Below, piece after piece: positions 1-64,000 of a stretch of DNA of 64,000 bases. The translations under genes were made by a program, and so were the position numbers. Source of the stretch: Desulfovibrio sp. Huiquan2017 (GTDB lineage Bacteria; Desulfobacterota; Desulfovibrionia; Desulfovibrionales; Desulfovibrionaceae); NCBI RefSeq assembly GCF_017351175.1, contig NZ_JAFMPN010000002.1:1-64000 (forward strand), read 5' to 3'. Positions within the stretch are counted from its first letter, which is position 1; every line of letters starts with the position of its first letter. The notes below the pieces were generated by a model. That model searched no databases. It was not told where the DNA came from and was given only the letters and a program-made list of their open reading frames with translations.

Positions 1-510
1 ACACCGGGGACGTTCAAAGAAATTTATTCGATATCGTATGACCTGGCGTTGAAAAGGCTCCGGTCATTGGGAAGAGCGGAAGGCATCATGACCTCCCCGG
101 TCCATTGCCTGAACCGAGGAATGAGTCTCACAGCAGCGGCTTCCTTCATGGCAGAACATGGGATCAGCGGTGCTCCCGTCGTCAACGAAAGAGGGGAAAT
201 CTGTGGCGTCCTGTCTGAAAAAGACTTCCTGCGTAAAATGGGACTCCCTACAACCGCAGGCATCATGTCCGTTGTCGGCGAATGCTTAACCGTCAAAAAA
301 TGCCTTGTATCAGATCTACGGGGAATCTCCGTTCATGAACTGATGAGCCAGCCCGCCATTGCCGCGCACAAGGACACGACCTTGGCGGAGATCTCGCAAC
401 TTTTCACGGATCACTCGATAAATCGAATTCCAATCTGCAATGTGGACGGGGCCCCGCTTGGGATCGTGACAAGAAGCGATCTGGTCAGCTCCATATGTCA
501 AATGGTGTAG
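1..510 (+). CDS. CBS-domain protein (5' end outside window)
   Basis: The reading frame is open from base 1 to the stop at 508-510, so the gene probably starts upstream of the window; the first internal start codon is a TTG at 49. Two CBS repeats are visible: one from about IMTSPVHCLN through GAPVVNERGEICGVLSEKD, and one from about VHELMSQPAIAA through NRIPICNVDGAPLGIVTRSDL. CBS pairs usually bind adenosine nucleotides and gate an attached or neighbouring protein. The HPP-family membrane protein starts 3 bp downstream, and in other genomes HPP and CBS domains are often fused, so this is probably its regulatory partner. Base composition is A+T-richer than the core genome here. Confidence 0.85.
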   Translation, partial: TPGTFKEIYSISYDLALKRLRSLGRAEGIMTSPVHCLNRGMSLTAAASFMAEHGISGAPVVNERGEICGVLSEKDFLRKMGLPTTAGIMSVVGECLTVKKCLVSDLRGISVHELMSQPAIAAHKDTTLAEISQLFTDHSINRIPICNVDGAPLGIVTRSDLVSSICQMV

Positions 511-513
511 CGC

Positions 514-1050
514 ATGAATATTTTTGCTAAGATGAAGGGGACTACGCAGAGTCCCCCTAGAGTGGGGAGTTCTGAGGTCGTCTGGTCGTGGGTCGGAGCT
601 TTCCTCGGCATAGCGCTGGTGGGCTCTTTCCAATCAATGGTTGTCGACAGCATCGGGCGCAGCTTGCTTATTGGCTCTTTCGGAGCCACAGCGGTCCTAG
701 TCTATGGAGCGATACGCAGCCCTTTGGCGCAGCCGAGGAACGTTTTGGGCGGCCATGTCCTTTCGGCATTGGTTGGAGTGTTATCCTATCAAGTCGCCGG
801 GGACATAACCTGGCTGGCGGCGGCACTGGCTGTTGCGACCGCCATAGCGCTGATGCACGTAACGAAGACTCTCCACCCTCCGGGAGGGGCTACGGCGCTC
901 ATCGCCGTAATCGGCGGAGATTCCATCCACAACTTGGGATATTTCTACGCATTGATCCCAGTAGGACTCGGAGCGGTCCTGCTCCTCGCAGTGGCCCTTA
1001 TAGTCAACAACATGGCAGGTCAGCGGCGTTATCCCGAGTTCTGGTTGTAA
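514..1050 (+). CDS. HPP family integral membrane protein
   Basis: 178 residues with about four hydrophobic segments (roughly 24-45, 48-66, 78-112 and 142-165). It carries the family-defining HPPGGATAL motif near residue 120 and the SPLAQPRN motif between helices one and two. HPP proteins are inner-membrane proteins; plant and cyanobacterial members have been linked to nitrite transport, but the substrate of bacterial members is generally unknown. It begins 3 bp after the CBS-domain gene and lies 56 bp before the flavodiiron protein, so the three probably form one operon. No strong ribosome-binding site is visible, which fits translational coupling to the upstream stop codon. Confidence 0.88.
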   Translation: MNIFAKMKGTTQSPPRVGSSEVVWSWVGAFLGIALVGSFQSMVVDSIGRSLLIGSFGATAVLVYGAIRSPLAQPRNVLGGHVLSALVGVLSYQVAGDITWLAAALAVATAIALMHVTKTLHPPGGATALIAVIGGDSIHNLGYFYALIPVGLGAVLLLAVALIVNNMAGQRRYPEFWL

Positions 1051-1106
1051 TCGGCTGGCTTCGTGGAGAACACGCTACAAATCATCATATAAAAAAGGGG
1101 AATACA

Positions 1107-2294
1107 ATGAGCTTCAAACTGACGGAAAGCGTAACCTGGGTCGGTAAGATTGATTGGGAATTGCAAAAATTCCATGGAGAGGAATACTCGACCTTCAAAG
1201 GCTCCTCTTACAATTCCTACCTCGTCCGGGACGAAAAAACAGTTCTGATAGACACCGTCTACGGCCCCTTCGGAAAAGAATTCGTCGCCGAGCTGGAAAG
1301 AGAAATCGATTTGAACCAGATCGACTGCATCGTCATGAACCACTGCGAGGTTGACCATAGCGGTGGGCTTCCGGAGCTTATGCGCCGCATACCGGACGTG
1401 CCGATTTATTGTTCAGCCCAAGCGGTGAAAATACTGAAAGGCTACTACCACTCCGACTGGAACTTCCAGGTCGTCAAAACTGGAGACACTCTCTCCCTGG
1501 GAGAGAAAACCCTTTCCTTCATTTCGGCCCCGATGCTCCATTGGCCGGACTCCATGTTCACTTATATGGACAAGGAAAACGCTTTGTTCAGCAACGATGC
1601 CTTTGGTCACCATCTCGCATCCGACCTGATGTACAACGATCTGGTCGACCAGGAAGAGCTCATGAAGGAATGCATAAAATATTATGCAAACATCCTTACG
1701 CCGTTCAGCAAGTTGGTGGCAAAGAAAATCAACGAAGTGGTGGCGCTGGGAGTCCCCGTTGACTTCATCTTTCCCAGCCATGGCATCATGTGGCGCGACA
1801 ACCCTCTTCAGATCGTACAGAAATACCTGGAGTGGGCGGATGACTATCAGGAAGATCAAGTGACCATCATCTATGACACGATGTGGAACAGCACGAGGGA
1901 CATGGCCGAAGCGATCGCCTCGGGAATCCGGCAGGCGAACGAGCGGGTTGTCATCAAGATTCTCCATGTTGGCCAGCGCGACAAAAATGATATTATTACG
2001 GAAATCTTTCGTTCTAAAATGGTGGTTGCCGGTTGTTCAACCATCAACAAGGGTATTCTTTCCCATATGGCTGGAATGCTCGAAATGATCCACGGTCTTT
2101 CCTTCAAAAACAAGAAGGGGGCGGCCTTCGGATCCTACGGCTGGTCGGGAGAAAGCGTCAAAATGATTTCCGACAGCCTTGAAAAGGCAGGAATCGAGTT
2201 GGTTGCGGACGGGTTAAAAACGTTGTGGAAACCTGACGAAGCAGGTCGTCAAGAATGCGAAGCATACGGCCGGCAGCTCGCAGAGAATCTATAG
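1107..2294 (+). CDS. roo: Flavodiiron protein (rubredoxin:oxygen oxidoreductase type)
   Basis: 395 residues, close to the 402 of Desulfovibrio gigas ROO. The N-terminal metallo-beta-lactamase-like domain carries the diiron ligands H79-x-E81-x-D83-H84, H145, D164 and H225. A flavodoxin domain starts near residue 250 and has an FMN phosphate loop around YDTMWNSTRDMA. Such proteins reduce O2 to water, or NO to N2O, in the cytoplasm with electrons from rubredoxin. The start is the ATG at 1107 behind AAAAAGGGG; the open frame extends further upstream but overlaps the HPP gene. It sits with CBS and HPP genes in the A+T-rich putative Tn7 cargo, so it may be an acquired oxygen or NO defence gene. No rubredoxin gene is in view. 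Confidence 0.95.
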   Translation: MSFKLTESVTWVGKIDWELQKFHGEEYSTFKGSSYNSYLVRDEKTVLIDTVYGPFGKEFVAELEREIDLNQIDCIVMNHCEVDHSGGLPELMRRIPDVPIYCSAQAVKILKGYYHSDWNFQVVKTGDTLSLGEKTLSFISAPMLHWPDSMFTYMDKENALFSNDAFGHHLASDLMYNDLVDQEELMKECIKYYANILTPFSKLVAKKINEVVALGVPVDFIFPSHGIMWRDNPLQIVQKYLEWADDYQEDQVTIIYDTMWNSTRDMAEAIASGIRQANERVVIKILHVGQRDKNDIITEIFRSKMVVAGCSTINKGILSHMAGMLEMIHGLSFKNKKGAAFGSYGWSGESVKMISDSLEKAGIELVADGLKTLWKPDEAGRQECEAYGRQLAENL

Positions 2295-2310
2295 CCATTA
2301 AGGAGCTACC

Positions 2311-2439
2311 ATGAGTGATAACAAGAAGATCGGTGTCTCTTTTCCTGTTGAGGAATCAATCAAGTATGCTGACGACTCTGTCGTAAGCCAGACCCTGCTT
2401 AACAAAGGCAGCATAGGCTCTACTTTTCAGACCGCCTAG
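2311..2439 (+). pseudogene. Truncated cupin-domain protein (N-terminal fragment)
   Basis: A good ribosome-binding site (AAGGAG) precedes the ATG. The first 30 or so residues (MSDNKKIGVSFPVEESIKYA, then DDSVVSQTLLNK) match my recollection of the N-terminus of small single-domain cupins of about 105-110 residues in anaerobes. The frame then turns to unrelated sequence and stops after 42 codons, without the beta-barrel metal-binding histidines. The break lies next to the truncated end of tnsA on the opposite strand, so one deletion may have removed both gene ends. The family assignment rests on the N-terminal pattern alone. Confidence 0.55.
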
Positions 2440-2455
2440 AAATGGGAGGATTACC

Positions 2456-2624
2456 ATGGATTCTCCGGGACTTATGCCCGAAAATACGATGAGAACGCCC
2501 TTGGGAGGGAACAGTCCCTGACTGTCAGCCATGGTTTGTACGCTGAGCCCCGGCCTGAGCCGCGCCCATCTTTGATCCACCGCTGAATTGTCGTCGTCGA
2601 TTGGGAGTACGTTTTCTTTGCCAT
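2456..2624 (-). pseudogene. tnsA: tnsA fragment of a Tn7-like transposon (frameshifted, 3'-truncated)
   Basis: The minus-strand ATG at 2624 opens a frame reading MAKKTYSQSTTTIQRWIKDG then RGSGRGSAYKPWLTVRD, aligning with the Tn7 TnsA N-terminus (ARRIKEGRGQGHGKDYIPWL, then TVQEV). One extra base near 2513 breaks the frame; skipping it, the next frame continues VPSQGRSHRIFGHKSRRIH, matching TnsA VPSSGRSHRIYSHKTGRVH. Homology stops near 2456. The catalytic residues of the TnsA endonuclease (Glu63, Asp114 and Lys132 in Tn7) lie beyond this point and are missing. Position and direction, just inside the right end and reading inward, match Tn7. Confidence 0.85.
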
Positions 2625-2628
2625 GAAG

Positions 2629-2673
2629 AAGCCGCTCCTGGTTGATTCCTTAACAGGATACCAGAAGCGGCTT
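2629..2673. repeat. Stem-loop between the Tn7-like right end and tnsA
   Basis: AAGCCGCTCCTGG (2629-2641) pairs with CCAGAAGCGGCTT (2661-2673), 13 bp with one mismatch and a 19-nt loop. From memory, Tn7 has a comparable inverted repeat between its right end and the tnsA start codon. It might act as a terminator protecting the transposon operon from glmS readthrough, or as a translational control element. Confidence 0.65.
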
Positions 2674-2732
2674 TAGTTAATAACTTTATTGTCTGGGAAA
2701 CAACTTTATTGTTTGGTTAACAATTTTATTGT
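2673..2732 (-). repeat. Three contiguous 20-bp TnsB-binding-site-like repeats
   Basis: On the minus strand the copies are ACAATAAAATTGTTAACCAA (2732-2713), ACAATAAAGTTGTTTCCCAG (2712-2693) and ACAATAAAGTTATTAACTAA (2692-2673). They share the core ACAATAAA-TT-TT and abut without spacers. The Tn7 right end carries tightly packed TnsB sites with the core GACAATAAAGTC, so these are interpreted as TnsB sites of a related transposase. Confidence 0.8.
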
Positions 2733-2747
2733 GTTCCCACAGGCGAA

Positions 2748-5573
2748 TTATCCCTGCGGCCGGCTGATGCCGACCGTGACGGTCTTGGCCTGGTGGCGGA
2801 TGGTGTCGATGGGCCGGGTCATTTCCTCGATGGCCTTGTTCAAGATGGTCAGGATGTCGTCGAGGCGCGACTCGGTGGCGCAGATGGCCTCGGACTGGTT
2901 GACCAGCCAGAGCATGTAATTGGCCAGGGAGGCGGCCACGCGGGCGGGCAAGGCAGAGTCGGTGGCGCCCGAGGCGATGCGTTCATTGCACAGGTTCAGG
3001 GCAACGAGGAGCTTTTCCCGGTCGAATCGGGCCGTGTCCTCAATCATCTCGCCGATGAGCACGCGGGCCTTGCGGAACGGCTCGGCATGGGAATCGATGG
3101 CCTTGGCCGCAGACACGCCCCACCAGTGGCCGGCCACGGTTTCGAGTACGAAATCCAGGCCGCCGCCCGCTCGGGGCACCTTGATGGTGGCCTCGGCCAC
3201 GCGGTCGAAGCGGTTTTCGTCCTCGGCGCAGAACACGATGGGCGAGCCGTTGTGCGCCCGGAATATGGTGGTTTCCTTGACCGTGTCCGTGACGACCATC
3301 TCAGGCAGATCGGAGGCCATGACCAGGGTCAGGGGTTCGGTGGACAGGTCGATGTGCTTCTTGTCCTCGGTGATGTCGCACGGGATGGATTTGTAGCACA
3401 GTTCCGAGAGCTTGATGCGCACTTCCTGGGCTGCTATGCAGTTGGCCCCGTTGCCGACCAGGGCCCAGTAACGGTGTACCGGAGCGTATTTCCTGGCCAC
3501 CTCGGCGATGGCGTCCTTGTTCTCGAGGACCCTGTCGATCAGTTCGGGCAGTCCCTCCAGCGCCATGATTTCCTTGAGGATCGTTTCCTTGTCCAGGGTG
3601 GAGAGGATGTCCGCCAGCCACAGGGACAGCAGCTTGCCCGCCGCGATCTGCGAGTAGAACGCCTTGGTCGAGGCCACGGCCATCTCCACGTCCCGGCCGT
3701 TGCTGGTGTAGATGTGCGAGTCGGATTTCTGCACCAGTGGGGAGTTGCGCCGGTTGACGATGCAGTTGACCCACGCGCCCCGGTCGCGGCACAGGTCCAC
3801 CACCCGGTTGGTGTCCGTGGTCGTACCCGACTGCGAAACCGGGATCAGGAACACGTCGTCCATGCGTTCGTCGCCCATGAACCCGATCAGTTCCGAGCCG
3901 GTGTAGGACTCGATGGACATGCCCGTGTCCGCCAGGGTGCGCCGGAGCAGCCGGGCCACGGCCATGGCGGCCACGGCGGCCGTGCCCTGGCCCACGCAGA
4001 TGATTCGGCGGATGGGTCGGGTCGCGTCGCAAAATCGTCCCACCAGGGCCGGGCCGCGTCCGAAGCCCTCGGGCAGGAACTCCACTTCACCGTTCTTCTT
4101 GATGTATTTTCCGTGCAAGGTGTTGCGGACCGAGTCCGGCGCCTCGTGGATTTCCTTTTCGATATAGTGGGCGAACTCGCCGCGGAAGATGTCGCGCGAA
4201 AAGATTTCGATCGTTTCCTCGGCCAGTTCCACGGGCTCGCCGTTGTCCAGGTACCGGGCCACGGGCACGGCGTCGGCCGGGTCCGTGTCGCGCAGGACCA
4301 CGGATACGCCGCCCTGCCGGTGCACGGCCACCGGGAATGAGGACCGGGCGCGGGCCGCCATGCCGTAGGCCTCGCTGGCCACCAGCCAGCCGTCAACGGT
4401 CCGGCCGATGTAGAAGGACTGGCCCGATCCCTTTTGGGCCAGGAACTGGGAGTCGAAGTCGTTCAGGTTCTGCATGACCACGGCCAGGGAGCCCTCGCAC
4501 CGTCTGAGCACGTTGCGGAACCGCTCCTCGGCGTCGCCGGTGTCCTCCACGCCAAGGTGGAAGAGCACGGGCAGGATCTTGGCGTCCGTGGAAATGGCGG
4601 GCGGGATGTGCGCGCCCTTGGCCAGGACCGATTCCTCGACCAGGGTGCGGTAGTTGTCCACGTCGCCGTTGAGCACGAACATGGTCTTTTCCAGCCCGGT
4701 GGACATGTCGCCCTCCACCAGCCCGTCCACGGGATGGCAGTTGGGCACGGAAATGATCCCGTTGGACGCCCATCGGGTGTGGGCGATGATGTTCAGGGTT
4801 TCGATTCCCTGGGACATGGTCCACAGCAGGTCGTCATGCTTGATGAATTCGCGCAGGGCCGCGCCGTTGTCCCCGAGCTGGCCCACCAGTTGGGCCACCT
4901 TGTACAGGAAGCGGCAGGCGGTCCGGCCGTCGCCGAGCCTGCGCACCAGCACCTGCCGGGTATCGGCATTGCCGATGGAGCTGCGGTCGGCCAACTCCTG
5001 TTTTTGGCCCCCGGTCAGGTCTTTTTCCGGGTCCACGCCCGCAGGCAGGATGAAGGCCAGGGCCACGCCCGCGGAATCACGGCCGCGTACCTCCAGCTTG
5101 TCGATGGACTGGAGCACCAATTCGGCTCCCCAGGCCAGGAAATGCCGGTCGCGCGCTTCGGGGGCGGCGGCCAATTCCCCGGGCATGAGCGCCAGGGTCC
5201 GGTCCACGTTGACCAGCACCTCCCGCTCGATCTGCCACAGATAGTCGTCGAGGGTTTCGTGCAATCCCTCCAACTCGTCGGTGCGCGGCCCTTGCTCCAG
5301 CTTCACGGCGGCCGCGTTGCGCAGGGCCCGGATGGTGTCGCGAATGCCGGAGAGCGCCCGCAACGTCTCGGGATCGTCCACCAGGCGCATGTGCAGCCCG
5401 AAGGACATGAGGTCGTAGAAGTGTCCGGCCAGTTCGGTCAGGGGGCCGGCGGCGTCAAGGAGGTCCGCGGTGTCGCGGATGGCGGTGAAGTCCGCGTCGA
5501 GGGCGGTGACCCATCCGGTATCCGGCGTGTCCAACCATTTATTATTGCTTAAGAAACTTGCGATACCACACAT
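2748..5573 (-). CDS. glmS: Enlarged GlmS-like glutamine amidotransferase / SIS-domain protein
   Basis: 941 residues against about 610 for ordinary GlmS. The chosen start at 5573 places MCGIASFL at the N-terminus, giving the Cys nucleophile of class-II glutaminase domains; a longer open frame upstream would bury it. A block of about 180 residues of unfamiliar sequence separates this from the typical LEVRGRDSAGVALA and HTRWASNG motifs. Two SIS domains follow (QSGTTTDTNRVVD, STKAFYSQI and ELCYKSIPCD are recognisable), and the C-terminus is IDTIRHQAKTVTVG plus seven residues. GlmS makes glucosamine-6-phosphate from fructose-6-phosphate and glutamine. Whether this long form does so, or uses another sugar, cannot be read here. 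The VTV end is the Tn7 target signature. Confidence 0.8.
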   Translation of the reverse strand: MCGIASFLSNNKWLDTPDTGWVTALDADFTAIRDTADLLDAAGPLTELAGHFYDLMSFGLHMRLVDDPETLRALSGIRDTIRALRNAAAVKLEQGPRTDELEGLHETLDDYLWQIEREVLVNVDRTLALMPGELAAAPEARDRHFLAWGAELVLQSIDKLEVRGRDSAGVALAFILPAGVDPEKDLTGGQKQELADRSSIGNADTRQVLVRRLGDGRTACRFLYKVAQLVGQLGDNGAALREFIKHDDLLWTMSQGIETLNIIAHTRWASNGIISVPNCHPVDGLVEGDMSTGLEKTMFVLNGDVDNYRTLVEESVLAKGAHIPPAISTDAKILPVLFHLGVEDTGDAEERFRNVLRRCEGSLAVVMQNLNDFDSQFLAQKGSGQSFYIGRTVDGWLVASEAYGMAARARSSFPVAVHRQGGVSVVLRDTDPADAVPVARYLDNGEPVELAEETIEIFSRDIFRGEFAHYIEKEIHEAPDSVRNTLHGKYIKKNGEVEFLPEGFGRGPALVGRFCDATRPIRRIICVGQGTAAVAAMAVARLLRRTLADTGMSIESYTGSELIGFMGDERMDDVFLIPVSQSGTTTDTNRVVDLCRDRGAWVNCIVNRRNSPLVQKSDSHIYTSNGRDVEMAVASTKAFYSQIAAGKLLSLWLADILSTLDKETILKEIMALEGLPELIDRVLENKDAIAEVARKYAPVHRYWALVGNGANCIAAQEVRIKLSELCYKSIPCDITEDKKHIDLSTEPLTLVMASDLPEMVVTDTVKETTIFRAHNGSPIVFCAEDENRFDRVAEATIKVPRAGGGLDFVLETVAGHWWGVSAAKAIDSHAEPFRKARVLIGEMIEDTARFDREKLLVALNLCNERIASGATDSALPARVAASLANYMLWLVNQSEAICATESRLDDILTILNKAIEEMTRPIDTIRHQAKTVTVGISRPQG

Positions 5574-5853
5574 GGCGGCAGAATACTCCTGGTGGATGGT
5601 TTCGGAGAGGAGGCGGCGGCGCGGGATGCACGTCGCCGGGCGTCCTGCATGCATTCGTTGAATTACTGCACATGGTGGGCCTTGGCAAGGGCGGGGCCGG
5701 GAGTAAAGGGGGGCGTCGGGAATTCCGATGTCTTGGACCGTTGAGTGTAAAAAGTGATTAAAACAATCTTTTCAACATGTAATGGAAATGATATATTGAC
5801 ATGAAATCCATGTTTACAAAGCGGGGAAAGATGGCTGAACGGACGGGTGCGGC

Positions 5854-7098
5854 ATGATGTTGCGCGGACGCTGGCGGTTGGCAATGCTCCTCGGGATGTG
5901 TCTTGTGTTTTGCCTGCCCGTCAGGGCGGCGGCGGAGCAGGGATACGCCCTCGGCATGTCGGCGGCCTTTACCGGTCCCATCGACGGCCTGGGGGTGGAG
6001 CTCTACCGGGGTTCCATGGCCTATTTCAACTATCTCGACGAGCACGGCGGCATCCACGGCAAGCCGGTTTCCCTTCAGATCCTGGACGACGGCTATCAGC
6101 CCGGTCCGGCCATCGACAATACCATCCGGTTTCTGCGCGGTGACGAGCCCCTGTGCCTGATGAACTACGTGGGCACGCCCACGGTGACCCGCGTCCTGCC
6201 CCTGCTCAAAGGGTATGGCGGGCGGCAGAAGTTGCTTTTCTTCCCCTTTTCCGGGGCGCAACCCCAGCGCGAGCCCCCCTACGACCGGTTCGTCTTCAAC
6301 CTGCGCGCCTCCTACCGCGAGGAGCTGGCCGGGTTGGTGGACCGTTTCCTGGCCCTGAACCGCAAGCGGCTGGCGGTTTTCTACCAGGCCGACGCCTTCG
6401 GGCGCAGCGGCTGGGACGGGGCGCTCCGGGCGCTCAGGTCCCACGGTTTCGAAATGGCGGGAGAGGCCACCTACCGGCGCGGCGCGCGGTTTGACGAGCC
6501 CATGAGCCGACAGGTGGACATCCTCATGCGCGCCAACCCGGACGCGGTCCTGTCCATCGGTTCGTATGCCGCCTGCGCGGCCCTGATCCGGGATGCCCGG
6601 GACAGGGGGCTCGACGTGCCCATCGCCAATGTCTCCTTCGTGGGCAGCGAGAAGCTGCTTTCCCTGTTGCTGGAAGCGGGGCGGGAACGGGGGCGCGATT
6701 ATACGGTTGGCCTGGTCAACTCCCAGGTGGTCCCGAGCTACGAGGACTTGAGCCTGCCCGCAGTGCGCGAATACCGCGAACTCATGGACCGTTACGCTCC
6801 CGACGCGCCCGCCTTGTCCGACCCGGCCTACGTGCCCTTGCGCTACAGCTTCACCAGCTTCGAGGGGTTTCTCAACGCCAAGGCCATGGCCCGCATTCTC
6901 GAAACCTACGACGCGAACCCGGCGCAGGGCCTGCGCGCGGCGGCCGAGTCCATCCATGAGGCGGACATCGGTATCGACGTGCCCCTGCGCTTCGGCCCGG
7001 ACCGGCATCAGGGCCTGAACCGCGTTTATTTCACGACCGTCCGGGACGGCAGATTCGTCCCCATGGACGAAAGGCGGTGGCGGGCATGGCGGCGCTGA
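5854..7098 (+). CDS. Periplasmic binding protein (branched-chain amino acid/amide type)
   Basis: 414 residues with a signal peptide (cleavage probably after VRAAAE, near residue 28), then a Leu/Ile/Val-type periplasmic binding fold. Typical elements are LGMSAAFTGPIDGLGVELYR, GYQPGPAIDNTIRF and VFYQADAFGRSGW. No ABC permease or ATPase follows. Instead the gene overlaps the start of a hybrid histidine kinase, so the protein more likely presents a ligand to that kinase's periplasmic domain than feeds a transporter. The ligand is unknown. The ATG at 5854 is followed at once by another at 5857, with no clear ribosome-binding site, so the start may shift by one codon. Confidence 0.85.
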   Translation: MMLRGRWRLAMLLGMCLVFCLPVRAAAEQGYALGMSAAFTGPIDGLGVELYRGSMAYFNYLDEHGGIHGKPVSLQILDDGYQPGPAIDNTIRFLRGDEPLCLMNYVGTPTVTRVLPLLKGYGGRQKLLFFPFSGAQPQREPPYDRFVFNLRASYREELAGLVDRFLALNRKRLAVFYQADAFGRSGWDGALRALRSHGFEMAGEATYRRGARFDEPMSRQVDILMRANPDAVLSIGSYAACAALIRDARDRGLDVPIANVSFVGSEKLLSLLLEAGRERGRDYTVGLVNSQVVPSYEDLSLPAVREYRELMDRYAPDAPALSDPAYVPLRYSFTSFEGFLNAKAMARILETYDANPAQGLRAAAESIHEADIGIDVPLRFGPDRHQGLNRVYFTTVRDGRFVPMDERRWRAWRR

Positions 7099-9584
7099 GG
7101 AACATGTCCCTGTTCAGGAAGACCGGTTTGGTCGCCTTCTGTCTGTTCGGGGTCATTTCGAGCCTGACCTCGGTTCTGACCGCCTGGACCTTGTACGGGT
7201 TGATGACCCGCGAATACGTCAGCAAGGGCACGGCCATCGCCCATTCCATCGCCGGGGCCAGCCAGGAAATCCTGCTCAACCGCGACGCGGCCACGGTCCA
7301 GTCCATGATCGACCAATATCTGGAGATCGAGGGCGTGGCTTACGTCTTCGTCACGGATGGCGAGGGACTGGTGGTCTCGCACACCTTTGTGCCCGAATTC
7401 CCGCCCATGCTGCGCGAGGTCCGGGGGCAAAAGCACGAAACGACCGTCACTTCGCTGGAAATCGCCCACTACGGGCGGGTCATCGACATCTGCGCGCCGA
7501 TCCTGGGCGGACTGGCGGGACATGTGCACGTGGGCATGGGCAAGGAACTGATCCTGACCTACTTCTGGAAAGTGGTCTTCAGGATGCAGGGGTTGCTTTT
7601 CATTATCTTCTGGGTGTGCGTGGGTATTCTCTACATGATGATGCGCCGCATATCCCGTCCCCTGGGGCAGTTGACGGACTACGCCCGCAAGCTGGCCGCC
7701 CACGACTTCTCCGCGACCATCGACATCCGCACCCGTGACGAACTGGCCGTGCTCGGCCGGGCCATGATGTCCATGGGCCAGGAACTGTCGCTGCTCTTTT
7801 CCGAGATGGAGAGCGAAGTGGACAAGGCCACCGCCGATCTGCGCGACCACATGGCCTATCTGGCGGCCATCATCGACAACCTGGCCGACGGGCTGCTGGT
7901 GGTGGACGTGAACGGGGCCGTGTCGGTCATCAATCCGGCCATGCGCGAGTTTTTCGGTCTGGGCGAGACCCCGTGCAAGGGCAGGTCCCCGGCCCGGCTC
8001 TTTCCCGAGGAGATCACGTCCATGGCGGACCGGATACGGCGCTGCACCGACGAGGTGCTGTCCGCCGAGATTCCCCTGACCCGGGGGCGGACCGGCAAGG
8101 CGGTGGGGTCGTCCATCTTCGCGGGGTCTCCGGCGGGCCAGTGCCTGGGCGGGGTCCTGCTGATCCGCGACATCACCCGCGAAAAGGAGCTGGATCAGCT
8201 CAAGACGGACTTCATCTCCACGGTTTCCCACGAGCTGCGCACACCGATGACCTCGGTGCTCGGCTTCTCCAAGATCATCCGCAAGAAGCTGGACAAGACT
8301 GTTTTCCCCCTGCTGACCGGGGTCGGGGACGTGGAGAAGCCCATCAACCAGGTGCGCGGCAATATGGACATCATCGTGGCCGAGGCCGAGCGGCTGACCG
8401 AATTGATCAACGACGTCCTGGACATCGCCCGCATGGAGGCCGGAGAGATTCATTGGCGGGACGAGAACGTGTCCGTGGTTTCGGTCCTGGAGCGCTCCAA
8501 AGAGGCCACGCGCGGCCTTTGGGAAGCCAAGGGGCTGGCCGTGGAGGTGGAGGCGGCGGACGGCCTGCCCGAGGTGCGCGGCGATCGCGACCGGCTGGTC
8601 CAGGTGGTGGTCAACCTCCTGTCCAACGCCGTCAAGTTCACCAAAGAGGGCCCCATATGCTGTTCGGCGGCGCTTGAGGGCGAGTACGTGCGCGTGTCCG
8701 TTCGAGATAACGGCTCGGGCATCGACCCGGCCGACCTGCGCCTGGTTTTCGACAAGTTCAAGCAGGTGGGCGACACCTTGACCGGCAAGCCCGAAGGGTC
8801 CGGCCTGGGACTGCCCATCTGCCGCCAGATCGTGGAGCGCCACGGCGGGACCATCCAGGCCGAGAGTGAGCCCGGCAAGGGCAGTGTTTTCTCCTTCACG
8901 CTTCCCGTGGTCAGGGAGACCGTCGAAGCGTCCCGGGAAGATGCGGAGCCGTCCCGCTGTCCGGTCTATTCGGGCGACGCCGCCTGGAAGGGCCGGGCCG
9001 CGCCCAAGGTCCTGGTCGTGGACGACGATCCCGCGCTCATAGAATACCTCTCCCAGGTCTTCGAAGAGCAGGGCTTTGCCGTGTGCGAGGCGCGCAACGG
9101 CCCGGAGGCCGTGGCTGCGGCGCGGTCCCTCCTGCCCGATCTGATCACCATGGACATCATGATGCCCGGCATGGACGGCCATCAGGTCATCGACCGGCTG
9201 CGGGCCATGCCCGAGACCCGGGACATCCCCATCCTGGTCATCTCCGCCCTGAGCGGAACCGGGGCCGGGGACATGGCCCTGCTCAAGCCCGTGGACGATG
9301 AGGCCGTGCTCGAGGCCGCCGGGACTTTGTTGCGGGGCAAGGCCTGCGGCGACGCCTGCATCGTGCTCGGCGAAAGCGGGGAGTGCGACCTGAACGGACT
9401 GCGCATCCTGTGCGCGGGCGAGGTCACCTTCGCTACAGCCGAGGAGTTCTGGCCTTTGGTGGAGGGCGGGTTCCGGGGCACGGTGTTCATCGCCGCCGAG
9501 GCCGTGGGCGGCGTGGAGCTGGAACGGCTGACCCGGCTCGGGGGCGTTTCGGTCATTCTCCTGCCGCCCTTTGCCGAGAACTGA
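7086..9584 (+). CDS. Hybrid sensor histidine kinase (HAMP-PAS-HisKA-HATPase-REC)
   Basis: About 832 residues. A first membrane helix lies near residues 15-40, a periplasmic sensor follows, and the second helix is near 165-185. Next come HAMP, a PAS domain ([20 protein letters not shown]), a HisKA H-box ([16 protein letters not shown]), an HATPase domain with [11 protein letters not shown] and [13 protein letters not shown], and a receiver domain with phospho-Asp in [14 protein letters not shown]. The receiver looks shortened: its conserved Lys-Pro (LLKPVDDEA) follows soon after the Thr/Ser position, and about 70 further residues match nothing I know. The ATG at 7086 follows AAGGCGG and overlaps the binding-protein gene; a GTG at 7077 is an alternative. 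The binding protein is the likely input. Confidence 0.9.
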
Positions 9585-9699
9585 CCCGGGCCTTTGTGTT
9601 ATTCCAATTGCGAGACCCTGGTCTCTTGTGGCATGATCGTGTGCGTAGTGGGAAAGATTGAATGTCGTTTCAACCGGTTTGTTCAAGGAGAGATGACCA

Positions 9700-10080
9700 A
9701 TGGCCAAGAAAATCCTCATTGTTGATGACGAGGTTCACATCAAAATGTTGCTTGAGCAGACGCTTGAGGAGCTTGAGGACGAATTCGAAGTGGACCTGTA
9801 CACGGCCTCGGACGGAGAGGAAGGGCTGGAGTTCATCCGGAGCAAACGTCCGGACCTGGTTTTTCTCGACATCATGATGCCCAAAATGAACGGCTACGAG
9901 GTCTGCCGGGTTATCAAGGACGATCCCTCCCTTCATGACGTGAAGATCATCCTGCTCACGGCCAAGGGGCAGGAAGTGGACCGCAAGCAGGGGTTGGAGC
10001 TGGGGGCCATGATGTACATGACCAAGCCGTTCGATCCCGACGAGATCCTGCGCGTTTCCAAGGAACTGCTCGAACTGTAG
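9700..10080 (+). CDS. Single-domain (CheY-like) response regulator
   Basis: 126 residues forming one receiver domain: acidic pair in ILIVDDE, phospho-acceptor Asp in LVFLDIMMPKMNG, switch Thr in ILLTAKG and Lys in MTKPFDPDE. There is no output domain. A strong ribosome-binding site (AAGGAGA) precedes the ATG. It lies between the hybrid kinase and the HD-GYP protein, 31 bp from the latter, so it probably relays phosphate within this cascade. It does not look like the flagellar-motor CheY specifically. Confidence 0.92.
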   Translation: MAKKILIVDDEVHIKMLLEQTLEELEDEFEVDLYTASDGEEGLEFIRSKRPDLVFLDIMMPKMNGYEVCRVIKDDPSLHDVKIILLTAKGQEVDRKQGLELGAMMYMTKPFDPDEILRVSKELLEL

Positions 10081-10111
10081 CCGGAGCTGTTCACGCGTCA
10101 ATTTTTCCCGC

Positions 10112-11851
10112 ATGACCCCTTTGAAAAAATACATACGTCCCGGCGTATTGCGTAACATTTTGCGCAAAGCCGCCGAAATGGCCGGAGGCCGCTGTTCCCT
10201 GGCCATCAGCTTTGAGGGCGAGGTCGTCATCGTCGAAGGGGCGGCTTCGGCCAAGGCCTTTGACAGGAAAGGCCCCGGGGTGGTCAGCGCTCCGATTCAT
10301 TTCGACGAGGTCCATTCGGGCCGTTTACTCATGCGCCCGGACGGGCCCGAGGAGTCGGTCGAGTATTCCCGGCTTCTTGATTTCGTGACCTATTCCATCC
10401 AGGAACTGGTGGATATGGAGCGGGCCCGGCGGTCCATTGCCGAAGAGGCCCTGGCCAAATACCGCGAACTGGCTCTGTTCCATCGTTCGGTGCCGAACAT
10501 CAACGCTTCCCTGCACATGCGCGACGTGGTCAACGCGCTCATCGACGAGTGTCGGCTGGAGAATTATCCCGGCGAACTGGGCATGATCTTCCTGCTGGAA
10601 CCTTCGCGCAAGGTCTTTCGGCTGGCCGTGCAGTTCGGCTTTCCCTTCGGAACCTACCTGCAGCCCATGGTGGACAGCGATCTGTTCCAGGAGGTGGCCG
10701 CTTCGGGCCGAGGGGAGATCGTCAACGACCTGGACAAGGACGCCCGTTGGGAAAACGAGCTGCCCGGCTTGGGCTCCATGATCCTCATTCCCATCAATTC
10801 GCCCAACCGGTGCGAGGGCGTGCTTATCCTTGCTTCCCGGAGCACCGGGATTTTCGAGGCCGCCCACCGACGCAGCCTGTCCACGCTGGCCTCGGTGGCG
10901 GGCATTTCGGTATCCAACGCCTTCAACTTCGAGGGCGTCCAGAAGCTCATGAGCGCCATCCTCCAGGCCCTGGCCGAAGCCATCGATGCTCGGGATCCGT
11001 ACACGGCTGGGCATTCCGAGCGCGTGGCCCATCTGGCCGTGGCCTTCGCCCACGCCTTGAACGAGGCCGGGGGGTACCGGAGCGAGCTGTTCAGCGACGA
11101 CGAGCTGCGCGAGATTTACTACGCGGGCGTCCTGCACGACGTGGGCAAGATCGGCATCAAGGAGGACGTCCTGACCAAGCGCACCCGGCTGCCCGAGCGG
11201 CGCATGGACGTCATCCGGGCGAGGTTTCAGCTTTTGGGGCAGTTCGACGACTTCGACTGGGGACAGGCCTTCGAATATCTGAGCGAGGTGAACAAGGCCA
11301 TGGTCCCGGACGCCTCCGCCCTGGAGTTCGTCCGCAAGCTCGGCGGCCGGGTCATGCACCGGAACGGGACCGATCTGCGCTATCTTTACGACGACGAACT
11401 GGAGAACCTGCTCCTGGCCTACGGCAATCTCACCAAGGACGAGCGCCGGGAGATCCAGCGCCATCCGGCCGAGAGCGAACGCATCCTCCAGCACATTCCC
11501 ATGCAGGATAATTTCAGCCATCTCCTGACCATCATCCGCCAGCACCATGAGCGCATGGACGGCTCGGGCTATCCTGACGGGATCAAGGGCGAGGACATTC
11601 TGCCCCAAAGCCGCCTCATGGCCATCGTGGACATCTACGACGCGGTTACCCAGGAGCGCCACTACAAGCCCGCCTACACCCGCAGCGAGGCCATGAAAAT
11701 CCTTCGAGGGGAAGTGGAAGAGGGCAAGCTGGACATAGAGTTGACGGAGTTTTTCCTGAACAACATCGAGAACATCGAGTTGCTTTCCGAACAGGTCAAG
11801 GTAACCCGGGCCACACACCTGTCGGCCCTGGGCAATCTGTCCAGCCTCTAA
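10112..11851 (+). CDS. GAF and HD-GYP domain protein (probable cyclic-di-GMP phosphodiesterase)
   Basis: 579 residues. An N-terminal region of about 120 residues precedes a GAF-like domain (about 125-275, around NASLHMRDVVNALIDECRLE). The HD-GYP domain holds the metal-binding LHDVGKIG (H342-D343) and the signature HHERMDGSGYPDG (478-490). HD-GYP enzymes hydrolyse cyclic-di-GMP. The gap between the HD and HHE motifs is about 135 residues, some 70-90 longer than usual, and the inserted part (about 362-440) matches nothing I recognise. It closes the run binding protein, hybrid kinase, receiver, so cyclic-di-GMP turnover is the likely output. Confidence 0.88.
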   Translation: MTPLKKYIRPGVLRNILRKAAEMAGGRCSLAISFEGEVVIVEGAASAKAFDRKGPGVVSAPIHFDEVHSGRLLMRPDGPEESVEYSRLLDFVTYSIQELVDMERARRSIAEEALAKYRELALFHRSVPNINASLHMRDVVNALIDECRLENYPGELGMIFLLEPSRKVFRLAVQFGFPFGTYLQPMVDSDLFQEVAASGRGEIVNDLDKDARWENELPGLGSMILIPINSPNRCEGVLILASRSTGIFEAAHRRSLSTLASVAGISVSNAFNFEGVQKLMSAILQALAEAIDARDPYTAGHSERVAHLAVAFAHALNEAGGYRSELFSDDELREIYYAGVLHDVGKIGIKEDVLTKRTRLPERRMDVIRARFQLLGQFDDFDWGQAFEYLSEVNKAMVPDASALEFVRKLGGRVMHRNGTDLRYLYDDELENLLLAYGNLTKDERREIQRHPAESERILQHIPMQDNFSHLLTIIRQHHERMDGSGYPDGIKGEDILPQSRLMAIVDIYDAVTQERHYKPAYTRSEAMKILRGEVEEGKLDIELTEFFLNNIENIELLSEQVKVTRATHLSALGNLSSL

Positions 11852-11873
11852 TCGGGGCCATTCCTCAGGACAT

Positions 11874-13463
11874 TCAGCGCACCGGGCGCTCGGCGATGAC
11901 GGACAGGGGCAACTGCCCCTGGGCGAACAGGGCCTTGCAGAAGAGCGGCAGGTCCAGCCGCCACTCACGGCGTAGTTCGGTCAGTTCGTGCAGGCCGAGG
12001 ATGGGCATGGTTCGATGCCCCGGGGCCAGGCGGATGAGCCGCACTTCGGACAAGCCCTCTTCCCGGGTGAATCCGGCCCGGTCCAGAATATCCAGACACT
12101 GGTCCTGGTTTAATCCTTCCAGGGCCATCTCGGTGTCGATGCGGGCCAGGGCCGCCCGGCGCAGGCCGCGCGCGTGGTACACCAGCCGGTCCATGTCGTT
12201 TTCCAGATACTCCAACTCGTCCAGGAGATGCTCGGAGAAGGCCAGCCAGCCCGCCGTGAACACGGGGTTGGTCGATTGCCTCAACCACGGGTCGGGATGG
12301 GCGCGGCGCTGGGAGTCGAGCAGGTGCCGGCCGGGATAGGTCTGGGCCGCCGCCAGGAAGGGGAATTCGCGGCGCATGCGGGCCAGGTGGGCCGGGGTGT
12401 CGCGGAAGCGGTTGCCGGAAAATATCTGCGGGTTGACGTAGCAGCGGGACGGCTCGTTTTCCCAGGCACCGAGCACCGGATCGTGGTGGATGGGGCGCAG
12501 GGTGGAGGCCATGTGTCGAGGCTGGGGTTCGATGCGCAGGCCGGAATCGGTGAACACGCCCGCCAGCGGCCCTTCCTGCACGAAGGCGCGCAGGCGGTGA
12601 ATCTCGCGGACGAGCAGGTCCAGGGGCTCCAGCCCATCCGTGGGCGGTCCTTCGTATCCCTCGTACAGTTCCCGCCATGACCCGCCGCCTATTTCGGCTT
12701 GCACCCGGTGCAGGGAGGTCAGCCGGGCCTCGAATTCGGTCTCGGCCAGGTCGCGCAGCTCGACGACGGATCGCTTGGTTCCCAGGACGTGCTCGGCCGT
12801 ATAGCGGAAGTCGGGCCCGTCAGGATCGGGAATTTCCGGTCGCGAAGTGACGAAGCGGTCGTAGTCTCGCAGGGAAGCCAGGGTCTCGGCCAGGAAGCGG
12901 GGGGCCTTGCCCGCCCGGCCCAGCTCCTGACCGCTCAGTTCGGTCAGATAGCGCGCGCAGTCCCGGATCATGGTCTGGGAGGCGGCCCGGCTTGCCGCAC
13001 TGGCGGCCTCGATGTTTTCGGTGGCGTGGGCGAGCAGGCCGGGGACGGCCTTGAGGCGGCTGATGAACCGCTTTTGCCGGGTGCGTTCGTTCTTGGCGGG
13101 CAGGTCGGCGGCCTGCTCCAGGCCGGTGAAGGCCACCTGGAGATATAGTTCCGGGGCATGCTCCCAGGCGCGTATGCCGTCCAGTTCGGCGATGGCCCCG
13201 CTCGCGTTCATGGCCAGGGCCAGGGCCCGGGCCCGACCCGGCTGGTCCGGGGCATTGTCCGCCTCGGCCAGGAAATTCCCGCGGAAGGTTTCGAGCGCGG
13301 CCACATGGCCGGGGATGGAACGGCCCGAGAGGTCGTCCAGCCGGTCCAGCCACTTGGAGGCGTCGGTTACCGGCGGCATGAGCGGGAAGGCGCCCGAGGC
13401 GCACATGACGGGGAAGTGCTTGGCCAGGTAGGCGAAGAACTTTTTGGCAATTCCGGATTTCAT
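11874..13463 (-). CDS. DUF885 family protein
   Basis: 529 residues, mostly helical. The QKRFISRLK stretch and the TAGWLAFSEHLLDELEYLEN segment correspond to the conserved GWA-x-Y-x-E-x-L region of DUF885, whose members are distant relatives of zinc metallopeptidases. The classical HExxH motif is absent, so peptidase activity is uncertain. No signal peptide is obvious. It follows cheV on the same strand with a 27-bp gap, which suggests co-transcription, but I know of no functional link to chemotaxis. Confidence 0.7.
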   Translation of the reverse strand: MKSGIAKKFFAYLAKHFPVMCASGAFPLMPPVTDASKWLDRLDDLSGRSIPGHVAALETFRGNFLAEADNAPDQPGRARALALAMNASGAIAELDGIRAWEHAPELYLQVAFTGLEQAADLPAKNERTRQKRFISRLKAVPGLLAHATENIEAASAASRAASQTMIRDCARYLTELSGQELGRAGKAPRFLAETLASLRDYDRFVTSRPEIPDPDGPDFRYTAEHVLGTKRSVVELRDLAETEFEARLTSLHRVQAEIGGGSWRELYEGYEGPPTDGLEPLDLLVREIHRLRAFVQEGPLAGVFTDSGLRIEPQPRHMASTLRPIHHDPVLGAWENEPSRCYVNPQIFSGNRFRDTPAHLARMRREFPFLAAAQTYPGRHLLDSQRRAHPDPWLRQSTNPVFTAGWLAFSEHLLDELEYLENDMDRLVYHARGLRRAALARIDTEMALEGLNQDQCLDILDRAGFTREEGLSEVRLIRLAPGHRTMPILGLHELTELRREWRLDLPLFCKALFAQGQLPLSVIAERPVR

Positions 13464-13490
13464 GATGTTCTTTGCCTTTGGGGGTGTCGC

Positions 13491-14444
13491 CTAGTCCGCC
13501 TGCTCTTCGAGCAGTTTCAGGGCGCGGGGGGCGAGTTCGCCCAGTTCGGCCTTGGACACCTGGGCGTCCGCGCCCACGGCGATGCCCTTGTGGTGCAGGG
13601 TTTCGGTGATGATGGAGGAGCAGAGGACGACCGGCAGATGCCGGAGGTCGGGGTCTTCCTTGATGCGTCTGGTCAGGGTGTGCCCGTCCATGGAGGGCAT
13701 CTCGATGTCCGTGATAACCAAATTCACGTAGCCGCTCAGGGGACGTCCTTCGGCCTTGGCCCGTTCCTTGAGGTTGAGCAGGTACTGCATGGCCAGTTCG
13801 CCGTTTTCCTCGGCGTGGACCTTGAATCCGGCCGCGTTCAGAATGTTGGCGATCATCTTGCGCGCCATGGTCGAGTCGTCCGCCAGGAGCACCCGGTATT
13901 CCTTGTGGGCGGCGGCCTTGCGGACCGCTTCCGTGGGTTCCATGTCCGGTTCGCTCTCGGGGTTCAGGTCCATGCAGATCTTTTCCATGTCCAGGATGAA
14001 GGTGATCCGCCCGGCGATCTTGACCACGCCGGTGATGGAATTGACCGTCAGGGAGGAAACGTACTTGGTCGGCGCCTCGACCTCCTGCCATCCGATGCGG
14101 TGGATGCGGGTCACGCCCGAGACCAGGAAGGCGCTCTTGGTCCGGTTGAACTCGGTGACGATGACCTTGGGCGGCTCCTTTTCGGAACGCTCCTTGTGCA
14201 GCCACCCGGCCAGGTCGATGAGCGGGATGATTTCGCTGCGCAGATTGAAGGCGCCGAGCACCGCCGGGTGCGACGCCTCGGGCATCTCGGTCAGCTCGGG
14301 CATCTGAAGGATCTCCAGAACCTTGGCCACGTTGATGCCGTAATAGCCCCGGTAGCCGCCATTCAGGCGCGATTCATCGAGATAGAATTCGACGATTTCG
14401 AGTTCGTTGGTGCCCGACTCCAGCAGGATTTTGTTTTCACTCAT
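13491..14444 (-). CDS. cheV: Chemotaxis protein CheV (CheW-receiver fusion)
   Basis: 317 residues. An N-terminal CheW-like domain (about 1-165, with FYLDESRLNGGYRGYYGINV and GAFNLRSEIIPLIDLAGWL) is followed by a receiver domain (about 185-315: VLLADDSTMARKMI, phospho-Asp in LVITDIEMPSMDGH, Lys in VSKAELGE). CheV couples chemoreceptors to CheA and adapts through phosphorylation. The start at 14444 (MSENKILLESG) follows GGAGAGG; a longer open frame upstream has no homology. No other chemotaxis core gene is adjacent. Confidence 0.93.
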   Translation of the reverse strand: MSENKILLESGTNELEIVEFYLDESRLNGGYRGYYGINVAKVLEILQMPELTEMPEASHPAVLGAFNLRSEIIPLIDLAGWLHKERSEKEPPKVIVTEFNRTKSAFLVSGVTRIHRIGWQEVEAPTKYVSSLTVNSITGVVKIAGRITFILDMEKICMDLNPESEPDMEPTEAVRKAAAHKEYRVLLADDSTMARKMIANILNAAGFKVHAEENGELAMQYLLNLKERAKAEGRPLSGYVNLVITDIEMPSMDGHTLTRRIKEDPDLRHLPVVLCSSIITETLHHKGIAVGADAQVSKAELGELAPRALKLLEEQAD

Positions 14445-14560
14445 GAACTGGCCTCTCCAGGGGACCGTTGCGGAACCGATGGTACGGTGACCTTGAACAT
14501 ATACAAGGGGTTTGCCGGGCGCAACCCCGGGCATGAGGCAAATTGCGGCCGAATGTCCGC

Positions 14561-14630
14561 TGCTGATTCCCGCCGATGCCGCACTTTTTGATCTTGTCGT
14601 GGATGGCCAGGCGGGCGAGTCCGCAGCCGG
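14561..14630 (-). pseudogene. Short remnant resembling the C-terminal helix-turn-helix end of an NtrC-type regulator
   Basis: On the minus strand this stretch can be read LARLAIHDKIKKCGIGGNQ. The end of the intact NtrC-type regulator at 17400-18776 reads ISRRAIHYKIKKYGIGSGES. The nucleotide match is also strong by eye. The frame is open for only about 25 codons with no gene before it, so it looks like a scrap of a duplicated or replaced regulator gene upstream of cheV. This is an alignment by eye only. Confidence 0.4.
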
Positions 14631-14696
14631 GAATGTTGATTCAACAACTGGGGGCAACCGGTTCTGTCGATGCGGCCGGAATGGGGCCGGGCGATC

Positions 14697-17162
14697 CTAG
14701 AAGACCCACCTCAGGGTGCCGGTGAAGGAGTGGTTGTTCACGTATTCGTCGTAGGCGCCGGCGTAGCCCAGGGTGAAGGCCATGTCGCCTTTGGTCAGGG
14801 TCATGCCCGTTTCGGCGGTCAGGCGGTTCTCGCCGGTTTCCGTGGTCACATCGGCCGATGCGCTCGCCAGCCGCTGGCGCACGGTGAAGTCCGCGCCGGT
14901 CAGGGTGTGGACCAATCCCGCCCCGACGTAGGGGGTCAGGGCCACGCCGTGCACATCGAGGGCGTCGTGGGTGGCGCGCACGCCCAGCACGACCTCGGTG
15001 ATGATCTCGTTCAGGGTGTCGTAGGCGACCGCGTTGATGGCCCCGTCCTCCTCGAATTCCTCGCGATAGAGCCAGGACAGGTTGAGTCCGGCCCGGGGGG
15101 CGAAGGTCCAGTTCTCGACCGGACGCCAGTCGTACACGGCCAGGAATCGGTCGGAGACCAGCCAGGAATCGTAGTCCGCTTCGGCGGTCTGGTTAAGGCC
15201 CGCCGCGCGGCGGGAGTCGTGGTCGGTGTAGGTGGCGGTCAGGGTGTCGGTGAACTTCCAGTCGCCCATGCGATAGCCGCCGTACACGCCGAGGGTATAC
15301 AGGTACTGGTTTTCATCGTCGCTGGTGCCGTAGGCGTTGTCCGTGAAGGACAGGTCCACCGTGCCGAATCCGGCCATGGCCCCGAGCACCAGGGCGTCGC
15401 CGAAGATGCGGTCCACCCCGCCCTCGAACCCGGTCAGCATGGCGTCGTAACCGGCCGTGCGGCCGTCCCTGTCGCGAGAGATGGCGGTGACCACGGGCTG
15501 CAGGTAGACGGACCACGGCTTATCCTCGGTGCGGCTGTCGAGCAGTCCGGACATGGACCCGTTGGCGGCGACCAGGATTTCATCATCGTTGTCCCCGGCC
15601 TCGGCCAGCAGGGTCAGGCCGCGCGTCCCGGCTGCGTCCGCGAAGGCCCGGGCCGAGGCCAGGGTTGCGGTGGCCCCCAGTGCGGCGTTGTCGTCCGCCG
15701 GGGTGAACGTGGTGGTGGCCGTGACCGTGCCCGCGCCGGGGTTGGTGTTCACGTTCACGGTGAAGTCCGGGTTGACGCCGGTGGCGGTGTAGCCCGCCCC
15801 TGTGGTCAGGGTCCCGGCGCTCAGGATCGTGGTCGTGGTCCCCAGGTTCGCCGCCGAGGGGTCGATGCGCAGCGCGCCGTCCAGGGTGGCCGTGCCGGTG
15901 GCGGTCAGCCTGCTGGAGGTGGGCAGCGACAGGATAGCCCCGGAGGAAAGGTTGATATTCGTGACGGGGTTGGTGATGCCCCCGGTCAGGTCGAGCTTGC
16001 CGCCGGTAACGTTCATGGTGCCGATGGTGGCGGCGATGGGGTTGGAGACGGTCCAGGTGCCGGAGTCGGTTTTGCTCAGCGTATCCCAGGTGCCGGTGAC
16101 GTCGAAGTCGACGGCGCCTTGTCCGTCGAGGAAAAGGTTGGGGCTGCCGGCGGTGCCGTATACTTGGCCTCCGAGAATCCGCGTGCCTGTCTGGAGGTGG
16201 ACGTCGCCACCCTCGGCATAAACGGCATAGGCCGTGCCGCCGCCTTGTGCCGCAGCCTTTATGATGCCGGTGTTGTAGAGGGATGCACCTGAATCCATGA
16301 ATGCAGCCAGGGCGTCCCCCGACCCGTAGGCCATGGCCGACAACCGGGAGGCGTTGTGGAACGTGGCGTTCCGCGAAATGTAAGCGCCCTGCGCCTGCCC
16401 CGTACCGTATGTCATGGCTTCTATGGTGCCGGTGTTGTGTATGGTGTTGCGGTATGTCGCGGACCCCGAGGACAGGACTCCCCTTGCAAAACCTCCGCCA
16501 TAGGTTATGCTTGTAATTCTCCCGGAATTGTATGTGTCGAGATTGTGATAGGAATTGATTCCCTCTGTATAGCCGCTATAAGCGATACAGGTCACCGTCC
16601 CGGAGTTGATCAGGGTCGATCTTTCGCCGGAAAGGTCTACCACTTGTATCCCCACGGCGTAGGTGGCATCGTTGGCGAGCAATGTGATGCTGCCCGAATT
16701 GACCGTGTAATTCTGGTCACCCTGGTTGTACAGCCCTCTTAAATATAGCGGGCCGGAGGTCACGCCCGTGATGCTTCCCCGGTTGATCATGGACACCATG
16801 TCCGTCGTCCCCTCATAGCGCATGGCGAAGAGTATATGACTGCCGCTTGGGATGGAGCCGGACAGGTCGATGGTACCCAGGTTGGTGATCTCCGCCGCGC
16901 CATTCGCCTGGATGCCTCCTTCCCGATACAGATTCCCGCCGCCGTAAGAAGTCGGACTTAGCGTCCAGGTGCCCTTCAGGGTTCCCGTGTTGGTGATGGT
17001 GCCGTTGCCGTCGATTATCCAGGTATTGCCATCCGTGAAGTCGTAGCTTTCCGCATTGGCAATGGCGGGCGGGGAGAGGAAAAGGACGATAAATAGGGCC
17101 AGGGCCCAAACCCGGCGTGCGGCTTCGGATAGCGGGGGCGTCTTGGTCTTGGCGGGGGGCAT
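14697..17162 (-). CDS. Autotransporter outer-membrane protein (type Va secretion)
   Basis: About 821 residues from the ATG at 17162, which follows an A/G-rich stretch; an in-frame start at 17207 would add 15 residues. A long N-terminal signal peptide ends near ANAES. The passenger (about 45-520) has repeated NSGTIT/NTGTI-like strands typical of a right-handed beta-helix. The last 270 or so residues form the autotransporter beta-barrel (GFEGGVDRIFGDALVLGAMA, FAPRAGLNLSWLYREE, AYVGAGLVHT-like strands) and end in LRWVF with a terminal phenylalanine. No serine-protease motif is seen in the passenger, so adhesion is more likely than proteolysis. The neighbouring two-component pair might control it, but nothing shows this. 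Confidence 0.87.
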   Translation of the reverse strand: MPPAKTKTPPLSEAARRVWALALFIVLFLSPPAIANAESYDFTDGNTWIIDGNGTITNTGTLKGTWTLSPTSYGGGNLYREGGIQANGAAEITNLGTIDLSGSIPSGSHILFAMRYEGTTDMVSMINRGSITGVTSGPLYLRGLYNQGDQNYTVNSGSITLLANDATYAVGIQVVDLSGERSTLINSGTVTCIAYSGYTEGINSYHNLDTYNSGRITSITYGGGFARGVLSSGSATYRNTIHNTGTIEAMTYGTGQAQGAYISRNATFHNASRLSAMAYGSGDALAAFMDSGASLYNTGIIKAAAQGGGTAYAVYAEGGDVHLQTGTRILGGQVYGTAGSPNLFLDGQGAVDFDVTGTWDTLSKTDSGTWTVSNPIAATIGTMNVTGGKLDLTGGITNPVTNINLSSGAILSLPTSSRLTATGTATLDGALRIDPSAANLGTTTTILSAGTLTTGAGYTATGVNPDFTVNVNTNPGAGTVTATTTFTPADDNAALGATATLASARAFADAAGTRGLTLLAEAGDNDDEILVAANGSMSGLLDSRTEDKPWSVYLQPVVTAISRDRDGRTAGYDAMLTGFEGGVDRIFGDALVLGAMAGFGTVDLSFTDNAYGTSDDENQYLYTLGVYGGYRMGDWKFTDTLTATYTDHDSRRAAGLNQTAEADYDSWLVSDRFLAVYDWRPVENWTFAPRAGLNLSWLYREEFEEDGAINAVAYDTLNEIITEVVLGVRATHDALDVHGVALTPYVGAGLVHTLTGADFTVRQRLASASADVTTETGENRLTAETGMTLTKGDMAFTLGYAGAYDEYVNNHSFTGTLRWVF

Positions 17163-17399
17163 GGGATTCTCGTCTTGGTGCGGGGGGGCCGGAGTTCTCA
17201 ATGTCATTGGGGCCGCGAAGAGAGCTGCTCATCAACAAATAGCCCGGCTGGCGCGGGGACTCGTTGCGTCAAACAATTGCTTTATGCCGGTGAGAGCATA
17301 CCCGGGATGGATGCGACTGTCTATAATGGCTGGGGGTTTTATGAAAAAACGGCGGCGTTGCGGCGGGGGGTAGCGTCACAGGCCGACCCGGGGCCGGGG

Positions 17400-18776
17400 T
17401 CATGATTCCCCGGAACCGATGCCGTATTTTTTAATCTTGTAATGGATGGCCCGGCGGCTGATGCCCAGCCGGTCGGCGGCGTCCTTCTTGACTCCGCCCG
17501 CCGCGTCGAGAGCGCGGATGATGGTTTCGCGCTCGTTGTCCTCCAGGGACAGGCTGTTTCCGGTCGAGGCCGGGGAATCGGGCGGCGGGGGCTCCAATTG
17601 GAGGTCGGCGGGCTCGATGACGTCGTCGCGGCAGAAGACCAGGGCCGCTTCCAGGGCGTTTTCCAGTTCCCGGACGTTGCCCGGCCAGGAGTGCGTTTCG
17701 AGCAGGTGCATGGCCTCGGGGGAGATCTTGGCGTGCGGCCGCTCCTGGCGTGCGCGGAGCCGGTCCAGCAGGCCGTGCACCAGGTCCGGGAGGTCTTCGC
17801 GCCGTTCGCGCAGGGGCGGAATGGTCAGGGTGACCACCTTGAGACGATAATAGAGGTCCTCGCGGAAGTCGCCGTCCGCGACCATCCGGGTCAGGTCCGC
17901 ATTGGTGGCGGCGACGACCCGGCAGGATACGGCCCGCTCGCGGTTGTCGCCCACCCGGCGGATGGTCCCTTCCTGGAGGAATCGCAACAGCCGGGTTTGC
18001 ATGTCCGGAGAAATATTGCCGATCTCGTCCAGGAACAGGGTGCCGTTGTCGGCTTCCTCGATGAGGCCCTTCTTATCCTTGACCGCGTGGGTGAAGGAGC
18101 CCTTGACGTGCCCGAAAAGTTCGCTTTCGAGCAGAGTGGGCTGGGTGGAGCCGCAGTCCACCACCACGAAGGGGCCGTTCGCCCGGGGGCTCTCCTCGTG
18201 CAGGATGCGCGCGGCCATTTCCTTGCCGGTGCCCGATTCGCCGAGGAGCAGGACCGTGGCCGTGGATTTGGCCACCCGTTCCAGCCGTTCCAGGAATCGG
18301 GCCATGGCCGGGGCCTTGCCGCCGATCAGGCCGCGCGTGCGGGCCGTCGGCGCGGGAGCGGAGCCTGCGCCGGGGAGGGGCGCGGGGGCGGCTGCCGCGC
18401 CACGCGCTTCGAGCCGGGCGCGGACGCGGCGGACCAACTCCTTGCCGTCGAAGGGCTTGGTCAGGTAGTCGGCGGCCCCGGCCTGGATGGAGCCCACGGC
18501 GTCCGGGATGGTCCCGTGGGCCGTGAGCATGATGACCGGGATGTGCGGCCAGTGCTCCATGACCTCCCTGAGCAGTCCGCCGCCGCCCATGCCGGGCATC
18601 TTTACGTCGGAGATGATCAGGTCTACGGGCTCGTCGGCCAGCATTTCCAGGGCGGTCTCGGCCCGGTCGGCCAGCAGCGGGCTCAGCCCCGCCGAAAGCA
18701 GGCGCGCCTCAAGGACCTGCAGGATGTTCTCGTCGTCGTCCACCACCAGGATGGTCGGAATGTCCGGTTTCGTCAT
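17400..18776 (-). CDS. NtrC-family sigma-54-type response regulator with atypical GAFTGA loop
   Basis: 458 residues. Receiver (1-120): acidic pair in VVDDDE, phospho-Asp57 in LIISDVKMPGM, Lys107. AAA+ domain: Walker A GESGTGKE at 179-186, Walker B GTLFLDEIG near 245, and arginine-finger region FREDLYYRL. A Fis-type helix-turn-helix ends the protein (ADRLGISRRAIHYKIKKYGI). The sigma-54-contacting loop, normally GAFTGA, reads GSFTHA (226-231). The central threonine is kept but two positions differ, so activation of sigma-54 promoters is likely but not certain. The gene follows the kinase gene by 12 bp. Confidence 0.93.
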   Translation of the reverse strand: MTKPDIPTILVVDDDENILQVLEARLLSAGLSPLLADRAETALEMLADEPVDLIISDVKMPGMGGGGLLREVMEHWPHIPVIMLTAHGTIPDAVGSIQAGAADYLTKPFDGKELVRRVRARLEARGAAAAPAPLPGAGSAPAPTARTRGLIGGKAPAMARFLERLERVAKSTATVLLLGESGTGKEMAARILHEESPRANGPFVVVDCGSTQPTLLESELFGHVKGSFTHAVKDKKGLIEEADNGTLFLDEIGNISPDMQTRLLRFLQEGTIRRVGDNRERAVSCRVVAATNADLTRMVADGDFREDLYYRLKVVTLTIPPLRERREDLPDLVHGLLDRLRARQERPHAKISPEAMHLLETHSWPGNVRELENALEAALVFCRDDVIEPADLQLEPPPPDSPASTGNSLSLEDNERETIIRALDAAGGVKKDAADRLGISRRAIHYKIKKYGIGSGES

Positions 18777-18788
18777 GGTCTGTCCTTG

Positions 18789-20204
18789 TCAGGAGATGGC
18801 GGGCAGGGTGAAGCGGAAGACCGCACCCCGTCCCGGTTCGCTTTCGACCCGAATGCGCCCGTTGTGGGCCAGGACAATGCGCCGCGCGATGGCCAGGCCG
18901 AGCCCGGCCCCGTCTATGCGGTCCCGCACGCCGGGCTCCCGGTAGTATTTGAGAAAAATGCGTTCCTGCTCGTCCGCGGGGATGCCCGGGCCGTCGTCGG
19001 CCACGCTGAACAGGACGTCCTTGCCCTGCCGCTCGGCGGTTACCCGCACCGTGCCGCCCCGGCCCGAGAACTTGATGCCGTTGCCCGCCAGGTTGGTCAA
19101 CACCTGCCGGATGTGTGCGGGGTCGGCCCGCACGGCCAGGTTCGGCTCCACCGCGGATTCCAGCGTCACCGAAGCTGCCCGGGCCGTGGGGGCGAGGCGT
19201 TCCAGGGTGGAATCCACCAGCCCGGCCACCTCCACGTACTCCAGGTGCAATTCGAGCGCCTCGGCCTCCATGCGCGAGACCGAAAGCAGCCGGGTGAGCA
19301 GTTCGGAGAGCCGTTCGGACTCCTGCCCGGCGATGTCCAGGAACCGTTTTTGTTTTTCATTGACCTCGCCGAAGGTGCCGGAGCCGACAAGGTCCACGGC
19401 TTCGCGCACCGAGGTCAGGGGCGTGCGGATCTCGTGGGAGAGCATGGCGATGAAGTCCGCACGCATGCGCTCCTCCCGCCGCAGACGCGCGGACATGGCG
19501 TTGAAGGCCCGGGCCAGTTCGCCCAATTCGTCGCGGGACAGGATGCGCACGTCCCGGGGGGTGCCCCCGGCGCCCAGTTCGCGGATGCCCCGGCGGACTT
19601 CGGACAGGGAGCGGTTCAGGGAATAGGCCAGAAGCAGGCTGCCGCCCACGCCGACGACCAGGCAGGAGATCAGCCCGTACATGCCCACATCGGCCGCGTG
19701 GCGGCCCGCGTCGCGGAGCATGGTCAGGCGCGATTCCATGTCCGCCTGGTTGTCGAGCTGGGATTGTTCCAGGATGTCGGTCCAATCGCGGACCGTTTCA
19801 TCCGGGGCCAGGTTGTCGCCTGGTGAGTTGGCCGGGTCCAGGGTGATCTCGTATTCCGAGGTCAGTTCCTTCCATTCGTCGGCATAGCGGGGGTGGCGCT
19901 TGATGGTCTCGTTGAGGATTTCGCCGAACCGGGTCAGGTCTTCGACGATGAAGCCCACGGCGGCCTGATCGCCGCCCAGGATGCGGTAGCGGCGGATGTT
20001 GTTCTGGACGTTGTGGAGGCGCTCCAGCATGCGCTGGATGGCCGAGTCCAGGTCATGGTTTTCGGTGACCATGCGGCTGGCGATGTCGGCGTCCCGGCGG
20101 ACCTGCTGGAAGAGATAGGCCGAGGTGGCGAAGAACACCGCGATCAGGGCGCAGGCCCAGATGGTGAGCTTGGTGGCGATGTTCAGGTGGCGGGCCTTGG
20201 GCAT
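18789..20204 (-). CDS. Sensor histidine kinase (HAMP-HisKA-HATPase)
   Basis: 471 residues. Membrane helices lie near 11-31 and 173-195, enclosing a mainly helical periplasmic sensor of about 140 residues. HAMP follows (around LNRSLSEVRRGIRELG), then the H-box FIAMLSHEIRTPLTSVREAV and an ATPase domain with VADDGPGIPADEQERIFLKYY and GAGLGLAIARRIVLAHNG. It is upstream of and nearly contiguous with the NtrC-type regulator, its probable cognate partner. The stimulus is unknown. Confidence 0.93.
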   Translation of the reverse strand: MPKARHLNIATKLTIWACALIAVFFATSAYLFQQVRRDADIASRMVTENHDLDSAIQRMLERLHNVQNNIRRYRILGGDQAAVGFIVEDLTRFGEILNETIKRHPRYADEWKELTSEYEITLDPANSPGDNLAPDETVRDWTDILEQSQLDNQADMESRLTMLRDAGRHAADVGMYGLISCLVVGVGGSLLLAYSLNRSLSEVRRGIRELGAGGTPRDVRILSRDELGELARAFNAMSARLRREERMRADFIAMLSHEIRTPLTSVREAVDLVGSGTFGEVNEKQKRFLDIAGQESERLSELLTRLLSVSRMEAEALELHLEYVEVAGLVDSTLERLAPTARAASVTLESAVEPNLAVRADPAHIRQVLTNLAGNGIKFSGRGGTVRVTAERQGKDVLFSVADDGPGIPADEQERIFLKYYREPGVRDRIDGAGLGLAIARRIVLAHNGRIRVESEPGRGAVFRFTLPAIS

Positions 20205-20376
20205 GTGCGGATTCTACTGTATTCTCCAGGCCGGGGCAAACGGGGAAGGCGGGGAGCCCGACGGAAGAGGGGGCCGGTTCGGCTTGTCGGAGCCTGGGCG
20301 GCGCGGCTCCAAAAAAAATCCCGCCCGTCACGCCGAAGGGCGCGGCGGGCAGGCCGTTCGTTCCGGGGCGGCGGAA

Positions 20377-20649
20377 TCAGCCCCGGATCTCGAAAACGTC
20401 GTAGGTCTTGTCGTGATCGAGGGAGCCGCAGGTGATGCTCTTCTTGTCCACGATGGGGGCCTCTGTCTTGAGATGTTCGCGGAATGCGGCGAATTTTTCA
20501 GCGTTTCCCTGGATCAGGATTTCGGCCTTTTGGTCGGCGATGTTGCGCACCCAGCCTGTCAGCCCGAGCTGCTGGGCCATGCTCTGGACCCAGGACTGGA
20601 AATTACCGCCCGTGACCTTGCCTTCAACAACACAAGTGTAGCTTAACAT
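20377..20649 (-). CDS. Acylphosphatase-like protein lacking the catalytic arginine
   Basis: 90 residues with the acylphosphatase fold pattern: VVEGKVTGGNFQSWV at the phosphate loop and LGLTGWVRN after it. Active acylphosphatases have GVGFR at the loop; here it is GGNFQ, so the phosphate-binding Arg is Gln18. The second catalytic residue, Asn36 in WVRN, is kept. The protein is therefore probably not an ordinary acylphosphatase, and may be a binding protein or a variant enzyme. A GGAGG ribosome-binding site precedes the ATG. The gene stands alone. Confidence 0.8.
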   Translation of the reverse strand: MLSYTCVVEGKVTGGNFQSWVQSMAQQLGLTGWVRNIADQKAEILIQGNAEKFAAFREHLKTEAPIVDKKSITCGSLDHDKTYDVFEIRG

Positions 20650-20825
20650 GATGAACCTCCGATTTCGTGTTAGCCCTCATTAGGTCATATATAGTGCAAA
20701 ATCGGTAAAGTGAAAAGGGGACGGGAATGGAAAAAGCCCTTCTTTGCGGTTGTCAGGCCCGATGGCCTGGTGTATGTCCATACCCTGCTCTGAGCGCTTC
20801 GCAACCGTGAAGCGGAGGAATTCCC

Positions 20826-21422
20826 ATGCGCACGTTGTCCATTGCCGTCGCCCTTGTCGCGACGTTCCTTTTTTCCTCCCCGGCCTGGGCGTCGTTGCCC
20901 TATTACAATGCCGACATGGGCTACACCATCTGGCTGCCCAAGAGTTGGAACGAGGCCTCGCAGGACTCGCTCGACGCCTTTCAACAGGCCCTTGGTCCGT
21001 GGCCGGTGCCGGGCATGACCCCGCATTGGCAGGCGGGCTACGTGAATCCGCACGGCGAACGGACCTGCCGCCTCCTGGTGGAGGTCAAGCCGGGACGCCG
21101 GATGCTGGACTCCGACATCTCCAATTTCAACCGGTTCATGGTCCGCTCCCTGATCCGCTCCCTGCGCGAGCGGGTCCCGTTGCCGGGCGACCCGGTGACG
21201 GTATTCAAGGACGCGGCCTACTTTCATGACAAGAAGACCCTGCGCATCGAGACGGAGGTGGTCCGGGGCGGCGAAACCGTGCTCGGCCTGGCCTATATCG
21301 TCTACACGCGAAAGGGCATGCTGGCCTTTACGGCCTTCGTGGACCCGGCAGACCGGAAGTCCCTCCAGATCGTGGACAAGGCCGTGCTCTCGCTCTACCT
21401 GGACGATCGGCTGCGTTACTGA
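20826..21422 (+). CDS. Secreted protein of unknown function
   Basis: 198 residues with a clear signal peptide (hydrophobic 5-20, cleavage probably after AWA at 23). The mature part is mixed alpha/beta with no cysteine pair, repeat or catalytic motif I recognise. Stretches such as GYTIWLPKSWNEAS and VYTRKGMLAFTAFVDPADRK recall small periplasmic or PsbP-like lipid-associated folds, but this is only an impression. The ribosome-binding site (GGAGGAAT) is good. A second small secreted protein gene follows on the same strand about 170 bp downstream. Confidence 0.7.
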   Translation: MRTLSIAVALVATFLFSSPAWASLPYYNADMGYTIWLPKSWNEASQDSLDAFQQALGPWPVPGMTPHWQAGYVNPHGERTCRLLVEVKPGRRMLDSDISNFNRFMVRSLIRSLRERVPLPGDPVTVFKDAAYFHDKKTLRIETEVVRGGETVLGLAYIVYTRKGMLAFTAFVDPADRKSLQIVDKAVLSLYLDDRLRY

Positions 21423-21593
21423 CCGGACCGTTGACGGTCCGCATCCGGCCCGATACCATTGCCACGAGCGGGAACGAATGGTTCCCTGTGCGCAGTTTTA
21501 AGTGCGCATCATGGCGCGGGCAGGGGCGAGTCTCGGGAAACGTTGCGATTTTTCGGCGGCACATCCCTTGCTTGCGCGGAGTAGGAGGCCCGA

Positions 21594-21842
21594 GTGAAGA
21601 AGATTATATTGGCAACAGTCCTCACTCTCGTGATGCTCTCTCCGGCCTGGGCGGCGGACGTCCGCTTCCCGCCGGGTTCTTGGCTCGTGGCCTCCAAACA
21701 GGACGATCGCCGGAACGGGAACGGAAACGACCGCGGGAAGCGGAGCGAGAAGAAGCCCTCCATGGTCATCATCAAGGGCAAGGGCGGCAAGGTCACCGAT
21801 GTGGAGCGGGGGCCGCGGCAACCCCAGCCCAAGAAACCCTGA
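21594..21842 (+). CDS. Small secreted basic protein of unknown function
   Basis: 82 residues from a GTG start behind a strong TAGGAGG site. A signal peptide (cleavage probably after PAWA at residue 20) precedes a hydrophilic, Arg/Lys/Gly/Asn-rich mature region of about 60 residues that looks disordered (DDRRNGNGNDRGKRSEKKPS) and ends in a Pro/Lys tail. No family is recognised. The gene ends 17 bp before a perfect hairpin terminator shared with the convergent gene at 21916. Confidence 0.65.
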   Translation: MKKIILATVLTLVMLSPAWAADVRFPPGSWLVASKQDDRRNGNGNDRGKRSEKKPSMVIIKGKGGKVTDVERGPRQPQPKKP

Positions 21843-21858
21843 CGTCCCGCCGGATAAC

Positions 21859-21900
21859 GTCAAAAGCCCCCGGAAGCGATTGCTTCCGGGGGCTTTTGAC
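21859..21900. terminator. Bidirectional hairpin terminator, perfect 19-bp stem
   Basis: GTCAAAAGCCCCCGGAAGC (21859-21877), loop GATT, then its exact reverse complement to 21900. The A-rich and T-rich arms supply a T-run on either strand. It lies between the convergent genes ending at 21842 and 21916. Confidence 0.9.
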
Positions 21901-21915
21901 GCACTTTGGGGCGGA

Positions 21916-22419
21916 CTACTGGGCGGTGCCGCAAGTGGGAATCTGCGGGTCCGTGCCGCTTTCGAGCAGCTTGGTGCGGTATTCCTTGACCTCGTCCAGG
22001 GAGTTCCAGCCCTCGTACATTTCCTTCCAGCCGCCGAAGTCCATGTACGCTTCGTCCAGGTGCGACTCGTGCATCTTCTGCCAGACGTTGAAGAGGTACA
22101 TCTCGACCTTGAACTGGGCGTCGTCGAAGACCTGGGGCAGGACGGTGGGGTCGTACTTCTCGCCGTCCAGACGCGAGGCCACGAAGGAACAGACGTTGTC
22201 CTGGGAGCGCTTGTAGTCCAGAAGCGAGTTGTTGATCATGTCGGCGAAGGGATACAGGGTCGGAAAGTTCTCCTGAATCTCCCGAATCCTGTCCTCGGGG
22301 ATTTCGATGTGCAGCTGTCCGTCCTTTTCAACGACGAAATAGAATCGAATCCACTGGTCGAACTGGAAGATCTCGATGGCATCCTTGATGGCATTCTTCA
22401 CGCTGACGCTTCTGAGCAT
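21916..22419 (-). CDS. Conserved-looking cytoplasmic protein of unknown function
   Basis: 167 residues, acidic and aromatic-rich, with no signal peptide or membrane segment. It begins MLRSVSVKNAIKDAIEIFQF and has several Trp/Tyr-rich helical stretches (YLFNVWQKMHESHLDEAYMD, then FGGWKEMYEGWNSLDEVKEY). I recognise no domain. Codon use matches the core genome and the reading frame is clean, so it is a real gene. It ends at the shared bidirectional hairpin. A GGAAC site precedes the start. Confidence 0.7.
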   Translation of the reverse strand: MLRSVSVKNAIKDAIEIFQFDQWIRFYFVVEKDGQLHIEIPEDRIREIQENFPTLYPFADMINNSLLDYKRSQDNVCSFVASRLDGEKYDPTVLPQVFDDAQFKVEMYLFNVWQKMHESHLDEAYMDFGGWKEMYEGWNSLDEVKEYRTKLLESGTDPQIPTCGTAQ

Positions 22420-22593
22420 GGCAATGTTCCTTTACATGTTGGGCTTGGAGTCGGGAATATGGACATCATACCATGATGAGTCAAGGGGAAATCGGGCGCG
22501 GCAGGGGTAGACAAAGGGGATGCAGTTGTTATATGAAGTGCGGCTCGCAAGGCAGAAAAGCCCATACCGGGCCGAAATATCAAGGAGACAAAC

Positions 22594-22704
22594 ATGGCAC
22601 GCCACAAGAAGCACGAACGCATGAAGGAACTGGACCGTAAGCGTCAGCGCCGCCAGAAGGCCATCAAGGCCCGCATCAAGGAAGCCAAGGAAGCCAAGGC
22701 CTAA
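22594..22704 (+). CDS. 36-residue highly basic small protein
   Basis: A short frame behind a strong ribosome-binding site (AAGGAGACAAAC). The product starts MARHKKHERMKELDRKRQRR and continues with Lys/Ala/Glu-rich helix to the end, more than 40 percent Lys and Arg. It could be a single amphipathic nucleic-acid- or ribosome-binding helix. A GC-rich hairpin with T-run follows directly, making a self-contained transcription unit ahead of the FmdB gene. No family is recognised. Confidence 0.65.
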   Translation: MARHKKHERMKELDRKRQRRQKAIKARIKEAKEAKA

Positions 22705-22718
22705 CCGCCGGGCCTTCC

Positions 22719-22749
22719 GCGCCGGGTTCCGCGCCGGCGTATTTTTTTC
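22719..22749 (+). terminator. Hairpin terminator after the small basic protein gene
   Basis: CGCCGG (22720-22725) pairs with CCGGCG (22734-22739) across an 8-nt loop, followed by TATTTTTTT. It lies 15 bp after the stop codon of the 36-residue gene. Confidence 0.55.
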
Positions 22750-22844
22750 GCCGGGCCGCACGTCGCGTGCGGCGCCGGAGTTCACCCGCGCCCCGCATGA
22801 GGCGCAACAACATTCGCCTTTGCCGTCGAAGGAACGTTTTAGTC

Positions 22845-23156
22845 ATGCCTATCTATGAATATCAATGCCAATCCTGCCACGCCGTATTCGAGGAGTGGCA
22901 GTCCGGATTCGAAGATCACGAAATGCGCTGCCCGGAATGCGGCGGCGAATCCAAGAAACTTATTTCCCACTCTTCCTTTCATCTGAAGGGAGGCGGCTGG
23001 TTTGCCGACGGCTATGGCGGAACCAGCGCCGGGAACAAGCCCGGCGAAGCGCAAGCTCCCGCCGACAGCGCGGGTTCCGAATCCCCGGCCAAGCCCCAAT
23101 CGGCTCCGGCCTGTTCCGCCAAGGCGGACACGTCCAGCGCGGGCTCCGCGTCCTAA
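22845..23156 (+). CDS. FmdB-family zinc-ribbon protein
   Basis: 103 residues. The first 60 follow the FmdB family pattern: MPIYEYQCQSC with a first CxxC, then MRCPECGGE with a second CxxC. The rest is a low-complexity Ala/Ser/Pro/Glu tail with one extra cysteine. The ATG at 22845 is chosen because MPIYEYQC is the family N-terminus; an upstream in-frame start lacks homology. FmdB proteins are small putative regulatory proteins without a well-defined role. Its terminator lies at 23166. Confidence 0.9.
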   Translation: MPIYEYQCQSCHAVFEEWQSGFEDHEMRCPECGGESKKLISHSSFHLKGGGWFADGYGGTSAGNKPGEAQAPADSAGSESPAKPQSAPACSAKADTSSAGSAS

Positions 23157-23165
23157 ACACGCGCC

Positions 23166-23192
23166 AAAGGCAGCATCCGCTGCCTTTTTTTT
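23166..23192 (+). terminator. Rho-independent terminator after fmdB-like gene
   Basis: AAAGGCAGC (23166-23174), loop ATCC, GCTGCCTTT (23179-23187), then more T. The 9-bp stem is perfect and the hairpin begins 10 bp after the stop codon. Confidence 0.85.
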
Positions 23193-23282
23193 ATGGGCTT
23201 GCGGCCCTTGAGTTTTTGCGTCGCCGTTGCCATAGTATGCCGTTCGCGCGGCCGAGCACCCTAACACGGAGAGAACAAGACA

Positions 23283-24581
23283 ATGCTTGAACGGTATTCC
23301 CGTCCCGAGATGCGGGCGTTGTGGACCCTGGAGAACAAGTTCCGGGTTTGGCTGGAAGTGGAGCTGGCGGTGGTCCAGGCCTGGACCGCCATGGGCAAGG
23401 TCCCGCAGGCCGCCTGCGACGAGATCATGGCCAAGGCGGATTTCGACGTGGACCGCATCCTGGAGATCGAGGAGACCACCAAGCACGACGTCATCGCCTT
23501 TTTGTCCGCCGTGGAGGAGAAGGTCGGGCCGAGTTCCCGCTTCATCCACCTGGGCTGTACCTCCTCGGACATCGTGGATACGGCCAACGGACTGCTTCTG
23601 ACCCGTGCGGGCGACATCATCGCGCAGGGCATCGACCGGATGCTGGAGGTCCTCAAGGCGTTGGCCCACAAGCACAAGGGGCTACTGTGCATGGGCCGGA
23701 CCCACGGGATCCACGCCGAGCCGACCACCTACGGCCTGAAGTTCACCGGCTTTTATGCCGAATTCACCCGCCACAAGGCGCGTTTCGACGCGGCCCGCGA
23801 GAATATCCGCGTGGGCAAGCTGTCCGGCGCGGTGGGCACATTCGCCCATTCCGGCCCCGAGCTGGAGGAGCGTACCTGTGCGCTGCTCGGCCTGGCCCCG
23901 GACCCGCACTCGACCCAGATCGTGCAGCGCGACCGCTACGCCCAGTATTTCACCGCCCTGGCCGTGCTGGCCGGGGGCATCGAACGGATCGGCCTGGAGC
24001 TGCGGCATCTGCAACGCACCGAAGTCTCCGAGGTGGAGGAGGGCTTCACCAAGGGCCAGAAGGGTTCCTCGGCCATGCCCCACAAGAAGAATCCCATCTC
24101 GGCCGAGAATCTCTGCGGCCTGTCCCGCGTCATCCGCTCCAACTCCCTGGCGGCCATGGAGAATCAGGCCCTGTGGCACGAGCGCGATATCTCCCATTCC
24201 TCGGTGGAGCGGGTCATCATGCCGGATACCACCGCGCTCATGGACTACATGCTGCATCGCATGGCGGGCGTGCTTGAGCGGCTGGTGGTCAAAGAGGACG
24301 TCATCGAGCGCAATATGTTGAGCTCTTTCGGCCTCTTTTACTCCCAGCGGGTTCTGAACAAGCTCATCGACACCGGCCTGAAGCGTCAGGAGGCTTACGA
24401 GATGGTCCAGAAAGTGGCCATGCGCTGCTGGGAAAACCGCATCCAGTTCGAGGACGAGGTGCGCAATGATCCGGAAGTGAAGAAACGTCTTGATTCTAAC
24501 GAGCTTGACGAAGCTTTTGACCCTTCGTATTACAAACGGTATGAAGATGTGATCTTTGACCGCGTCTTTGAGGAAAATTAG
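23283..24581 (+). CDS. purB: Adenylosuccinate lyase
   Basis: 432 residues, the usual length for the bacterial short form. The fumarase/aspartase-superfamily signature is clear: GSSAMPHKKNPISAENLCGL near residue 260 contains the flexible catalytic Ser loop, with HLGCTSSDIVDTA near 95 and GRTHGIHAEPTTYG near 140. The enzyme acts twice in purine synthesis, splitting SAICAR and adenylosuccinate with release of fumarate. A GGAGA ribosome-binding site precedes the start. pyrE begins 1 bp after the stop codon, so purine and pyrimidine synthesis genes are translationally coupled here. Confidence 0.97.
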   Translation: MLERYSRPEMRALWTLENKFRVWLEVELAVVQAWTAMGKVPQAACDEIMAKADFDVDRILEIEETTKHDVIAFLSAVEEKVGPSSRFIHLGCTSSDIVDTANGLLLTRAGDIIAQGIDRMLEVLKALAHKHKGLLCMGRTHGIHAEPTTYGLKFTGFYAEFTRHKARFDAARENIRVGKLSGAVGTFAHSGPELEERTCALLGLAPDPHSTQIVQRDRYAQYFTALAVLAGGIERIGLELRHLQRTEVSEVEEGFTKGQKGSSAMPHKKNPISAENLCGLSRVIRSNSLAAMENQALWHERDISHSSVERVIMPDTTALMDYMLHRMAGVLERLVVKEDVIERNMLSSFGLFYSQRVLNKLIDTGLKRQEAYEMVQKVAMRCWENRIQFEDEVRNDPEVKKRLDSNELDEAFDPSYYKRYEDVIFDRVFEEN

Positions 24582-24582
24582 G

Positions 24583-25140
24583 ATGACCGAACTCAAATCA
24601 CGGCTGGCGAGACTTCTGCTCGAACTTTCCTACAAGGAAGGCGATTTCACGCTTACCTCGGGGAAAAAGAGTGATTATTATTTCGATTGCAAGCAGACGG
24701 CCCTGAACGCCGAAGGCGGCTACCTCATCGGACGGCTTTTCGTCGAGATGCTCAAGGGGTACGACGTGCAGGGCGTGGGCGGCATGACCCTGGGGGCGGA
24801 CCCGCTGGTCTCCTCGGTGACCGTGGTCTCCTTCCTGGAAGGCCGCCCGTTGCCGGGGTTCATCATCCGCAAGCAGTCCAAGGGGCACGGCACCAACCAG
24901 TATCTGGAAGGGCTGGCCAACTTCGCCGAGGGCGACAAGGTGGTCCTGCTGGAGGACGTCTGCACCACCGGCGGCACGCTGATCACGGCGGCCGAGCGGG
25001 TGCGCGACGCCGGGCTCGAGATCGTTGGCGTGTTGGCTGTTTTGGATCGTGAGGAAGGCGGCCGGGAACGACTGAAGGAGGCGGGGCTGGAGCTCAACGC
25101 CATCTTCACCCGGCAGGAATTGCTGGCTGCGGGGAAATAG
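24583..25140 (+). CDS. pyrE: Orotate phosphoribosyltransferase
   Basis: 185 residues. The PRPP-binding motif reads VVLLEDVCTTGGTLITAAE (about 122-140), and FTLTSGKKSDYYFDCK near the N-terminus matches the orotate-site region (TSGKxSxYYxDxK). The enzyme forms OMP from orotate and PRPP. The ATG follows the purB stop codon by one base. The YkuD-family gene begins 62 bp downstream and may form a separate transcription unit. Confidence 0.96.
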   Translation: MTELKSRLARLLLELSYKEGDFTLTSGKKSDYYFDCKQTALNAEGGYLIGRLFVEMLKGYDVQGVGGMTLGADPLVSSVTVVSFLEGRPLPGFIIRKQSKGHGTNQYLEGLANFAEGDKVVLLEDVCTTGGTLITAAERVRDAGLEIVGVLAVLDREEGGRERLKEAGLELNAIFTRQELLAAGK

Positions 25141-25202
25141 GGCCTGTCGGGGGGAAACCCGCGGTCCGGTTCGGGGGAATCAGGGAGCGATAGTAACATC
25201 AG

Positions 25203-26462
25203 ATGCGGGTAGTTTTTTTTGTCCTGACACTCGTCTTGTCCGCGACCACGGCCGTGGCCGGGGGCTGGACGCCGTTGCTCTCGTCCCATTCCTATGGGCC
25301 GAAGCGGATTATCGCCGTGGACAAGGAGGCCCAGGAACTGATCGTGCTCGAGCAGCAGTCGCCCCTGCATGAGGTGCGCCGCTTCCCCTGCACCACGGGT
25401 CAGTCGTTGGGCGACAAGTCGGTTGAAGGCGACATGCGTACCCCCGAAGGCGTCTACTTCGTCGGGCATCGCATCAACCGCAAACTGGACTGGGGCCTGT
25501 ATGGCAACATTGCCTATTCCTTGAATTATCCGAATCCCATTGACCGCATCAAAGGCAAGACCGGGTCCGGGATTTGGCTGCACGGCCGGGGCAAGACCTT
25601 TCTGCCGCGCGACACGTTGGGCTGCGTGGCCCTGCGGGTCCCGGACATGAAGGATGTGGCCCTGGAGGCCGCCTACGGCACGCCGGTGGTCATCGCCGAC
25701 GACGTCAACTGGACTCCGGAACCGGGCGAGAGCGAGGTCACGGCCCTGAAGCTGGCCCGGACCCTGGAGTCCTGGGCCCGTGACTGGGGCGCCAAGGATG
25801 AGAAATTCTTTTCCTATTACGACGGCCCTCTGCTCGAACAGTCCGAAGGGCTGGACTTCGAAGGGTTCGAAGAGCATAAGCGCAACATCTTCGCCTCTCA
25901 GCCGTGGATTCATGTCCTGGTGGACAATGTCCGGGCTGTGCCCGGCCCCGGCTATTGGGTGACCTGGTTCGACCAGTACTATCGCACGCGGGGCATGGCC
26001 TCGACCACGGGCAAGCGGTTCTACTGGGTGCGGGACGAGCAGGGCGCATGGCGTATCGCCGGACGGGAGTATGTTCCGGCCTCGGAGCAGTTGGACGCCA
26101 AATATCTGACCGCCAAGACCGGAGAGGCCCGGGAGATGGTGGAAGAATGGCGCCGGGCCTGGCTGGCTGCGGATGCGGCCGCCTACGGGAAATTTTACGA
26201 GCCCGACGCCGATCAGGGCGGCCGACGGGGCGCAACCCGCATTGCCGAATACAAAAAGACATTGTGGGAGGAGAAACCTCCTGTTAGGTTGGAGGTTGAT
26301 AATCTGAAAGTCGCTTTGCATCCCAAGGGGCTCAAGGTGGCCTTTGACCAGGTGTTTGCCGATGCCAGCGGCTATGGGGACAGGGGGCGCAAGACTCTGA
26401 TCCTGGTGCCCGAGGGAGACACTTGGAAAATCGACAGTGAGCAGTGGAGACGGATGAGATGA
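25203..26462 (+). CDS. L,D-transpeptidase-fold peptidase with NTF2-like tail (Csd6/Pgp2-like)
   Basis: 419 residues with a signal peptide (cleavage near AVAG, 20). A YkuD/YafK-type catalytic domain (about 35-170) has H127 in IWLHGRG and the nucleophile C141 in RDTLGCVAL. The C-terminal 120 residues (about 290-419, from AREMVEEWRRAWLAADAAAY) look like an NTF2-fold domain. This architecture is that of Helicobacter Csd6 / Campylobacter Pgp2, an L,D-carboxypeptidase that trims muropeptides to set helical or curved cell shape. The next two genes overlap it, and the last is a Csd4/Pgp1-type carboxypeptidase, which supports that role over cross-linking. Confidence 0.85.
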   Translation: MRVVFFVLTLVLSATTAVAGGWTPLLSSHSYGPKRIIAVDKEAQELIVLEQQSPLHEVRRFPCTTGQSLGDKSVEGDMRTPEGVYFVGHRINRKLDWGLYGNIAYSLNYPNPIDRIKGKTGSGIWLHGRGKTFLPRDTLGCVALRVPDMKDVALEAAYGTPVVIADDVNWTPEPGESEVTALKLARTLESWARDWGAKDEKFFSYYDGPLLEQSEGLDFEGFEEHKRNIFASQPWIHVLVDNVRAVPGPGYWVTWFDQYYRTRGMASTTGKRFYWVRDEQGAWRIAGREYVPASEQLDAKYLTAKTGEAREMVEEWRRAWLAADAAAYGKFYEPDADQGGRRGATRIAEYKKTLWEEKPPVRLEVDNLKVALHPKGLKVAFDQVFADASGYGDRGRKTLILVPEGDTWKIDSEQWRRMR

Positions 26463-27169
26463 GCGATTCCAAGTACAGCGTGCTTTTTATGCGCGACGAC
26501 CGGGATGTGACCCGGTACCGCCTCAGCCCGTTCTGGCTGAAGATGTTCGTTTTTAGCCAAGTGTTCCTCCTGCTTTGCGCGGTGGGCGGAATTTACATGG
26601 GCGTGCGCGGGTTCAGGGTCAACGCCGCTCTCCATTCCGAGAAGAAGGGGTTGGAACAGCGCCTGGTGGACGCCGAGGTCCGCCTGGAGCGGTTGGGCAA
26701 CATGGAGAAGATCCTGGAGTCCTACGACCCGACCGAATTGCAGTCCCTGCTGTCCGCGGCGACGACCGAGGCCGAACAGCCCGCGCCGCCGCGTGAAGAG
26801 GTCAACCTGAACAAGATCTTCACCCGCACCGATACCCGTCAGGTGGGCGTGGAGAACATGCAGGCCAAGCTGGCGGGCCACAAGCTGACGGTTTCCTTTG
26901 AGCTGAATAATCTCCAAGCCTCCAAATCCATGGCGGGCCAGGCGGATTTCATCTACCTGACCAAGGGCGGCGAGGCCAAGAAAGTCGAAACGAACAAGGA
27001 CGATCTGTCGTTCCAGATTCAACGCTTCAAGCGCATCCAGACCACCTTCCTCCTGCCCGAGGGCATGGAGCGCAAGGACCTCTTTGGACTGCGGCTTGAG
27101 ATCAAGGGAAAGGATGGCGATGTCATTTTTGCCGAAACGTATCCCTTCTATCATATTCTGGCTTCCTAG
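26459..27169 (+). CDS. Membrane-anchored protein of unknown function in cell-shape operon
   Basis: 236 residues. A short cytoplasmic N-terminus is followed by one membrane helix (about 24-46, MFVFSQVFLLLCAVGGIYMG), a short coiled-coil-like stretch (about 55-85) and a periplasmic domain of about 140 residues that looks beta-rich. No catalytic motif is seen. Its ATG overlaps the stop codon of the Csd6-like gene (ATGA), and the Csd4-like gene starts within its 3' end. I infer it anchors or regulates the two peptidoglycan peptidases; it does not resemble known Csd5 or Csd7 as far as I can tell. Confidence 0.8.
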   Translation: MSDSKYSVLFMRDDRDVTRYRLSPFWLKMFVFSQVFLLLCAVGGIYMGVRGFRVNAALHSEKKGLEQRLVDAEVRLERLGNMEKILESYDPTELQSLLSAATTEAEQPAPPREEVNLNKIFTRTDTRQVGVENMQAKLAGHKLTVSFELNNLQASKSMAGQADFIYLTKGGEAKKVETNKDDLSFQIQRFKRIQTTFLLPEGMERKDLFGLRLEIKGKDGDVIFAETYPFYHILAS

Positions 27170-28901
27170 CCTGATCCTTTTCGCTTTCGCCTCCAGCGCC
27201 TCGGCCGGGTCCTGGGAGCACTCCTTTTTTGCGGGCACCCAATATCCGCTCAAGGTCACCTACATCCAGGGCGAACAGCCCGGTCCCACGGTCATGGTCC
27301 AAGGCGGCATCCAGGGCGACGAGTCTTCGGGATACATCACGGCCCAACTGCTTTCCAAATCCATGGTCCTGCGCGGCAACCTGATTGTCCTGCCGCGCGC
27401 CAACGTGCCGTCCATCAATCTGTGCAAGCGCCAGATCAACGTGGACATGAACCGGCGTTTCGACCGGAACTACAATCGGTTCTACGAGGACCGCGTGGCC
27501 CGGGTCATCCGTTTCCTGCTCAATCAGGCGGATGCCTTCATCCATCTGCACGAGGGCAGCGGCTTCTACAATCCGACCTACGTGGACAATCTGCGCAACC
27601 CCAATCGGTACGGGCAGTCCATCATCGTCGATACCCTGGTCTACAAGCAGATCGACCTGGCCCGGACCGTCAATTCGGTGCTGGACGAACTCAACGACCA
27701 TATCGCCGCCAGCGACTACAAGTTCAAACTTTTCAATACCCGGACCTTCGACCAGGCGACCAGTTATCCGGAGATGCGCAAGTCCCTGACCTGCTACGCC
27801 CTGGCCGAGCACAACATTCCGGCCATGGCCGTGGAGGTCTCCAAGTCCATCATCCAGATCGACTGGAAGGTCCGCCAGCAACTGACCGCCACACGCATGC
27901 TTCTGCACCGCCTGGGCGTGGAGGTCACCCCGCCCGCGTTCACGGACGAGGATGTCCGCGCCTACGCCCGCACCGGGGTCGAGGTCATGGTCAACGGCCG
28001 CACGCTCGGCCGCGACGGGGTCATCAATCTCGCCCCGGGCACGACCCTGGCCGTGAAGCCGGTCTCTTCGGGCCCGAGCGAGTTCGCGCCCGAACTGGCC
28101 CTGTTCGCTTCGGACCGGCCTGGCGTGAACCTGATCAACGCCCGGCGCATGGTCCTGGAGCCGTTTTCCGAGCTGGAATTGCGTTCGGACGGGCGCAAAG
28201 TGGCCGAGGCCAAGGTCCGCTTGACCGGCAAGCTGCCCAATGCGCCCGGCGGCGACATCCCGGTGTTCGTCTGCTGGCTCAACGGCAATCCGGTTTTTGT
28301 GCGCGACGGCGAGACCCTGCACGCCGTGCTCGGCGACCAGCTCATCCTTGAGGGCATGTGGGGCAGCGATCTCAAGGAAGTGATCAATCTCAAGGGGTTC
28401 GTGGCCATTCCCTGGGCCAACAACGGGCAGGACCTGGGCTGGGAGATTATCCTGGACCCGGACAATTTCATGTCCAAGTATGCGCTCAAGTCCGACAGGC
28501 CCGGGGCGACCCGTTTCCGGGTGGCCCGGGAGACTCCCGGCGCGCCTGCGGCAAACTTTTATGTGGACATTCGGCCACGCACGGTCCTGGCCTTGCGTCT
28601 GGGCGACCGCCATGGGCAGGATCTGCTCGTACCCTGGATTTCGGGCGGCAGTTACCGGCTTCCCGAGGGCGAGTATGTCTTTGAGTCCGCCTGGAGCAAC
28701 GGCCCGGACAACAAGCTGGTGGCCACGGCCGGAGACAGGCCCATCGACGAAGGGCAGTCCTTCACCGTGGATTACAACCGCCCCCTCAAGCTGACAGTGC
28801 GCCAGGCTACCACTTTCGGCGACATGGGGACCATGACCTTCACCGCGGGCGGCCTGGCCAGCCTCGATGTCCCGGGCCCTAACCCGCGTCCACGCTTTTA
28901 A
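27120..28901 (+). CDS. M14/M99-family carboxypeptidase (Csd4/Pgp1-like)
   Basis: 593 residues with a signal peptide (cleavage near SASAG, 30). The zinc site reads GGIQGDESSGY (Q65, E68), with the third ligand in FIHLHEGSGFY (H142 or H144). A Gln in place of the usual His is the hallmark of Helicobacter Csd4 (Gln46, Glu49, His128), a D,L-carboxypeptidase that converts muramyl tripeptides to dipeptides and creates helical shape. About 300 further residues form beta-rich domains like those of Csd4. The ATG at 27120 is preceded by AAGGGAAAGG; an ATG two codons earlier is possible. It overlaps the preceding gene. Confidence 0.86.
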   Translation: MSFLPKRIPSIIFWLPSLILFAFASSASAGSWEHSFFAGTQYPLKVTYIQGEQPGPTVMVQGGIQGDESSGYITAQLLSKSMVLRGNLIVLPRANVPSINLCKRQINVDMNRRFDRNYNRFYEDRVARVIRFLLNQADAFIHLHEGSGFYNPTYVDNLRNPNRYGQSIIVDTLVYKQIDLARTVNSVLDELNDHIAASDYKFKLFNTRTFDQATSYPEMRKSLTCYALAEHNIPAMAVEVSKSIIQIDWKVRQQLTATRMLLHRLGVEVTPPAFTDEDVRAYARTGVEVMVNGRTLGRDGVINLAPGTTLAVKPVSSGPSEFAPELALFASDRPGVNLINARRMVLEPFSELELRSDGRKVAEAKVRLTGKLPNAPGGDIPVFVCWLNGNPVFVRDGETLHAVLGDQLILEGMWGSDLKEVINLKGFVAIPWANNGQDLGWEIILDPDNFMSKYALKSDRPGATRFRVARETPGAPAANFYVDIRPRTVLALRLGDRHGQDLLVPWISGGSYRLPEGEYVFESAWSNGPDNKLVATAGDRPIDEGQSFTVDYNRPLKLTVRQATTFGDMGTMTFTAGGLASLDVPGPNPRPRF

Positions 28902-28906
28902 ACAAT

Positions 28907-28940
28907 AAGCCCCCGTCCGGACCGTTCCGGGCGGGGGCTT
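28907..28940 (+). terminator. Hairpin terminator after the cell-shape operon
   Basis: AAGCCCCCGTCCGGA pairs with TTCCGGGCGGGGGCTT with one mismatch region. It starts 6 bp after the stop codon at 28901. The downstream T-run is poor, but the A/T-flanked stem could also serve the convergent PAP2 gene. Confidence 0.7.
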
Positions 28941-29010
28941 GTCGTCTGGGGCGGCGGGCCGGAACCGGGCGGTTTCGGCGGCGGGCCCGGTTGTGCTCGG
29001 GAGATATTCG

Positions 29011-29661
29011 TTATTCCGGCGAGTGGAGCGCATCTCCGTCCGTCCGGTTGCCGATGGGATAGCATAGATTTCGGCACCAGATTGCGGCGGCGATGCCGAT
29101 GAACGCGCCGCAGAGCACGTCCGACGGATAGTGCTTCAAGGCGAGTACGCGGCTTGCCCCCACGATGACGGCCAGGGTCAGGGCGGGCGTGCGCAGCCGG
29201 GGCGCGATCAATCCCAGGGCGGTCATGGCCGAAAAGATGCGCAGCGTGTGCCCCGAGGGGAAGGATGCGTGCATGTAGTCCCCGGCCATGGGGAAGAATC
29301 CGTACACTCCCTTGGTGAAGAGCAGCGGCGGCCGAGCCCGACCGAAGAATTCCTTGAGCACGTCGCCGACCAGCATGGCGCAGGCCACGGACAGACAGAG
29401 GCAGAGCAGGTTGCGCGAGCGGGCGGTCATGCCGTTGGCCAGCCCGTCCACGCCGCCCGCGATCAGCCCGACGGCGACCAGGACGTTGAAGAGCAGGTGG
29501 TTGGCCGTCTGGGACAACAGCCCCGCCGCCGTATGCCAGGCCGTGTCGCGCAGGGTCAGGGCCGCTTCGGACACGGGCCGGTCAACGAACAGGTAGCAGA
29601 CGGCGACGAGCAGCCCCGTGGCCAGGGCGGCCCATCCGGTTCGGACGAGTACGGTGCGCAT
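29011..29661 (-). CDS. PAP2-family membrane phosphatase
   Basis: 216 residues with about five hydrophobic segments. All three PAP2 signature motifs are present: KEFFGRARPP (K-x6-RP), FPSGH, and SRVLALKHYPSD (SR-x5-H-x3-D). The active site should face the periplasm. Candidates are undecaprenyl-pyrophosphate phosphatase or a lipid-phosphate phosphatase; the sequence alone does not decide. The ATG at 29661 follows AAGGGGA; a longer frame upstream overlaps the glycerate kinase gene and has no homology. It is 25 bp downstream of that gene on the same strand. Confidence 0.88.
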   Translation of the reverse strand: MRTVLVRTGWAALATGLLVAVCYLFVDRPVSEAALTLRDTAWHTAAGLLSQTANHLLFNVLVAVGLIAGGVDGLANGMTARSRNLLCLCLSVACAMLVGDVLKEFFGRARPPLLFTKGVYGFFPMAGDYMHASFPSGHTLRIFSAMTALGLIAPRLRTPALTLAVIVGASRVLALKHYPSDVLCGAFIGIAAAIWCRNLCYPIGNRTDGDALHSPE

Positions 29662-29686
29662 GGGTCCCCTTATCGTCTTATTTCCC

Positions 29687-31033
29687 TCATGCTGGGTCCA
29701 CCAGCACGGCGGCCACGTCCATGACATTGGTCCTGGTGGGGCCGGTCTTGAGCAGGGTACCCGTGCCGGAGAAGAAGGTATAGGCGTCGTTGTCCGCCAG
29801 GGCCCGTCCGGCGGCTTCGGCGCGCTCGCCCCGGGCCGTATCCGGGAAGGCCATGGCTCCGGCCGCATCCGTGGGGCCGTCCGTGCCGTCGGTGCCCAGG
29901 CTCATGGCCGCCAGGCGTTCGCGCTCGGGGCCCAGGGCGGCCATCTCCAGGGCTGCGGCCAGGGCCCATTCCTGGTTCCGGCCGCCCTTGCCCGTTCCCT
30001 TGATGGTAACTGTGGTCTCGCCTCCGGCCAGGAGGCAGACCGGCGGTTCGGCCCCGCCCGCGCCCCGGCCGTACTCCCCGGCCAGACGGATGAGCCGGGC
30101 GGCCTGATCGCGGGCCTCGCCCTCCATGGAGCCGTCCACCACCACCGGCGTGTATCCCAGGTCGCGGGCCGCTCCGGCCGCGCCGCGCACGGCCATGGCG
30201 TTGCCCGCCACGATGACGTTGAACACTCGGGCGAAGCACGGGTCCACGCCCTTGCGCGTTTCCGAAGCGCGCCCCGAGCACCCGTCGGCCACGGCCCGGG
30301 TCACGGAATCCGGCATGCGGTTGCACAGCCGGTATTTGTCCAAGATGGCCTGGCAGTCCAGGAAGGTAGAGTCGTCGGGCGCGGTGGGCCCGGAGCCGAT
30401 GACGTCCAGGCGGTCGCCGACCACGTCGGAGATGATCAGGGAGACCACCGTGGCAGGGGCCAGGGTCTCGGCCAGGTGCCCGCCCTTGAACCGCGAGAGG
30501 TGCTTGCGGATGGCGTTGATCTCGCCGATGGGCGCGCCGCATTCAAGCAGCCGGCGGGTGGCCTCCTGCTTGTCGGCCAGGGAGACCCCGGGCAGGGGCG
30601 AGGGGACCAGGGCGCTGGCCCCGCCGGACAGGAGAAAAAGGACCAGGTCCCGTTCCCCGGCTTGCCCGGCGCGTGCCAGCAGTGCTTCCGCAGCCCTTTC
30701 CCCGGCCGCATCGGGCACGGGATGACCGGATTCCATGACCTCGATCCTGGTCAGGTCCAGGCCGTGGCCATACTTGGTGGTCACCAGCCCGCCGCTCAGG
30801 CGGTCGCCCAGGATATCCTCCATGGTCGCGGCCATGGCCGCCGAGGCCTTGCCCGCGCCGAGCACGAGGACCCGGTCGTAGCCGTTCAGATCGTACTCCC
30901 GGCCGTCCACGGCCAGGATGTTCCCGTCCCGGCGCACGGCCGCCCGGAGGGCCGGGTCGGGGGCGACGGCCTGAAGCGCGCCGTCGACGATGCGCAGCAG
31001 GCGGGTCTTTTTTTCGGCGTAATAATCGGTCAT
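29687..31033 (-). CDS. Glycerate 2-kinase (GckA/TtuD type)
   Basis: 448 residues, the usual length for the MOFRL/DUF4147-type kinase. Recognisable parts are VLVLGAGKASAAMA near residue 55, the glycine-rich LFLLSGGASAL near 130, INAIRKHLSRFKGG, and the C-terminal MOFRL segment with GGETTVTIKGTGKGGRNQEW and LGTDGTDGPTDAAGA. The enzyme phosphorylates D-glycerate to 2-phosphoglycerate. The upstream reductase gene ends 7 bp before it, so hydroxypyruvate or glyoxylate carbon can pass through glycerate into glycolysis. Confidence 0.93.
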   Translation of the reverse strand: MTDYYAEKKTRLLRIVDGALQAVAPDPALRAAVRRDGNILAVDGREYDLNGYDRVLVLGAGKASAAMAATMEDILGDRLSGGLVTTKYGHGLDLTRIEVMESGHPVPDAAGERAAEALLARAGQAGERDLVLFLLSGGASALVPSPLPGVSLADKQEATRRLLECGAPIGEINAIRKHLSRFKGGHLAETLAPATVVSLIISDVVGDRLDVIGSGPTAPDDSTFLDCQAILDKYRLCNRMPDSVTRAVADGCSGRASETRKGVDPCFARVFNVIVAGNAMAVRGAAGAARDLGYTPVVVDGSMEGEARDQAARLIRLAGEYGRGAGGAEPPVCLLAGGETTVTIKGTGKGGRNQEWALAAALEMAALGPERERLAAMSLGTDGTDGPTDAAGAMAFPDTARGERAEAAGRALADNDAYTFFSGTGTLLKTGPTRTNVMDVAAVLVDPA

Positions 31034-31040
31034 GTTCGGC

Positions 31041-32021
31041 CTAGTCGTAGATTTCGGGGTTGAGGCAGGTCTCGGGCTTTTCGCCTTCGAGCATGGCCAG
31101 GAGATTGCGGGCGGCCAACACGGACATATCCGCGCGCGCCGACTCCGTGCCCGAGCCGATGTGCGGCAGCAGGATCACATTGTCCAACTCGGCCAGGCCG
31201 GGCGTCAGGGCGGGCTCGTTTTCGTACACGTCCAGACCCGCGCCCGCGATTTCGCCCGTCTTGAGGGCCTGGAGCAGGGCCTGCTCGTCGATGACCGGGC
31301 CGCGCGCCGTATTGATGAGGTAGGCGGTCCGCTTCATGCGCGCAAAGGCCTCGGCCCCGAACAGATGCCGGGTGCCGGGGGTCAGCGGTGTGTGCAGGGA
31401 AATGAAATCCGACTGTTCCAGCAGTTCCTCGAAGGGGACCAGGCGGGCGTTCAGCTCGGATTCCAGGACCTCGTTCTTGCGGCCGGAAGAGCTGGTGTAC
31501 AGGACCGGCATGCCGAAGCCCCGGCTCATGCGGGCCATGGCCGTGCCGATGCGCCCCGCGCCGACGATGCCCAGCGTCTTGCCGGACACGTCGCCGCCGA
31601 TGAACTGCATGGGGCCCCAGCCGGGCCAGTCGCCCGAGCGCATGACTTTGTCCGCCTCGACCACCCGCCGGGCCACGGAAAAGAGCAGGGTCCAGGCGCA
31701 TTCGGCCGTGGCGTTGGTCAGTACGTCCGGGGTGTTGGACACGGGCAGGCCGCGCCGGGTGGCCTCGGGCACGTCGATGTTGTCGAAGCCCACGGCGTAG
31801 TTGGCGTACCCCTTGAGCTCGGGGGCGGCGTCGAAGAATTCGGCGTCGATGCGTTCGGTCAGCAGGCCGATGACGCCCTGGCAGTCGCGGATGATGTCGA
31901 GGAGCTGGGCTCGGGGCACAGGGGCGTCCTCGGGATTGACCAGGACTTCGGCCTTTTGCCGGAGCAGGTCGAGCCCCTGTTCGGGAATTTGCCGGGTGAC
32001 GTATACCTTGGGTCGGTTCAT
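31041..32021 (-). CDS. D-2-hydroxyacid dehydrogenase (glyoxylate/hydroxypyruvate reductase)
   Basis: 326 residues with an NAD(P)-binding Rossmann motif GIVGAGRIGTAMA near 150, the NTARGPVIDEQALLQAL helix near 235 and the catalytic His in LLPHIGSGTESAR near 285. Its closest class is glyoxylate reductase GyaR/hydroxypyruvate reductase, converting glyoxylate to glycolate or hydroxypyruvate to D-glycerate. A strong AAGGAGG site precedes the ATG at 32021. It forms an operon with the glycerate kinase immediately downstream, which favours hydroxypyruvate as substrate. Confidence 0.92.
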   Translation of the reverse strand: MNRPKVYVTRQIPEQGLDLLRQKAEVLVNPEDAPVPRAQLLDIIRDCQGVIGLLTERIDAEFFDAAPELKGYANYAVGFDNIDVPEATRRGLPVSNTPDVLTNATAECAWTLLFSVARRVVEADKVMRSGDWPGWGPMQFIGGDVSGKTLGIVGAGRIGTAMARMSRGFGMPVLYTSSSGRKNEVLESELNARLVPFEELLEQSDFISLHTPLTPGTRHLFGAEAFARMKRTAYLINTARGPVIDEQALLQALKTGEIAGAGLDVYENEPALTPGLAELDNVILLPHIGSGTESARADMSVLAARNLLAMLEGEKPETCLNPEIYD

Positions 32022-32092
32022 TGCTTCCTCCTTGGTGATCCCAAAGAATGCGGTGCATCGCCCGTGGAGTCAATGGGGGATCGGCAGGCATG

Positions 32093-32130
32093 AAAAAACC
32101 CCCGGCGGACAAGGTCCTCGGGGGTTTTTA
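32093..32130 (-). terminator. Terminator of the tRNA-Arg gene
   Basis: On the minus strand AAAAACCCCCG, a loop, then CGGGGGTTTTTT follow the tRNA 3' end by 6 bp. The hairpin also lies upstream of the reductase gene on the same strand, so it separates the two units. Confidence 0.8.
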
Positions 32131-32136
32131 CTCTCA

Positions 32137-32213
32137 TGGTGCGCCCGGCACGATTCGAACGTGCGATCTTTCGGTTCGTAGCCGAATGCTCTATCCAGCT
32201 GAGCCACGGGCGC
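32137..32213 (-). tRNA. tRNA-Arg (anticodon ACG)
   Basis: The 77-nt cloverleaf folds cleanly: acceptor GCGCCCG/CGGGCGC, D stem GCTC/GAGC, anticodon stem TTCGG/CCGAA with loop CTACGAA (anticodon ACG, A34 normally edited to inosine), T stem GCACG/CGTGC with loop TTCGAAT. The CCA end is encoded. It would read CGU, CGC and CGA arginine codons. Confidence 0.97.
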
Positions 32214-32265
32214 GCTAAGGAAGTGACTATTTATGCCCAACACTGCGGGGCGTCAAGCTCTTTTT

Positions 32266-32697
32266 TTAGGAATTTTTCAGTTTGGTGGTAAAAAGGTCCT
32301 CCAGCCCGTCGGACAGGTGAGCCTCGCGGCCGTCCACGCGGAGGAGCCGGGCGTCCGGATGGGCCGCCAATTCCGCCATCTGCGGGAATTTCATGAGGAA
32401 GAGCCGGGTGATGGCCTCGGTGGTCTGCCGTTTCCGGATGGGCGAGTGGACCCCGTGGATGCACAGGGAGAGTCCGTCGTCCCGGCGGTCGATCAGCAGG
32501 CAGGCGTGGGGGTGGTCCCGAAGGTTCCGGCAGTGTTGCGAGGTGTCGAGGGCGAAGAAATAGAATTTCATGGCCGCATGGTCCGCGAAGAAGTACATCA
32601 GGGAGCAGTGCGGTCGAATGCCGTCCGAGGAGGCCAGTACACAGGTCTCTTCGCCGGTGATCAAGTCGTCGATGAGGTGCATTTTTTCCTTGCTCAT
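32266..32697 (-). CDS. FMN-binding split-barrel (pyridoxamine 5'-phosphate oxidase-related) protein
   Basis: 143 residues in the flavin split-barrel pattern: LITGEETCVLASSDGIRPHC, strands FYFFALDTSQHCRNLRDHPH and ACLLIDRRDD, then SLCIHGVHSPI. Such proteins bind FMN, F420 or haem, and this short type is usually an uncharacterised putative oxidoreductase. Key PNPOx substrate residues cannot be identified, so a role in vitamin B6 synthesis is unlikely. It is divergent from the PAPS-reductase-family gene, which starts 55 bp away. Confidence 0.8.
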   Translation of the reverse strand: MSKEKMHLIDDLITGEETCVLASSDGIRPHCSLMYFFADHAAMKFYFFALDTSQHCRNLRDHPHACLLIDRRDDGLSLCIHGVHSPIRKRQTTEAITRLFLMKFPQMAELAAHPDARLLRVDGREAHLSDGLEDLFTTKLKNS

Positions 32698-32751
32698 GGC
32701 GATGCTCTACGGCAACTTTCAGTGAACCGCCATTATAATGAACCACACGCC

Positions 32752-33429
32752 ATGCCTACCCTCGAAGAGAATATCCTGCACAGCGAAGCCCTGTTGACCG
32801 GCCTGCTCGGCCGCGCGGACCCGAACCGCGTGCGCGTGGCCTGGACCGGGGGCAAGGACTCCACCGTGGTCCTGTTCCTTTGGAAGGCCTTGCTGGACGA
32901 GGCCGGGGCCGGACCGGCGCGGGCCATCAATCTGGACACGGGCTGCAAGTTCCCGGAGGTCCTGGCCTTTCGCGACCGGCTGACGGTCGAATGGGATGTG
33001 GACCTGCGCATCGCCCGGCCCGAAGTCTCCCTCGACGGCTATCCCCTGGCCGTGAACCCGCTTTCCTGCTGCCGCGAGCTCAAGGTGGAACCGCTCAAGC
33101 GGGCGGTGCGGGAAACCGGAACCGCGTTCCTCCTGACCGGCATCCGACGCGACGAGCATCCGGACCGCGCCCGGCGGCTCGAATTGGAGGAACGCGCCGA
33201 CCCGCCGCATACCCTGGTCAATCCGCTGCTCGACTGGACCGAAACCGACATTTGGGCCTTTCACGCCCGGTTCGGCCTGCCCCATTGTGAACTTTACGAT
33301 CACGGCTACCGTTCCCTGGGTTGCCGTCCCTGCACCACCCTCCCGGACGGACGGGGGGGCGAACGTTCCGGCCGTTCCCGGGACAAGGAAGCGGTCCTGT
33401 CGGCCCTGACCGGACTCGGATATTTCTGA
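32752..33429 (+). CDS. PAPS/APS reductase-family (adenine nucleotide alpha-hydrolase) protein
   Basis: 225 residues. The PP-loop reads VAWTGGKDSTVVL near residue 30, followed by NLDTGCKFPEVLAFRDRL and, later, LLTGIRRDEHPDRA. Near the C-terminus GCRPCTTLPDG contains a CxxC pair, placed like the redox Cys region of CysH. The family covers PAPS reductase, APS reductase and CysD-like enzymes. The SGGKDS serine is Thr here. A dissimilatory sulfate reducer does not need CysH for respiration, so assimilatory or sulfur-transfer roles are possible. The start at 32752 has a weak ribosome-binding site. Confidence 0.78.
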   Translation: MPTLEENILHSEALLTGLLGRADPNRVRVAWTGGKDSTVVLFLWKALLDEAGAGPARAINLDTGCKFPEVLAFRDRLTVEWDVDLRIARPEVSLDGYPLAVNPLSCCRELKVEPLKRAVRETGTAFLLTGIRRDEHPDRARRLELEERADPPHTLVNPLLDWTETDIWAFHARFGLPHCELYDHGYRSLGCRPCTTLPDGRGGERSGRSRDKEAVLSALTGLGYF

Positions 33430-33750
33430 TCGGAAAACTGTTTCGAAGAGAAACCTCCGGGCCTCCACCCGGAGGGAGCCAGCCTGAAATCAACCCTATT
33501 CCCGACCCTTTTGGTGGCTGTTTTTCAAGGGTGTCGCTGTTTACGGAATATTAATAAATATAGACAGTTAAATGGTTGTAGGGGTGGCGGCGAAATTCGG
33601 CCTGGCCCTTGACCTGGGGGGTAACATCACCTATGGAAAATTGTTTACTAGGCTAAGGGTAAAGTGCAAACGCACTGGTTTTCGGTTGGAGGTGAACCGG
33701 AAGCCAGGTGCCTGCTGTACTCGTTCTTCATCTTCTGAAACGAGGTCTCC
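33430..33750 (+). other. Leader region upstream of the ech operon
   Basis: 321 bp without a gene. It holds a GC hairpin just past the preceding stop codon (CTCCGGG/CCCGGAG, about 33454-33475), a possible promoter at 33609, and a transcribed leader with a stem-loop pairing GCAC-TGG with CCA-G-GTGC and CGGTT with AACCG (about 33673-33713). The 3' side of that hairpin, GGAAGCCAGGTGCCTGC, resembles the conserved 3' segment of cobalamin riboswitches, but the rest of that motif is not found. Confidence 0.45.
33609..33637 (+). promoter_or_regulatory. Possible sigma-70 promoter of the ech operon
   Basis: TTGACC at 33609-33614, a 17-bp spacer, and TATGGA at 33632-33637. The -35 box is near-consensus and the -10 weak. 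It would give a leader of about 105 nt before echA. Confidence 0.35.
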
Positions 33751-35652
33751 ATGTCAAATCTGTTAGTGCTTCTCATCCTGCTGCCGGCGGCAGCAGCGGT
33801 GGTCTGCTATTTCGTTCGGTCCGAGGCCGTGCGGAAGGCGGCTGTGCTGGCCACCGGGGGCATCCTGACGCTTGCGGCGTTGGGGCTGCTCGCGCAGGGA
33901 ACGGTTGCGCCGACCGAGGTCGGTTCGTTCCTGGGCATCGGCAGCGATTTCCTGGTTGCGGTCCTGGATTTCGCCCTGCTGGGCGTTATTTACTTCTATG
34001 GTTACAGACACAAGAGCCTGCTCATCCAGGGATTTACCCTGGCCCAGGTCGTTCTGCTCATCTGGTTTGAACTGGTCATGGTCGAACACGAGTCGGTCCC
34101 GGCCCTGGCGGGCGATCAGCTTTCCCTGATCATGGTCCTGGTCGTCTCCGTCGTCGGTTCCCTGATCTGCGTCTTCGCCATTCCGTATATGAAGAAACAC
34201 GAAGCGCATCTGCACCTGAAGAAGACGCGCCAACCGAGGTTTTTCTTCTATATGGTCCTGTTCCTGGGGGCCATGAACGGATTGGTCCTGTCCAACAACA
34301 TCCTGTGGATGTACTTCTTCTTCGAAGTGACCACCTTCTGTTCGTTCATGCTCATCGGGCACGACGCCACCGAGATCGCCACGCGGAACGCGGTCCGCGC
34401 CCTGTGGATGAACGCTCTGGGCGGCCTGGCCTTCGTCATCGGCATGATGCTGGTCTACAGCCAGGCCGGGACGCTGAACATCGCGGCTCTGCTGGCGCTC
34501 GGCCCCACCGGCGCGGTGATGCTCACCGGGCTGGCCTTTCTCTGTCTGGCCGGGTTCACCAAGGCCGCGCAGATTCCGTTCCAGTCCTGGCTGCTCGGAG
34601 CCATGGTCGCCCCGACCCCGGTCTCCGCGCTGTTGCACTCCTCGACCATGGTCAAGGCGGGCGTGTTCGTGGTCCTGCGGTTCGCCCCGATCTTCGCGGG
34701 CACCTTCCTGTCCACGGGCGTGGCCGTTTGCGGCGCGTTCACCTTCCTGGCCTGTTCCGCGCTCGGCGTGGGGCAGTCCAACGGCAAGAAGATCCTGGCC
34801 TATTCCACCGTGGCCAACCTCGGCCTGATCATTTGCTGCGCGGGCATCAACACCCCGCTGGCCCTGACCGCCGCGCTGTTGCTCATCCTCTTCCACGCCA
34901 TCTCCAAGTCCCTGCTTTTTCTGTGCGTCGGCACCATTGAGCAGGCCATCGGCTCCCGCGATATCGAGGACATGCGCGGCCTGTACGGCACCAATCCCCG
35001 CACGGCCCTGATCACCATCGTCGGCATCCTGACCATGATGCTGCCGCCCTTTGGGGTGTTGCTCGGCAAGTGGATGGCCATCGAGGCCTCGGCCGACAGC
35101 AACATCTTCATCGTGGTCATGCTCGCTCTGGGCTCGGCCCTGATGGTCGTCTATCTGGCCCGCTGGGCCGGTTCCATGATGGGTTCCCGCGAGCCGGACG
35201 CCAAGGCCGAGTCCCAGCCCCTGCTGACCCGGCTGCCGCTCATGACCCTGAGCCTGGGCTCGGTGGTCCTGTCCCTGGCCTCGCCGTGGATCTACAACTC
35301 CCTGCTGGCCCCCTGGGTCGGCTCGGAGCCTTTTGCGGTGGGCTTCGGCTCCCTGGAATCCGCCCACGGCACCTTCGTGGTCGTGCCGCTCTTCCTGGTT
35401 CTCGGCCTCGGCCTGATGTACGCGGTCAAGGCCGCCTCGGGCTACCGCCGGGTCAAGATCATGCCGCCGTATATGAGCGGGGCGAACTCCGTCTCCGCCT
35501 CTGACGCCTATGTCGGCCCCATGAACGGCGATGTGCCGTTTTCCTCCGGCAATCTGTACTTGGGCGAGCTGTTCGCTGAATCCAAGCTCACGCCCGTCTT
35601 CAACGCACTGGCGGTCGCACTGATCGTGCTCATGATGGGAGGGGCGCTCTGA
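33751..35652 (+). CDS. echA: Ech hydrogenase subunit A (NuoL-like proton/sodium channel subunit)
   Basis: 633 residues with about sixteen membrane helices, homologous to the NuoL/MrpA antiporter-like subunits of complex I. The conserved core is visible: FFFEVTTFCSFMLIGHDATE, KAAQIPFQSWLLGAMVAPTP then VSALLHSSTMVKAGVFVV, with the functional lysines and histidine of the half-channel. In Ech the subunit is thought to move ions across the membrane when ferredoxin oxidation and H2 formation are coupled. It heads a tightly packed operon; echB starts within the stop codon region. Confidence 0.93.
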   Translation: MSNLLVLLILLPAAAAVVCYFVRSEAVRKAAVLATGGILTLAALGLLAQGTVAPTEVGSFLGIGSDFLVAVLDFALLGVIYFYGYRHKSLLIQGFTLAQVVLLIWFELVMVEHESVPALAGDQLSLIMVLVVSVVGSLICVFAIPYMKKHEAHLHLKKTRQPRFFFYMVLFLGAMNGLVLSNNILWMYFFFEVTTFCSFMLIGHDATEIATRNAVRALWMNALGGLAFVIGMMLVYSQAGTLNIAALLALGPTGAVMLTGLAFLCLAGFTKAAQIPFQSWLLGAMVAPTPVSALLHSSTMVKAGVFVVLRFAPIFAGTFLSTGVAVCGAFTFLACSALGVGQSNGKKILAYSTVANLGLIICCAGINTPLALTAALLLILFHAISKSLLFLCVGTIEQAIGSRDIEDMRGLYGTNPRTALITIVGILTMMLPPFGVLLGKWMAIEASADSNIFIVVMLALGSALMVVYLARWAGSMMGSREPDAKAESQPLLTRLPLMTLSLGSVVLSLASPWIYNSLLAPWVGSEPFAVGFGSLESAHGTFVVVPLFLVLGLGLMYAVKAASGYRRVKIMPPYMSGANSVSASDAYVGPMNGDVPFSSGNLYLGELFAESKLTPVFNALAVALIVLMMGGAL

Positions 35653-36500
35653 TGCAAACACTCATACTCGTTATCATCGGACTTGTGGGTGCGCCGCTTC
35701 TCGGCGGCCTGATAGCCGGTCTGGACCGCCGGGTCACCGCCTGGCTCCAGTCCCGTCAGGGACCCCCGATCATGCAGCCTTTCTACGATGTGGCCAAGCT
35801 CTTCGGCAAAGAGAAGATGGTCGTCAACCAGTGGCAGATCCTTTGCGCCTGGGTCTATCTCGTCGCCGCGGCGGTGGCCGTGGCCCTGTTCTTCGCCCAG
35901 GGCGACCTGCTGCTCATCTTCTTCGTGCAGGCCATCGGCGGGGTTTTCCTCGTTATGGGTGCCCTGTCGGCCAAGTCCCCGTACTCGCAGGTGGGCGCGC
36001 AACGCGAGTTGTTGCAGATGCTGGCCTACGAGCCGGTGCTCATCCTCGTCTTCGTCGGCTTCTACATGGTCACCGGCTCCTTCTCCATCCAGGCCGTCTG
36101 GGCCCAGGAGATACCGCTGCTGGCCAAGATGCCGCTGCTCTACCTGGCGCTGTGCTACGCCCTGACCATCAAGCTCATGAAGTCGCCTTTCGACTTCGCC
36201 ACCTCCCATCACGGCCATCAGGAACTGGTCAAGGGCGTGCTCACCGAGTACTCCGGCCCCTACCTCGGCCTGATCGAGGTCGCCCACTGGTACGAGACCA
36301 TCCTGGTGCTCGGCCTGTGCGCGCTCTTCTGGCACACCAACGTGGCCTGGATGGCGCTGTTGATCGTGGTCACCTATCTGCTCGAAATCCTGGTGGACAA
36401 CACCATGGCGCGCATGACCTGGCGCTGGATGCTCAAGCGCGTCTGGCTGATCGGCATGGGCCTGGGCGTCGTTAACCTCATCTGGCTGTATGCGAGGTAA
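35652..36500 (+). CDS. echB: Ech hydrogenase subunit B (NuoH-like membrane subunit)
   Basis: 282 residues, about eight membrane helices, related to NuoH. Characteristic stretches include DRRVTAWLQSRQGPPIMQPF near the N-terminus, LMKSPFDFATSHHGHQELVK near residue 180 and TEYSGPYLGLIEVAHWYE after it, which match the acidic quinone-loop-equivalent region of NuoH. It forms the membrane arm that docks the hydrophilic hydrogenase subunits. The start codon overlaps the last base of echA's stop codon, and echC follows after 3 bp. Confidence 0.94.
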   Translation: MQTLILVIIGLVGAPLLGGLIAGLDRRVTAWLQSRQGPPIMQPFYDVAKLFGKEKMVVNQWQILCAWVYLVAAAVAVALFFAQGDLLLIFFVQAIGGVFLVMGALSAKSPYSQVGAQRELLQMLAYEPVLILVFVGFYMVTGSFSIQAVWAQEIPLLAKMPLLYLALCYALTIKLMKSPFDFATSHHGHQELVKGVLTEYSGPYLGLIEVAHWYETILVLGLCALFWHTNVAWMALLIVVTYLLEILVDNTMARMTWRWMLKRVWLIGMGLGVVNLIWLYAR

Positions 36501-36503
36501 GTC

Positions 36504-36947
36504 ATGTTCGGATCATTCATAAAGAAATCTCGCGCCAAGTCACCGTGGATCATGCACTTCGACTGCGGTAGCTGTAACGGCTGCGACATCGAGGTGCTGG
36601 CCTGCCTGACGCCCCTCTACGACGTGGAGCGGTTCGGCATAGTCCATGTCGGCAATCCCAAGCATGCCGACGTGCTTCTGGTCACCGGCACGGTCAACCA
36701 CCGGAACAAGAAGGTGCTCAAGAACCTCTACGACCAGATGCCCGAACCCAAGGCGGTCATCGCCATCGGCTCCTGCGGCAATTCCGGCGGTATTTTCCGC
36801 GAGGCCTACAACGTCGTGGGCGGCGTGGACAAGGTCATTCCCGTGGACGTCTACGTCCCCGGCTGTCCGGCCAAGCCCGAGGCCATCATCGACGGCGTCG
36901 TGGCCGGGCTGGCCAAGTTCGCCCAGAAAGTGGAAGAAGCGAAGTAG
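36504..36947 (+). CDS. echC: Ech hydrogenase small subunit C (NuoB-like)
   Basis: 147 residues. The [4Fe-4S] ligands are in CGSCNGCDIE (C21, C24, C27), IGSCGNSGG (C91) and VPGCPAKPE (C121), the NuoB/group-4 hydrogenase small-subunit pattern. The cluster passes electrons between the EchF ferredoxin centres and the NiFe site in EchE. It lacks the extra clusters and Tat signal of periplasmic hydrogenases, which fits a cytoplasmic, membrane-bound enzyme. Confidence 0.95.
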   Translation: MFGSFIKKSRAKSPWIMHFDCGSCNGCDIEVLACLTPLYDVERFGIVHVGNPKHADVLLVTGTVNHRNKKVLKNLYDQMPEPKAVIAIGSCGNSGGIFREAYNVVGGVDKVIPVDVYVPGCPAKPEAIIDGVVAGLAKFAQKVEEAK

Positions 36948-36965
36948 CTTCGCGCGAGGTATACA

Positions 36966-37331
36966 ATGCAAGGCAAAGTGATAGACGTGACCGTCGACAA
37001 CGTGGTCGGCGAAGTCATGAACATGAAGAATGACGGGCAGCGGCTGGTCACCTTCTCCACCTACCAGGAGGGGGACAAGATCGGCATCCTGTACCATTTC
37101 GACAAAAACCTGGAAACCACCCACCTGCGGCTGCTGGCCGACATGGACAAGCCCATTCCGAGCGTGTCCGGCGTCTACTTCGCCGCCCTGTTGGTGGAAA
37201 ATGAAATACGCGACCAGTGGAACGTCGAATTCGACGGACTGGTCCTTGACTTCAACCGCACGCTCTTGCTTGACCCCGAGGTCACCCAGGTTCCCCTGGT
37301 GTCCAACGTCAAGATCGAGCCCAAGAAATAG
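36966..37331 (+). CDS. echD: Ech hydrogenase subunit D (NuoC-like)
   Basis: 121 residues, shorter than full NuoC, with no cofactor motifs. TYQEGDKIGILYHFDKNLET and FAALLVENEIRDQWNVEFDG correspond to the conserved NuoC core (complex I 30-kDa region). It is a structural subunit that packs against EchE. Position between echC and echE is the usual ech gene order. It starts with a GCGAGGT site 18 bp after the echC stop codon. Confidence 0.9.
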   Translation: MQGKVIDVTVDNVVGEVMNMKNDGQRLVTFSTYQEGDKIGILYHFDKNLETTHLRLLADMDKPIPSVSGVYFAALLVENEIRDQWNVEFDGLVLDFNRTLLLDPEVTQVPLVSNVKIEPKK

Positions 37332-37341
37332 GGGGGCTGAA

Positions 37342-38421
37342 ATGGCAACCACCGTTATACCCTTCGGCCCGCAGCATCCCGTCTTGCCCGAACCGATCCA
37401 CCTGACCCTCAAGGTCGAGGACGAGATCGTCAAGGAGGCCATTCCGGCCCTGGGCTATGTCCATCGCGGCCTGGAGAAACTGTGCGAGATCCGCGATTTC
37501 CATCAGATGATCAACGTCTGTGAGCGCGTTTGCGGCATCTGCTCCATGATCCACGGCACCTGCTACTCCGAGACTATCGAGGAGCTCATGGGGATTGAGG
37601 TCACGGACCGCGCCAAGCTGCTGCGCGTCATCTGGAGCGAACTGCACCGCAGCCACTCCCACCTGCTCTGGTTGGGGCTGTTCGCCGACGCCTTCGGCTT
37701 CGAGGCCCTGTTCATGCAGTTCTGGAAGATCCGCGAGCGGATCATGGACATCAACGAGGCCACCACCGGCAGCCGCGTCATCGTGTCCGTGAACGTCATC
37801 GGCGGCGTGCGCACCGACCTTTCCCCGGAGCAGATCCGCTGGATCCTGTCCGAGATCGACATCGTCGAGAAGGAGGTCAAGGCCATCCAGAACACCCTGA
37901 TGAACGAATACACGGTCAAGGCCCGCACCGTGGGCATCGGCGTGATGACCAAGGAACAGGCCTGGGAATTGGGCGCGGCCGGACCGACCCTGCGCGGCTC
38001 GGGCGTGGCCCAGGACATGCGCCAGTTGGGCTACGGCGGCTACTCGTTCCTGGACTTCGAGCCCGTGGTCGAAACCTCGGGCGACAGTTGGGCGCGCGGC
38101 ATGGTCCGCTTCCGCGAAGTGCTCCAGTCCATCGACCTGGTCCGCCAGGCCATTGCCAAGCTGCCCGAGGGCGAACTGGCCGTTAAGTTTAAGGGCAACC
38201 CGCCCGAGGGCGAGGCCTACCACCGAGTGGAGCAGCCGCGCGGCGAGTGCGTCTACTACATCCGGGGCAACGGCACCAAGAACCTGGAACGGTTGCGCAT
38301 CCGCACCCCCACCTTCGCCAATATCCCGCCGCTTCTGGCCATGCTGCCGGAGTGCGAGTTGGCCGACGTGCCGGTCATCGTGCTGTCCATCGACCCGTGC
38401 ATCAGCTGCACCGAACGCTAG
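37342..38421 (+). CDS. echE: Ech hydrogenase large subunit E ([NiFe] site; NuoD-like)
   Basis: 359 residues. NiFe ligands come from the N-terminal RVCGICSMIH (two Cys near 62-65) and the C-terminal DPCISCTER. The protein ends two residues after the last CxxC-Thr-Glu block, so there is no cleavable C-terminal peptide; I recall the same for other Ech-type enzymes, so it is not a truncation. GPQHPVLPEPI at the N-terminus is the NuoD-family signature. It catalyses reversible H2 formation from reduced ferredoxin. GGGGGG precedes the ATG at 37342; an open frame upstream belongs to the overlapping reading of echD. Confidence 0.96.
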   Translation: MATTVIPFGPQHPVLPEPIHLTLKVEDEIVKEAIPALGYVHRGLEKLCEIRDFHQMINVCERVCGICSMIHGTCYSETIEELMGIEVTDRAKLLRVIWSELHRSHSHLLWLGLFADAFGFEALFMQFWKIRERIMDINEATTGSRVIVSVNVIGGVRTDLSPEQIRWILSEIDIVEKEVKAIQNTLMNEYTVKARTVGIGVMTKEQAWELGAAGPTLRGSGVAQDMRQLGYGGYSFLDFEPVVETSGDSWARGMVRFREVLQSIDLVRQAIAKLPEGELAVKFKGNPPEGEAYHRVEQPRGECVYYIRGNGTKNLERLRIRTPTFANIPPLLAMLPECELADVPVIVLSIDPCISCTER

Positions 38422-38430
38422 GAGGACCGC

Positions 38431-38895
38431 ATGCAGTTTACTTCAACCGTCATCAAGAACCTGTTCAGGAAGCCCGCCACCCGGAAGTATCCCTACGAGG
38501 TGCGCGAGCCGTTCCCCAATTACCGGGGCGAACTGGTCATCGACATCGACAAGTGCATCTTCTGCGGCACATGCTCGCGCAAGTGCCCCAGCCAGTGCAT
38601 CGTCGTGGACAAGGCGGCGGGCACCTGGCAATGCGATCCGCATGCCTGCGTCTATTGCGGCGTCTGCCGGGACAACTGCCCGACCAAGTGCCTGTCCATG
38701 AAGGATGTTCACCGCAAGCCGGTGACTGAAAAGACCGTCTGGATCGAACACGGTACACCGCTTAAGCCCAAGAGAAATGGGGCCAAGCCCAAGGACCAGT
38801 CCGAGGTCAAGGCCAAGTCCGAGATTGAGGCCAAGCCCGAGACCGAAGCCAAGGCCAAACCCAAAAAGAAGGCGGCCGGGAAGGACGGCGAATAG
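38431..38895 (+). CDS. echF: Ech hydrogenase subunit F (2[4Fe-4S], NuoI-like) with charged C-terminal tail
   Basis: 154 residues. Two classical [4Fe-4S] motifs, CIFCGTCSRKCPSQC (near 45-60) and CVYCGVCRDNCPTKC (near 75-90), make this the ferredoxin-type electron entry subunit. The last 45 or so residues are an unusual Lys/Glu/Pro/Ala tail with short repeats (EVKAKSEIEAKPETEAKAKP, then KKKAA). Ordinary EchF proteins are about 120-130 residues, so the tail looks like a lineage-specific, disordered extension. It closes the operon and is followed by a strong terminator. Confidence 0.94.
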   Translation: MQFTSTVIKNLFRKPATRKYPYEVREPFPNYRGELVIDIDKCIFCGTCSRKCPSQCIVVDKAAGTWQCDPHACVYCGVCRDNCPTKCLSMKDVHRKPVTEKTVWIEHGTPLKPKRNGAKPKDQSEVKAKSEIEAKPETEAKAKPKKKAAGKDGE

Positions 38896-38917
38896 CCGTT
38901 CGTCGACAGAGACTACA

Positions 38918-38954
38918 AAGGCCCCGCACATATCCGTGCGGGGCCTTCTTTTTA
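38918..38954 (+). terminator. Rho-independent terminator of the ech operon
   Basis: AAGGCCCCGCAC (38918-38929), loop ATATCC, GTGCGGGGCCTT (38936-38947), then CTTTTT. A perfect 12-bp stem 22 bp after echF. Confidence 0.92.
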
Positions 38955-38975
38955 CCTTTTGGAGGGGAAGCCTCC

Positions 38976-39515
38976 CTACAGCTTCTGGTCGATCTCCCGG
39001 AAGCAGGGGATGCAGTAGGTTTTGCCGCCATAACGGCGCGTGCGGGACTCCATGGTCATCTCGCCGCATTGTGCGCAGCGGAGGCTTTCGAGGACCGCGG
39101 CGGGCCTGGGCGGCGGGCAGGCCAGGGGGGTGACGGCGAACATGTCGTCCAGGGGGAGGGTCATGAAGTGGCGGATGGCCGCTTCCCGGTCTTCGCCCGG
39201 CCGACTCGGGCCGGTGTCCCGGAGCAGGGCGCGGAAACCCCGGCCGGATGTGCGGTCGAAAAAGGAAAAGGCCTTCTTGCCGTAGTCGCGGTGGATGAAA
39301 TTGCCCTTGCCGAGCGTGCAGTCGGTCAGAAATTGTATGGCGTCCACGCCGCACATGTCGGTCTCGGCCACGGCGACCAGATCGAGTTCGCCGAGTTCGC
39401 CGAGTTCGCGCTCGGCCAGTTCCACGGCGCGGATGCCGATGGCCAGGCCGGGGCAGGAGTGGCCGTGGAAGGCGATGGCTGCGTCGAGGGTTTCCCGTGG
39501 TGTGGTGCTGGACAT
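38976..39515 (-). CDS. FmdE family protein with C-terminal zinc ribbon
   Basis: 179 residues. The FmdE domain has AIAFHGHSCPGLAIG (His and Cys metal ligands near 15-25) and VAETDMCGVDAIQFLTDCTL with GKGNFIHRDYGKKAF after it. A zinc ribbon ends the protein (LRCAQCGEMTMES, then KTYCIPCFREID). FmdE was named as a protein copurifying with molybdenum formylmethanofuran dehydrogenase; bacterial members are probably metal-binding and often lie by metal ABC transporters. Here a FecBCD-type transporter is directly upstream on the same strand. That suggests metal (Fe, Mo or W) handling. Confidence 0.88.
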   Translation of the reverse strand: MSSTTPRETLDAAIAFHGHSCPGLAIGIRAVELAERELGELGELDLVAVAETDMCGVDAIQFLTDCTLGKGNFIHRDYGKKAFSFFDRTSGRGFRALLRDTGPSRPGEDREAAIRHFMTLPLDDMFAVTPLACPPPRPAAVLESLRCAQCGEMTMESRTRRYGGKTYCIPCFREIDQKL

Positions 39516-39548
39516 GGGGGGGCTCCTTCGGATGACTGGGGATGACGG

Positions 39549-40304
39549 TCAGGCGGCCGGGACCACCATCGGGTGGCCCTGGACGGTGTGGATGTGCACG
39601 GGCAGGCCGTAGACTTCTTCGACCACGTCGGAGGTGACTTCGCAGGCCGGTCCGGTGGAGTGGATACAGCCGTCCTTGAGGAACAGGACCTTGTCGGCGT
39701 AGCGCAGGGCGGTGTTCAGGTCGTGCATGGTCATGATGGCGGCGATGCGGTGCTCGTCCACCACCCGGCGGAGCATGGTCAGGATGTCCACCTGGCTCTT
39801 GAGGTCGAGGCTGGATGTGGGCTCGTCCAGAAGCATGAGACGCGGTTCCTGGACCAGGGCGCGGGCAATGGCCACCTTCTGCAATTCGCCGCCCGAGAGC
39901 TGGTCTATGTAGCGCAGGGCGAGGTTGGCCATGTGCAGCCGTTTCAGGGCGGAATCGACCATCTTGAGGTCCTCTTCGCCCACACGCCAGACGATGTGCG
40001 GCTTGCGGCCCATGAGTACGGCGTCGAACACGGTCAGCCGCGCGGTTTCGTTGCGCTGGGCCACGTAGCCTATGCCCAGGGCTATTTCGTGCGGGCGCAT
40101 CCGGAGCACGTCGCGGTCCTCCACCAGGACCTTGCCTTTGCTGGGCGCATGGATGGCGTTGATGCACTTGAGCAGGGTGGTCTTACCCACGCCGTTGGGG
40201 CCGAGGATGGCCAGGAGTTCGCCGCCGTCCAGGTGGAAGGCCACGTCCCGCAGGACCTTGGAACCGTTGTAGGCGAAGTCGAGATCGGTCACGGACAGGA
40301 TCAT
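39549..40304 (-). CDS. FecE/BtuD-type ABC transporter ATP-binding protein
   Basis: 251 residues with Walker A GPNGVGKTT near 37, the Q-loop, signature LSGGELQK near 137, Walker B LMLLDEPTSSLD near 155 and the switch His in MHDLN. It belongs to the iron-siderophore/haem/cobalamin/molybdate (type II) importer family. Its start codon overlaps the stop codon of the permease gene by 4 bp. It powers uptake through the permease and binding protein encoded just upstream. Confidence 0.94.
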   Translation of the reverse strand: MILSVTDLDFAYNGSKVLRDVAFHLDGGELLAILGPNGVGKTTLLKCINAIHAPSKGKVLVEDRDVLRMRPHEIALGIGYVAQRNETARLTVFDAVLMGRKPHIVWRVGEEDLKMVDSALKRLHMANLALRYIDQLSGGELQKVAIARALVQEPRLMLLDEPTSSLDLKSQVDILTMLRRVVDEHRIAAIMTMHDLNTALRYADKVLFLKDGCIHSTGPACEVTSDVVEEVYGLPVHIHTVQGHPMVVPAA

Positions 40305-41371
40305 CGCCGTTGCCCCCTGATGATGAGATAGATGAAGACCGGTGCGCCCATGAAGGCGGTCAAAACCGAGACCGGCAACATGTGCGGGGCCAGAACAAGC
40401 CGGGCGGCGGTGTCCGAGACGAGCAGGAGCAGTCCGCCCGCAAGGATCGAGCCCGGCAGCAGGAAACGATGATCCGAGCCGATGACGCGCCGGACCATGT
40501 GCGGGACCACCAGGCCGACAAAGCCGATGATGCCCAGAAAAGCGATGATCACCGCCGTGAGCATGGAGGCGAGCATCATGCCGATCACGCGCACGCGGTC
40601 CACGCGCACGCCCAGCCCTTTGGCGGTCTCATCACCCGCGTCAACGGCGTTGTAGTTCCAGGCGTTGGCCAGGAAGTACGCGGAAGTGGCCACGGTCACG
40701 GCGGTCATGACGCCCAGTTCAGACCAGGAGGCCCGGGCCGTGTCGCCGAAGCTCCAGAAGACCATGGCCGCCAACTGCACGTCGTCGGCGAAGAATTGCA
40801 GGAACATGGTCCCGGCGGTGAACAACGCGCCCAGCGCCACGCCGGTCAGGATCATGACCTCGGGGGTCGAGCCGCGCAGCCGGGACACGGCCACGATGAC
40901 CCCGGCGGCGATCAGGCTGACGAGGAAGGCCGCGCCCGTGGTCAGGTAGGGATTGGTGATGTTCACGGCGTCCGTGTTGGTGGACCCCATGATTCCGCCA
41001 CCCAGGATCATCACCGAAAAGGCCGCGCCAAAGGCCGCCGCGTGGGAGATGCCCAGGGTGAAGGGCGAGCCCAGCGGGTTGCGCAGGATGGCCTGCATGA
41101 CCGCGCCCGCAACGGCCAGTCCGGCCCCGGCCATGATGGCGGCCAGGGCCTGGGGCAGACGGATGTTCCAGATGATCACGTCGTAGCGTTTGGACACGGT
41201 CCAGCCCGCGAGGGTCCTGCCCACGTCGGCCAGGGGGATGTGCGCCGCGCCCATGGAAATGGAGATCACCAGGGCCAGGGCGAGCAGCCCGCCGGTCAGG
41301 CAGATCAAAAGGAGCTTGATCCCGATGTACCGCCGGTATTCGGCAGGCACCTGTCCATCGGAGAAGTGCAT
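40301..41371 (-). CDS. FecCD-type ABC transporter permease
   Basis: 356 residues with about ten membrane helices. FecCD hallmarks include IRLPQALAAIMAGAGLAVAG, the GxLGSPFTLGIS region and FLGIIGFVGLVVPHMVRRVI near the cytoplasmic coupling helix. A homodimer would form the inner-membrane channel. The binding-protein gene lies one base upstream on the same strand. The substrate class (ferric siderophore, cobalamin, haem, molybdate or tungstate) cannot be told from the permease alone. Confidence 0.94.
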   Translation of the reverse strand: MHFSDGQVPAEYRRYIGIKLLLICLTGGLLALALVISISMGAAHIPLADVGRTLAGWTVSKRYDVIIWNIRLPQALAAIMAGAGLAVAGAVMQAILRNPLGSPFTLGISHAAAFGAAFSVMILGGGIMGSTNTDAVNITNPYLTTGAAFLVSLIAAGVIVAVSRLRGSTPEVMILTGVALGALFTAGTMFLQFFADDVQLAAMVFWSFGDTARASWSELGVMTAVTVATSAYFLANAWNYNAVDAGDETAKGLGVRVDRVRVIGMMLASMLTAVIIAFLGIIGFVGLVVPHMVRRVIGSDHRFLLPGSILAGGLLLLVSDTAARLVLAPHMLPVSVLTAFMGAPVFIYLIIRGQRR

Positions 41372-41372
41372 G

Positions 41373-42479
41373 CTAGTTTACCGGAACGGGCTTGAAGGCC
41401 AGACCGTGGAACAGGGCGTCCATGTCCTTGAATACGGGCTTGCCCACCAGGAATGTATATATCTCGTCTGCCTTGGCCGCCGGATCCACGTCCGTGAAAC
41501 GGTCGGGGTAGAGGACCTTGCCGATGTAATAGGCGTCGGCCAGGATGGAACCGAAGTTCTGGGTGTACCAATTGTAGGGGAGTACCCCATAAACGCGGCC
41601 GTCCTTCACGGCGGAGAGTGTGCGGTAGGCCGGGGCGTTGCGTAACTCGAACAGGCCGCCCGCGTCGTCACCCATTTGTAGGGTGGACAGGTCCAGGAAG
41701 AGGACGTCCGGGTTCCATTCGACGATCTTCTCCTTGGCTATGTCCGAGTGGGCCAGGTTCTTGCCCGCCTTGCCCGCTTGGTAAGCCAGGTTGATGGCGT
41801 TGACGAACTGGAACGGCGGGTAGGACGGTTCCGTGGACTGAAAGCCGTGGGGGCCCCGCGCGGCCACGCCGCCCAGGTAGACCGTGGATCGTTCCTGGCC
41901 GGGGACGTCGCCCGTGCGCCGGCTCAAATCGGCGATGAGCCCTTCCATGTATTGGATGATGTCCTCGGCGCGCTTTTCCTTGCCCATGACCTTGCCCATG
42001 AGACGCAGGCTCCGGTACATGGCCGGTCTGTTTTGGCCCAGGTTGCCGTAGTCGAGGACCACTACCGGGATGCCGGTCTTGTCCTGAAGCTCCTGGGGAT
42101 CGTATCCCATGGACGAGGTGTAGGTCTTGAAGATGACCTGGGGCTGGGGCTCCAGGGTCAGGATGAGCTCCGGATTGTCATGTCCCCGGAATTCGCCGAA
42201 TATGGGCATTTTCTTGAACTGCGGGTTGGCGATGGCGTAGGGCCGGGCGTCGAAGTTGCGGCGGCGGGTCTCGATGTCGTCCACGGCCGCGATCTTGTCC
42301 TGAGCTCCGAGGTAGGTCAGCAGGCGCAGGCAGCCGGAGCCGGAGCAGATGACATGCTCGACAGTATCCGGGACGTCGTTCGTCCGGCCGATGGAGTCGG
42401 TCAGGGTGCGGGCCGAACCGGTCGCGGGCGCAGCCAGAAAGAGCAGCATGATGGCGCAGAAGAGATGACGTTTTTTCAT
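41373..42479 (-). CDS. Periplasmic metal/metal-chelate binding protein (FecB/MolA-like)
   Basis: 368 residues with a signal peptide (cleavage near TGSA, 23). The class-III periplasmic-binding fold is visible: DSIGRTNDVPDTVEHVICSG, NPELILTLEPQPQVIF, and a long bridging helix near RPAMYRSLRLMGKVMGKEKR. GPHGFQSTEPSYPPFQFVNA may be part of the ligand site. It heads the operon with permease, ATPase and FmdE. Haemophilus MolBCA shows that this family includes molybdate/tungstate importers, and the FmdE neighbour makes that worth considering beside iron. No Fur box or riboswitch was recognised upstream. Confidence 0.87.
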   Translation of the reverse strand: MKKRHLFCAIMLLFLAAPATGSARTLTDSIGRTNDVPDTVEHVICSGSGCLRLLTYLGAQDKIAAVDDIETRRRNFDARPYAIANPQFKKMPIFGEFRGHDNPELILTLEPQPQVIFKTYTSSMGYDPQELQDKTGIPVVVLDYGNLGQNRPAMYRSLRLMGKVMGKEKRAEDIIQYMEGLIADLSRRTGDVPGQERSTVYLGGVAARGPHGFQSTEPSYPPFQFVNAINLAYQAGKAGKNLAHSDIAKEKIVEWNPDVLFLDLSTLQMGDDAGGLFELRNAPAYRTLSAVKDGRVYGVLPYNWYTQNFGSILADAYYIGKVLYPDRFTDVDPAAKADEIYTFLVGKPVFKDMDALFHGLAFKPVPVN

Positions 42480-42668
42480 TGGAACACCTTGTGTGGTATA
42501 CGAATGCGTGATTGCGGCATGCGTGTTGCTACGGATAATAAAAATGTAACACTATGGTCTTCCTAAATAAAAGGGGAAAGGGCGTCAAGGGAGAAATGAA
42601 AACGGATCGTTGCAGTCCGTTATTTTCGGCGGCGATTCGCCCGGGCGGGGATTTAGGGCGGGGGAAAG

Positions 42669-42705
42669 GAAAAAAGCGGCCCCGCTCACAATGAGCCGGG
42701 CCGCT
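42669..42705 (-). terminator. Terminator downstream of the chemoreceptor gene
   Basis: Minus strand AGCGGCCCGGCTC, loop ATTGT, GAGCGGGGCCGCT with one mismatch, then TTTTTT. It starts 22 bp after the stop codon at 42727. Confidence 0.88.
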
Positions 42706-42726
42706 GTGCTATTTTGTTGGTGAGGC

Positions 42727-44739
42727 TCAGAACCGTTCGAATTCGGTGGCCTCGGGCTCTTCCATATTCAGGTTCAGGCCGTCGGAGGATGCCTTGGCGG
42801 GCTTCGCGGGCAGGGCGACGGGCCGTTTGGGCGTTACCGTCGCCACGGTCTTGGACGCGGGTTTGGAGGCGGTCTTGGCCGGACGCCGTGTGGCGCCGGT
42901 GCCCTGGACCTTGAAGAAGGAGATCAGTTGCTCCAGGCCGTGAGCCTGTTCCGCCAGGTCGGCGGAGGTCGAGGCCATCTCTTCGGAGGCGGCGGCGTTT
43001 TGCTGGACCACGTGGTCGAGCTGCTGCAGGGCCGAATTGATTTGTTCCGCGCCGGAGTTCTGCTCGTTGCTGGCCATGGTTATCTCGTGAATGAGTTCGG
43101 CGGTCTTCTCGATGTCCGGGACTATTTCCTTGAGCAGTTCGCCCGCAGTGAGGGCGACCCGCACGCTGGAGGTGGACAGCTCGGATATTTCAGAAGCCGC
43201 CTGGCCGCTGCGTTCGGCCAGCTTGCGTACTTCGGCCGCGACCACGGCGAAGCCCTTGCCGTGCTCGCCCGCCCGGGCTGCCTCGATGGCCGCGTTCAGC
43301 GCCAGGAGGTTGGTCTGCCGGGCTATTTCCTCGACGATGGAGATCTTTTCGGCGATATCCTGCATGGCCGACACGGTCTCGCTTACGGCCTCGCCGCCCT
43401 CGCGGGCGTTGCCCGAGGCCTTGGCCGCGGTCTTGGCCGTGACCTGGGCGTTCTCCGCGTTGGCCCGGATATTGGCGGCCATCTCCTCCATGGACGAGGA
43501 AACCTCCTCCAGTGCGGCGGCCTGCCGGGTGGCCCCGTCGGCCAGGGCGCTTGAGGTGCCGGACAGCTCTTCGCTGCCCGAAGCCACGCGCGAACTGCCG
43601 TCGACGACCTGGCCGACGATGTCCGACAACTTGTCGGACATCGTGTTGAGAGCCCGGAATATGTCGCCGACGTCATCCTTGCGCGAGGTCTCAAGCCGGG
43701 TGGTGTAGTCGCCGGCCGCGGCCCGGCCCAGGACCCTGACGATGCGGCCAAGGGGGGTGATGAGCAGCTTGTTCATGTAGATCCACATGGCCGTCCCGAT
43801 GATGATCAGGAAAAGCAGGGAGAGTGAAATGGCGTTGATGGCGTTGGACCAGACCGGGGCCATGATCTCGGAGGTCTGGATCAGGGCGACGAGTTTCCAG
43901 CCGAGGACGGGCGAGGTATGGACCACGGCCATGGTGCTCACGCCTTTGATGGTGCCGGTCACGGAGCCGCTTTCCCGGGCGAAGGCCTGGGCGTAGAGCG
44001 TGTCGGACAGTTCCGAGACGTTTTTGAAGTTGTCGTCCGGATTGCCGGGATCGGCGATGACCACACCGTCGTCCTGGATCATGATGACGTACCCGGTTTT
44101 GCCCAGCCGGGCCTCTTCAACGAGCTTGGTCAGTCCGCTCAGGGACAGGTCCATGGCGGCCACACCCACGACTTTGGAACCGTCGAGGACCGCTTTGGCG
44201 CTGGGCACCATGGGATCGCCCGTGGTGGACACGTAGGCTTTGGATATGATCCCCTTGTCCGGGGCGGCGGCGGCCTCCCGGTACCAGGACCGCTGGCGCG
44301 GGTCATAGCCTGCCGGGATGCTCGAATCCCCGCCGAGGATGAAGGCCCCGTTGGCCGTGCCGAGGTAACAGTCGGCATAGCTGGGGTGGGTCTTGAGGAT
44401 CAGCCTGTAGAAGTCCTGGATCTCGGCGCCGACCGGATCGTCGGGGGCCAGGTAGCGGGCGGGGTATTTCTTGGCGGTGTCGAGATAGTTTGTCCGGATG
44501 TCGCCAATCCGTTTGGCCCGGGGATCTTCGGCCATCATCGTGGTGTTGCGTATGGTCGCCTGGATATACATGGAGATGGTTCCGTCGATATGCTTGAGCT
44601 GCCCAGCGGCCGAGGTCACGCTGGAATCCAGGGAATCGTTGTAGATGGAAGTGAGGGTCGTGGCCAGGATGGCCGCGCAGAGCAACAGGAGCGAAATGGT
44701 GAATGACAGGATGATTTTCGTTCTGACATTGACTTTCAT
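42727..44739 (-). CDS. Methyl-accepting chemotaxis protein with dCACHE sensor
   Basis: 670 residues. One membrane helix (about 8-30) and another (about 298-320) bracket a periplasmic dCACHE-like domain with the motif region [20 protein letters not shown] then YVSTTGDPM, which in this family often binds amino acids or amines. HAMP follows, then a long signalling domain with the conserved hairpin tip ([20 protein letters not shown]). No CheR-docking pentapeptide is seen at the C-terminus, which is instead Lys/Ala/Pro-rich. The gene stands alone with its own terminator. Confidence 0.95.
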
Positions 44740-44913
44740 ATTTTACCTCATGGTTGTCGTCGGGCGCGAAATATATCCAAAGGGTGCGGTCATTATTTTT
44801 CCATTATAAATAGTTAAAGGTTTTTTTGTTGTCGTTTCATGCTGTTTGGTTGCATTTGGGTGTCGCCTCGCCGCTTGGCTTGGGGCCGGAAATTGCGTAA
44901 CGTGCTGCTCCTT

Positions 44914-45987
44914 ATGCAACGGAAACAGACGAGAGTCGTGAATATCGGCGGCGTGGGCATCGGCGGGGACAATCCCGTCCGGGTCCAATCCATGTGCAAT
45001 ACGGATACGCGCGACGTTCCGGCCACCGTGGCGCAGATTGGCCAACTGGCCGACGCAGGGTGCGAGATCGTGCGGCTGGCCGTGCCCGACGAGGCTGCGG
45101 CGGCCGTGCTCAAGACCATCCGCGCCCAGTCGCCCGTGCCGCTCATCGCGGACATCCATTTCGACCACCGGCTGGCCTTGGCCGCGCTGGACGCGGGCTT
45201 CGACGGCCTGCGCATCAACCCCGGCAACATCGGGGACGAGGCCAAGGTGGACGCCGTGGTCCGGGCGGCCAAGGCGTGCGGTACGCCCATCCGCATCGGG
45301 GTCAACGGCGGGTCGCTGGAAAAGGATCTTTTGAAGCGATACGGCGGCCCCACGCCCGAAGCCATGGTCGAGTCCGGCCTCAGGCATGTGCGCATGCTGG
45401 AGGCGCGCGATTTTCACGACATCAAGATTTCGCTCAAGACCTCGTCGGTGCTCAAGACCGTAGCGGCCTACCGGCTCATGTCCGAGCAGGTGGATTATCC
45501 CCTGCACATCGGCATCACCGAGGCGGGCACGCTGGTGCGCGGCGCGGTCAAGTCCTCGGTGGGGTTGGGCATCCTGTTGTACGAGGGCATCGGCGACACC
45601 ATGCGCGTATCCCTGACCCACGACCCCGTGGCGGAGATCGGCGTGGCCTATGAAATCCTGCGCAGTCTCGGCTTGCGGGAACGCGGTCCGGAGATTATAT
45701 CCTGCCCCACCTGCGGGCGCACCGAGATCGGGCTCATCGAGCTGGCCGAGCAGGTGGAGGCGGCGCTCCGGGGCGTCGAAGAGGTCTTCACCGTGGCCGT
45801 CATGGGTTGTGTGGTCAACGGACCGGGCGAGGCCCGGGAAGCGGACATCGGCATCGCCGGGGGCCGCGACCTGGGGATCATCTTCCGCAAGGGCGAGGTG
45901 GTCCGCAAGGTCAAGGGCAATGCGAATTTGCTGCCCGAATTCATGAAAGAGATGGAAAAATTCCTGGAAGAAAGGAGAAGTGAATAA
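44914..45987 (+). CDS. ispG: 4-hydroxy-3-methylbut-2-en-1-yl diphosphate synthase
   Basis: 357 residues from the ATG at 44914 (MQRKQTRVVNIGGVGIGGDN); an open frame 25 codons longer lacks homology. The TIM-barrel part shows NPVRVQSMCNTDTRD and LIADIHFDHRLA. The [4Fe-4S] ligands are in ISCPTCGRTEI and VMGCVVNGPGEA near the C-terminus. The enzyme makes HMBPP from MEcPP in the non-mevalonate isoprenoid pathway. proS begins immediately after the stop codon, so the two are co-transcribed. dxs, ispA and ispH lie elsewhere in the window. Confidence 0.96.
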   Translation: MQRKQTRVVNIGGVGIGGDNPVRVQSMCNTDTRDVPATVAQIGQLADAGCEIVRLAVPDEAAAAVLKTIRAQSPVPLIADIHFDHRLALAALDAGFDGLRINPGNIGDEAKVDAVVRAAKACGTPIRIGVNGGSLEKDLLKRYGGPTPEAMVESGLRHVRMLEARDFHDIKISLKTSSVLKTVAAYRLMSEQVDYPLHIGITEAGTLVRGAVKSSVGLGILLYEGIGDTMRVSLTHDPVAEIGVAYEILRSLGLRERGPEIISCPTCGRTEIGLIELAEQVEAALRGVEEVFTVAVMGCVVNGPGEAREADIGIAGGRDLGIIFRKGEVVRKVKGNANLLPEFMKEMEKFLEERRSE

Positions 45988-47730
45988 ATGCGTCTTTCCC
46001 GTTACTACATCCCGACCCTGAAGGAGGACCCGGCCGACGCCGAGGTGGTCTCCCACAAGCTCCTGATGCGCGCGGGCATGATCCGCAAGCTGACCAGCGG
46101 CATTTACAATTATCTGCCGCTCGGTCTGCGCGCCATCAACAAGGTGGCGCAGATCGTGCGCGAGGAAATGGACCGTGCGGGCGCGCTGGAGGTGCTCCTG
46201 CCCATGGTCCAGCCCGCCGACCTGTGGAAGGAGAGCGGCCGTTGGGAGTACTACGGCAAAGAGCTGCTCCGCTTCAAGGACCGCAATGACCGCGGCTACT
46301 GTCTCGGCCCCACCCACGAGGAGGTCATAACCGACCTGGTGCGCGGGGAGATCAAGTCCTACAAGCAACTGCCGGTCAATCTCTATCAGATCCAGACCAA
46401 ATTCCGCGACGAGATCCGCCCCCGGTTCGGGCTCATGCGCGGCCGCGAGTTCATCATGAAGGACGGCTATTCCTTCGACAAGGACGAGGCGGGCGCGGAA
46501 GCGTCCTACTTCGGCATGTTCGACGCCTACAAGAAGGCCTTCTCGCGCATTGGCCTGCGCTTCAAGCCGGTCCAGGCCGACTCCGGGGCCATCGGCGGCG
46601 ACTTCTCCCACGAATTCATGGTCCTGGCCGATACCGGCGAGGACACTATCGCTTCCTGTCTGTCCTGCGACTTCGCGGCCAACCTGGAAAAGGCCAAGGT
46701 CAACCCGCCCCAGGGCGCACCGGCCGACGAATCCGCCGTGCCGCCCATGGAGGCGGTCGCCACTCCCGGTTCCCACACCGTGGAGGAGGTCTGCGCGTTC
46801 CTGGAGATTCCCGCCGACCGGCTGATCAAGACCCTGCTTTTTGTGGTGGACGGCAAGCCCGTGGCCGGGCTGGTGCGCGGCGACCGCGAACTGAACGACG
46901 TCAAGCTGCGCAACATGGTGGGCGGCAACGAGATCGAACTGGCCGACGAGGCTCTGGTCAGGAAGCTGACCAACGCGCCCGTCGGTTTTGCCGGTCCCGC
47001 CGGCCTGGACAAGGACGTGCCCATCTACGCCGACCATGAACTGCTCGCCGCCACCGATTGGGTGGCCGGGGCCAACAAGGGCGACACCCATGTGCGGCAT
47101 CTGGCCCTGGGGCGCGACTGCGACATCGTCAAATTCGCCGACCTGCGGGTCATCGAACCCACGGACGTCTGCCCGGAATGCGGCGGCGCGATCGAGTTCA
47201 CCAAGGGCATCGAAGTGGGCCACGTCTTCAAGCTCGGCCTCAAGTATTCCAAGAAGATGGAAGCCACGTTCCTGGACGAGAACGGCAAGTCCCAATACCT
47301 GATCATGGGTTGCTACGGCATCGGCGTGTCGCGCATCGTGGCTTCGGCCATCGAGCAGAACAACGACGAAAATGGTTGCTGCTTCCCGCCGTCCATCGCC
47401 CCGTTCGAGGTCTGTCTGATCGCTCTCGGCGGCAAGGACCCGGAGGTGACCGCCAAGGCCGAGGAACTCTATGCCGAACTCAAGAGCCTGGGCGTGGACG
47501 CGGCCTTTGACGACCGCAACGAGCGGCCCGGCGTCAAGTTCGCCGAGGCCGACCTGATCGGCTATCCCATGCAGCTCGTGCTGGGCGGCAAAGGCCTCAA
47601 GAGCGGCATCATCGAGGCCAAGGACCGCAAGACGGGCGAGAAGATCGAACTGCCGTTGGACACCTTCGCCGAGTCCTTCGCCGATTGGCGGAACCGGATC
47701 TGGAATAATTGGGGGCTTGAGACTCCTTAG
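45988..47730 (+). CDS. proS: Prolyl-tRNA synthetase (bacterial type)
   Basis: 580 residues, the normal length of the bacterial form with an inserted editing domain. Class-II motifs are clear: [20 protein letters not shown] at the N-terminus, [16 protein letters not shown] (motif 2 region), [20 protein letters not shown], and [12 protein letters not shown] (motif 3). The editing insert spans about 225-400. The anticodon-binding domain is at the C-terminus. The ATG follows the ispG stop codon without a gap, behind AAAGGAGAAG inside ispG. Confidence 0.97.
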
Positions 47731-47755
47731 ATTCCGGACGTATATCGTCATGCCG

Positions 47756-47789
47756 ACCCGGCGCGGAGTCTCCCGCGCCGGGTTTTTTA
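47756..47789 (+). terminator. Rho-independent terminator after proS
   Basis: ACCCGGCGCGG (47756-47766), loop AGTCTC, CCGCGCCGGGT (47773-47783), then TTTTT. Perfect 11-bp stem 25 bp after the stop codon. Confidence 0.93.
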
Positions 47790-47853
47790 TTGTCGGTCCG
47801 GTCCGCCGGATGGTATGCCGGGGCAGCCGGGCACAACCTTCGGGAGAGAGAAG

Positions 47854-48465
47854 ATGACTGTTGAAAGCGGTATTGCGTTGGCCCTGGCCACGCTGGTGTT
47901 CGCGTGCATCCCCGGTCCGGGCGTTTCGGCGGTGGTGGCGCAATCGTTGACGCGCGGCTTCAAGGCCGGGGCCGGATTCACTCTGGGGCTGGCCCTGGGC
48001 GACGTGTGCTACCTGCTTACGGCCTTGTTCGGCATGGGCTGGGTGGCCTCGCAGATCGGCCCGTATTTCGCGGTCCTCAAATGGGCCGGAGCGGCCTATC
48101 TCGTCTACATGGGCGTGAAGTGCTGGTTGGCCAAACCGAATTTCGAGCAGGCGCAGTGCGGCCTGCCGGTCCGCCCGGGGCGCAGCTTTCTGGCCGGGCT
48201 GTGCGTGACCCTGGGCAACCCCAAGGCCATCGCCTTCTATTGCGGCTTTCTGCCCGGCTTCGTGGATATGCGGGCCCTGACCGGAACGGACGTGGCCCTG
48301 GTCATGGGCATCATCGTGCCGATCATCGGCACGGTCCCGCTGGTCTACGCCTGGTTGGCATCGCGCGGCCGCAACGCCATCCGCTCGACCCGGCTGTGGA
48401 AGGCCATGAACCGCACGGCGGGCACGATCATGATCGGCGCGGGCGCGGCCATCGCAGCGAAGTGA
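47854..48465 (+). CDS. LysE/RhtB-family exporter (copy 1)
   Basis: 203 residues, about six membrane helices. Family motifs: FACIPGPGVSAVVAQSLTRG near the N-terminus and GLCVTLGNPKAIAFYCGFLP in the middle. Such proteins export amino acids or derivatives; the substrate is unknown. The start at 47854 follows AGAGAGAAG. The next gene is a close paralogue of identical length starting 28 bp later, so this is a recent tandem duplication. Confidence 0.92.
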   Translation: MTVESGIALALATLVFACIPGPGVSAVVAQSLTRGFKAGAGFTLGLALGDVCYLLTALFGMGWVASQIGPYFAVLKWAGAAYLVYMGVKCWLAKPNFEQAQCGLPVRPGRSFLAGLCVTLGNPKAIAFYCGFLPGFVDMRALTGTDVALVMGIIVPIIGTVPLVYAWLASRGRNAIRSTRLWKAMNRTAGTIMIGAGAAIAAK

Positions 48466-48493
48466 TATCGGCACGGAATGCGAAGGAGACAAG

Positions 48494-49105
48494 ATGACTG
48501 TTGAGAGCGGCATCGCGTTGGCGGTCGCCACATTGGTCTTTGCCCTTATCCCTGGACCGGGCGTTTGCGCACTGATGGCGCAATCCCTGGCCCACGGCCT
48601 GAAGACGGCCCTGGGCTATGCCGCCGGTCTCGTGAGCGGCGATCTGGTGTATCTCCTGACGGCCCTGTTCGGCATGGGTTGGATCGCCTCCCGGATCGGC
48701 GCCTATTTTCTGGTCCTCAAATGGGCGGGCGCAGCCTATCTTGTGTATATGGGCGTCAAGGTGTGGATGGCCAAGCCGCTGTCCATGGAGGCGGGAGACC
48801 TTCCCCAGCCTCGCGGCAGGCGCAGTTATCTCGCCGGACTCCTCCTCTCCCTGGGCAACCCCAAGGTGATTGCGTTTTACTGCGGCTTTCTGCCCGGTTT
48901 CGTGGACATGCGGGGGCTGACATCGCTCGACATCGTCATGGTCGTGGCCATCGTCATCCCGACTGTTTTCAGCGTGATCGCCGTCTACGCCTGGCTGGCC
49001 GCCAAGGGCCGCAAAGTCATGCGTTCCACTCGCGTCTGGAAGGTCGCCAACCGCACCGCGGGCACGATTATGATCGGCGCGGGCGCGGTGATTGCCACGG
49101 AGTAG
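48494..49105 (+). CDS. LysE/RhtB-family exporter (copy 2)
   Basis: 203 residues, same layout as the preceding gene. Both start MTVESGIALA and share LTALFGMGW, VLKWAGAAYLVYMGVK, FYCGFLPGFVDMR and NRTAGTIMIGAGA. They differ mainly in the loop after the third helix and in parts of helices four and five. The conserved ends and divergent middle suggest separate substrates, or a hetero-oligomeric pair; neither is proved. The ribosome-binding site is AAGGAGA. Confidence 0.92.
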   Translation: MTVESGIALAVATLVFALIPGPGVCALMAQSLAHGLKTALGYAAGLVSGDLVYLLTALFGMGWIASRIGAYFLVLKWAGAAYLVYMGVKVWMAKPLSMEAGDLPQPRGRRSYLAGLLLSLGNPKVIAFYCGFLPGFVDMRGLTSLDIVMVVAIVIPTVFSVIAVYAWLAAKGRKVMRSTRVWKVANRTAGTIMIGAGAVIATE

Positions 49106-49206
49106 ACTTGAACTAACGTGTAATAGACCAAACCCTCGATCCCCTCCACCGCGAAGCGGCGACAAGAAGTTCAGGAAAGGAGAAGGGATGGGGGCGGGGG
49201 CATTCT

Positions 49207-50697
49207 TTGTCCAATATACTGACCGTTTCCGAGCTGACCAAGTCGGTCAAAGCCTTGCTGGAGGCCGAATTCCCATTCGTCTGGGTGCGCGGACAGGTGT
49301 CGAACCTGGCGCGTCCTGCGTCCGGGCACGTGTATTTCACGCTGACCGACGGGGACGCGGCATTGAGCGTGGTCTGGTTCAAGTCGTCGCAGCGCGCGAC
49401 CCAGCCGGTGCGCCAAGGCGCGGACCAGGTCAACCCGCTGACCGGAGAGATCGAGGAGGTCGAGGGCGGCACGGCACTGACTGGCAGCGGCATCGAGGAC
49501 GGCATGGAGGTGCTCTGCGCGGGCAGGCTCAACGTGTACGAGCCGCGCGGGCAGTACCAACTGGTGGCCGAACTGGTGCAGGCCCGGGGCGTGGGCGACT
49601 TGGCCGTGGCCTTCGAGGCACTCAAGAAGAAGCTGGCGGCCAAGGGGTATTTCGACGAGGACCGCAAGCTGGAATTGCCGTATGATCCCAAGCGGGTGGC
49701 GGTGATCACCTCGAAGTCCGGGGCGGCCATCCGGGATTTTCTGCGCATCGCGGATACGCGCGGCACCGGGGCGGAAATACGGATTTATCCGGTGCTGGTC
49801 CAGGGCGACCGAGCCCCGGCCCAGATCGCGGCGGCGCTGGATCTGGTGGACGGCGAGGGCTGGGCCGAGGCGGCCGTGCTCATTCGCGGCGGCGGTTCGT
49901 TGGAGGATTTGTGGGCCTTTAACACCGAGGAAGTGGCGGACGCCATCTACCGCGCCCGACTGCCGGTGCTCACCGGCGTGGGGCACGAACCGGATGTGTC
50001 CATCGCGGATTTCGTGGCCGACAGACGCGCGGCCACCCCGACCCACGCGGCCCAGGAACTGTGGCCCCGGCGCGAGACCCTGGCCCAGAAGGTGGATGTC
50101 CTCGATCTGGGCTTGGGCCGGACCTACGCGGCTTGGCTGTCCGGCAAGGCCGGGGCTTTCGAACATCTGCGCAAGGCGCTGGTCTGGTTGTCGCCCGTCC
50201 GGCGTCTGGAACGCATGGAGGATAGGTTTTCCGCGCTCATGTCCCGGTTGCAGGGGGCCGGGCTGGACCACTATTTCGATCACGCCGAACGGGCCGCGCG
50301 GGCGGCCGAGGGGTTGGACCGCGCCTTTGGTACGGCCCGCCTGGACGGTCTGGCGCACGACGCGGCCGGATTGGCGCACCGCCTGGGCAGGGCCTTCGGT
50401 CCGGAGCGGGTGGACCGGCTGGCCGACGGGGTGGCCGGACTCGGGCAACGGTTGGATGCGTCCGGGGTGAGCGGCCTGGACAGCGCGGCGCAACGGCTGG
50501 CCGTGCTGGAAACGGCCTTGCGCGGCCTGGACCCGGAGGGACCGCTTTCGCGTGGGTACGCTTTAGTGCGTGTGGCGGGGACCGGCGAATTTTTACGTGA
50601 CCCGAGAAGGGTGACGAAGGGCGATGCTCTTGATATCACGGTTCGTGACGGCCGCGTGGCGGCCACGGTGACGGACACTCGACTTAATGAGGAATAG
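49207..50697 (+). CDS. xseA: Exodeoxyribonuclease VII large subunit
   Basis: 496 residues. The OB-fold is at the N-terminus (LTVSELTKSVKALLEAEFPF, then VWVRGQVSNLARPASGHVYF), the catalytic core follows (KRVAVITSKSGAAIRDFL, AAVLIRGGGSLEDLWAFN, GVGHEPDVSIADFVADRRAA), then a long coiled-coil region. With XseB it degrades single-stranded DNA to oligonucleotides. The only homologous start is TTG at 49207. A better ribosome-binding site (AAGGAGAAGGG) serves an ATG at 49188 that is one base out of frame, so start choice or a one-base indel in the intervening G-run is in doubt. Confidence 0.94.
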   Translation: MSNILTVSELTKSVKALLEAEFPFVWVRGQVSNLARPASGHVYFTLTDGDAALSVVWFKSSQRATQPVRQGADQVNPLTGEIEEVEGGTALTGSGIEDGMEVLCAGRLNVYEPRGQYQLVAELVQARGVGDLAVAFEALKKKLAAKGYFDEDRKLELPYDPKRVAVITSKSGAAIRDFLRIADTRGTGAEIRIYPVLVQGDRAPAQIAAALDLVDGEGWAEAAVLIRGGGSLEDLWAFNTEEVADAIYRARLPVLTGVGHEPDVSIADFVADRRAATPTHAAQELWPRRETLAQKVDVLDLGLGRTYAAWLSGKAGAFEHLRKALVWLSPVRRLERMEDRFSALMSRLQGAGLDHYFDHAERAARAAEGLDRAFGTARLDGLAHDAAGLAHRLGRAFGPERVDRLADGVAGLGQRLDASGVSGLDSAAQRLAVLETALRGLDPEGPLSRGYALVRVAGTGEFLRDPRRVTKGDALDITVRDGRVAATVTDTRLNEE

Positions 50698-50703
50698 TTC
50701 TTT

Positions 50704-51714
50704 ATGCAACGGTTTTTGTTGATGATTTTTATGGTTGCCCTGATGGGATTTCCCATGAACGCCCAGGCCCAGGCCCAGGCCCAGGCCCAGGCTCAAACCC
50801 CGGCCTTCGGGTTGCAGGAGGGGGACGGCGCGACCTTGGACACAACGCCTCCCGCCCCGGCCCAGGCTACCTCCGCACCGGCCCGGACGGCTCCCGCCCT
50901 GGTGCTGGCCGCGCCGCGCAATGTCGGTGTGGGCCAGCCCTTCCTGGTCCGCCTGACCTCGGACCTGCCGCTGGAATCGGTGTCCGTACACTGGCAGGGG
51001 CGCGAGGTGGTTCCGTCCATCTCGGTCTGGAACAACCGCCATGTGGCCCTGGCCATGCTCGGCACGGATGTGCTCACCGAGCGCCCGGGCAAGAAGGAGG
51101 AATTGGTGGTCATCGCCTCGGTGGACGGCCGGGAAAGCTCCCTGCGCCGCACCGTGCGCATCACCCCGGAGGACTATCCGCGACAGGAATTGACCCTGCC
51201 CGAGAAGATGGTCACTCCGCCCAAGGACGTGCACGCCCGCATCGCTGCCGAAGGCGAGCGGACCACGGCGGCCAAGAACACGGTTTCGGCCGTGCGCCTG
51301 TGGCGGCTGCCCCTGGAGCGGCCGGTGCAGGGCAAGATCCTGTCCGTTTACGGGGCGCAGCGCATCCTCAACGGCAAGCCCAAGAATCCCCATCGGGGAT
51401 TGGATTTTCGTTCCCCCATGGGCAATCCCGTCAAGTGCGTGGCCGACGGCAAGGTCATCCTGGTGGGCGACCATTATTACGCGGGCAATTCGGTCTACGT
51501 GGATCACGGCAACGGGGTGGTCTCCATGTACTTCCATCTGTCCGAGCCCACGGTCAAGGAGGGGGACGAGGTCAAGCGCGGCCAGACCGTAGGCCTCACC
51601 GGCATGACCGGCCGGGCCACCGGGCCGCACCTGCATTTCTCCCTGTCGGTTCTGGGCGATCTGGTCGATCCTGCGTCGTTATTCAAAACGACAGCGGACA
51701 ATATGCTGCAATAA
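50704..51714 (+). CDS. M23-family peptidoglycan endopeptidase (copy 1)
   Basis: 336 residues with a signal peptide (about 1-20), then a Gln-Ala repeat tract from a DNA hexamer repeat. An Ig-like beta domain (about 65-150) precedes a LytM/M23 catalytic domain with HRGLDFRSPMGNP (first zinc ligands H and D) and ATGPHLHFSLSVLG (HLH) near the C-terminus. All zinc ligands are present, so it is probably an active D,D-endopeptidase in the periplasm, unlike degenerate EnvC/NlpD activators. A paralogue follows 20 bp downstream. Confidence 0.92.
   Translation: MQRFLLMIFMVALMGFPMNAQAQAQAQAQAQTPAFGLQEGDGATLDTTPPAPAQATSAPARTAPALVLAAPRNVGVGQPFLVRLTSDLPLESVSVHWQGREVVPSISVWNNRHVALAMLGTDVLTERPGKKEELVVIASVDGRESSLRRTVRITPEDYPRQELTLPEKMVTPPKDVHARIAAEGERTTAAKNTVSAVRLWRLPLERPVQGKILSVYGAQRILNGKPKNPHRGLDFRSPMGNPVKCVADGKVILVGDHYYAGNSVYVDHGNGVVSMYFHLSEPTVKEGDEVKRGQTVGLTGMTGRATGPHLHFSLSVLGDLVDPASLFKTTADNMLQ
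50761..50796 (+). repeat. Tandem hexamer GCCCAG x5 (plus one GCTCAA variant)
   Basis: Five perfect GCCCAG units (50761-50790) and a sixth variant unit, encoding alternating Ala-Gln just after the signal peptide of the M23 peptidase. Unit number can change without breaking the frame. Confidence 0.95.
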
Positions 51715-51734
51715 TTGTTTATTGATTGGATATT

Positions 51735-52658
51735 ATGATGTTTTGCAATCTGTTTGAACGGCGATTTTGCCCGTCTTGGATCATCCTTGTCCTTCTGGCC
51801 AGCCTTGTGTCGGCGGCTCCGGTTCTGGCGGGCGACATGGTCGATATCCAGGCCCCGGATGCCGTGGGCACGGGCAAGGCGTTCGTTGTCCGTATCGGCA
51901 CCTGGTACCCTTTGGAGGATCTGGAAGTGCGTTGGAACGGCCGCAGCGTGCGTCCGGCCGTGACCAAAACCGGCGAACGTTCCGAGGCCGTGGTCCTGCT
52001 CGGCGCGGGCCTGCGTGAGGAACCCGGTGTTCGTTCGGTCGAGGTCGTGGCTCGTATCTGGGGCCATGAGCGGCGCTTCTCGCGTACCGTGGAAATGGTT
52101 CCGTCCGCTTGGGACAGTGAAGTCCTGACCGTGGCCCCGAAGATGGTCCATCCGCCGAAGTCCGCACGGGAACGCATCAAGCGGGAGCACGAGACGCTCA
52201 AGGCCGCCTTGGCCAAGGTCTCGCCCGAGCGGTATTGGCGTGCGCCCCTGTTCCGGCCGGTCAAGGGCCGGATGCTCAGCCGGTTCGGACTGTACCGGAC
52301 CTTCAACGGAAACGTCGCCGCACGGCATACCGGGCTGGATTTCCGGGCCTGGCTCGGCACGCCCATCCATGCCGTGGCCGCCGGGCGAGTTGCTCTTGTC
52401 CGGGCCCTATATTATGGCGGAAACAGCGTGCTCATCGACCACGGCAACGGGTTTTTCACCATGTCCTGCCATCTGTCCGCGACAAAGGTGAAGGAAGGGG
52501 ATATGGTCAAGCCCGGCCAGGTCATCGGTCTGTCCGGGGCCACCGGGCGCGTCACCGGGGCCCATCTGCACTTGGCTGCCTTCGTGCTCGGCGCAGTGGT
52601 CGATCCGGAGCCGTTCTTCGCCGGAACGGTGCCTGGTGAATTAATGAAAGGTGAATGA
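51735..52658 (+). CDS. M23-family peptidoglycan endopeptidase (copy 2)
   Basis: About 307 residues from the ATG at 51735 (another ATG follows directly). Signal peptide hydrophobic core near 15-30, an Ig-like domain, then the M23 domain with HTGLDFRAWLGTP (H, D) and VTGAHLHLAAFVLG (HLH), so the zinc site is complete. It is a diverged duplicate of the preceding gene, with the same domain order and the shared NSVxIDHGNG segment. Together they sit inside a DNA-repair and isoprenoid operon. Confidence 0.9.
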   Translation: MMFCNLFERRFCPSWIILVLLASLVSAAPVLAGDMVDIQAPDAVGTGKAFVVRIGTWYPLEDLEVRWNGRSVRPAVTKTGERSEAVVLLGAGLREEPGVRSVEVVARIWGHERRFSRTVEMVPSAWDSEVLTVAPKMVHPPKSARERIKREHETLKAALAKVSPERYWRAPLFRPVKGRMLSRFGLYRTFNGNVAARHTGLDFRAWLGTPIHAVAAGRVALVRALYYGGNSVLIDHGNGFFTMSCHLSATKVKEGDMVKPGQVIGLSGATGRVTGAHLHLAAFVLGAVVDPEPFFAGTVPGELMKGE

Positions 52659-52768
52659 TGCAAGGGTATAACGGATTGAGTGAATGAATCAGTGAGGCCG
52701 TCTGGCCTGTTGGCGGTATCCGTTCCGGCGGGTTCCGCGGCCGGGCGGAATGGCCAGGGAAACGCAGT

Positions 52769-53386
52769 ATGAGCCGATCAACCGTGCAGAGAATTTTGTT
52801 GGGAGCGGTCATCCCCCTGCTTATTTATTATGGGGGAACCCGGCTCGGCATGGCCATGGCGGGCGCCGCTGCCGCTGCGGTCTGGGGAATGGGCGTGGCG
52901 ACCTGGTATTTCCTCCGGGATAAGGAAGTGGACGGTTTTTCCGCCATCGGCGCGGCCTACTGCTTGGCTGAGTTGGCCGGGCTGGCGGCCACGCGGGACC
53001 CGGATTGGTACCTGCTCTCGCCCATCGTGTCGGACGCGGCCATGGGGGGCGTGTTTCTGGCATCCATGCTTTTCCGGCGGCCGTTGATTCAACTGCTGGC
53101 CGAACAGACCGCCGGGAAGGACGCCTTCCCCGATACCGTGCGTGAAAGCGGGTATTACCGTCCCTTGTGGCTCCGGTTGAGCGTGGTTTGGGGCGGTGCG
53201 TATTTTCTTCGGGCCCTGTGCCTGTGGATCGTCCTGAAGGGGTGGCCGCTGGAGGTCTACCTCGCGGCCAGGGTTGCCCTGGACTGGCCGGTGGTGGTCG
53301 CGTTGATCGCCTTGAGTTTTTGGTATCCGAAGCAATATTGGAGAAGACGGTTGCAGCCCGTCAAAGATGGCGAATATGGAGAATAG
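52769..53386 (+). CDS. Multi-pass membrane protein of unknown function (VC0807-like)
   Basis: 205 residues with about five or six hydrophobic segments, including ILLGAVIPLLIYYGGTRLGM near the N-terminus, LRLSVVWGGAYFLRALCLWI and VVVALIALSFWYP near the C-terminus. The layout recalls VC0807-family and septation-protein-A-like membrane proteins. No catalytic motif is visible. It ends 1 bp before xseB and is clearly part of that operon. Confidence 0.75.
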   Translation: MSRSTVQRILLGAVIPLLIYYGGTRLGMAMAGAAAAAVWGMGVATWYFLRDKEVDGFSAIGAAYCLAELAGLAATRDPDWYLLSPIVSDAAMGGVFLASMLFRRPLIQLLAEQTAGKDAFPDTVRESGYYRPLWLRLSVVWGGAYFLRALCLWIVLKGWPLEVYLAARVALDWPVVVALIALSFWYPKQYWRRRLQPVKDGEYGE

Positions 53387-53387
53387 C

Positions 53388-53630
53388 ATGGCAGCAACAA
53401 CCTTTGAGGATCGCCTGGAGCGGCTCAAACTCGTGGTGGAGAAGCTCGAACGCGGCGACCTGCCTCTTGAGGAGGGCGTGGCCCTGTACAAGGAGGGGCT
53501 TGAACTGGTCAAGGCGTGCGGCAGGCAGTTGGAGACCGCCCGGCACGAGGTCAAGATCGTGTCCGAAGGACTGATCCGCGAGTTCGACGCCCTTGAGGCG
53601 CTGGCGACGGACACGGAGGACGAACTGTGA
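53388..53630 (+). CDS. xseB: Exodeoxyribonuclease VII small subunit
   Basis: 80 residues with the family pattern FEDRLERLKLVVEKLERGDL followed by PLEEGVALYKEGLELVKAC. It forms the helical partner of XseA, whose gene lies about 2.7 kb upstream in the same run. The start at 53388 has GGAG at the right distance; two in-frame ATGs upstream overlap the preceding gene. The stop codon overlaps the GTG start of ispA. Confidence 0.95.
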   Translation: MAATTFEDRLERLKLVVEKLERGDLPLEEGVALYKEGLELVKACGRQLETARHEVKIVSEGLIREFDALEALATDTEDEL

Positions 53631-54520
53631 GTTTCAAAGAGAATCTGGGCCGCCGCGCTGCCGAGGTGGAGGCATATCTGGCCGGCTGCCTGCGCGACCG
53701 GGGCATCCCGCCACGGCTGCTGGCATCTATGGAATATTCCCTGCTGGCCGGGGGCAAGCGGCTGCGGCCCGTGCTGGTCCTGGCCTGGAACGGCCTGCTG
53801 GGCGGGGACGCGGACAAGGCCATGCCCTTTGCCGCCTCCATGGAGTGTATCCATACGTATTCGTTGATTCACGACGACCTGCCCGCCATGGATGACGATG
53901 ACCTGCGGCGCGGACGGCCGTCCAATCACAAGCAGTTCGACGAAGCGACGGCCATCCTGGCGGGCGATGGGCTGCTGACCGAGGCCTTTGTGCTCATGAC
54001 CGAGTCGTCCCTGACCAGGGGGCTCCCCCCGGGCCATGTGCTCCGGGCAATTTCGGTCCTGGCCCGGGCGGCCGGGTCGGGCGGCATGGTCGGCGGCCAG
54101 GCCGTGGACATGGAGCTGACCGGGCGTGTCGGGGTGCCGCTGGCGGAACTGAAAAAGATGCACGCCCTGAAGACCGGCGCTCTGCTGACCGCCGCCTGCG
54201 AGTGCGGGGCGATCCTGGCCGGGGCGGAAGAGGTTGACATCGACAATGCCCGCCGGTTCGGCCGCAAGATCGGCGTGGCCTTCCAGATCGTGGACGACAT
54301 CCTCGACGTGGTCGGCGATACCAAGACCCTGGGCAAGCCTGCGGGTAGCGATGAGGCCATGGGCAAGACCACCTACCCTTCGCTGCTGGGCCTGGACAAG
54401 AGCAAAACCCTGGCCCGTGAGTACGTGGACGAGGCCTTGACCAATTTATCCGGCTACTTCGGGGGCGAACAGGAGTTCTTGTGGCAGTTGGCCCGATACA
54501 TAGTGGACAGGGTGTATTGA
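53627..54520 (+). CDS. ispA: Geranylgeranyl/farnesyl diphosphate synthase (IspA-like)
   Basis: 297 residues. The first Asp-rich motif is HDDLPAMDDDDLRRGRPSNH near 85-100 and the second is QIVDDILDVVGD near 225. GGKRLRPVLVL near 40 binds diphosphate. Polyprenyl synthases of this size make C15 or C20 chains from DMAPP and IPP; the exact length cannot be read. GTG start overlaps the xseB stop codon (GTGA). dxs starts 21 bp downstream. Confidence 0.94.
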   Translation: MSFKENLGRRAAEVEAYLAGCLRDRGIPPRLLASMEYSLLAGGKRLRPVLVLAWNGLLGGDADKAMPFAASMECIHTYSLIHDDLPAMDDDDLRRGRPSNHKQFDEATAILAGDGLLTEAFVLMTESSLTRGLPPGHVLRAISVLARAAGSGGMVGGQAVDMELTGRVGVPLAELKKMHALKTGALLTAACECGAILAGAEEVDIDNARRFGRKIGVAFQIVDDILDVVGDTKTLGKPAGSDEAMGKTTYPSLLGLDKSKTLAREYVDEALTNLSGYFGGEQEFLWQLARYIVDRVY

Positions 54521-54541
54521 TTGCACTAGGATTTCTCCCCC

Positions 54542-56440
54542 ATGATCAAAGATCCGAAACAGACAGCCATCCTGTCCAAGATAAAAAAGCCCGGTGACGT
54601 TCGCGCCCTGGAAGGCGACCAGATGGAAACCCTGGCGCAGGAGCTGCGTGACATCATCATCAGCCAGGTTTCGGCTCACGGCGGGCACTTGGCTCCATCG
54701 CTGGGCACGGTCGAGCTGACGCTCGCCCTGTTCCGCTCCTTCGACCTCGAACGCGACAAGCTCGTCTGGGACGTGGGGCATCAGGCGTATGCCCACAAGC
54801 TGCTCACCGGCCGGGCGGACGCGTTCCACACCCTGCGCCAGAAGGGCGGTCTCAGCGGGTTCCCGCGCATGGTTGAATCGCCCTACGACCATTTCGGGGT
54901 GGGCCACTCGTCCACCTCCATCTCCGCCGCCCTGGGCATGGCCATGGCGCGCGACCTGAAGGGCGAGGATCATGAGGTGGTGGCCGTCATCGGCGACGGC
55001 TCCCTGACCGCCGGGCTGGCCTTCGAGGGCCTGAACCAGGCGGGCGACCTGGGCCGCAAGATGGTCGTGGTCCTGAACGACAATGAGATGTCCATTTCCA
55101 AGAACGTGGGCGCGCTGTCGCAGTTCCTGAGCCGCAAGATGACCACCCCGTTTTTGCAGCGGCTCAAGTCCGACGTGGAAGGGCTGCTGGCGACCATTCC
55201 CAAGATCGGCGGCGATCTGGCCGGATACGCCAAGCGCTACGGCGATTCGGTCAAGTCCTTCTTTACCCCGGGCATTCTGTTCGAGGCCTTTCATTTCACC
55301 TATGTGGGCCCCCTGGACGGGCACGACACGGCGACCATGGTCAAGGTCTTCGAAGAGGTCCAGAAGCTGAACAAGCCGGTGCTGGTCCACGTCATGACCA
55401 AGAAGGGCAAGGGATACGAGCCCGCCGAATCCGATCCGTCCCATTATCACGGGGTGGGCGAGTTCATCCCCGAGACTGGTTTGGCCCGCAAGTTCTCGGG
55501 CTCGGGCCTGCCGTCCTACACCGCCATCTTCGGATCCACCCTGTGCTCCCTGGCGGACAAGGACGACAAGATCATCGCCATCACCGCGGCCATGCCTGAA
55601 GGCACGGGCACGGAGTGTTTTCGAAAGAACCACCCGGAGCGGTTCGTGGACGTGGGCATCTGCGAACAGCACGCGGTGACCTTCGCCGCCGGATTGGCCA
55701 CCGAGGGGTACAAGCCCGCTGTGGCCATATATTCGACCTTCATGCAGCGGGCTTATGACCAGATCGTGCATGACGTCTGTCTGCAAAATCTGAATGTGAA
55801 TTTCTTCCTGGACCGTGGCGGACTGGTAGGCGAGGACGGGGCCACCCACCACGGGGCCTTCGACATGAGCTACCTGCGTCACATTCCGAATCTGGTGGTC
55901 ATGGCCCCCAAGGACGAGGCCGAGCTGGCCCGGATGATGGCCACGGCCTTTGCCTTCGATGGGCCGTGCGCGGTCCGCTATCCGCGCGGCACCGGGGTCG
56001 GGGCCAAGGTTTCGGACCATCCGAAGCGAATCGCCGTCGGCAAGGGCGAACTCATGCGTGACGGCACGGACGCCCTGATCGTGGCCATCGGCTCGCGGGT
56101 CTATCCGGCCGTGGAAGCGGCCATGGAGTTGGATGAGGCGGGCCTGAGCGTGGCGGTCTTCAACGCCCGTTTCGTCAAGCCCCTGCCCGAAAAGCAACTC
56201 CTGGAGCTGGCCGGCCGGTTCGACCATATCCTGTTGGTGGAGGAGAACGCCCTGGCCGGGGGCTTCGGCTCGGCCGTGCTGGAACTGCTGGCCGCGCATG
56301 ACGCCCTGGACGGCAAGCACGTCCGGCAACTCGGCCTTCCGGACGAGTTCGTGGAGCACGGCACCCAGAAGGAGCTGCGCCGTATGCTCGGTCTCGACAA
56401 GGACGGCATCAAGCAGGCCCTCGCCAAGCTCTGCGAATAA
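54542..56440 (+). CDS. dxs: 1-deoxy-D-xylulose-5-phosphate synthase
   Basis: 632 residues with standard domain order. The thiamine diphosphate site reads VIGDGSLTAGLAFEGLNQAG near 155, and the N-terminal HQAYAHKLLTGRAD near 80 is typical of Dxs. The second half contains EQHAVTFAAGLATEGYKPAV and DRGGLVGEDGATHHGAFDMS. The enzyme joins pyruvate and glyceraldehyde-3-phosphate to start the non-mevalonate pathway. It ends the xseA-to-dxs run and has its own terminator. Confidence 0.97.
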   Translation: MIKDPKQTAILSKIKKPGDVRALEGDQMETLAQELRDIIISQVSAHGGHLAPSLGTVELTLALFRSFDLERDKLVWDVGHQAYAHKLLTGRADAFHTLRQKGGLSGFPRMVESPYDHFGVGHSSTSISAALGMAMARDLKGEDHEVVAVIGDGSLTAGLAFEGLNQAGDLGRKMVVVLNDNEMSISKNVGALSQFLSRKMTTPFLQRLKSDVEGLLATIPKIGGDLAGYAKRYGDSVKSFFTPGILFEAFHFTYVGPLDGHDTATMVKVFEEVQKLNKPVLVHVMTKKGKGYEPAESDPSHYHGVGEFIPETGLARKFSGSGLPSYTAIFGSTLCSLADKDDKIIAITAAMPEGTGTECFRKNHPERFVDVGICEQHAVTFAAGLATEGYKPAVAIYSTFMQRAYDQIVHDVCLQNLNVNFFLDRGGLVGEDGATHHGAFDMSYLRHIPNLVVMAPKDEAELARMMATAFAFDGPCAVRYPRGTGVGAKVSDHPKRIAVGKGELMRDGTDALIVAIGSRVYPAVEAAMELDEAGLSVAVFNARFVKPLPEKQLLELAGRFDHILLVEENALAGGFGSAVLELLAAHDALDGKHVRQLGLPDEFVEHGTQKELRRMLGLDKDGIKQALAKLCE

Positions 56441-56467
56441 ACGCCGCATTTCCTGCCGCACGCTGCA

Positions 56468-56504
56468 AGCGCATCGCCTCGGGTCGAGGCCGGTGCGCTT
56501 TTTT
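56468..56504 (+). terminator. Rho-independent terminator after dxs
   Basis: GCGCATCGCCTCG pairs with CGAGGCCGGTGCGC across a GGT loop with a small internal mismatch, followed by TTTTTT. It starts 28 bp after the stop codon. Confidence 0.85.
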
Positions 56505-56862
56505 CTTGGGGCATATGTCGTTGCCGTCTTTTTCGCGGGTGAAAAGTCGCTGAGCGGGACAGGACCGTGCCGCAGGCGAAAAGAGGATGCAAGGGAGGCG
56601 GCCCTTGCCCGTCGCCGCCGGACTCGCCGGAATCTCGCCGCAAAGCGGCTTGCAATGGCTGATGTTTCTTTTCAGGGGGTTGATGGGAGATTTTTTTTCG
56701 GGCGCACTCGGAGACGGGCCGGGTTTTCGCTCGGCCTGATGGATTCGCCCGTTGTCGGGCGGGCGTCGGGGAATTCGGGAAGGAAAGGGCGGGAGAGCGG
56801 GGCAGGAGAGGGACGCCCCTTTTCAGGGAGGGCGGCTCTCCCCTGCCCCCGGCCGCGTCGCA
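56505..56862. other. Intergenic region between convergent dxs and ychJ units
   Basis: 358 bp with no gene or codon signal. It is purine-rich with several short G-runs. The only clear structure is an inverted repeat, GGGGCAGGAGAGG (56799-56811) with CTCTCCCCTGCCCC (56836-56849), which could end ychJ transcription on the minus strand although it has no T-run. Confidence 0.5.
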
Positions 56863-57351
56863 TCAGCGTCCGCAGCACTTCTTGTATTTTTTGCCCGAGC
56901 CGCAGGGACAGGGGTCGTTGCGGCCGATCTTGGGTTCCTTGCGGATGGGCGGCCCGGCGACCATCTGGCCATCCACATAGAGCCACTTGCCGTCCACGAA
57001 GTGGAAGCGGCTGCGTTCGCGGTGTTTTTGATTCTCGCCGTCGATGGCGTACTCGGCGGTAAATTCCACGATGCCCGCCTCGTCGCCTTGCAGGCCCGCC
57101 CAGGTATCGTGGACGGTCAACCCCAGCCACTCGGCGGTTTCGGCCCACTTGCGCACGGATTCTTCGTCGTGGTCCTCGAGGGCCTCGGGAGCGAGACTCT
57201 CCTTGAGATAGTCGAGTTCATTGAGCACGTAGGCGCTGTAACGGGCGCGCATGACCGCTTCGGCGGTGGGCGCAACGGCCTCGCCGGAGATATAGGGGCC
57301 GCAGCACTTGGCCAGTTCCAGGCCGGAGCCGCAGGGACATTCTTGGGACAT
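56863..57351 (-). CDS. ychJ: YchJ-family protein with two SEC-C zinc motifs
   Basis: 162 residues. An SEC-C motif lies at each end: [14 protein letters not shown] near 5-18 and [16 protein letters not shown] at the C-terminus. Between them is an NTF2-like domain ([20 protein letters not shown]). SEC-C motifs bind zinc, and in SecA they contact SecB and ribosomes; the role of YchJ itself is unknown. The start at 57351 follows GGGAGG. Confidence 0.93.
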
Positions 57352-57451
57352 GGGTACCTCCCTTGGTTTGGTCAGCGGATTGTAGAGAAAACCGTCCTGC
57401 TGTCAATGAGTAAGCGCTTGCCCCGGACGGCGCGGCATGGCACCTTGCGGC

Positions 57452-57880
57452 ATGCTTCGTATCACCGAGACCGTTTCCATCCCCGAAAGCGAACTGCGCT
57501 TCACCGCCTGCCGCAGTTCCGGCCCCGGCGGCCAGCACGTCAACACCACGGACACGCGCGTGACGCTCCTGTTCGACGTGGCAGGTTCCCCGAGCCTGAC
57601 CGAATTGCAGAAGGTGGCGATCCGGGGCAAGCTCCGGCGGCGCATGGACAAGCACGGCGTGCTCCAGGTGACCAGCCAGATGTTCCGCAGCCAGAAGACC
57701 AACAAGGAATCGGCCGTGGACCGCTTTGTGGAGTTGATGCAGTGGGCGCTCAAGCCGGTCGTTCCGCGCAAGGAGACCCGGGTGCCCCGGTCGGCCAAGC
57801 GCCGGAGGCTGGAACGCAAGAAGCGCACGGGCCAACGCAAGCGCGAGCGCAAGACGCCCGATGTGCGCGGGGAATACTAG
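57452..57880 (+). CDS. arfB: Alternative ribosome-rescue factor (peptidyl-tRNA hydrolase ArfB)
   Basis: 142 residues. The catalytic GGQ (26-28) lies in SSGPGGQHVNTTDTRV, and the C-terminal tail is highly basic (SAKRRRLERKKRTGQRKRER), as needed to enter the empty mRNA channel of stalled ribosomes. Length and tail distinguish it from full release factors. The ATG at 57452 (MLRITETVSIPE) is the family start; an upstream ATG would add five residues. Confidence 0.95.
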   Translation: MLRITETVSIPESELRFTACRSSGPGGQHVNTTDTRVTLLFDVAGSPSLTELQKVAIRGKLRRRMDKHGVLQVTSQMFRSQKTNKESAVDRFVELMQWALKPVVPRKETRVPRSAKRRRLERKKRTGQRKRERKTPDVRGEY

Positions 57881-58046
57881 TCTTTTGCGGGGCATTGCTG
57901 TCCCGGCCGCGAAAAAACGTTTCTGAAGACGCTGCTCGGGCGGTCCTTCCCGCAACCGCTGGTTGCCGCTCTGGGCATGGCGCAGTCCGGGGACGCATCG
58001 GGCGCTTCCGGAATTTCGGCAGGTTTGGAACGGTGGGCGGGGGAGG

Positions 58047-58661
58047 CTAGGTCAGGCCGAGCTCTTCCAGGGCAAGATACAGTTCGCGGCTGATCCAGGC
58101 GTCGGTGGCGGCATAGAAAATCTGCTGGCGGGAGAGCTTGTCTTTGGCCCAGTTGGAGCATTGGGCGGACTTGGAGATGCGGAAGCCGAGCAGGTTGGCG
58201 GCCATATTGCGCAGGCCGTGGGTCTGGAGATTGTACTTGGCCGTGATGGTGGAGAGATCCACGAAGCCGCTCGGCTTGAACCGGGCGTGCTTTTGCAATC
58301 CCAGAATGTCGTCGCGCACGGCCACGCCGGTCTTGAGGATGCGCCGATCGGCCAGGATGTCGCAAACCCCCTTTGCCAGGGGCAGGACGCCCAACTGGAA
58401 AACATAGGCGCAGTCGGCCGTGGCCAGTTGGAGTAAGGACGGCGGGCCAGGCTTTTTGCCTTTTTTGAATACAGGCCGGGTCTCGGTGTCGAAGCCGAGC
58501 AGGGAGGACGCGCGCATGCCCTCCAAGGCTTCCTCCAGATCGGATTCGCTGCGAACGACCTTGATATCCCCTTCGTAGCGGCGAAGGGGCATGTCGTTGA
58601 TTTCTTCCTTGGTGAAGGCCCGAAGATACTGTTGCGGGATGTCGAGGCTGTCCGTAGTCAT
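58047..58661 (-). CDS. DEDD-family 3'-5' exonuclease (RNase D-like)
   Basis: 204 residues with one exonuclease domain. Motif I is LLGFDTETRPVFKKGKKPGP (Asp-Glu pair), motif II lies around ILKTGVAVRDDILGLQK and motif III is FYAATDAWISRELYL with Tyr five residues before the Asp (DEDDy). RNase D has extra HRDC domains that are missing here, so this is a stand-alone domain similar to small proofreading-like exonucleases. DNA or RNA preference is unknown. No partner gene is adjacent. Confidence 0.88.
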   Translation of the reverse strand: MTTDSLDIPQQYLRAFTKEEINDMPLRRYEGDIKVVRSESDLEEALEGMRASSLLGFDTETRPVFKKGKKPGPPSLLQLATADCAYVFQLGVLPLAKGVCDILADRRILKTGVAVRDDILGLQKHARFKPSGFVDLSTITAKYNLQTHGLRNMAANLLGFRISKSAQCSNWAKDKLSRQQIFYAATDAWISRELYLALEELGLT

Positions 58662-58924
58662 TAAGGTACTTGGTGAGTTAAAAAGTTTGAGGGATCGTTG
58701 TACATTCCCGCAACTTCGTCAAGTACAAGGTGAAGCATCCTTCGGGAACCTTTTCGGCGGGCTTGCCGTTTCCTGTCGGTGTGCGGGGCGAGTTGGGGAG
58801 GGCGCCGGAATCACGGAAGAAAAAGCGCCGTCGGCGGCTGGACCATCCTGCGTTTTGCTGAACGCGGTCGATCCGGCCGTCCGTTGCCGATCCCGAACGC
58901 CCTGCCGATCCCGTGGAGCGCGGC

Positions 58925-59584
58925 CTAGTCGTGACGGAACATGTCCTGCGAACAGGGAGAGATGTTCTTGCGCCACCAATAGGCTCCGCTGCATGCCTCC
59001 GAGGCTGGAATCGTCCCATTGAGGTGATTGTAGCGGTTGACGTTGTCCACGAACTGACGCTGGGTTTCCTTTTCGATGCTGTCAATGGCGTCGGCCAGCT
59101 TGACCGAACCGTCCTTGACGCCGGGCAGGACCTTGCTCATCGCCGTGGTGATGTACCGCTGGGACGAGTTGGCGTCCAGGAACTTGTCGAAGGCCTTGAG
59201 CGTGGCGTCCGTGTCGCCCTTGCGCCCCTGGGCCAGGGCGGTGAACAGGGCGGCGTCCCAGATCTTGTCTTTTTTGCCCTGGGCCTGGGTCAGGGTCTTG
59301 ATGCACAGATCGTAGTCCCCGGCGAAGTACATGGAGATGCCCGCCTTGACCCGGGTGGACTGGAACCGCATGGTTCGCTCCTGGGGATCCTTTTGCAGGG
59401 CCGCGGCATAGGCCTGGGCCGAGGCCGTGAAGTATTCCTCGGCCTTGGGATTGTTGCGGGTGACGTAGACGCGCCAGGCGCGTTCGAAATTGCGGTCGCC
59501 GGTGTAGACCGAGTCCGCCAGGGCGGGCAGGGCCAAGGCCAGGATGGTCAGGGCGCTTAAAAGCGGGATCAGTTGTTTGCGCAT
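58925..59584 (-). CDS. Secreted TPR-like protein of unknown function
   Basis: 219 residues with a signal peptide (cleavage near PALA, 23). The mature part is helical with TPR-like repeats (YFTASAQAYAAALQKDPQER, MYFAGDYDLCIKTLTQA). The C-terminus contains two cysteines (EACSGAYWWRKNISPCSQDM) that could form a disulfide. No family is recognised. It lies 18 bp downstream of another unknown gene on the same strand and is probably co-transcribed with it. Confidence 0.72.
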   Translation of the reverse strand: MRKQLIPLLSALTILALALPALADSVYTGDRNFERAWRVYVTRNNPKAEEYFTASAQAYAAALQKDPQERTMRFQSTRVKAGISMYFAGDYDLCIKTLTQAQGKKDKIWDAALFTALAQGRKGDTDATLKAFDKFLDANSSQRYITTAMSKVLPGVKDGSVKLADAIDSIEKETQRQFVDNVNRYNHLNGTIPASEACSGAYWWRKNISPCSQDMFRHD

Positions 59585-59602
59585 TGGGGGAAGTCTCCTT
59601 GT

Positions 59603-60349
59603 TCAGGACAGATACGTCCTGGCTATGCGGAAAATGTCGTCGTAAGCGGTTTTGTTGCGGATGGCCAGGGCCATTTCCAGGGCCATATCCATTTTGCGGC
59701 CGGTTTCGGTCATGACCCGGTCCCGGATGCTCTCCAGGTGGTTGGCCAGGAAATCGGCCTCGAAATTGTCGATGGCCAGGGATATGCCTTCGGAAAAGAA
59801 CCGCGAGCCGAGATAGGGGATGAACCGTTCCAGGTTCCGCCGCCCTTCGCGGCGGGCATACATGACGAAAAAGAGCAGCTTGACCAGCAGCCGGTCGGCC
59901 TTGAGCTTGTGGTCCACCGAGAGCAGGATGTTCAGGTCCACGCCCCGGGGCTTGAGGGCGTCGAACATGGCCGTTGCCATGTCGAAGGCGCGGTCCTCGG
60001 TCATCAGCGGGTGGGCGAACTTGGAGTCCATGCGCACCAGGGTGATGCGCGGATTTTCGCCCGAGGCGATGGCGTAGATGGCCAGGCGCATGAGGTCGAT
60101 TTTGGTCCGGTAGTCGTCCATGAGGATGTCCCGCTTGGCCTGGGCCAGCCGCCGGACCAGGGGGATGTCCAGAGCGGAGAAGACCGTTTCGAGCAGGTGC
60201 AGGATGTACGGCTCGGAGGTGGCCGCGATCTCCTCGTCCAGGATGTCGCGGCCCTTGCGCGCGTCCATGATCTTCTTGATGGACAGCCAATAGGCGGCCA
60301 GCCCCTCAACGGGCATTTCCAATATGTCGAGTTCCTGTGGCTTCTGCAT
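59603..60349 (-). CDS. Cytoplasmic helical protein of unknown function
   Basis: 248 residues, almost entirely predicted helix, rich in Arg, Asp and Leu, with no signal peptide or membrane segment. The start at 60349 (MQKPQELDILEMP) follows a GGA; the longer open frame overlaps the promoter region of lgt. Features such as RFIPYLGSRFFSEGISLAID and DMALEMALAIRNKTAYDDIF do not match any family I know. It precedes the secreted TPR-like gene by 18 bp and is divergent from lgt. Confidence 0.72.
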   Translation of the reverse strand: MQKPQELDILEMPVEGLAAYWLSIKKIMDARKGRDILDEEIAATSEPYILHLLETVFSALDIPLVRRLAQAKRDILMDDYRTKIDLMRLAIYAIASGENPRITLVRMDSKFAHPLMTEDRAFDMATAMFDALKPRGVDLNILLSVDHKLKADRLLVKLLFFVMYARREGRRNLERFIPYLGSRFFSEGISLAIDNFEADFLANHLESIRDRVMTETGRKMDMALEMALAIRNKTAYDDIFRIARTYLS

Positions 60350-60469
60350 GGCGGTCCGCTTTGGGCTTGACGGGGCGATGGAAAAAAAGACACCCTGTTC
60401 GTCGTTGTTCAGCGTATCCGATTTTTTGAGGAAAACCAATACGGTCCTTGCCCACGGAGCCCTTTTCCC

Positions 60470-61252
60470 ATGCTTAATTATCCCCAATTCGATCCGGTCA
60501 TGATTTCCCTCGGCCCGCTGGAACTGCGCTGGTATGGCATGATGTACGTTTTCGGCATCCTGTCCGGTTGGCTGCTGGGGCGCTATCGGGCGGCCAAGCC
60601 GTGGAACAAGATGACCCCCGAGCGCATGGACGACTTTCTCACCTGGGCCATCCTCGGCGTGGTCCTGGGCGGGCGCATCGGGTATGTCCTGTTCTACAAC
60701 CCCTCATTCTATTTGGCCAATCCGCTCAAGGTGTTTGCGGTCTGGGAAGGGGGCATGTCCTTCCACGGCGGCTGTCTCGGCGTGCTTCTGGTCTGCTGGC
60801 TGTTCGGCCGGTCCCACGACATGACCTTCCTTGAGGTGGGCGACTTCGTCTCGCCGCTGGTCCCGCCGGGTTTGTTCTTCGGACGCATCGGCAACTTCAT
60901 CAACGGCGAGTTGTGGGGCCGTTACACGGACTTGCCTTGGGCCATGCCGTTCCCGGGCGCCGGAGGATTGCCGCGCCATCCCTCGCAGCTTTACGAGGCC
61001 GCGCTGGAAGGGGTGCTCCTGTTCATCATCGTCTGGGTTTACTCGGCCAAGCCGCGTCCCAAGGGGTGCGTGGGCGCGCTCTTTCTGCTGGGCTACGGCG
61101 CGTTCCGCTTCTTGGTGGAGTTCGCCCGCGAGCCGGACCGGCAGCTCGGTTTCGTGGCCCTGCATTGGATGTCCATGGGCCAGGTGCTTTGCCTGCCCAT
61201 GATACTGTTCGGCGCGGGCTGGTTGATTTGGTCTTACCGCAAGTCAGTGTAA
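60470..61252 (+). CDS. lgt: Prolipoprotein diacylglyceryl transferase
   Basis: 260 residues with about seven membrane helices. The Lgt signature reads [20 protein letters not shown] near 140-160, with the conserved HGG in [12 protein letters not shown] near 100 and [11 protein letters not shown] near 170. The enzyme transfers diacylglyceryl from phosphatidylglycerol to the lipobox cysteine. Its 3' end overlaps the convergent cyclotransferase-like gene by 9 bp. Confidence 0.97.
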
Positions 61253-62074
61253 TTTCGGGACTTCGATTTCAAACAACCGATTCCAGTGCTTGCCGGTGAC
61301 GAAGAGACGGCTGGTGGCCGGGTCATAGGCGATGCCGTTTGCCACGCCCGATTTTGGGGCCAGCCGCTTGCGCAGGGATGTGAGGTCCAGCCATGCGCGG
61401 ACTTCGCCGTCGGTCATGTCGATGATCGCCACCCTGTCCGACTTCCATATGTTGGCGTAGAGCAATTTCCCCACGAATTCCAGCTCGTTGAGCAGACGTA
61501 CCGGACGCCCCTCATCGGTCACGGGCAGTTCGCCGACCTTGGCGAAGGTCTTGGGATCGCGCCATTCCAATCGGGATTCGCCGGTGGACATGACGAACCG
61601 CGAGCCGTCGAAGACCAAACCCCATCCCTGCGTGGCCTCGCTGGCGGCCCGGTAGGCGAACCGGCCTGCGGGCTTCAGGTCCCGCAGGGTATAGACCAGG
61701 CCGATGCCCGATTTCCAGGTGAGCATGCGCAGGGTTTTGCCTTGGGGCGCGATGCCCTCGGCGAACAGCTCGGGGGCGATTGGTACGGTTTTCAGGCGGC
61801 GTCCGGTCCCGGGGGCCACCATGGTCAGGAACGAGCGTCCGTAACCGCCCGAGGATTCATAAAAGACGCCGTCCAGGAGGAAAAGCCCCTGGGTGGAGGT
61901 CTCGGTGTCGTGGGCGTATTCGGCTAGCACCCGGCAGGGGATGACCGGGGTTGCGGCCCGCGCTGGGGCGGCCGCTGCGATCAGGATCGCGAAGAGCAGG
62001 CAGAGGGGGCCCAACGGGCGCGGGAGCGGGGCCAGGGAGAAAACGGAGGAGCGGACAGTGACATTCGGGGACAT
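61244..62074 (-). CDS. Glutamine cyclotransferase-like secreted beta-propeller protein
   Basis: 276 residues from the ATG at 62074, chosen for its GGGGAGCA site; an upstream ATG would add 24 residues. After an N-terminal signal or anchor (about 20-40) comes a beta-propeller: [74 protein letters not shown] and [20 protein letters not shown], as in plant-type glutaminyl-peptide cyclotransferases. These turn N-terminal Gln into pyroglutamate. It lies 75 bp downstream of the TetR-type regulator gene on the same strand. Confidence 0.9.
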
Positions 62075-62149
62075 TGCTCCCCGCTCCAGGGGGAAGTGCG
62101 CGGAAAACCGGTGCATGGTCACGGGAGGGTGTCCGGTTGGCCGCACGCC

Positions 62150-62782
62150 TTACACGCGTGATTTCACGGCATTGACGCCGCCCAGGGCGAAGCGGACCAC
62201 GTGGTCTACGAATTCGTCCACATCCATGTCCACGTTGGGCCGTTGCGGCGTAAGCCGGTCCAGGATGGGCTGGGTCAGCAGGTGGTCGAGGGTCAGGGCC
62301 CAGATATTGGAGCTGCAATAGGCCAGGGTGTGGTCCGGCACGTCCGGCCCCAGGATCTTTTGCAGGATGTCGCGCAGTTCATTGGCTCGCGGCTGGACCT
62401 GATGGCGGATGAGGATGTCGAGGTTGTGGCTCGGCTTGGCCATTTCACGCAGGAAAATGGCCCACTTCTGGGCGATCTGTCCGGTGCTCTGGGTGTAGAT
62501 TTCCTCGACCAGCCCCTTGATGAAGCGGTAGAGCCGTTCTTCCGGGGGCAGGTTGGGGTCGTCGCTGGATATCCACTCCTCGCCCATGGGGAAGATCGCT
62601 TCGAGAACCGCCGCGTACAACCCGTCCTTGCTGCCGTAATGATAGTTTACCGCCGCCACGTTGGCCTTGGCCAGGCCGCAGATGTCCCGCACCGTGGCCG
62701 AGTCGAAGCCCTTGTCCGCAAAAACCTCCATGGCGGCGAGCAAAAGGGCGGTTTTGGTATTGACGTCCGGGGATTCGTTCAT
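62150..62782 (-). CDS. TetR-family transcriptional regulator
   Basis: 210 residues. The N-terminal helix-turn-helix reads LLAAMEVFADKGFDSATVRD then ICGLAKANVAAVNYHYGSKD, typical of TetR. The C-terminal ligand domain looks like the CerR/DUF1956 group (WAIFLREMAKPSHNLDILIR). The gene starts divergently from ispH, with 146 bp between start codons, and is followed by the cyclotransferase-like gene. Its target could be either side. The ligand is unknown. Confidence 0.93.
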   Translation of the reverse strand: MNESPDVNTKTALLLAAMEVFADKGFDSATVRDICGLAKANVAAVNYHYGSKDGLYAAVLEAIFPMGEEWISSDDPNLPPEERLYRFIKGLVEEIYTQSTGQIAQKWAIFLREMAKPSHNLDILIRHQVQPRANELRDILQKILGPDVPDHTLAYCSSNIWALTLDHLLTQPILDRLTPQRPNVDMDVDEFVDHVVRFALGGVNAVKSRV

Positions 62783-62928
62783 AATTAATAGCCTGCGGGC
62801 GCGAAATACGCCGTCTGAATTGCTTGAAACATATGTTTGCCGAATTCTATATCCCCGAGAGGTATCGGCAAGTCAAGGGTTTTCCCGGAACCGATCAGTC
62901 CCCGCAAACCCGCCAAGGAGTACTGCCA

Positions 62929-63777
62929 GTGGAAGTCATTCTAGCCGAAACCGCCGGGTTCTGCATGGGGGTGGGAATGGCCTTGACCAAACTCGACCAG
63001 TTGGTCAACGAGCCGGACGGACACCTCATCTATATCCTCGGCCCCATCATCCATAATCCCCAGGTGCTCAAGCGCTATGCCGACAAGGGCGTGATCATGG
63101 TCCATGACCCCGCCGATGTCCCGGTCGGGGCGCACGTGGTCATCCGCGCCCACGGCATCACCCGTCAGGTGGAGGCGGCCCTGCGCAAACGCAAGGTGCG
63201 CATCAAGGACGCCACCTGCCCCCGGGTCAAGAAGGCCCAGTTGCTCATCGAACGCAATACCGCCGACAACGGCGAATTGCTCCTTTACGGCGAGGCCGAG
63301 CACCCCGAGGTGGCCGGACTGGTCAGTTATGCCCAGCATGGGCATTTCGTCTTCGGGTCCGCCGAAGAATTGGCCCGGCACCGGCTCACCCCGGACAGGC
63401 GGTACGTCCTGGCCGCCCAGACCACCCAGGATCGAGTCCGTTTCGAGAGCATCGCCGCCGACCTGACCGGACGCGACGACGTGGAAGTGACCGTGCTCGA
63501 AACCATCTGCGACGCCACCAAGCTGCGCCAGATCGAGGCCAGGGAACTGGCCGAAGACGTGGACTTCATGGTTGTGGTCGGCGGCTACAACAGCGGCAAC
63601 ACCCGCCGCCTCGCACAGGTGGTCGCCGAACGGGGCACACCCTGCAAGCATGTGGAAACGGCGGAGGAACTGCCGCTCACCGATCTTGCCCGGTACAAGC
63701 GGATCGGGGTCACTGCGGGGGCTTCCACCCCCCGTATCCTCATCGACAGGGTCCTCTCCGACCTGAAGTCCTTGTAG
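62929..63777 (+). CDS. ispH: 4-hydroxy-3-methylbut-2-enyl diphosphate reductase
   Basis: 282 residues from a GTG at 62929, which has AAGGAG at the right distance; the open frame runs 35 codons further upstream without homology. The three [4Fe-4S] cysteines are in AETAGFCMGVGMALT (C12), IKDATCPRVKKAQ and LETICDATKLRQIEA. Substrate-binding residues appear in GPIIHNPQV and YGEAEHPEVAGL. The enzyme makes IPP and DMAPP from HMBPP, the last step of the pathway begun by dxs. Confidence 0.96.
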   Translation: MEVILAETAGFCMGVGMALTKLDQLVNEPDGHLIYILGPIIHNPQVLKRYADKGVIMVHDPADVPVGAHVVIRAHGITRQVEAALRKRKVRIKDATCPRVKKAQLLIERNTADNGELLLYGEAEHPEVAGLVSYAQHGHFVFGSAEELARHRLTPDRRYVLAAQTTQDRVRFESIAADLTGRDDVEVTVLETICDATKLRQIEARELAEDVDFMVVVGGYNSGNTRRLAQVVAERGTPCKHVETAEELPLTDLARYKRIGVTAGASTPRILIDRVLSDLKSL

Positions 63778-64000
63778 GGAAAAGGCCGTCAGCGGCCGGG
63801 AAATAACCGGGAAAGCGGTGTGCTGAAGGCCCGTCGAAGGCCGCGAAATGGGGCCAGGCGGTCCCGGACCGGGTTTTGCACCGGGAGCTGACCCTGGCCC
63901 CGCTCGGGACGGTTCGGGCATCCTGACCGCGTTGCAGGTACCACGGGCCGCAGTGGAGGGCTTAGGTCCGGGGAACGCGGCCTCTCCTGGTATGATGCCG

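Follow-up and report, generated by a model that had tools for sequence, protein, structure and literature searches.

A very probable relic of a Tn7-type right end beside a non-canonical glmS-like gene in Desulfovibrio sp. Huiquan2017, with a hairpin that may have been kept as a glmS terminator

Positions 2456 to 2741 of the DNA analyzed here, a stretch of 64,000 nucleotides from Desulfovibrio sp. Huiquan2017 (the window), are very probably the decayed right end, on the glmS side, of a Tn7-type transposon of the TnsABCD kind. An earlier note on this DNA had proposed a Tn7-like right-end relic at the 3' end of a glmS-like gene, and this is borne out by homology, layout, target distance and intact elements in related genomes. 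The element itself is another member of the Tn7 type, and the new lead is the possible domestication of the hairpin between its end repeats and tnsA.

Layout of the right end and its target

At its right end, Tn7 itself carries packed TnsB repeats behind a TGTGGG terminus, and its tnsA gene reads inward; the relic shows the same layout (Table 1). On the minus strand, the stop codon of the GlmS-like gene (2750-2748) is followed by 6 bp and then by TGTGGG from 2741, after which come three TnsB-type repeats at a spacing of exactly 20 bp (2672-2732), an inverted repeat (2629-2673) and an ATG at 2624, i.e., the order that the earlier note had described. The ATG opens a tnsA that adjoins the right end and reads inward, of which codons 1-56 are left, frameshifted and cut off. 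In the 64-kb window, 2741 is the single place where TGTGGG is followed by three copies of ACAATAAA spaced 20 bp apart. Counted on both strands, ACAATAAA occurs five times in the window, three of them within the right end, compared with an expected mean of 0.26 (200 mononucleotide shuffles). Across the organism's own genome, repeat pairs at 20-bp spacing (up to three mismatches) were found solely at 2672-2732; single TnsB-type sites are also present on contigs C30 and C33 and, weakly, on C11.

Table 1. Features in and around the right-end relic, with the basis of each assignment
Feature	Position	Strand	Basis
CBS-domain protein gene, cut by contig start	1..510	+	profile search
HPP-family membrane protein gene	514..1050	+	Pfam TM_HPP 8.5e-61
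Flavodiiron (A-type flavoprotein) gene	1107..2294	+	Pfam ODP, Flavodoxin_1
Truncated, putatively cupin-type gene	2311..2436	+	paralogue homology ends near 2410, then reads into IS3 end
3' end of IS3-family insertion sequence, body missing	2406..2455	+	94% over 50 bp to G285
Very probable Tn7-type right end with tnsA remnant (whole relic)	2456..2741	-	homology, layout
tnsA codons 38-56, shifted frame	2456..2512	-	15/19 identical to G296 TnsA
tnsA codons 1-37	2514..2624	-	26/37 identical to intact G296 TnsA
GC-rich hairpin then T-rich stretch, proposed terminator/insulator	2629..2673	-	folding, covariation
AGGAG, putative tnsA ribosome-binding site in hairpin 3' arm	2635..2639	-	sequence
Three TnsB-type end repeats, 20-bp spacing	2672..2732	-	repeat layout
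Transposon terminus TGTGGG	2736..2741	-	sequence
Expected 5-bp target duplication adjoining terminus, TCGCC on minus strand	2742..2746		mate copy not found
Non-canonical GlmS-like gene, 940 aa, Tn7 target	2748..5570	-	SIS domain, weak glutamine amidotransferase match
Counterpart of the 36-bp TnsD site of E. coli glmS	2766..2801	-	seven critical letters kept (available part of PMC2918618)

The two tnsA pieces match the TnsA of the related genome G296 in separate frames, so the frameshift claimed for this gene is right. A homology search of the own genome matched TnsA at 2508-2624 (E 5.2e-11, 67% identity). Likewise, 2456 holds as the left boundary, as it is the point where TnsA homology stops and the end of an IS3-family element starts. 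The Pfam TnsA N-terminal model gave no match on the pieces, because it spans residues 74-165 of G296 TnsA, a part that is lost here. A PF08722 profile search of the own genome also returned no match, and since the controls were likewise silent, this is not counted as evidence.

The target gene lies far from canonical GlmS. Against TIGR01135 (cut-off 418 bits), the gene at 2748-5570 scores 183.7 bits, and the cut-off is reached in none of the 36 genomes of the genus compared with 14 of 14 control genomes. The GlmS-like gene is nevertheless probably the cell's GlmS. The right end points towards glmS and stands at a fixed distance from the TnsD site, its terminus at 2741 falling 45 bp past the start of the Lys codon and 6 bp past the stop codon. 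For Tn7 in E. coli, the insertion point, which we take to be GCGGG, gives 46 bp past the same Lys codon, compared with 45 bp here. We read 40 glmS copies in 34 genomes of the genus; G302 and G308, which gave no DNA match, are outside this set, as are the fragments on G282:C52, G282:C18 and G296:C3. A terminus, decayed in some, together with at least one TnsB-type site is found 43-46 bp past the start of the same Lys codon in 22 of the 40 copies, and G281 and G305 have the terminus only. According to the available part of Mitra et al. (2010; PMC2918618), seven letters of glmS affect TnsD binding and transposition, and these letters, GCAACAG, are the same as in E. coli in all 40 copies. TnsD proteins that home to glmS share a C-terminal architecture, as stated in the available part of Faure et al. 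(2023; PMC10293859).

Five genomes (G284, G286, G309, G313 and G304) carry two copies of the GlmS-like gene each, at different places and with no Tn7 end (L063, L064, L066, L067, L089, L109 and L114-L117). In the part read, the two copies are near-identical in G284, G286, G309 and G313.

Elements at the same site in related genomes

A search with the DNA of the relic across 348 genomes of the order matched 35 of them, including 20 (the own genome among them) of the 36 in the same genus. Six genomes of the genus (G296, G285, G294, G295, G291 and G314) have tnsA, tnsB, tnsC and tnsD as single frames at the same spot. Their elements share the gene, position, repeats and hairpin of the relic but, unlike it, keep tnsABCD. 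In G280 and G290, tnsD is split. Full-length, adjacent TnsA and TnsB accompany 8 of the 40 glmS copies read in the genus. The TnsA, TnsC and TnsD of G296 pass the Pfam cut-offs, while its TnsB gave only a sub-threshold match to the Mu-transposase C-terminal model. Relative to the TnsD of G296, those of G285, G291, G294, G295 and G314 are 53-58% identical, the split ones of G280 and G290 48-60%, and those of G264, G268, G272 and G278 44-48%.

Left ends were looked for within the stretches examined around each locus. A CCCACA left end with a 5-bp duplication matching the right flank was found in G296 (GTTGC), G295 (CTTTT) and G314 (AAAAT), and in G289 CCGTT is repeated where two elements join. 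In G296, G295 and G289, a further right end follows directly after the first, so successive insertions stack at one site.

Elements outside the genus, in g34 (G268, G272, G264) and g37 (G278), have similar end repeats, hairpin, gene order and distance, but they sit at a canonical GlmS ending in PRNLAKSVTVE, unlike the target of the relic. The distance was measured in six of the seven canonical-glmS copies in g34/g37, L032, whose terminus is gone, lying outside this set; the terminus pattern is found at 44 or 46 in five of these six and is unrecognised in L027. G294 holds a further Tn7-type element at L052 (G294:C1 near 3725229), whose tnsA and tnsB are intact but whose TnsC frame is short. The GlmS-like motif is absent alongside it, and it lies roughly 130 bp past what appears by eye to be the 3' portion of a tRNA.

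The hairpin between the repeats and tnsA

The arms of the inverted repeat (2629-2642 and 2660-2673) are 93% complementary, and the hairpin folds with -28.8 kcal/mol (z -5.26; 0 of 200 shuffles as good). The T-rich stretch after it, TTCTTC, is weak. Our own terminator scan accepted the hairpin at 2629-2673, which a simple terminator scan missed; the simple terminator and promoter scan called none, and Rfam gave no matches on 2280-2800. Within the cupin-type gene, the 27 nucleotides at 2336-2362 are 81% complementary to those at 2639-2665 in the hairpin, probably by chance.

The hairpin covaries in the set compared, 29 of 33 copies (22 of the genus and 7 of g34/g37). With arms picked by folding and the four unplaced copies (G281, G289, G301 and G303) omitted, both of which lean towards pairing, the cells changed on both sides number 25 compared with 6.7 +/- 2.0 in shuffles (0 of 500 as high), and 91.6% of cells are paired compared with 84.1% in shuffles and at most 52.2% when slid. 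Changes on both sides affect 7 of the 15 hairpin pairs, which is a less clear measure since 4 of 500 shuffles reach that number.

Hairpins of this kind recur. Two plasmid-borne Tn7-like elements have them before tnsA (-30.5 and -32.2 kcal/mol, 0 of 200 shuffles as good), and so do the own contigs C33 (-29.3, 0 of 200 shuffles as good) and C30 (-21.4, 2 of 200). When terminator-like hairpins at or below -20 kcal/mol are counted, all 8 active copies have one (shuffles 4 of 160), as do 15 of the 18 relics, i.e., copies with no adjacent full TnsB (shuffles 11 of 320), although this count includes G299 and G300, which have neither terminus nor repeats and are classed as relics by the hairpin alone, and becomes 13 of 16 without them. 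The relics that miss this threshold are G281, G301 and G303, of which G303 has the stem and fails the T rule. Among copies with no Tn7 traces, the number is 6 of 14 (shuffles 29 of 280); 8 of these 14 have no terminator-like hairpin at the threshold, so glmS does not always need one there.

As glmS and tnsA are co-directional, we propose that the hairpin stops glmS transcripts and masks the tnsA ribosome-binding site in read-through. In an intact element, a hairpin placed between the repeats and tnsA would insulate tnsA from glmS read-through, and after the death of the transposon the host would retain it as a domesticated glmS terminator. Our confidence in this proposal, from termination and masking through to retention after decay, is tentative and close to even. 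Alternatively, the hairpin could be a feature of the active transposon only, controlling tnsA at its ribosome-binding site, which the relics have lacked the time to lose. This is plausible, though on balance we doubt it. It would account for the 3' arm, where AGGAG just before the ATG is found in all 15 tnsA-bearing copies compared (8 of 8 active copies of the genus and 7 of 7 of g34/g37), and both AGGAG and ATG persist in many relics, the hairpin at 2629-2673 included. However, six relics have lost the motif and the ATG and still keep the stem, with 13-15 standard pairs, and the hairpins of G299 and G300 are strong even though terminus and repeats are gone. In these six relics a T-A pair replaces a T.G or C-G pair, while none of the other 23 copies has T-A there; this contrast holds partly by definition, as loss of the motif is loss of that G, and G287 and G288 are sisters.

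Gay et al. are said to have reported in 1986 that Tn7 inserts into the glmS terminator of E. coli. Transcripts reportedly ended inside Tn7 in the same work, so the idea of a terminating end is not itself new. Retention of the hairpin in relics was not found in print among open-licence papers. A comparable masking exists in IS10 and IS50, where a hairpin hides the ribosome-binding site of the transposase in transcripts entering from outside. The masking proposed for tnsA is the same, but IS10 and IS50 insert at many sites, whereas the incoming transcript here would be that of glmS. To return to the proposed domestication, it is this possible retention as a terminator, and not the element, that we regard as the new lead.

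The left side of the relic

The window starts at base 1 of contig C2, which leaves 2.4 kb to the left of the relic before the contig end. The tnsA remnant is joined there to the end of an IS3-family element. In G285, the match to this sequence comprises the end of an orfB, whose frame we read as IS3-type, and the terminus; a plasmid also gave a match (E 0.01), which overlaps an annotated IS3 family transposase gene. The family assignment thus has both a match to the end of an IS3-type transposase gene and a terminus. The IS end is in turn fused to a gene that is cut after about 33 codons and has an intact paralogue of 109 aa in L006, on the own contig C10. Pfam gave no match on the fragment, which is read as cupin-type from its paralogue.

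The whole CBS-HPP-flavodiiron-cupin operon is intact on C10 (L006 7881-10652, 83% identical to 1-2410). Within L006 3532-10652, this copy is located near frames that read like a hybrid-cluster protein and multihaem cytochromes, and from these frames the region looks like a nitrosative-stress cluster.

The earlier note held everything to the left to be probable transposon cargo, which goes further than the data. Only 2.4 kb are present, joined through the IS3 end and a presumed deletion, and the claim also faces the paralogous copy of the operon on C10. The G+C content of 1-2400 (50-54%, compared with 61-67% in 3201-8000) fits foreign DNA but falls short of proving cargo. The operon was absent from the 25 stretches of relatives compared, and its single match is the C10 paralogue, therefore recurrent cargo is unsupported. 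Overall, we regard the left genes as possible Tn7 cargo.

It is also conceivable that the right end is real but has been wrongly connected by the assembly, at a repeated 40 bp, to the IS3 end and the cupin operon, so that in reality tnsA is followed by a complete IS3 copy or by the remaining transposon. Positions 2416-2455 are identical to the last 40 bases of the own contig C4, which ends exactly with them, and assemblers can misjoin at such places. Moreover, the start of C2 shares about 40 bp with C10, so this assembly breaks at short repeats. Yet the IS3 match extends beyond the shared 40 bp, to 2406, and the IS end occurs at just two places in the genome (up to three mismatches), so a multicopy IS able to cause such a collapse is not visible. 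We consider a misjoin unlikely, but leave room for an assembly error at the tnsA-IS3-cupin junction; the right end itself would be unaffected.

Missing TnsB and other remnants in the genome

A homology search of the own genome for TnsB gave no match; therefore, this is a remnant and not a working element. TnsA matches number two, the relic at 2508-2624 and a scrap on C33. The mate left end that the earlier note had anticipated, with a duplication matching 2742-2746, was searched for in the own genome and did not appear. An L-type end on C30 was rejected as the mate because its flank is CGTAC where TCGCC is expected, and a similar stretch on C33 was rejected as it has no CCCACA terminus.

Both C30 (L125 1-660) and C33 (L048 1-530) open with Tn7 left-end sequence, 88% identical over 147 bp. 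On C30, CCCACA is followed by a fragment reading like a dehydratase gene and then by a decayed tnsA-like start, while the left-end sequence of C33 continues into a decayed tnsA start. The TnsB-type sites on each of these contigs precede such a decayed start and a hairpin (for C30 by DNA similarity to C33 and by eye), therefore the genome keeps remnants of several elements.

A solitary right end with three intact TnsB repeats could in principle still be moved by a related Tn7-type transposase from another element. The terminus and the three repeats look intact, relatives hold working-looking tnsABCD, and the L-type end on C30 has an intact CCCACA terminus. Against this stand the lack of any TnsB match in the own genome, which has merely two TnsA scraps with the relic included, and the failure to find a linked left end, the C30 flank being mismatched; we regard such mobility as quite improbable. 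Chance resemblance of AT-rich repeats and a short open frame to a Tn7 end is already refuted by the homologous intact elements at the same site, and the repeat statistics and the TnsA match are also contrary to it, which leaves it next to no probability.

We are thus left with a decayed right end, for which the following history may be proposed. TnsD would have recognised the end of the non-canonical glmS that codes for AKTVTV, and insertion would have followed 45 bp beyond the first base of the Lys codon, which is 6 bp downstream of the stop codon. A frameshift in tnsA would have come next, together with the entry of an IS3-family element into tnsA, and a deletion between the IS and the cupin-type gene would then have removed the IS body and the remaining tns genes.

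Short and long forms of GlmS

Homologues of the GlmS-like protein fall into forms with short and long tails. Of 7996 scored homologues, the best 120 were compared (rows P0001-P0120), and among these best 120 the closest named homologues are from Pseudodesulfovibrio and Salidesulfovibrio; Pseudodesulfovibrio also holds the nearest named relatives of the own genome. Within the same best 120 of 7996, P0044 and P0081 have no Lys-codon motif, the other 56 of P0001-P0057 end 10-25 residues past the Lys codon (mostly 12), and those of P0058-P0120 with the motif end 163-229 residues past it, P0098 (25) excepted. L134, L137 and most of P0058-P0120 are mostly about 1100-1180 aa long with a C-terminal domain of roughly 190 aa, for which Pfam gave no match in the two proteins scanned. 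In a quick tree of 71 chosen rows, built with SH-aLRT support only and with long-branch warnings, the short-tail group minus P0098 forms one side of a starred branch.

The Tn7 point is two codons downstream of the present stop and would therefore fall within the coding sequence of the long form. At nearly this very position, GlmS may have lost its C-terminal domain (roughly 190 aa), and an ancient Tn7 insertion may have been the cause. A transfer of the lost domain to another place is unsupported, since a search of 348 genomes of the order returned one weak match with two stops. The GlmS-like frame of G294 runs into its Tn7 end, and the tail of P0034, a near-identical sister of G294, resembles a Tn7 end in a different frame from that in G294 (compared as protein only). 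These C-termini show that such rewriting by Tn7 can happen. As keepers of the original cut, however, G294 and P0034 are weakened as candidates, because the tree nests both within the short-tail clade; theirs is a later event, and the ancient cut is not proven.

Comparison with Tn7 and significance

Compared with Tn7 of E. coli, which uses TnsABCD at attTn7, the target here is a non-canonical GlmS and the element is broken. The seven TnsD-critical letters given in the available part of PMC2918618 are shared with the E. coli target. According to the same part, Tn7 inserts about 20 bp past the stop codon in E. coli; the distance here is 6 bp. The findings suggest that TnsD targeting rests on a short box coding for AK[ST]VTV, which survives in GlmS proteins far from the canonical family. 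Accordingly, Tn7 tools directed to glmS may work in bacteria whose GlmS escapes the standard models.

Although gene calling overlooks them, right ends of this kind show where the att site is, delimit one side of a genomic island and record the order in which insertions occurred. Collectively, the genus offers Tn7 right ends at a single locus that range from active through decaying to nearly erased, and this natural series lets one ask what the host keeps once the transposon dies.
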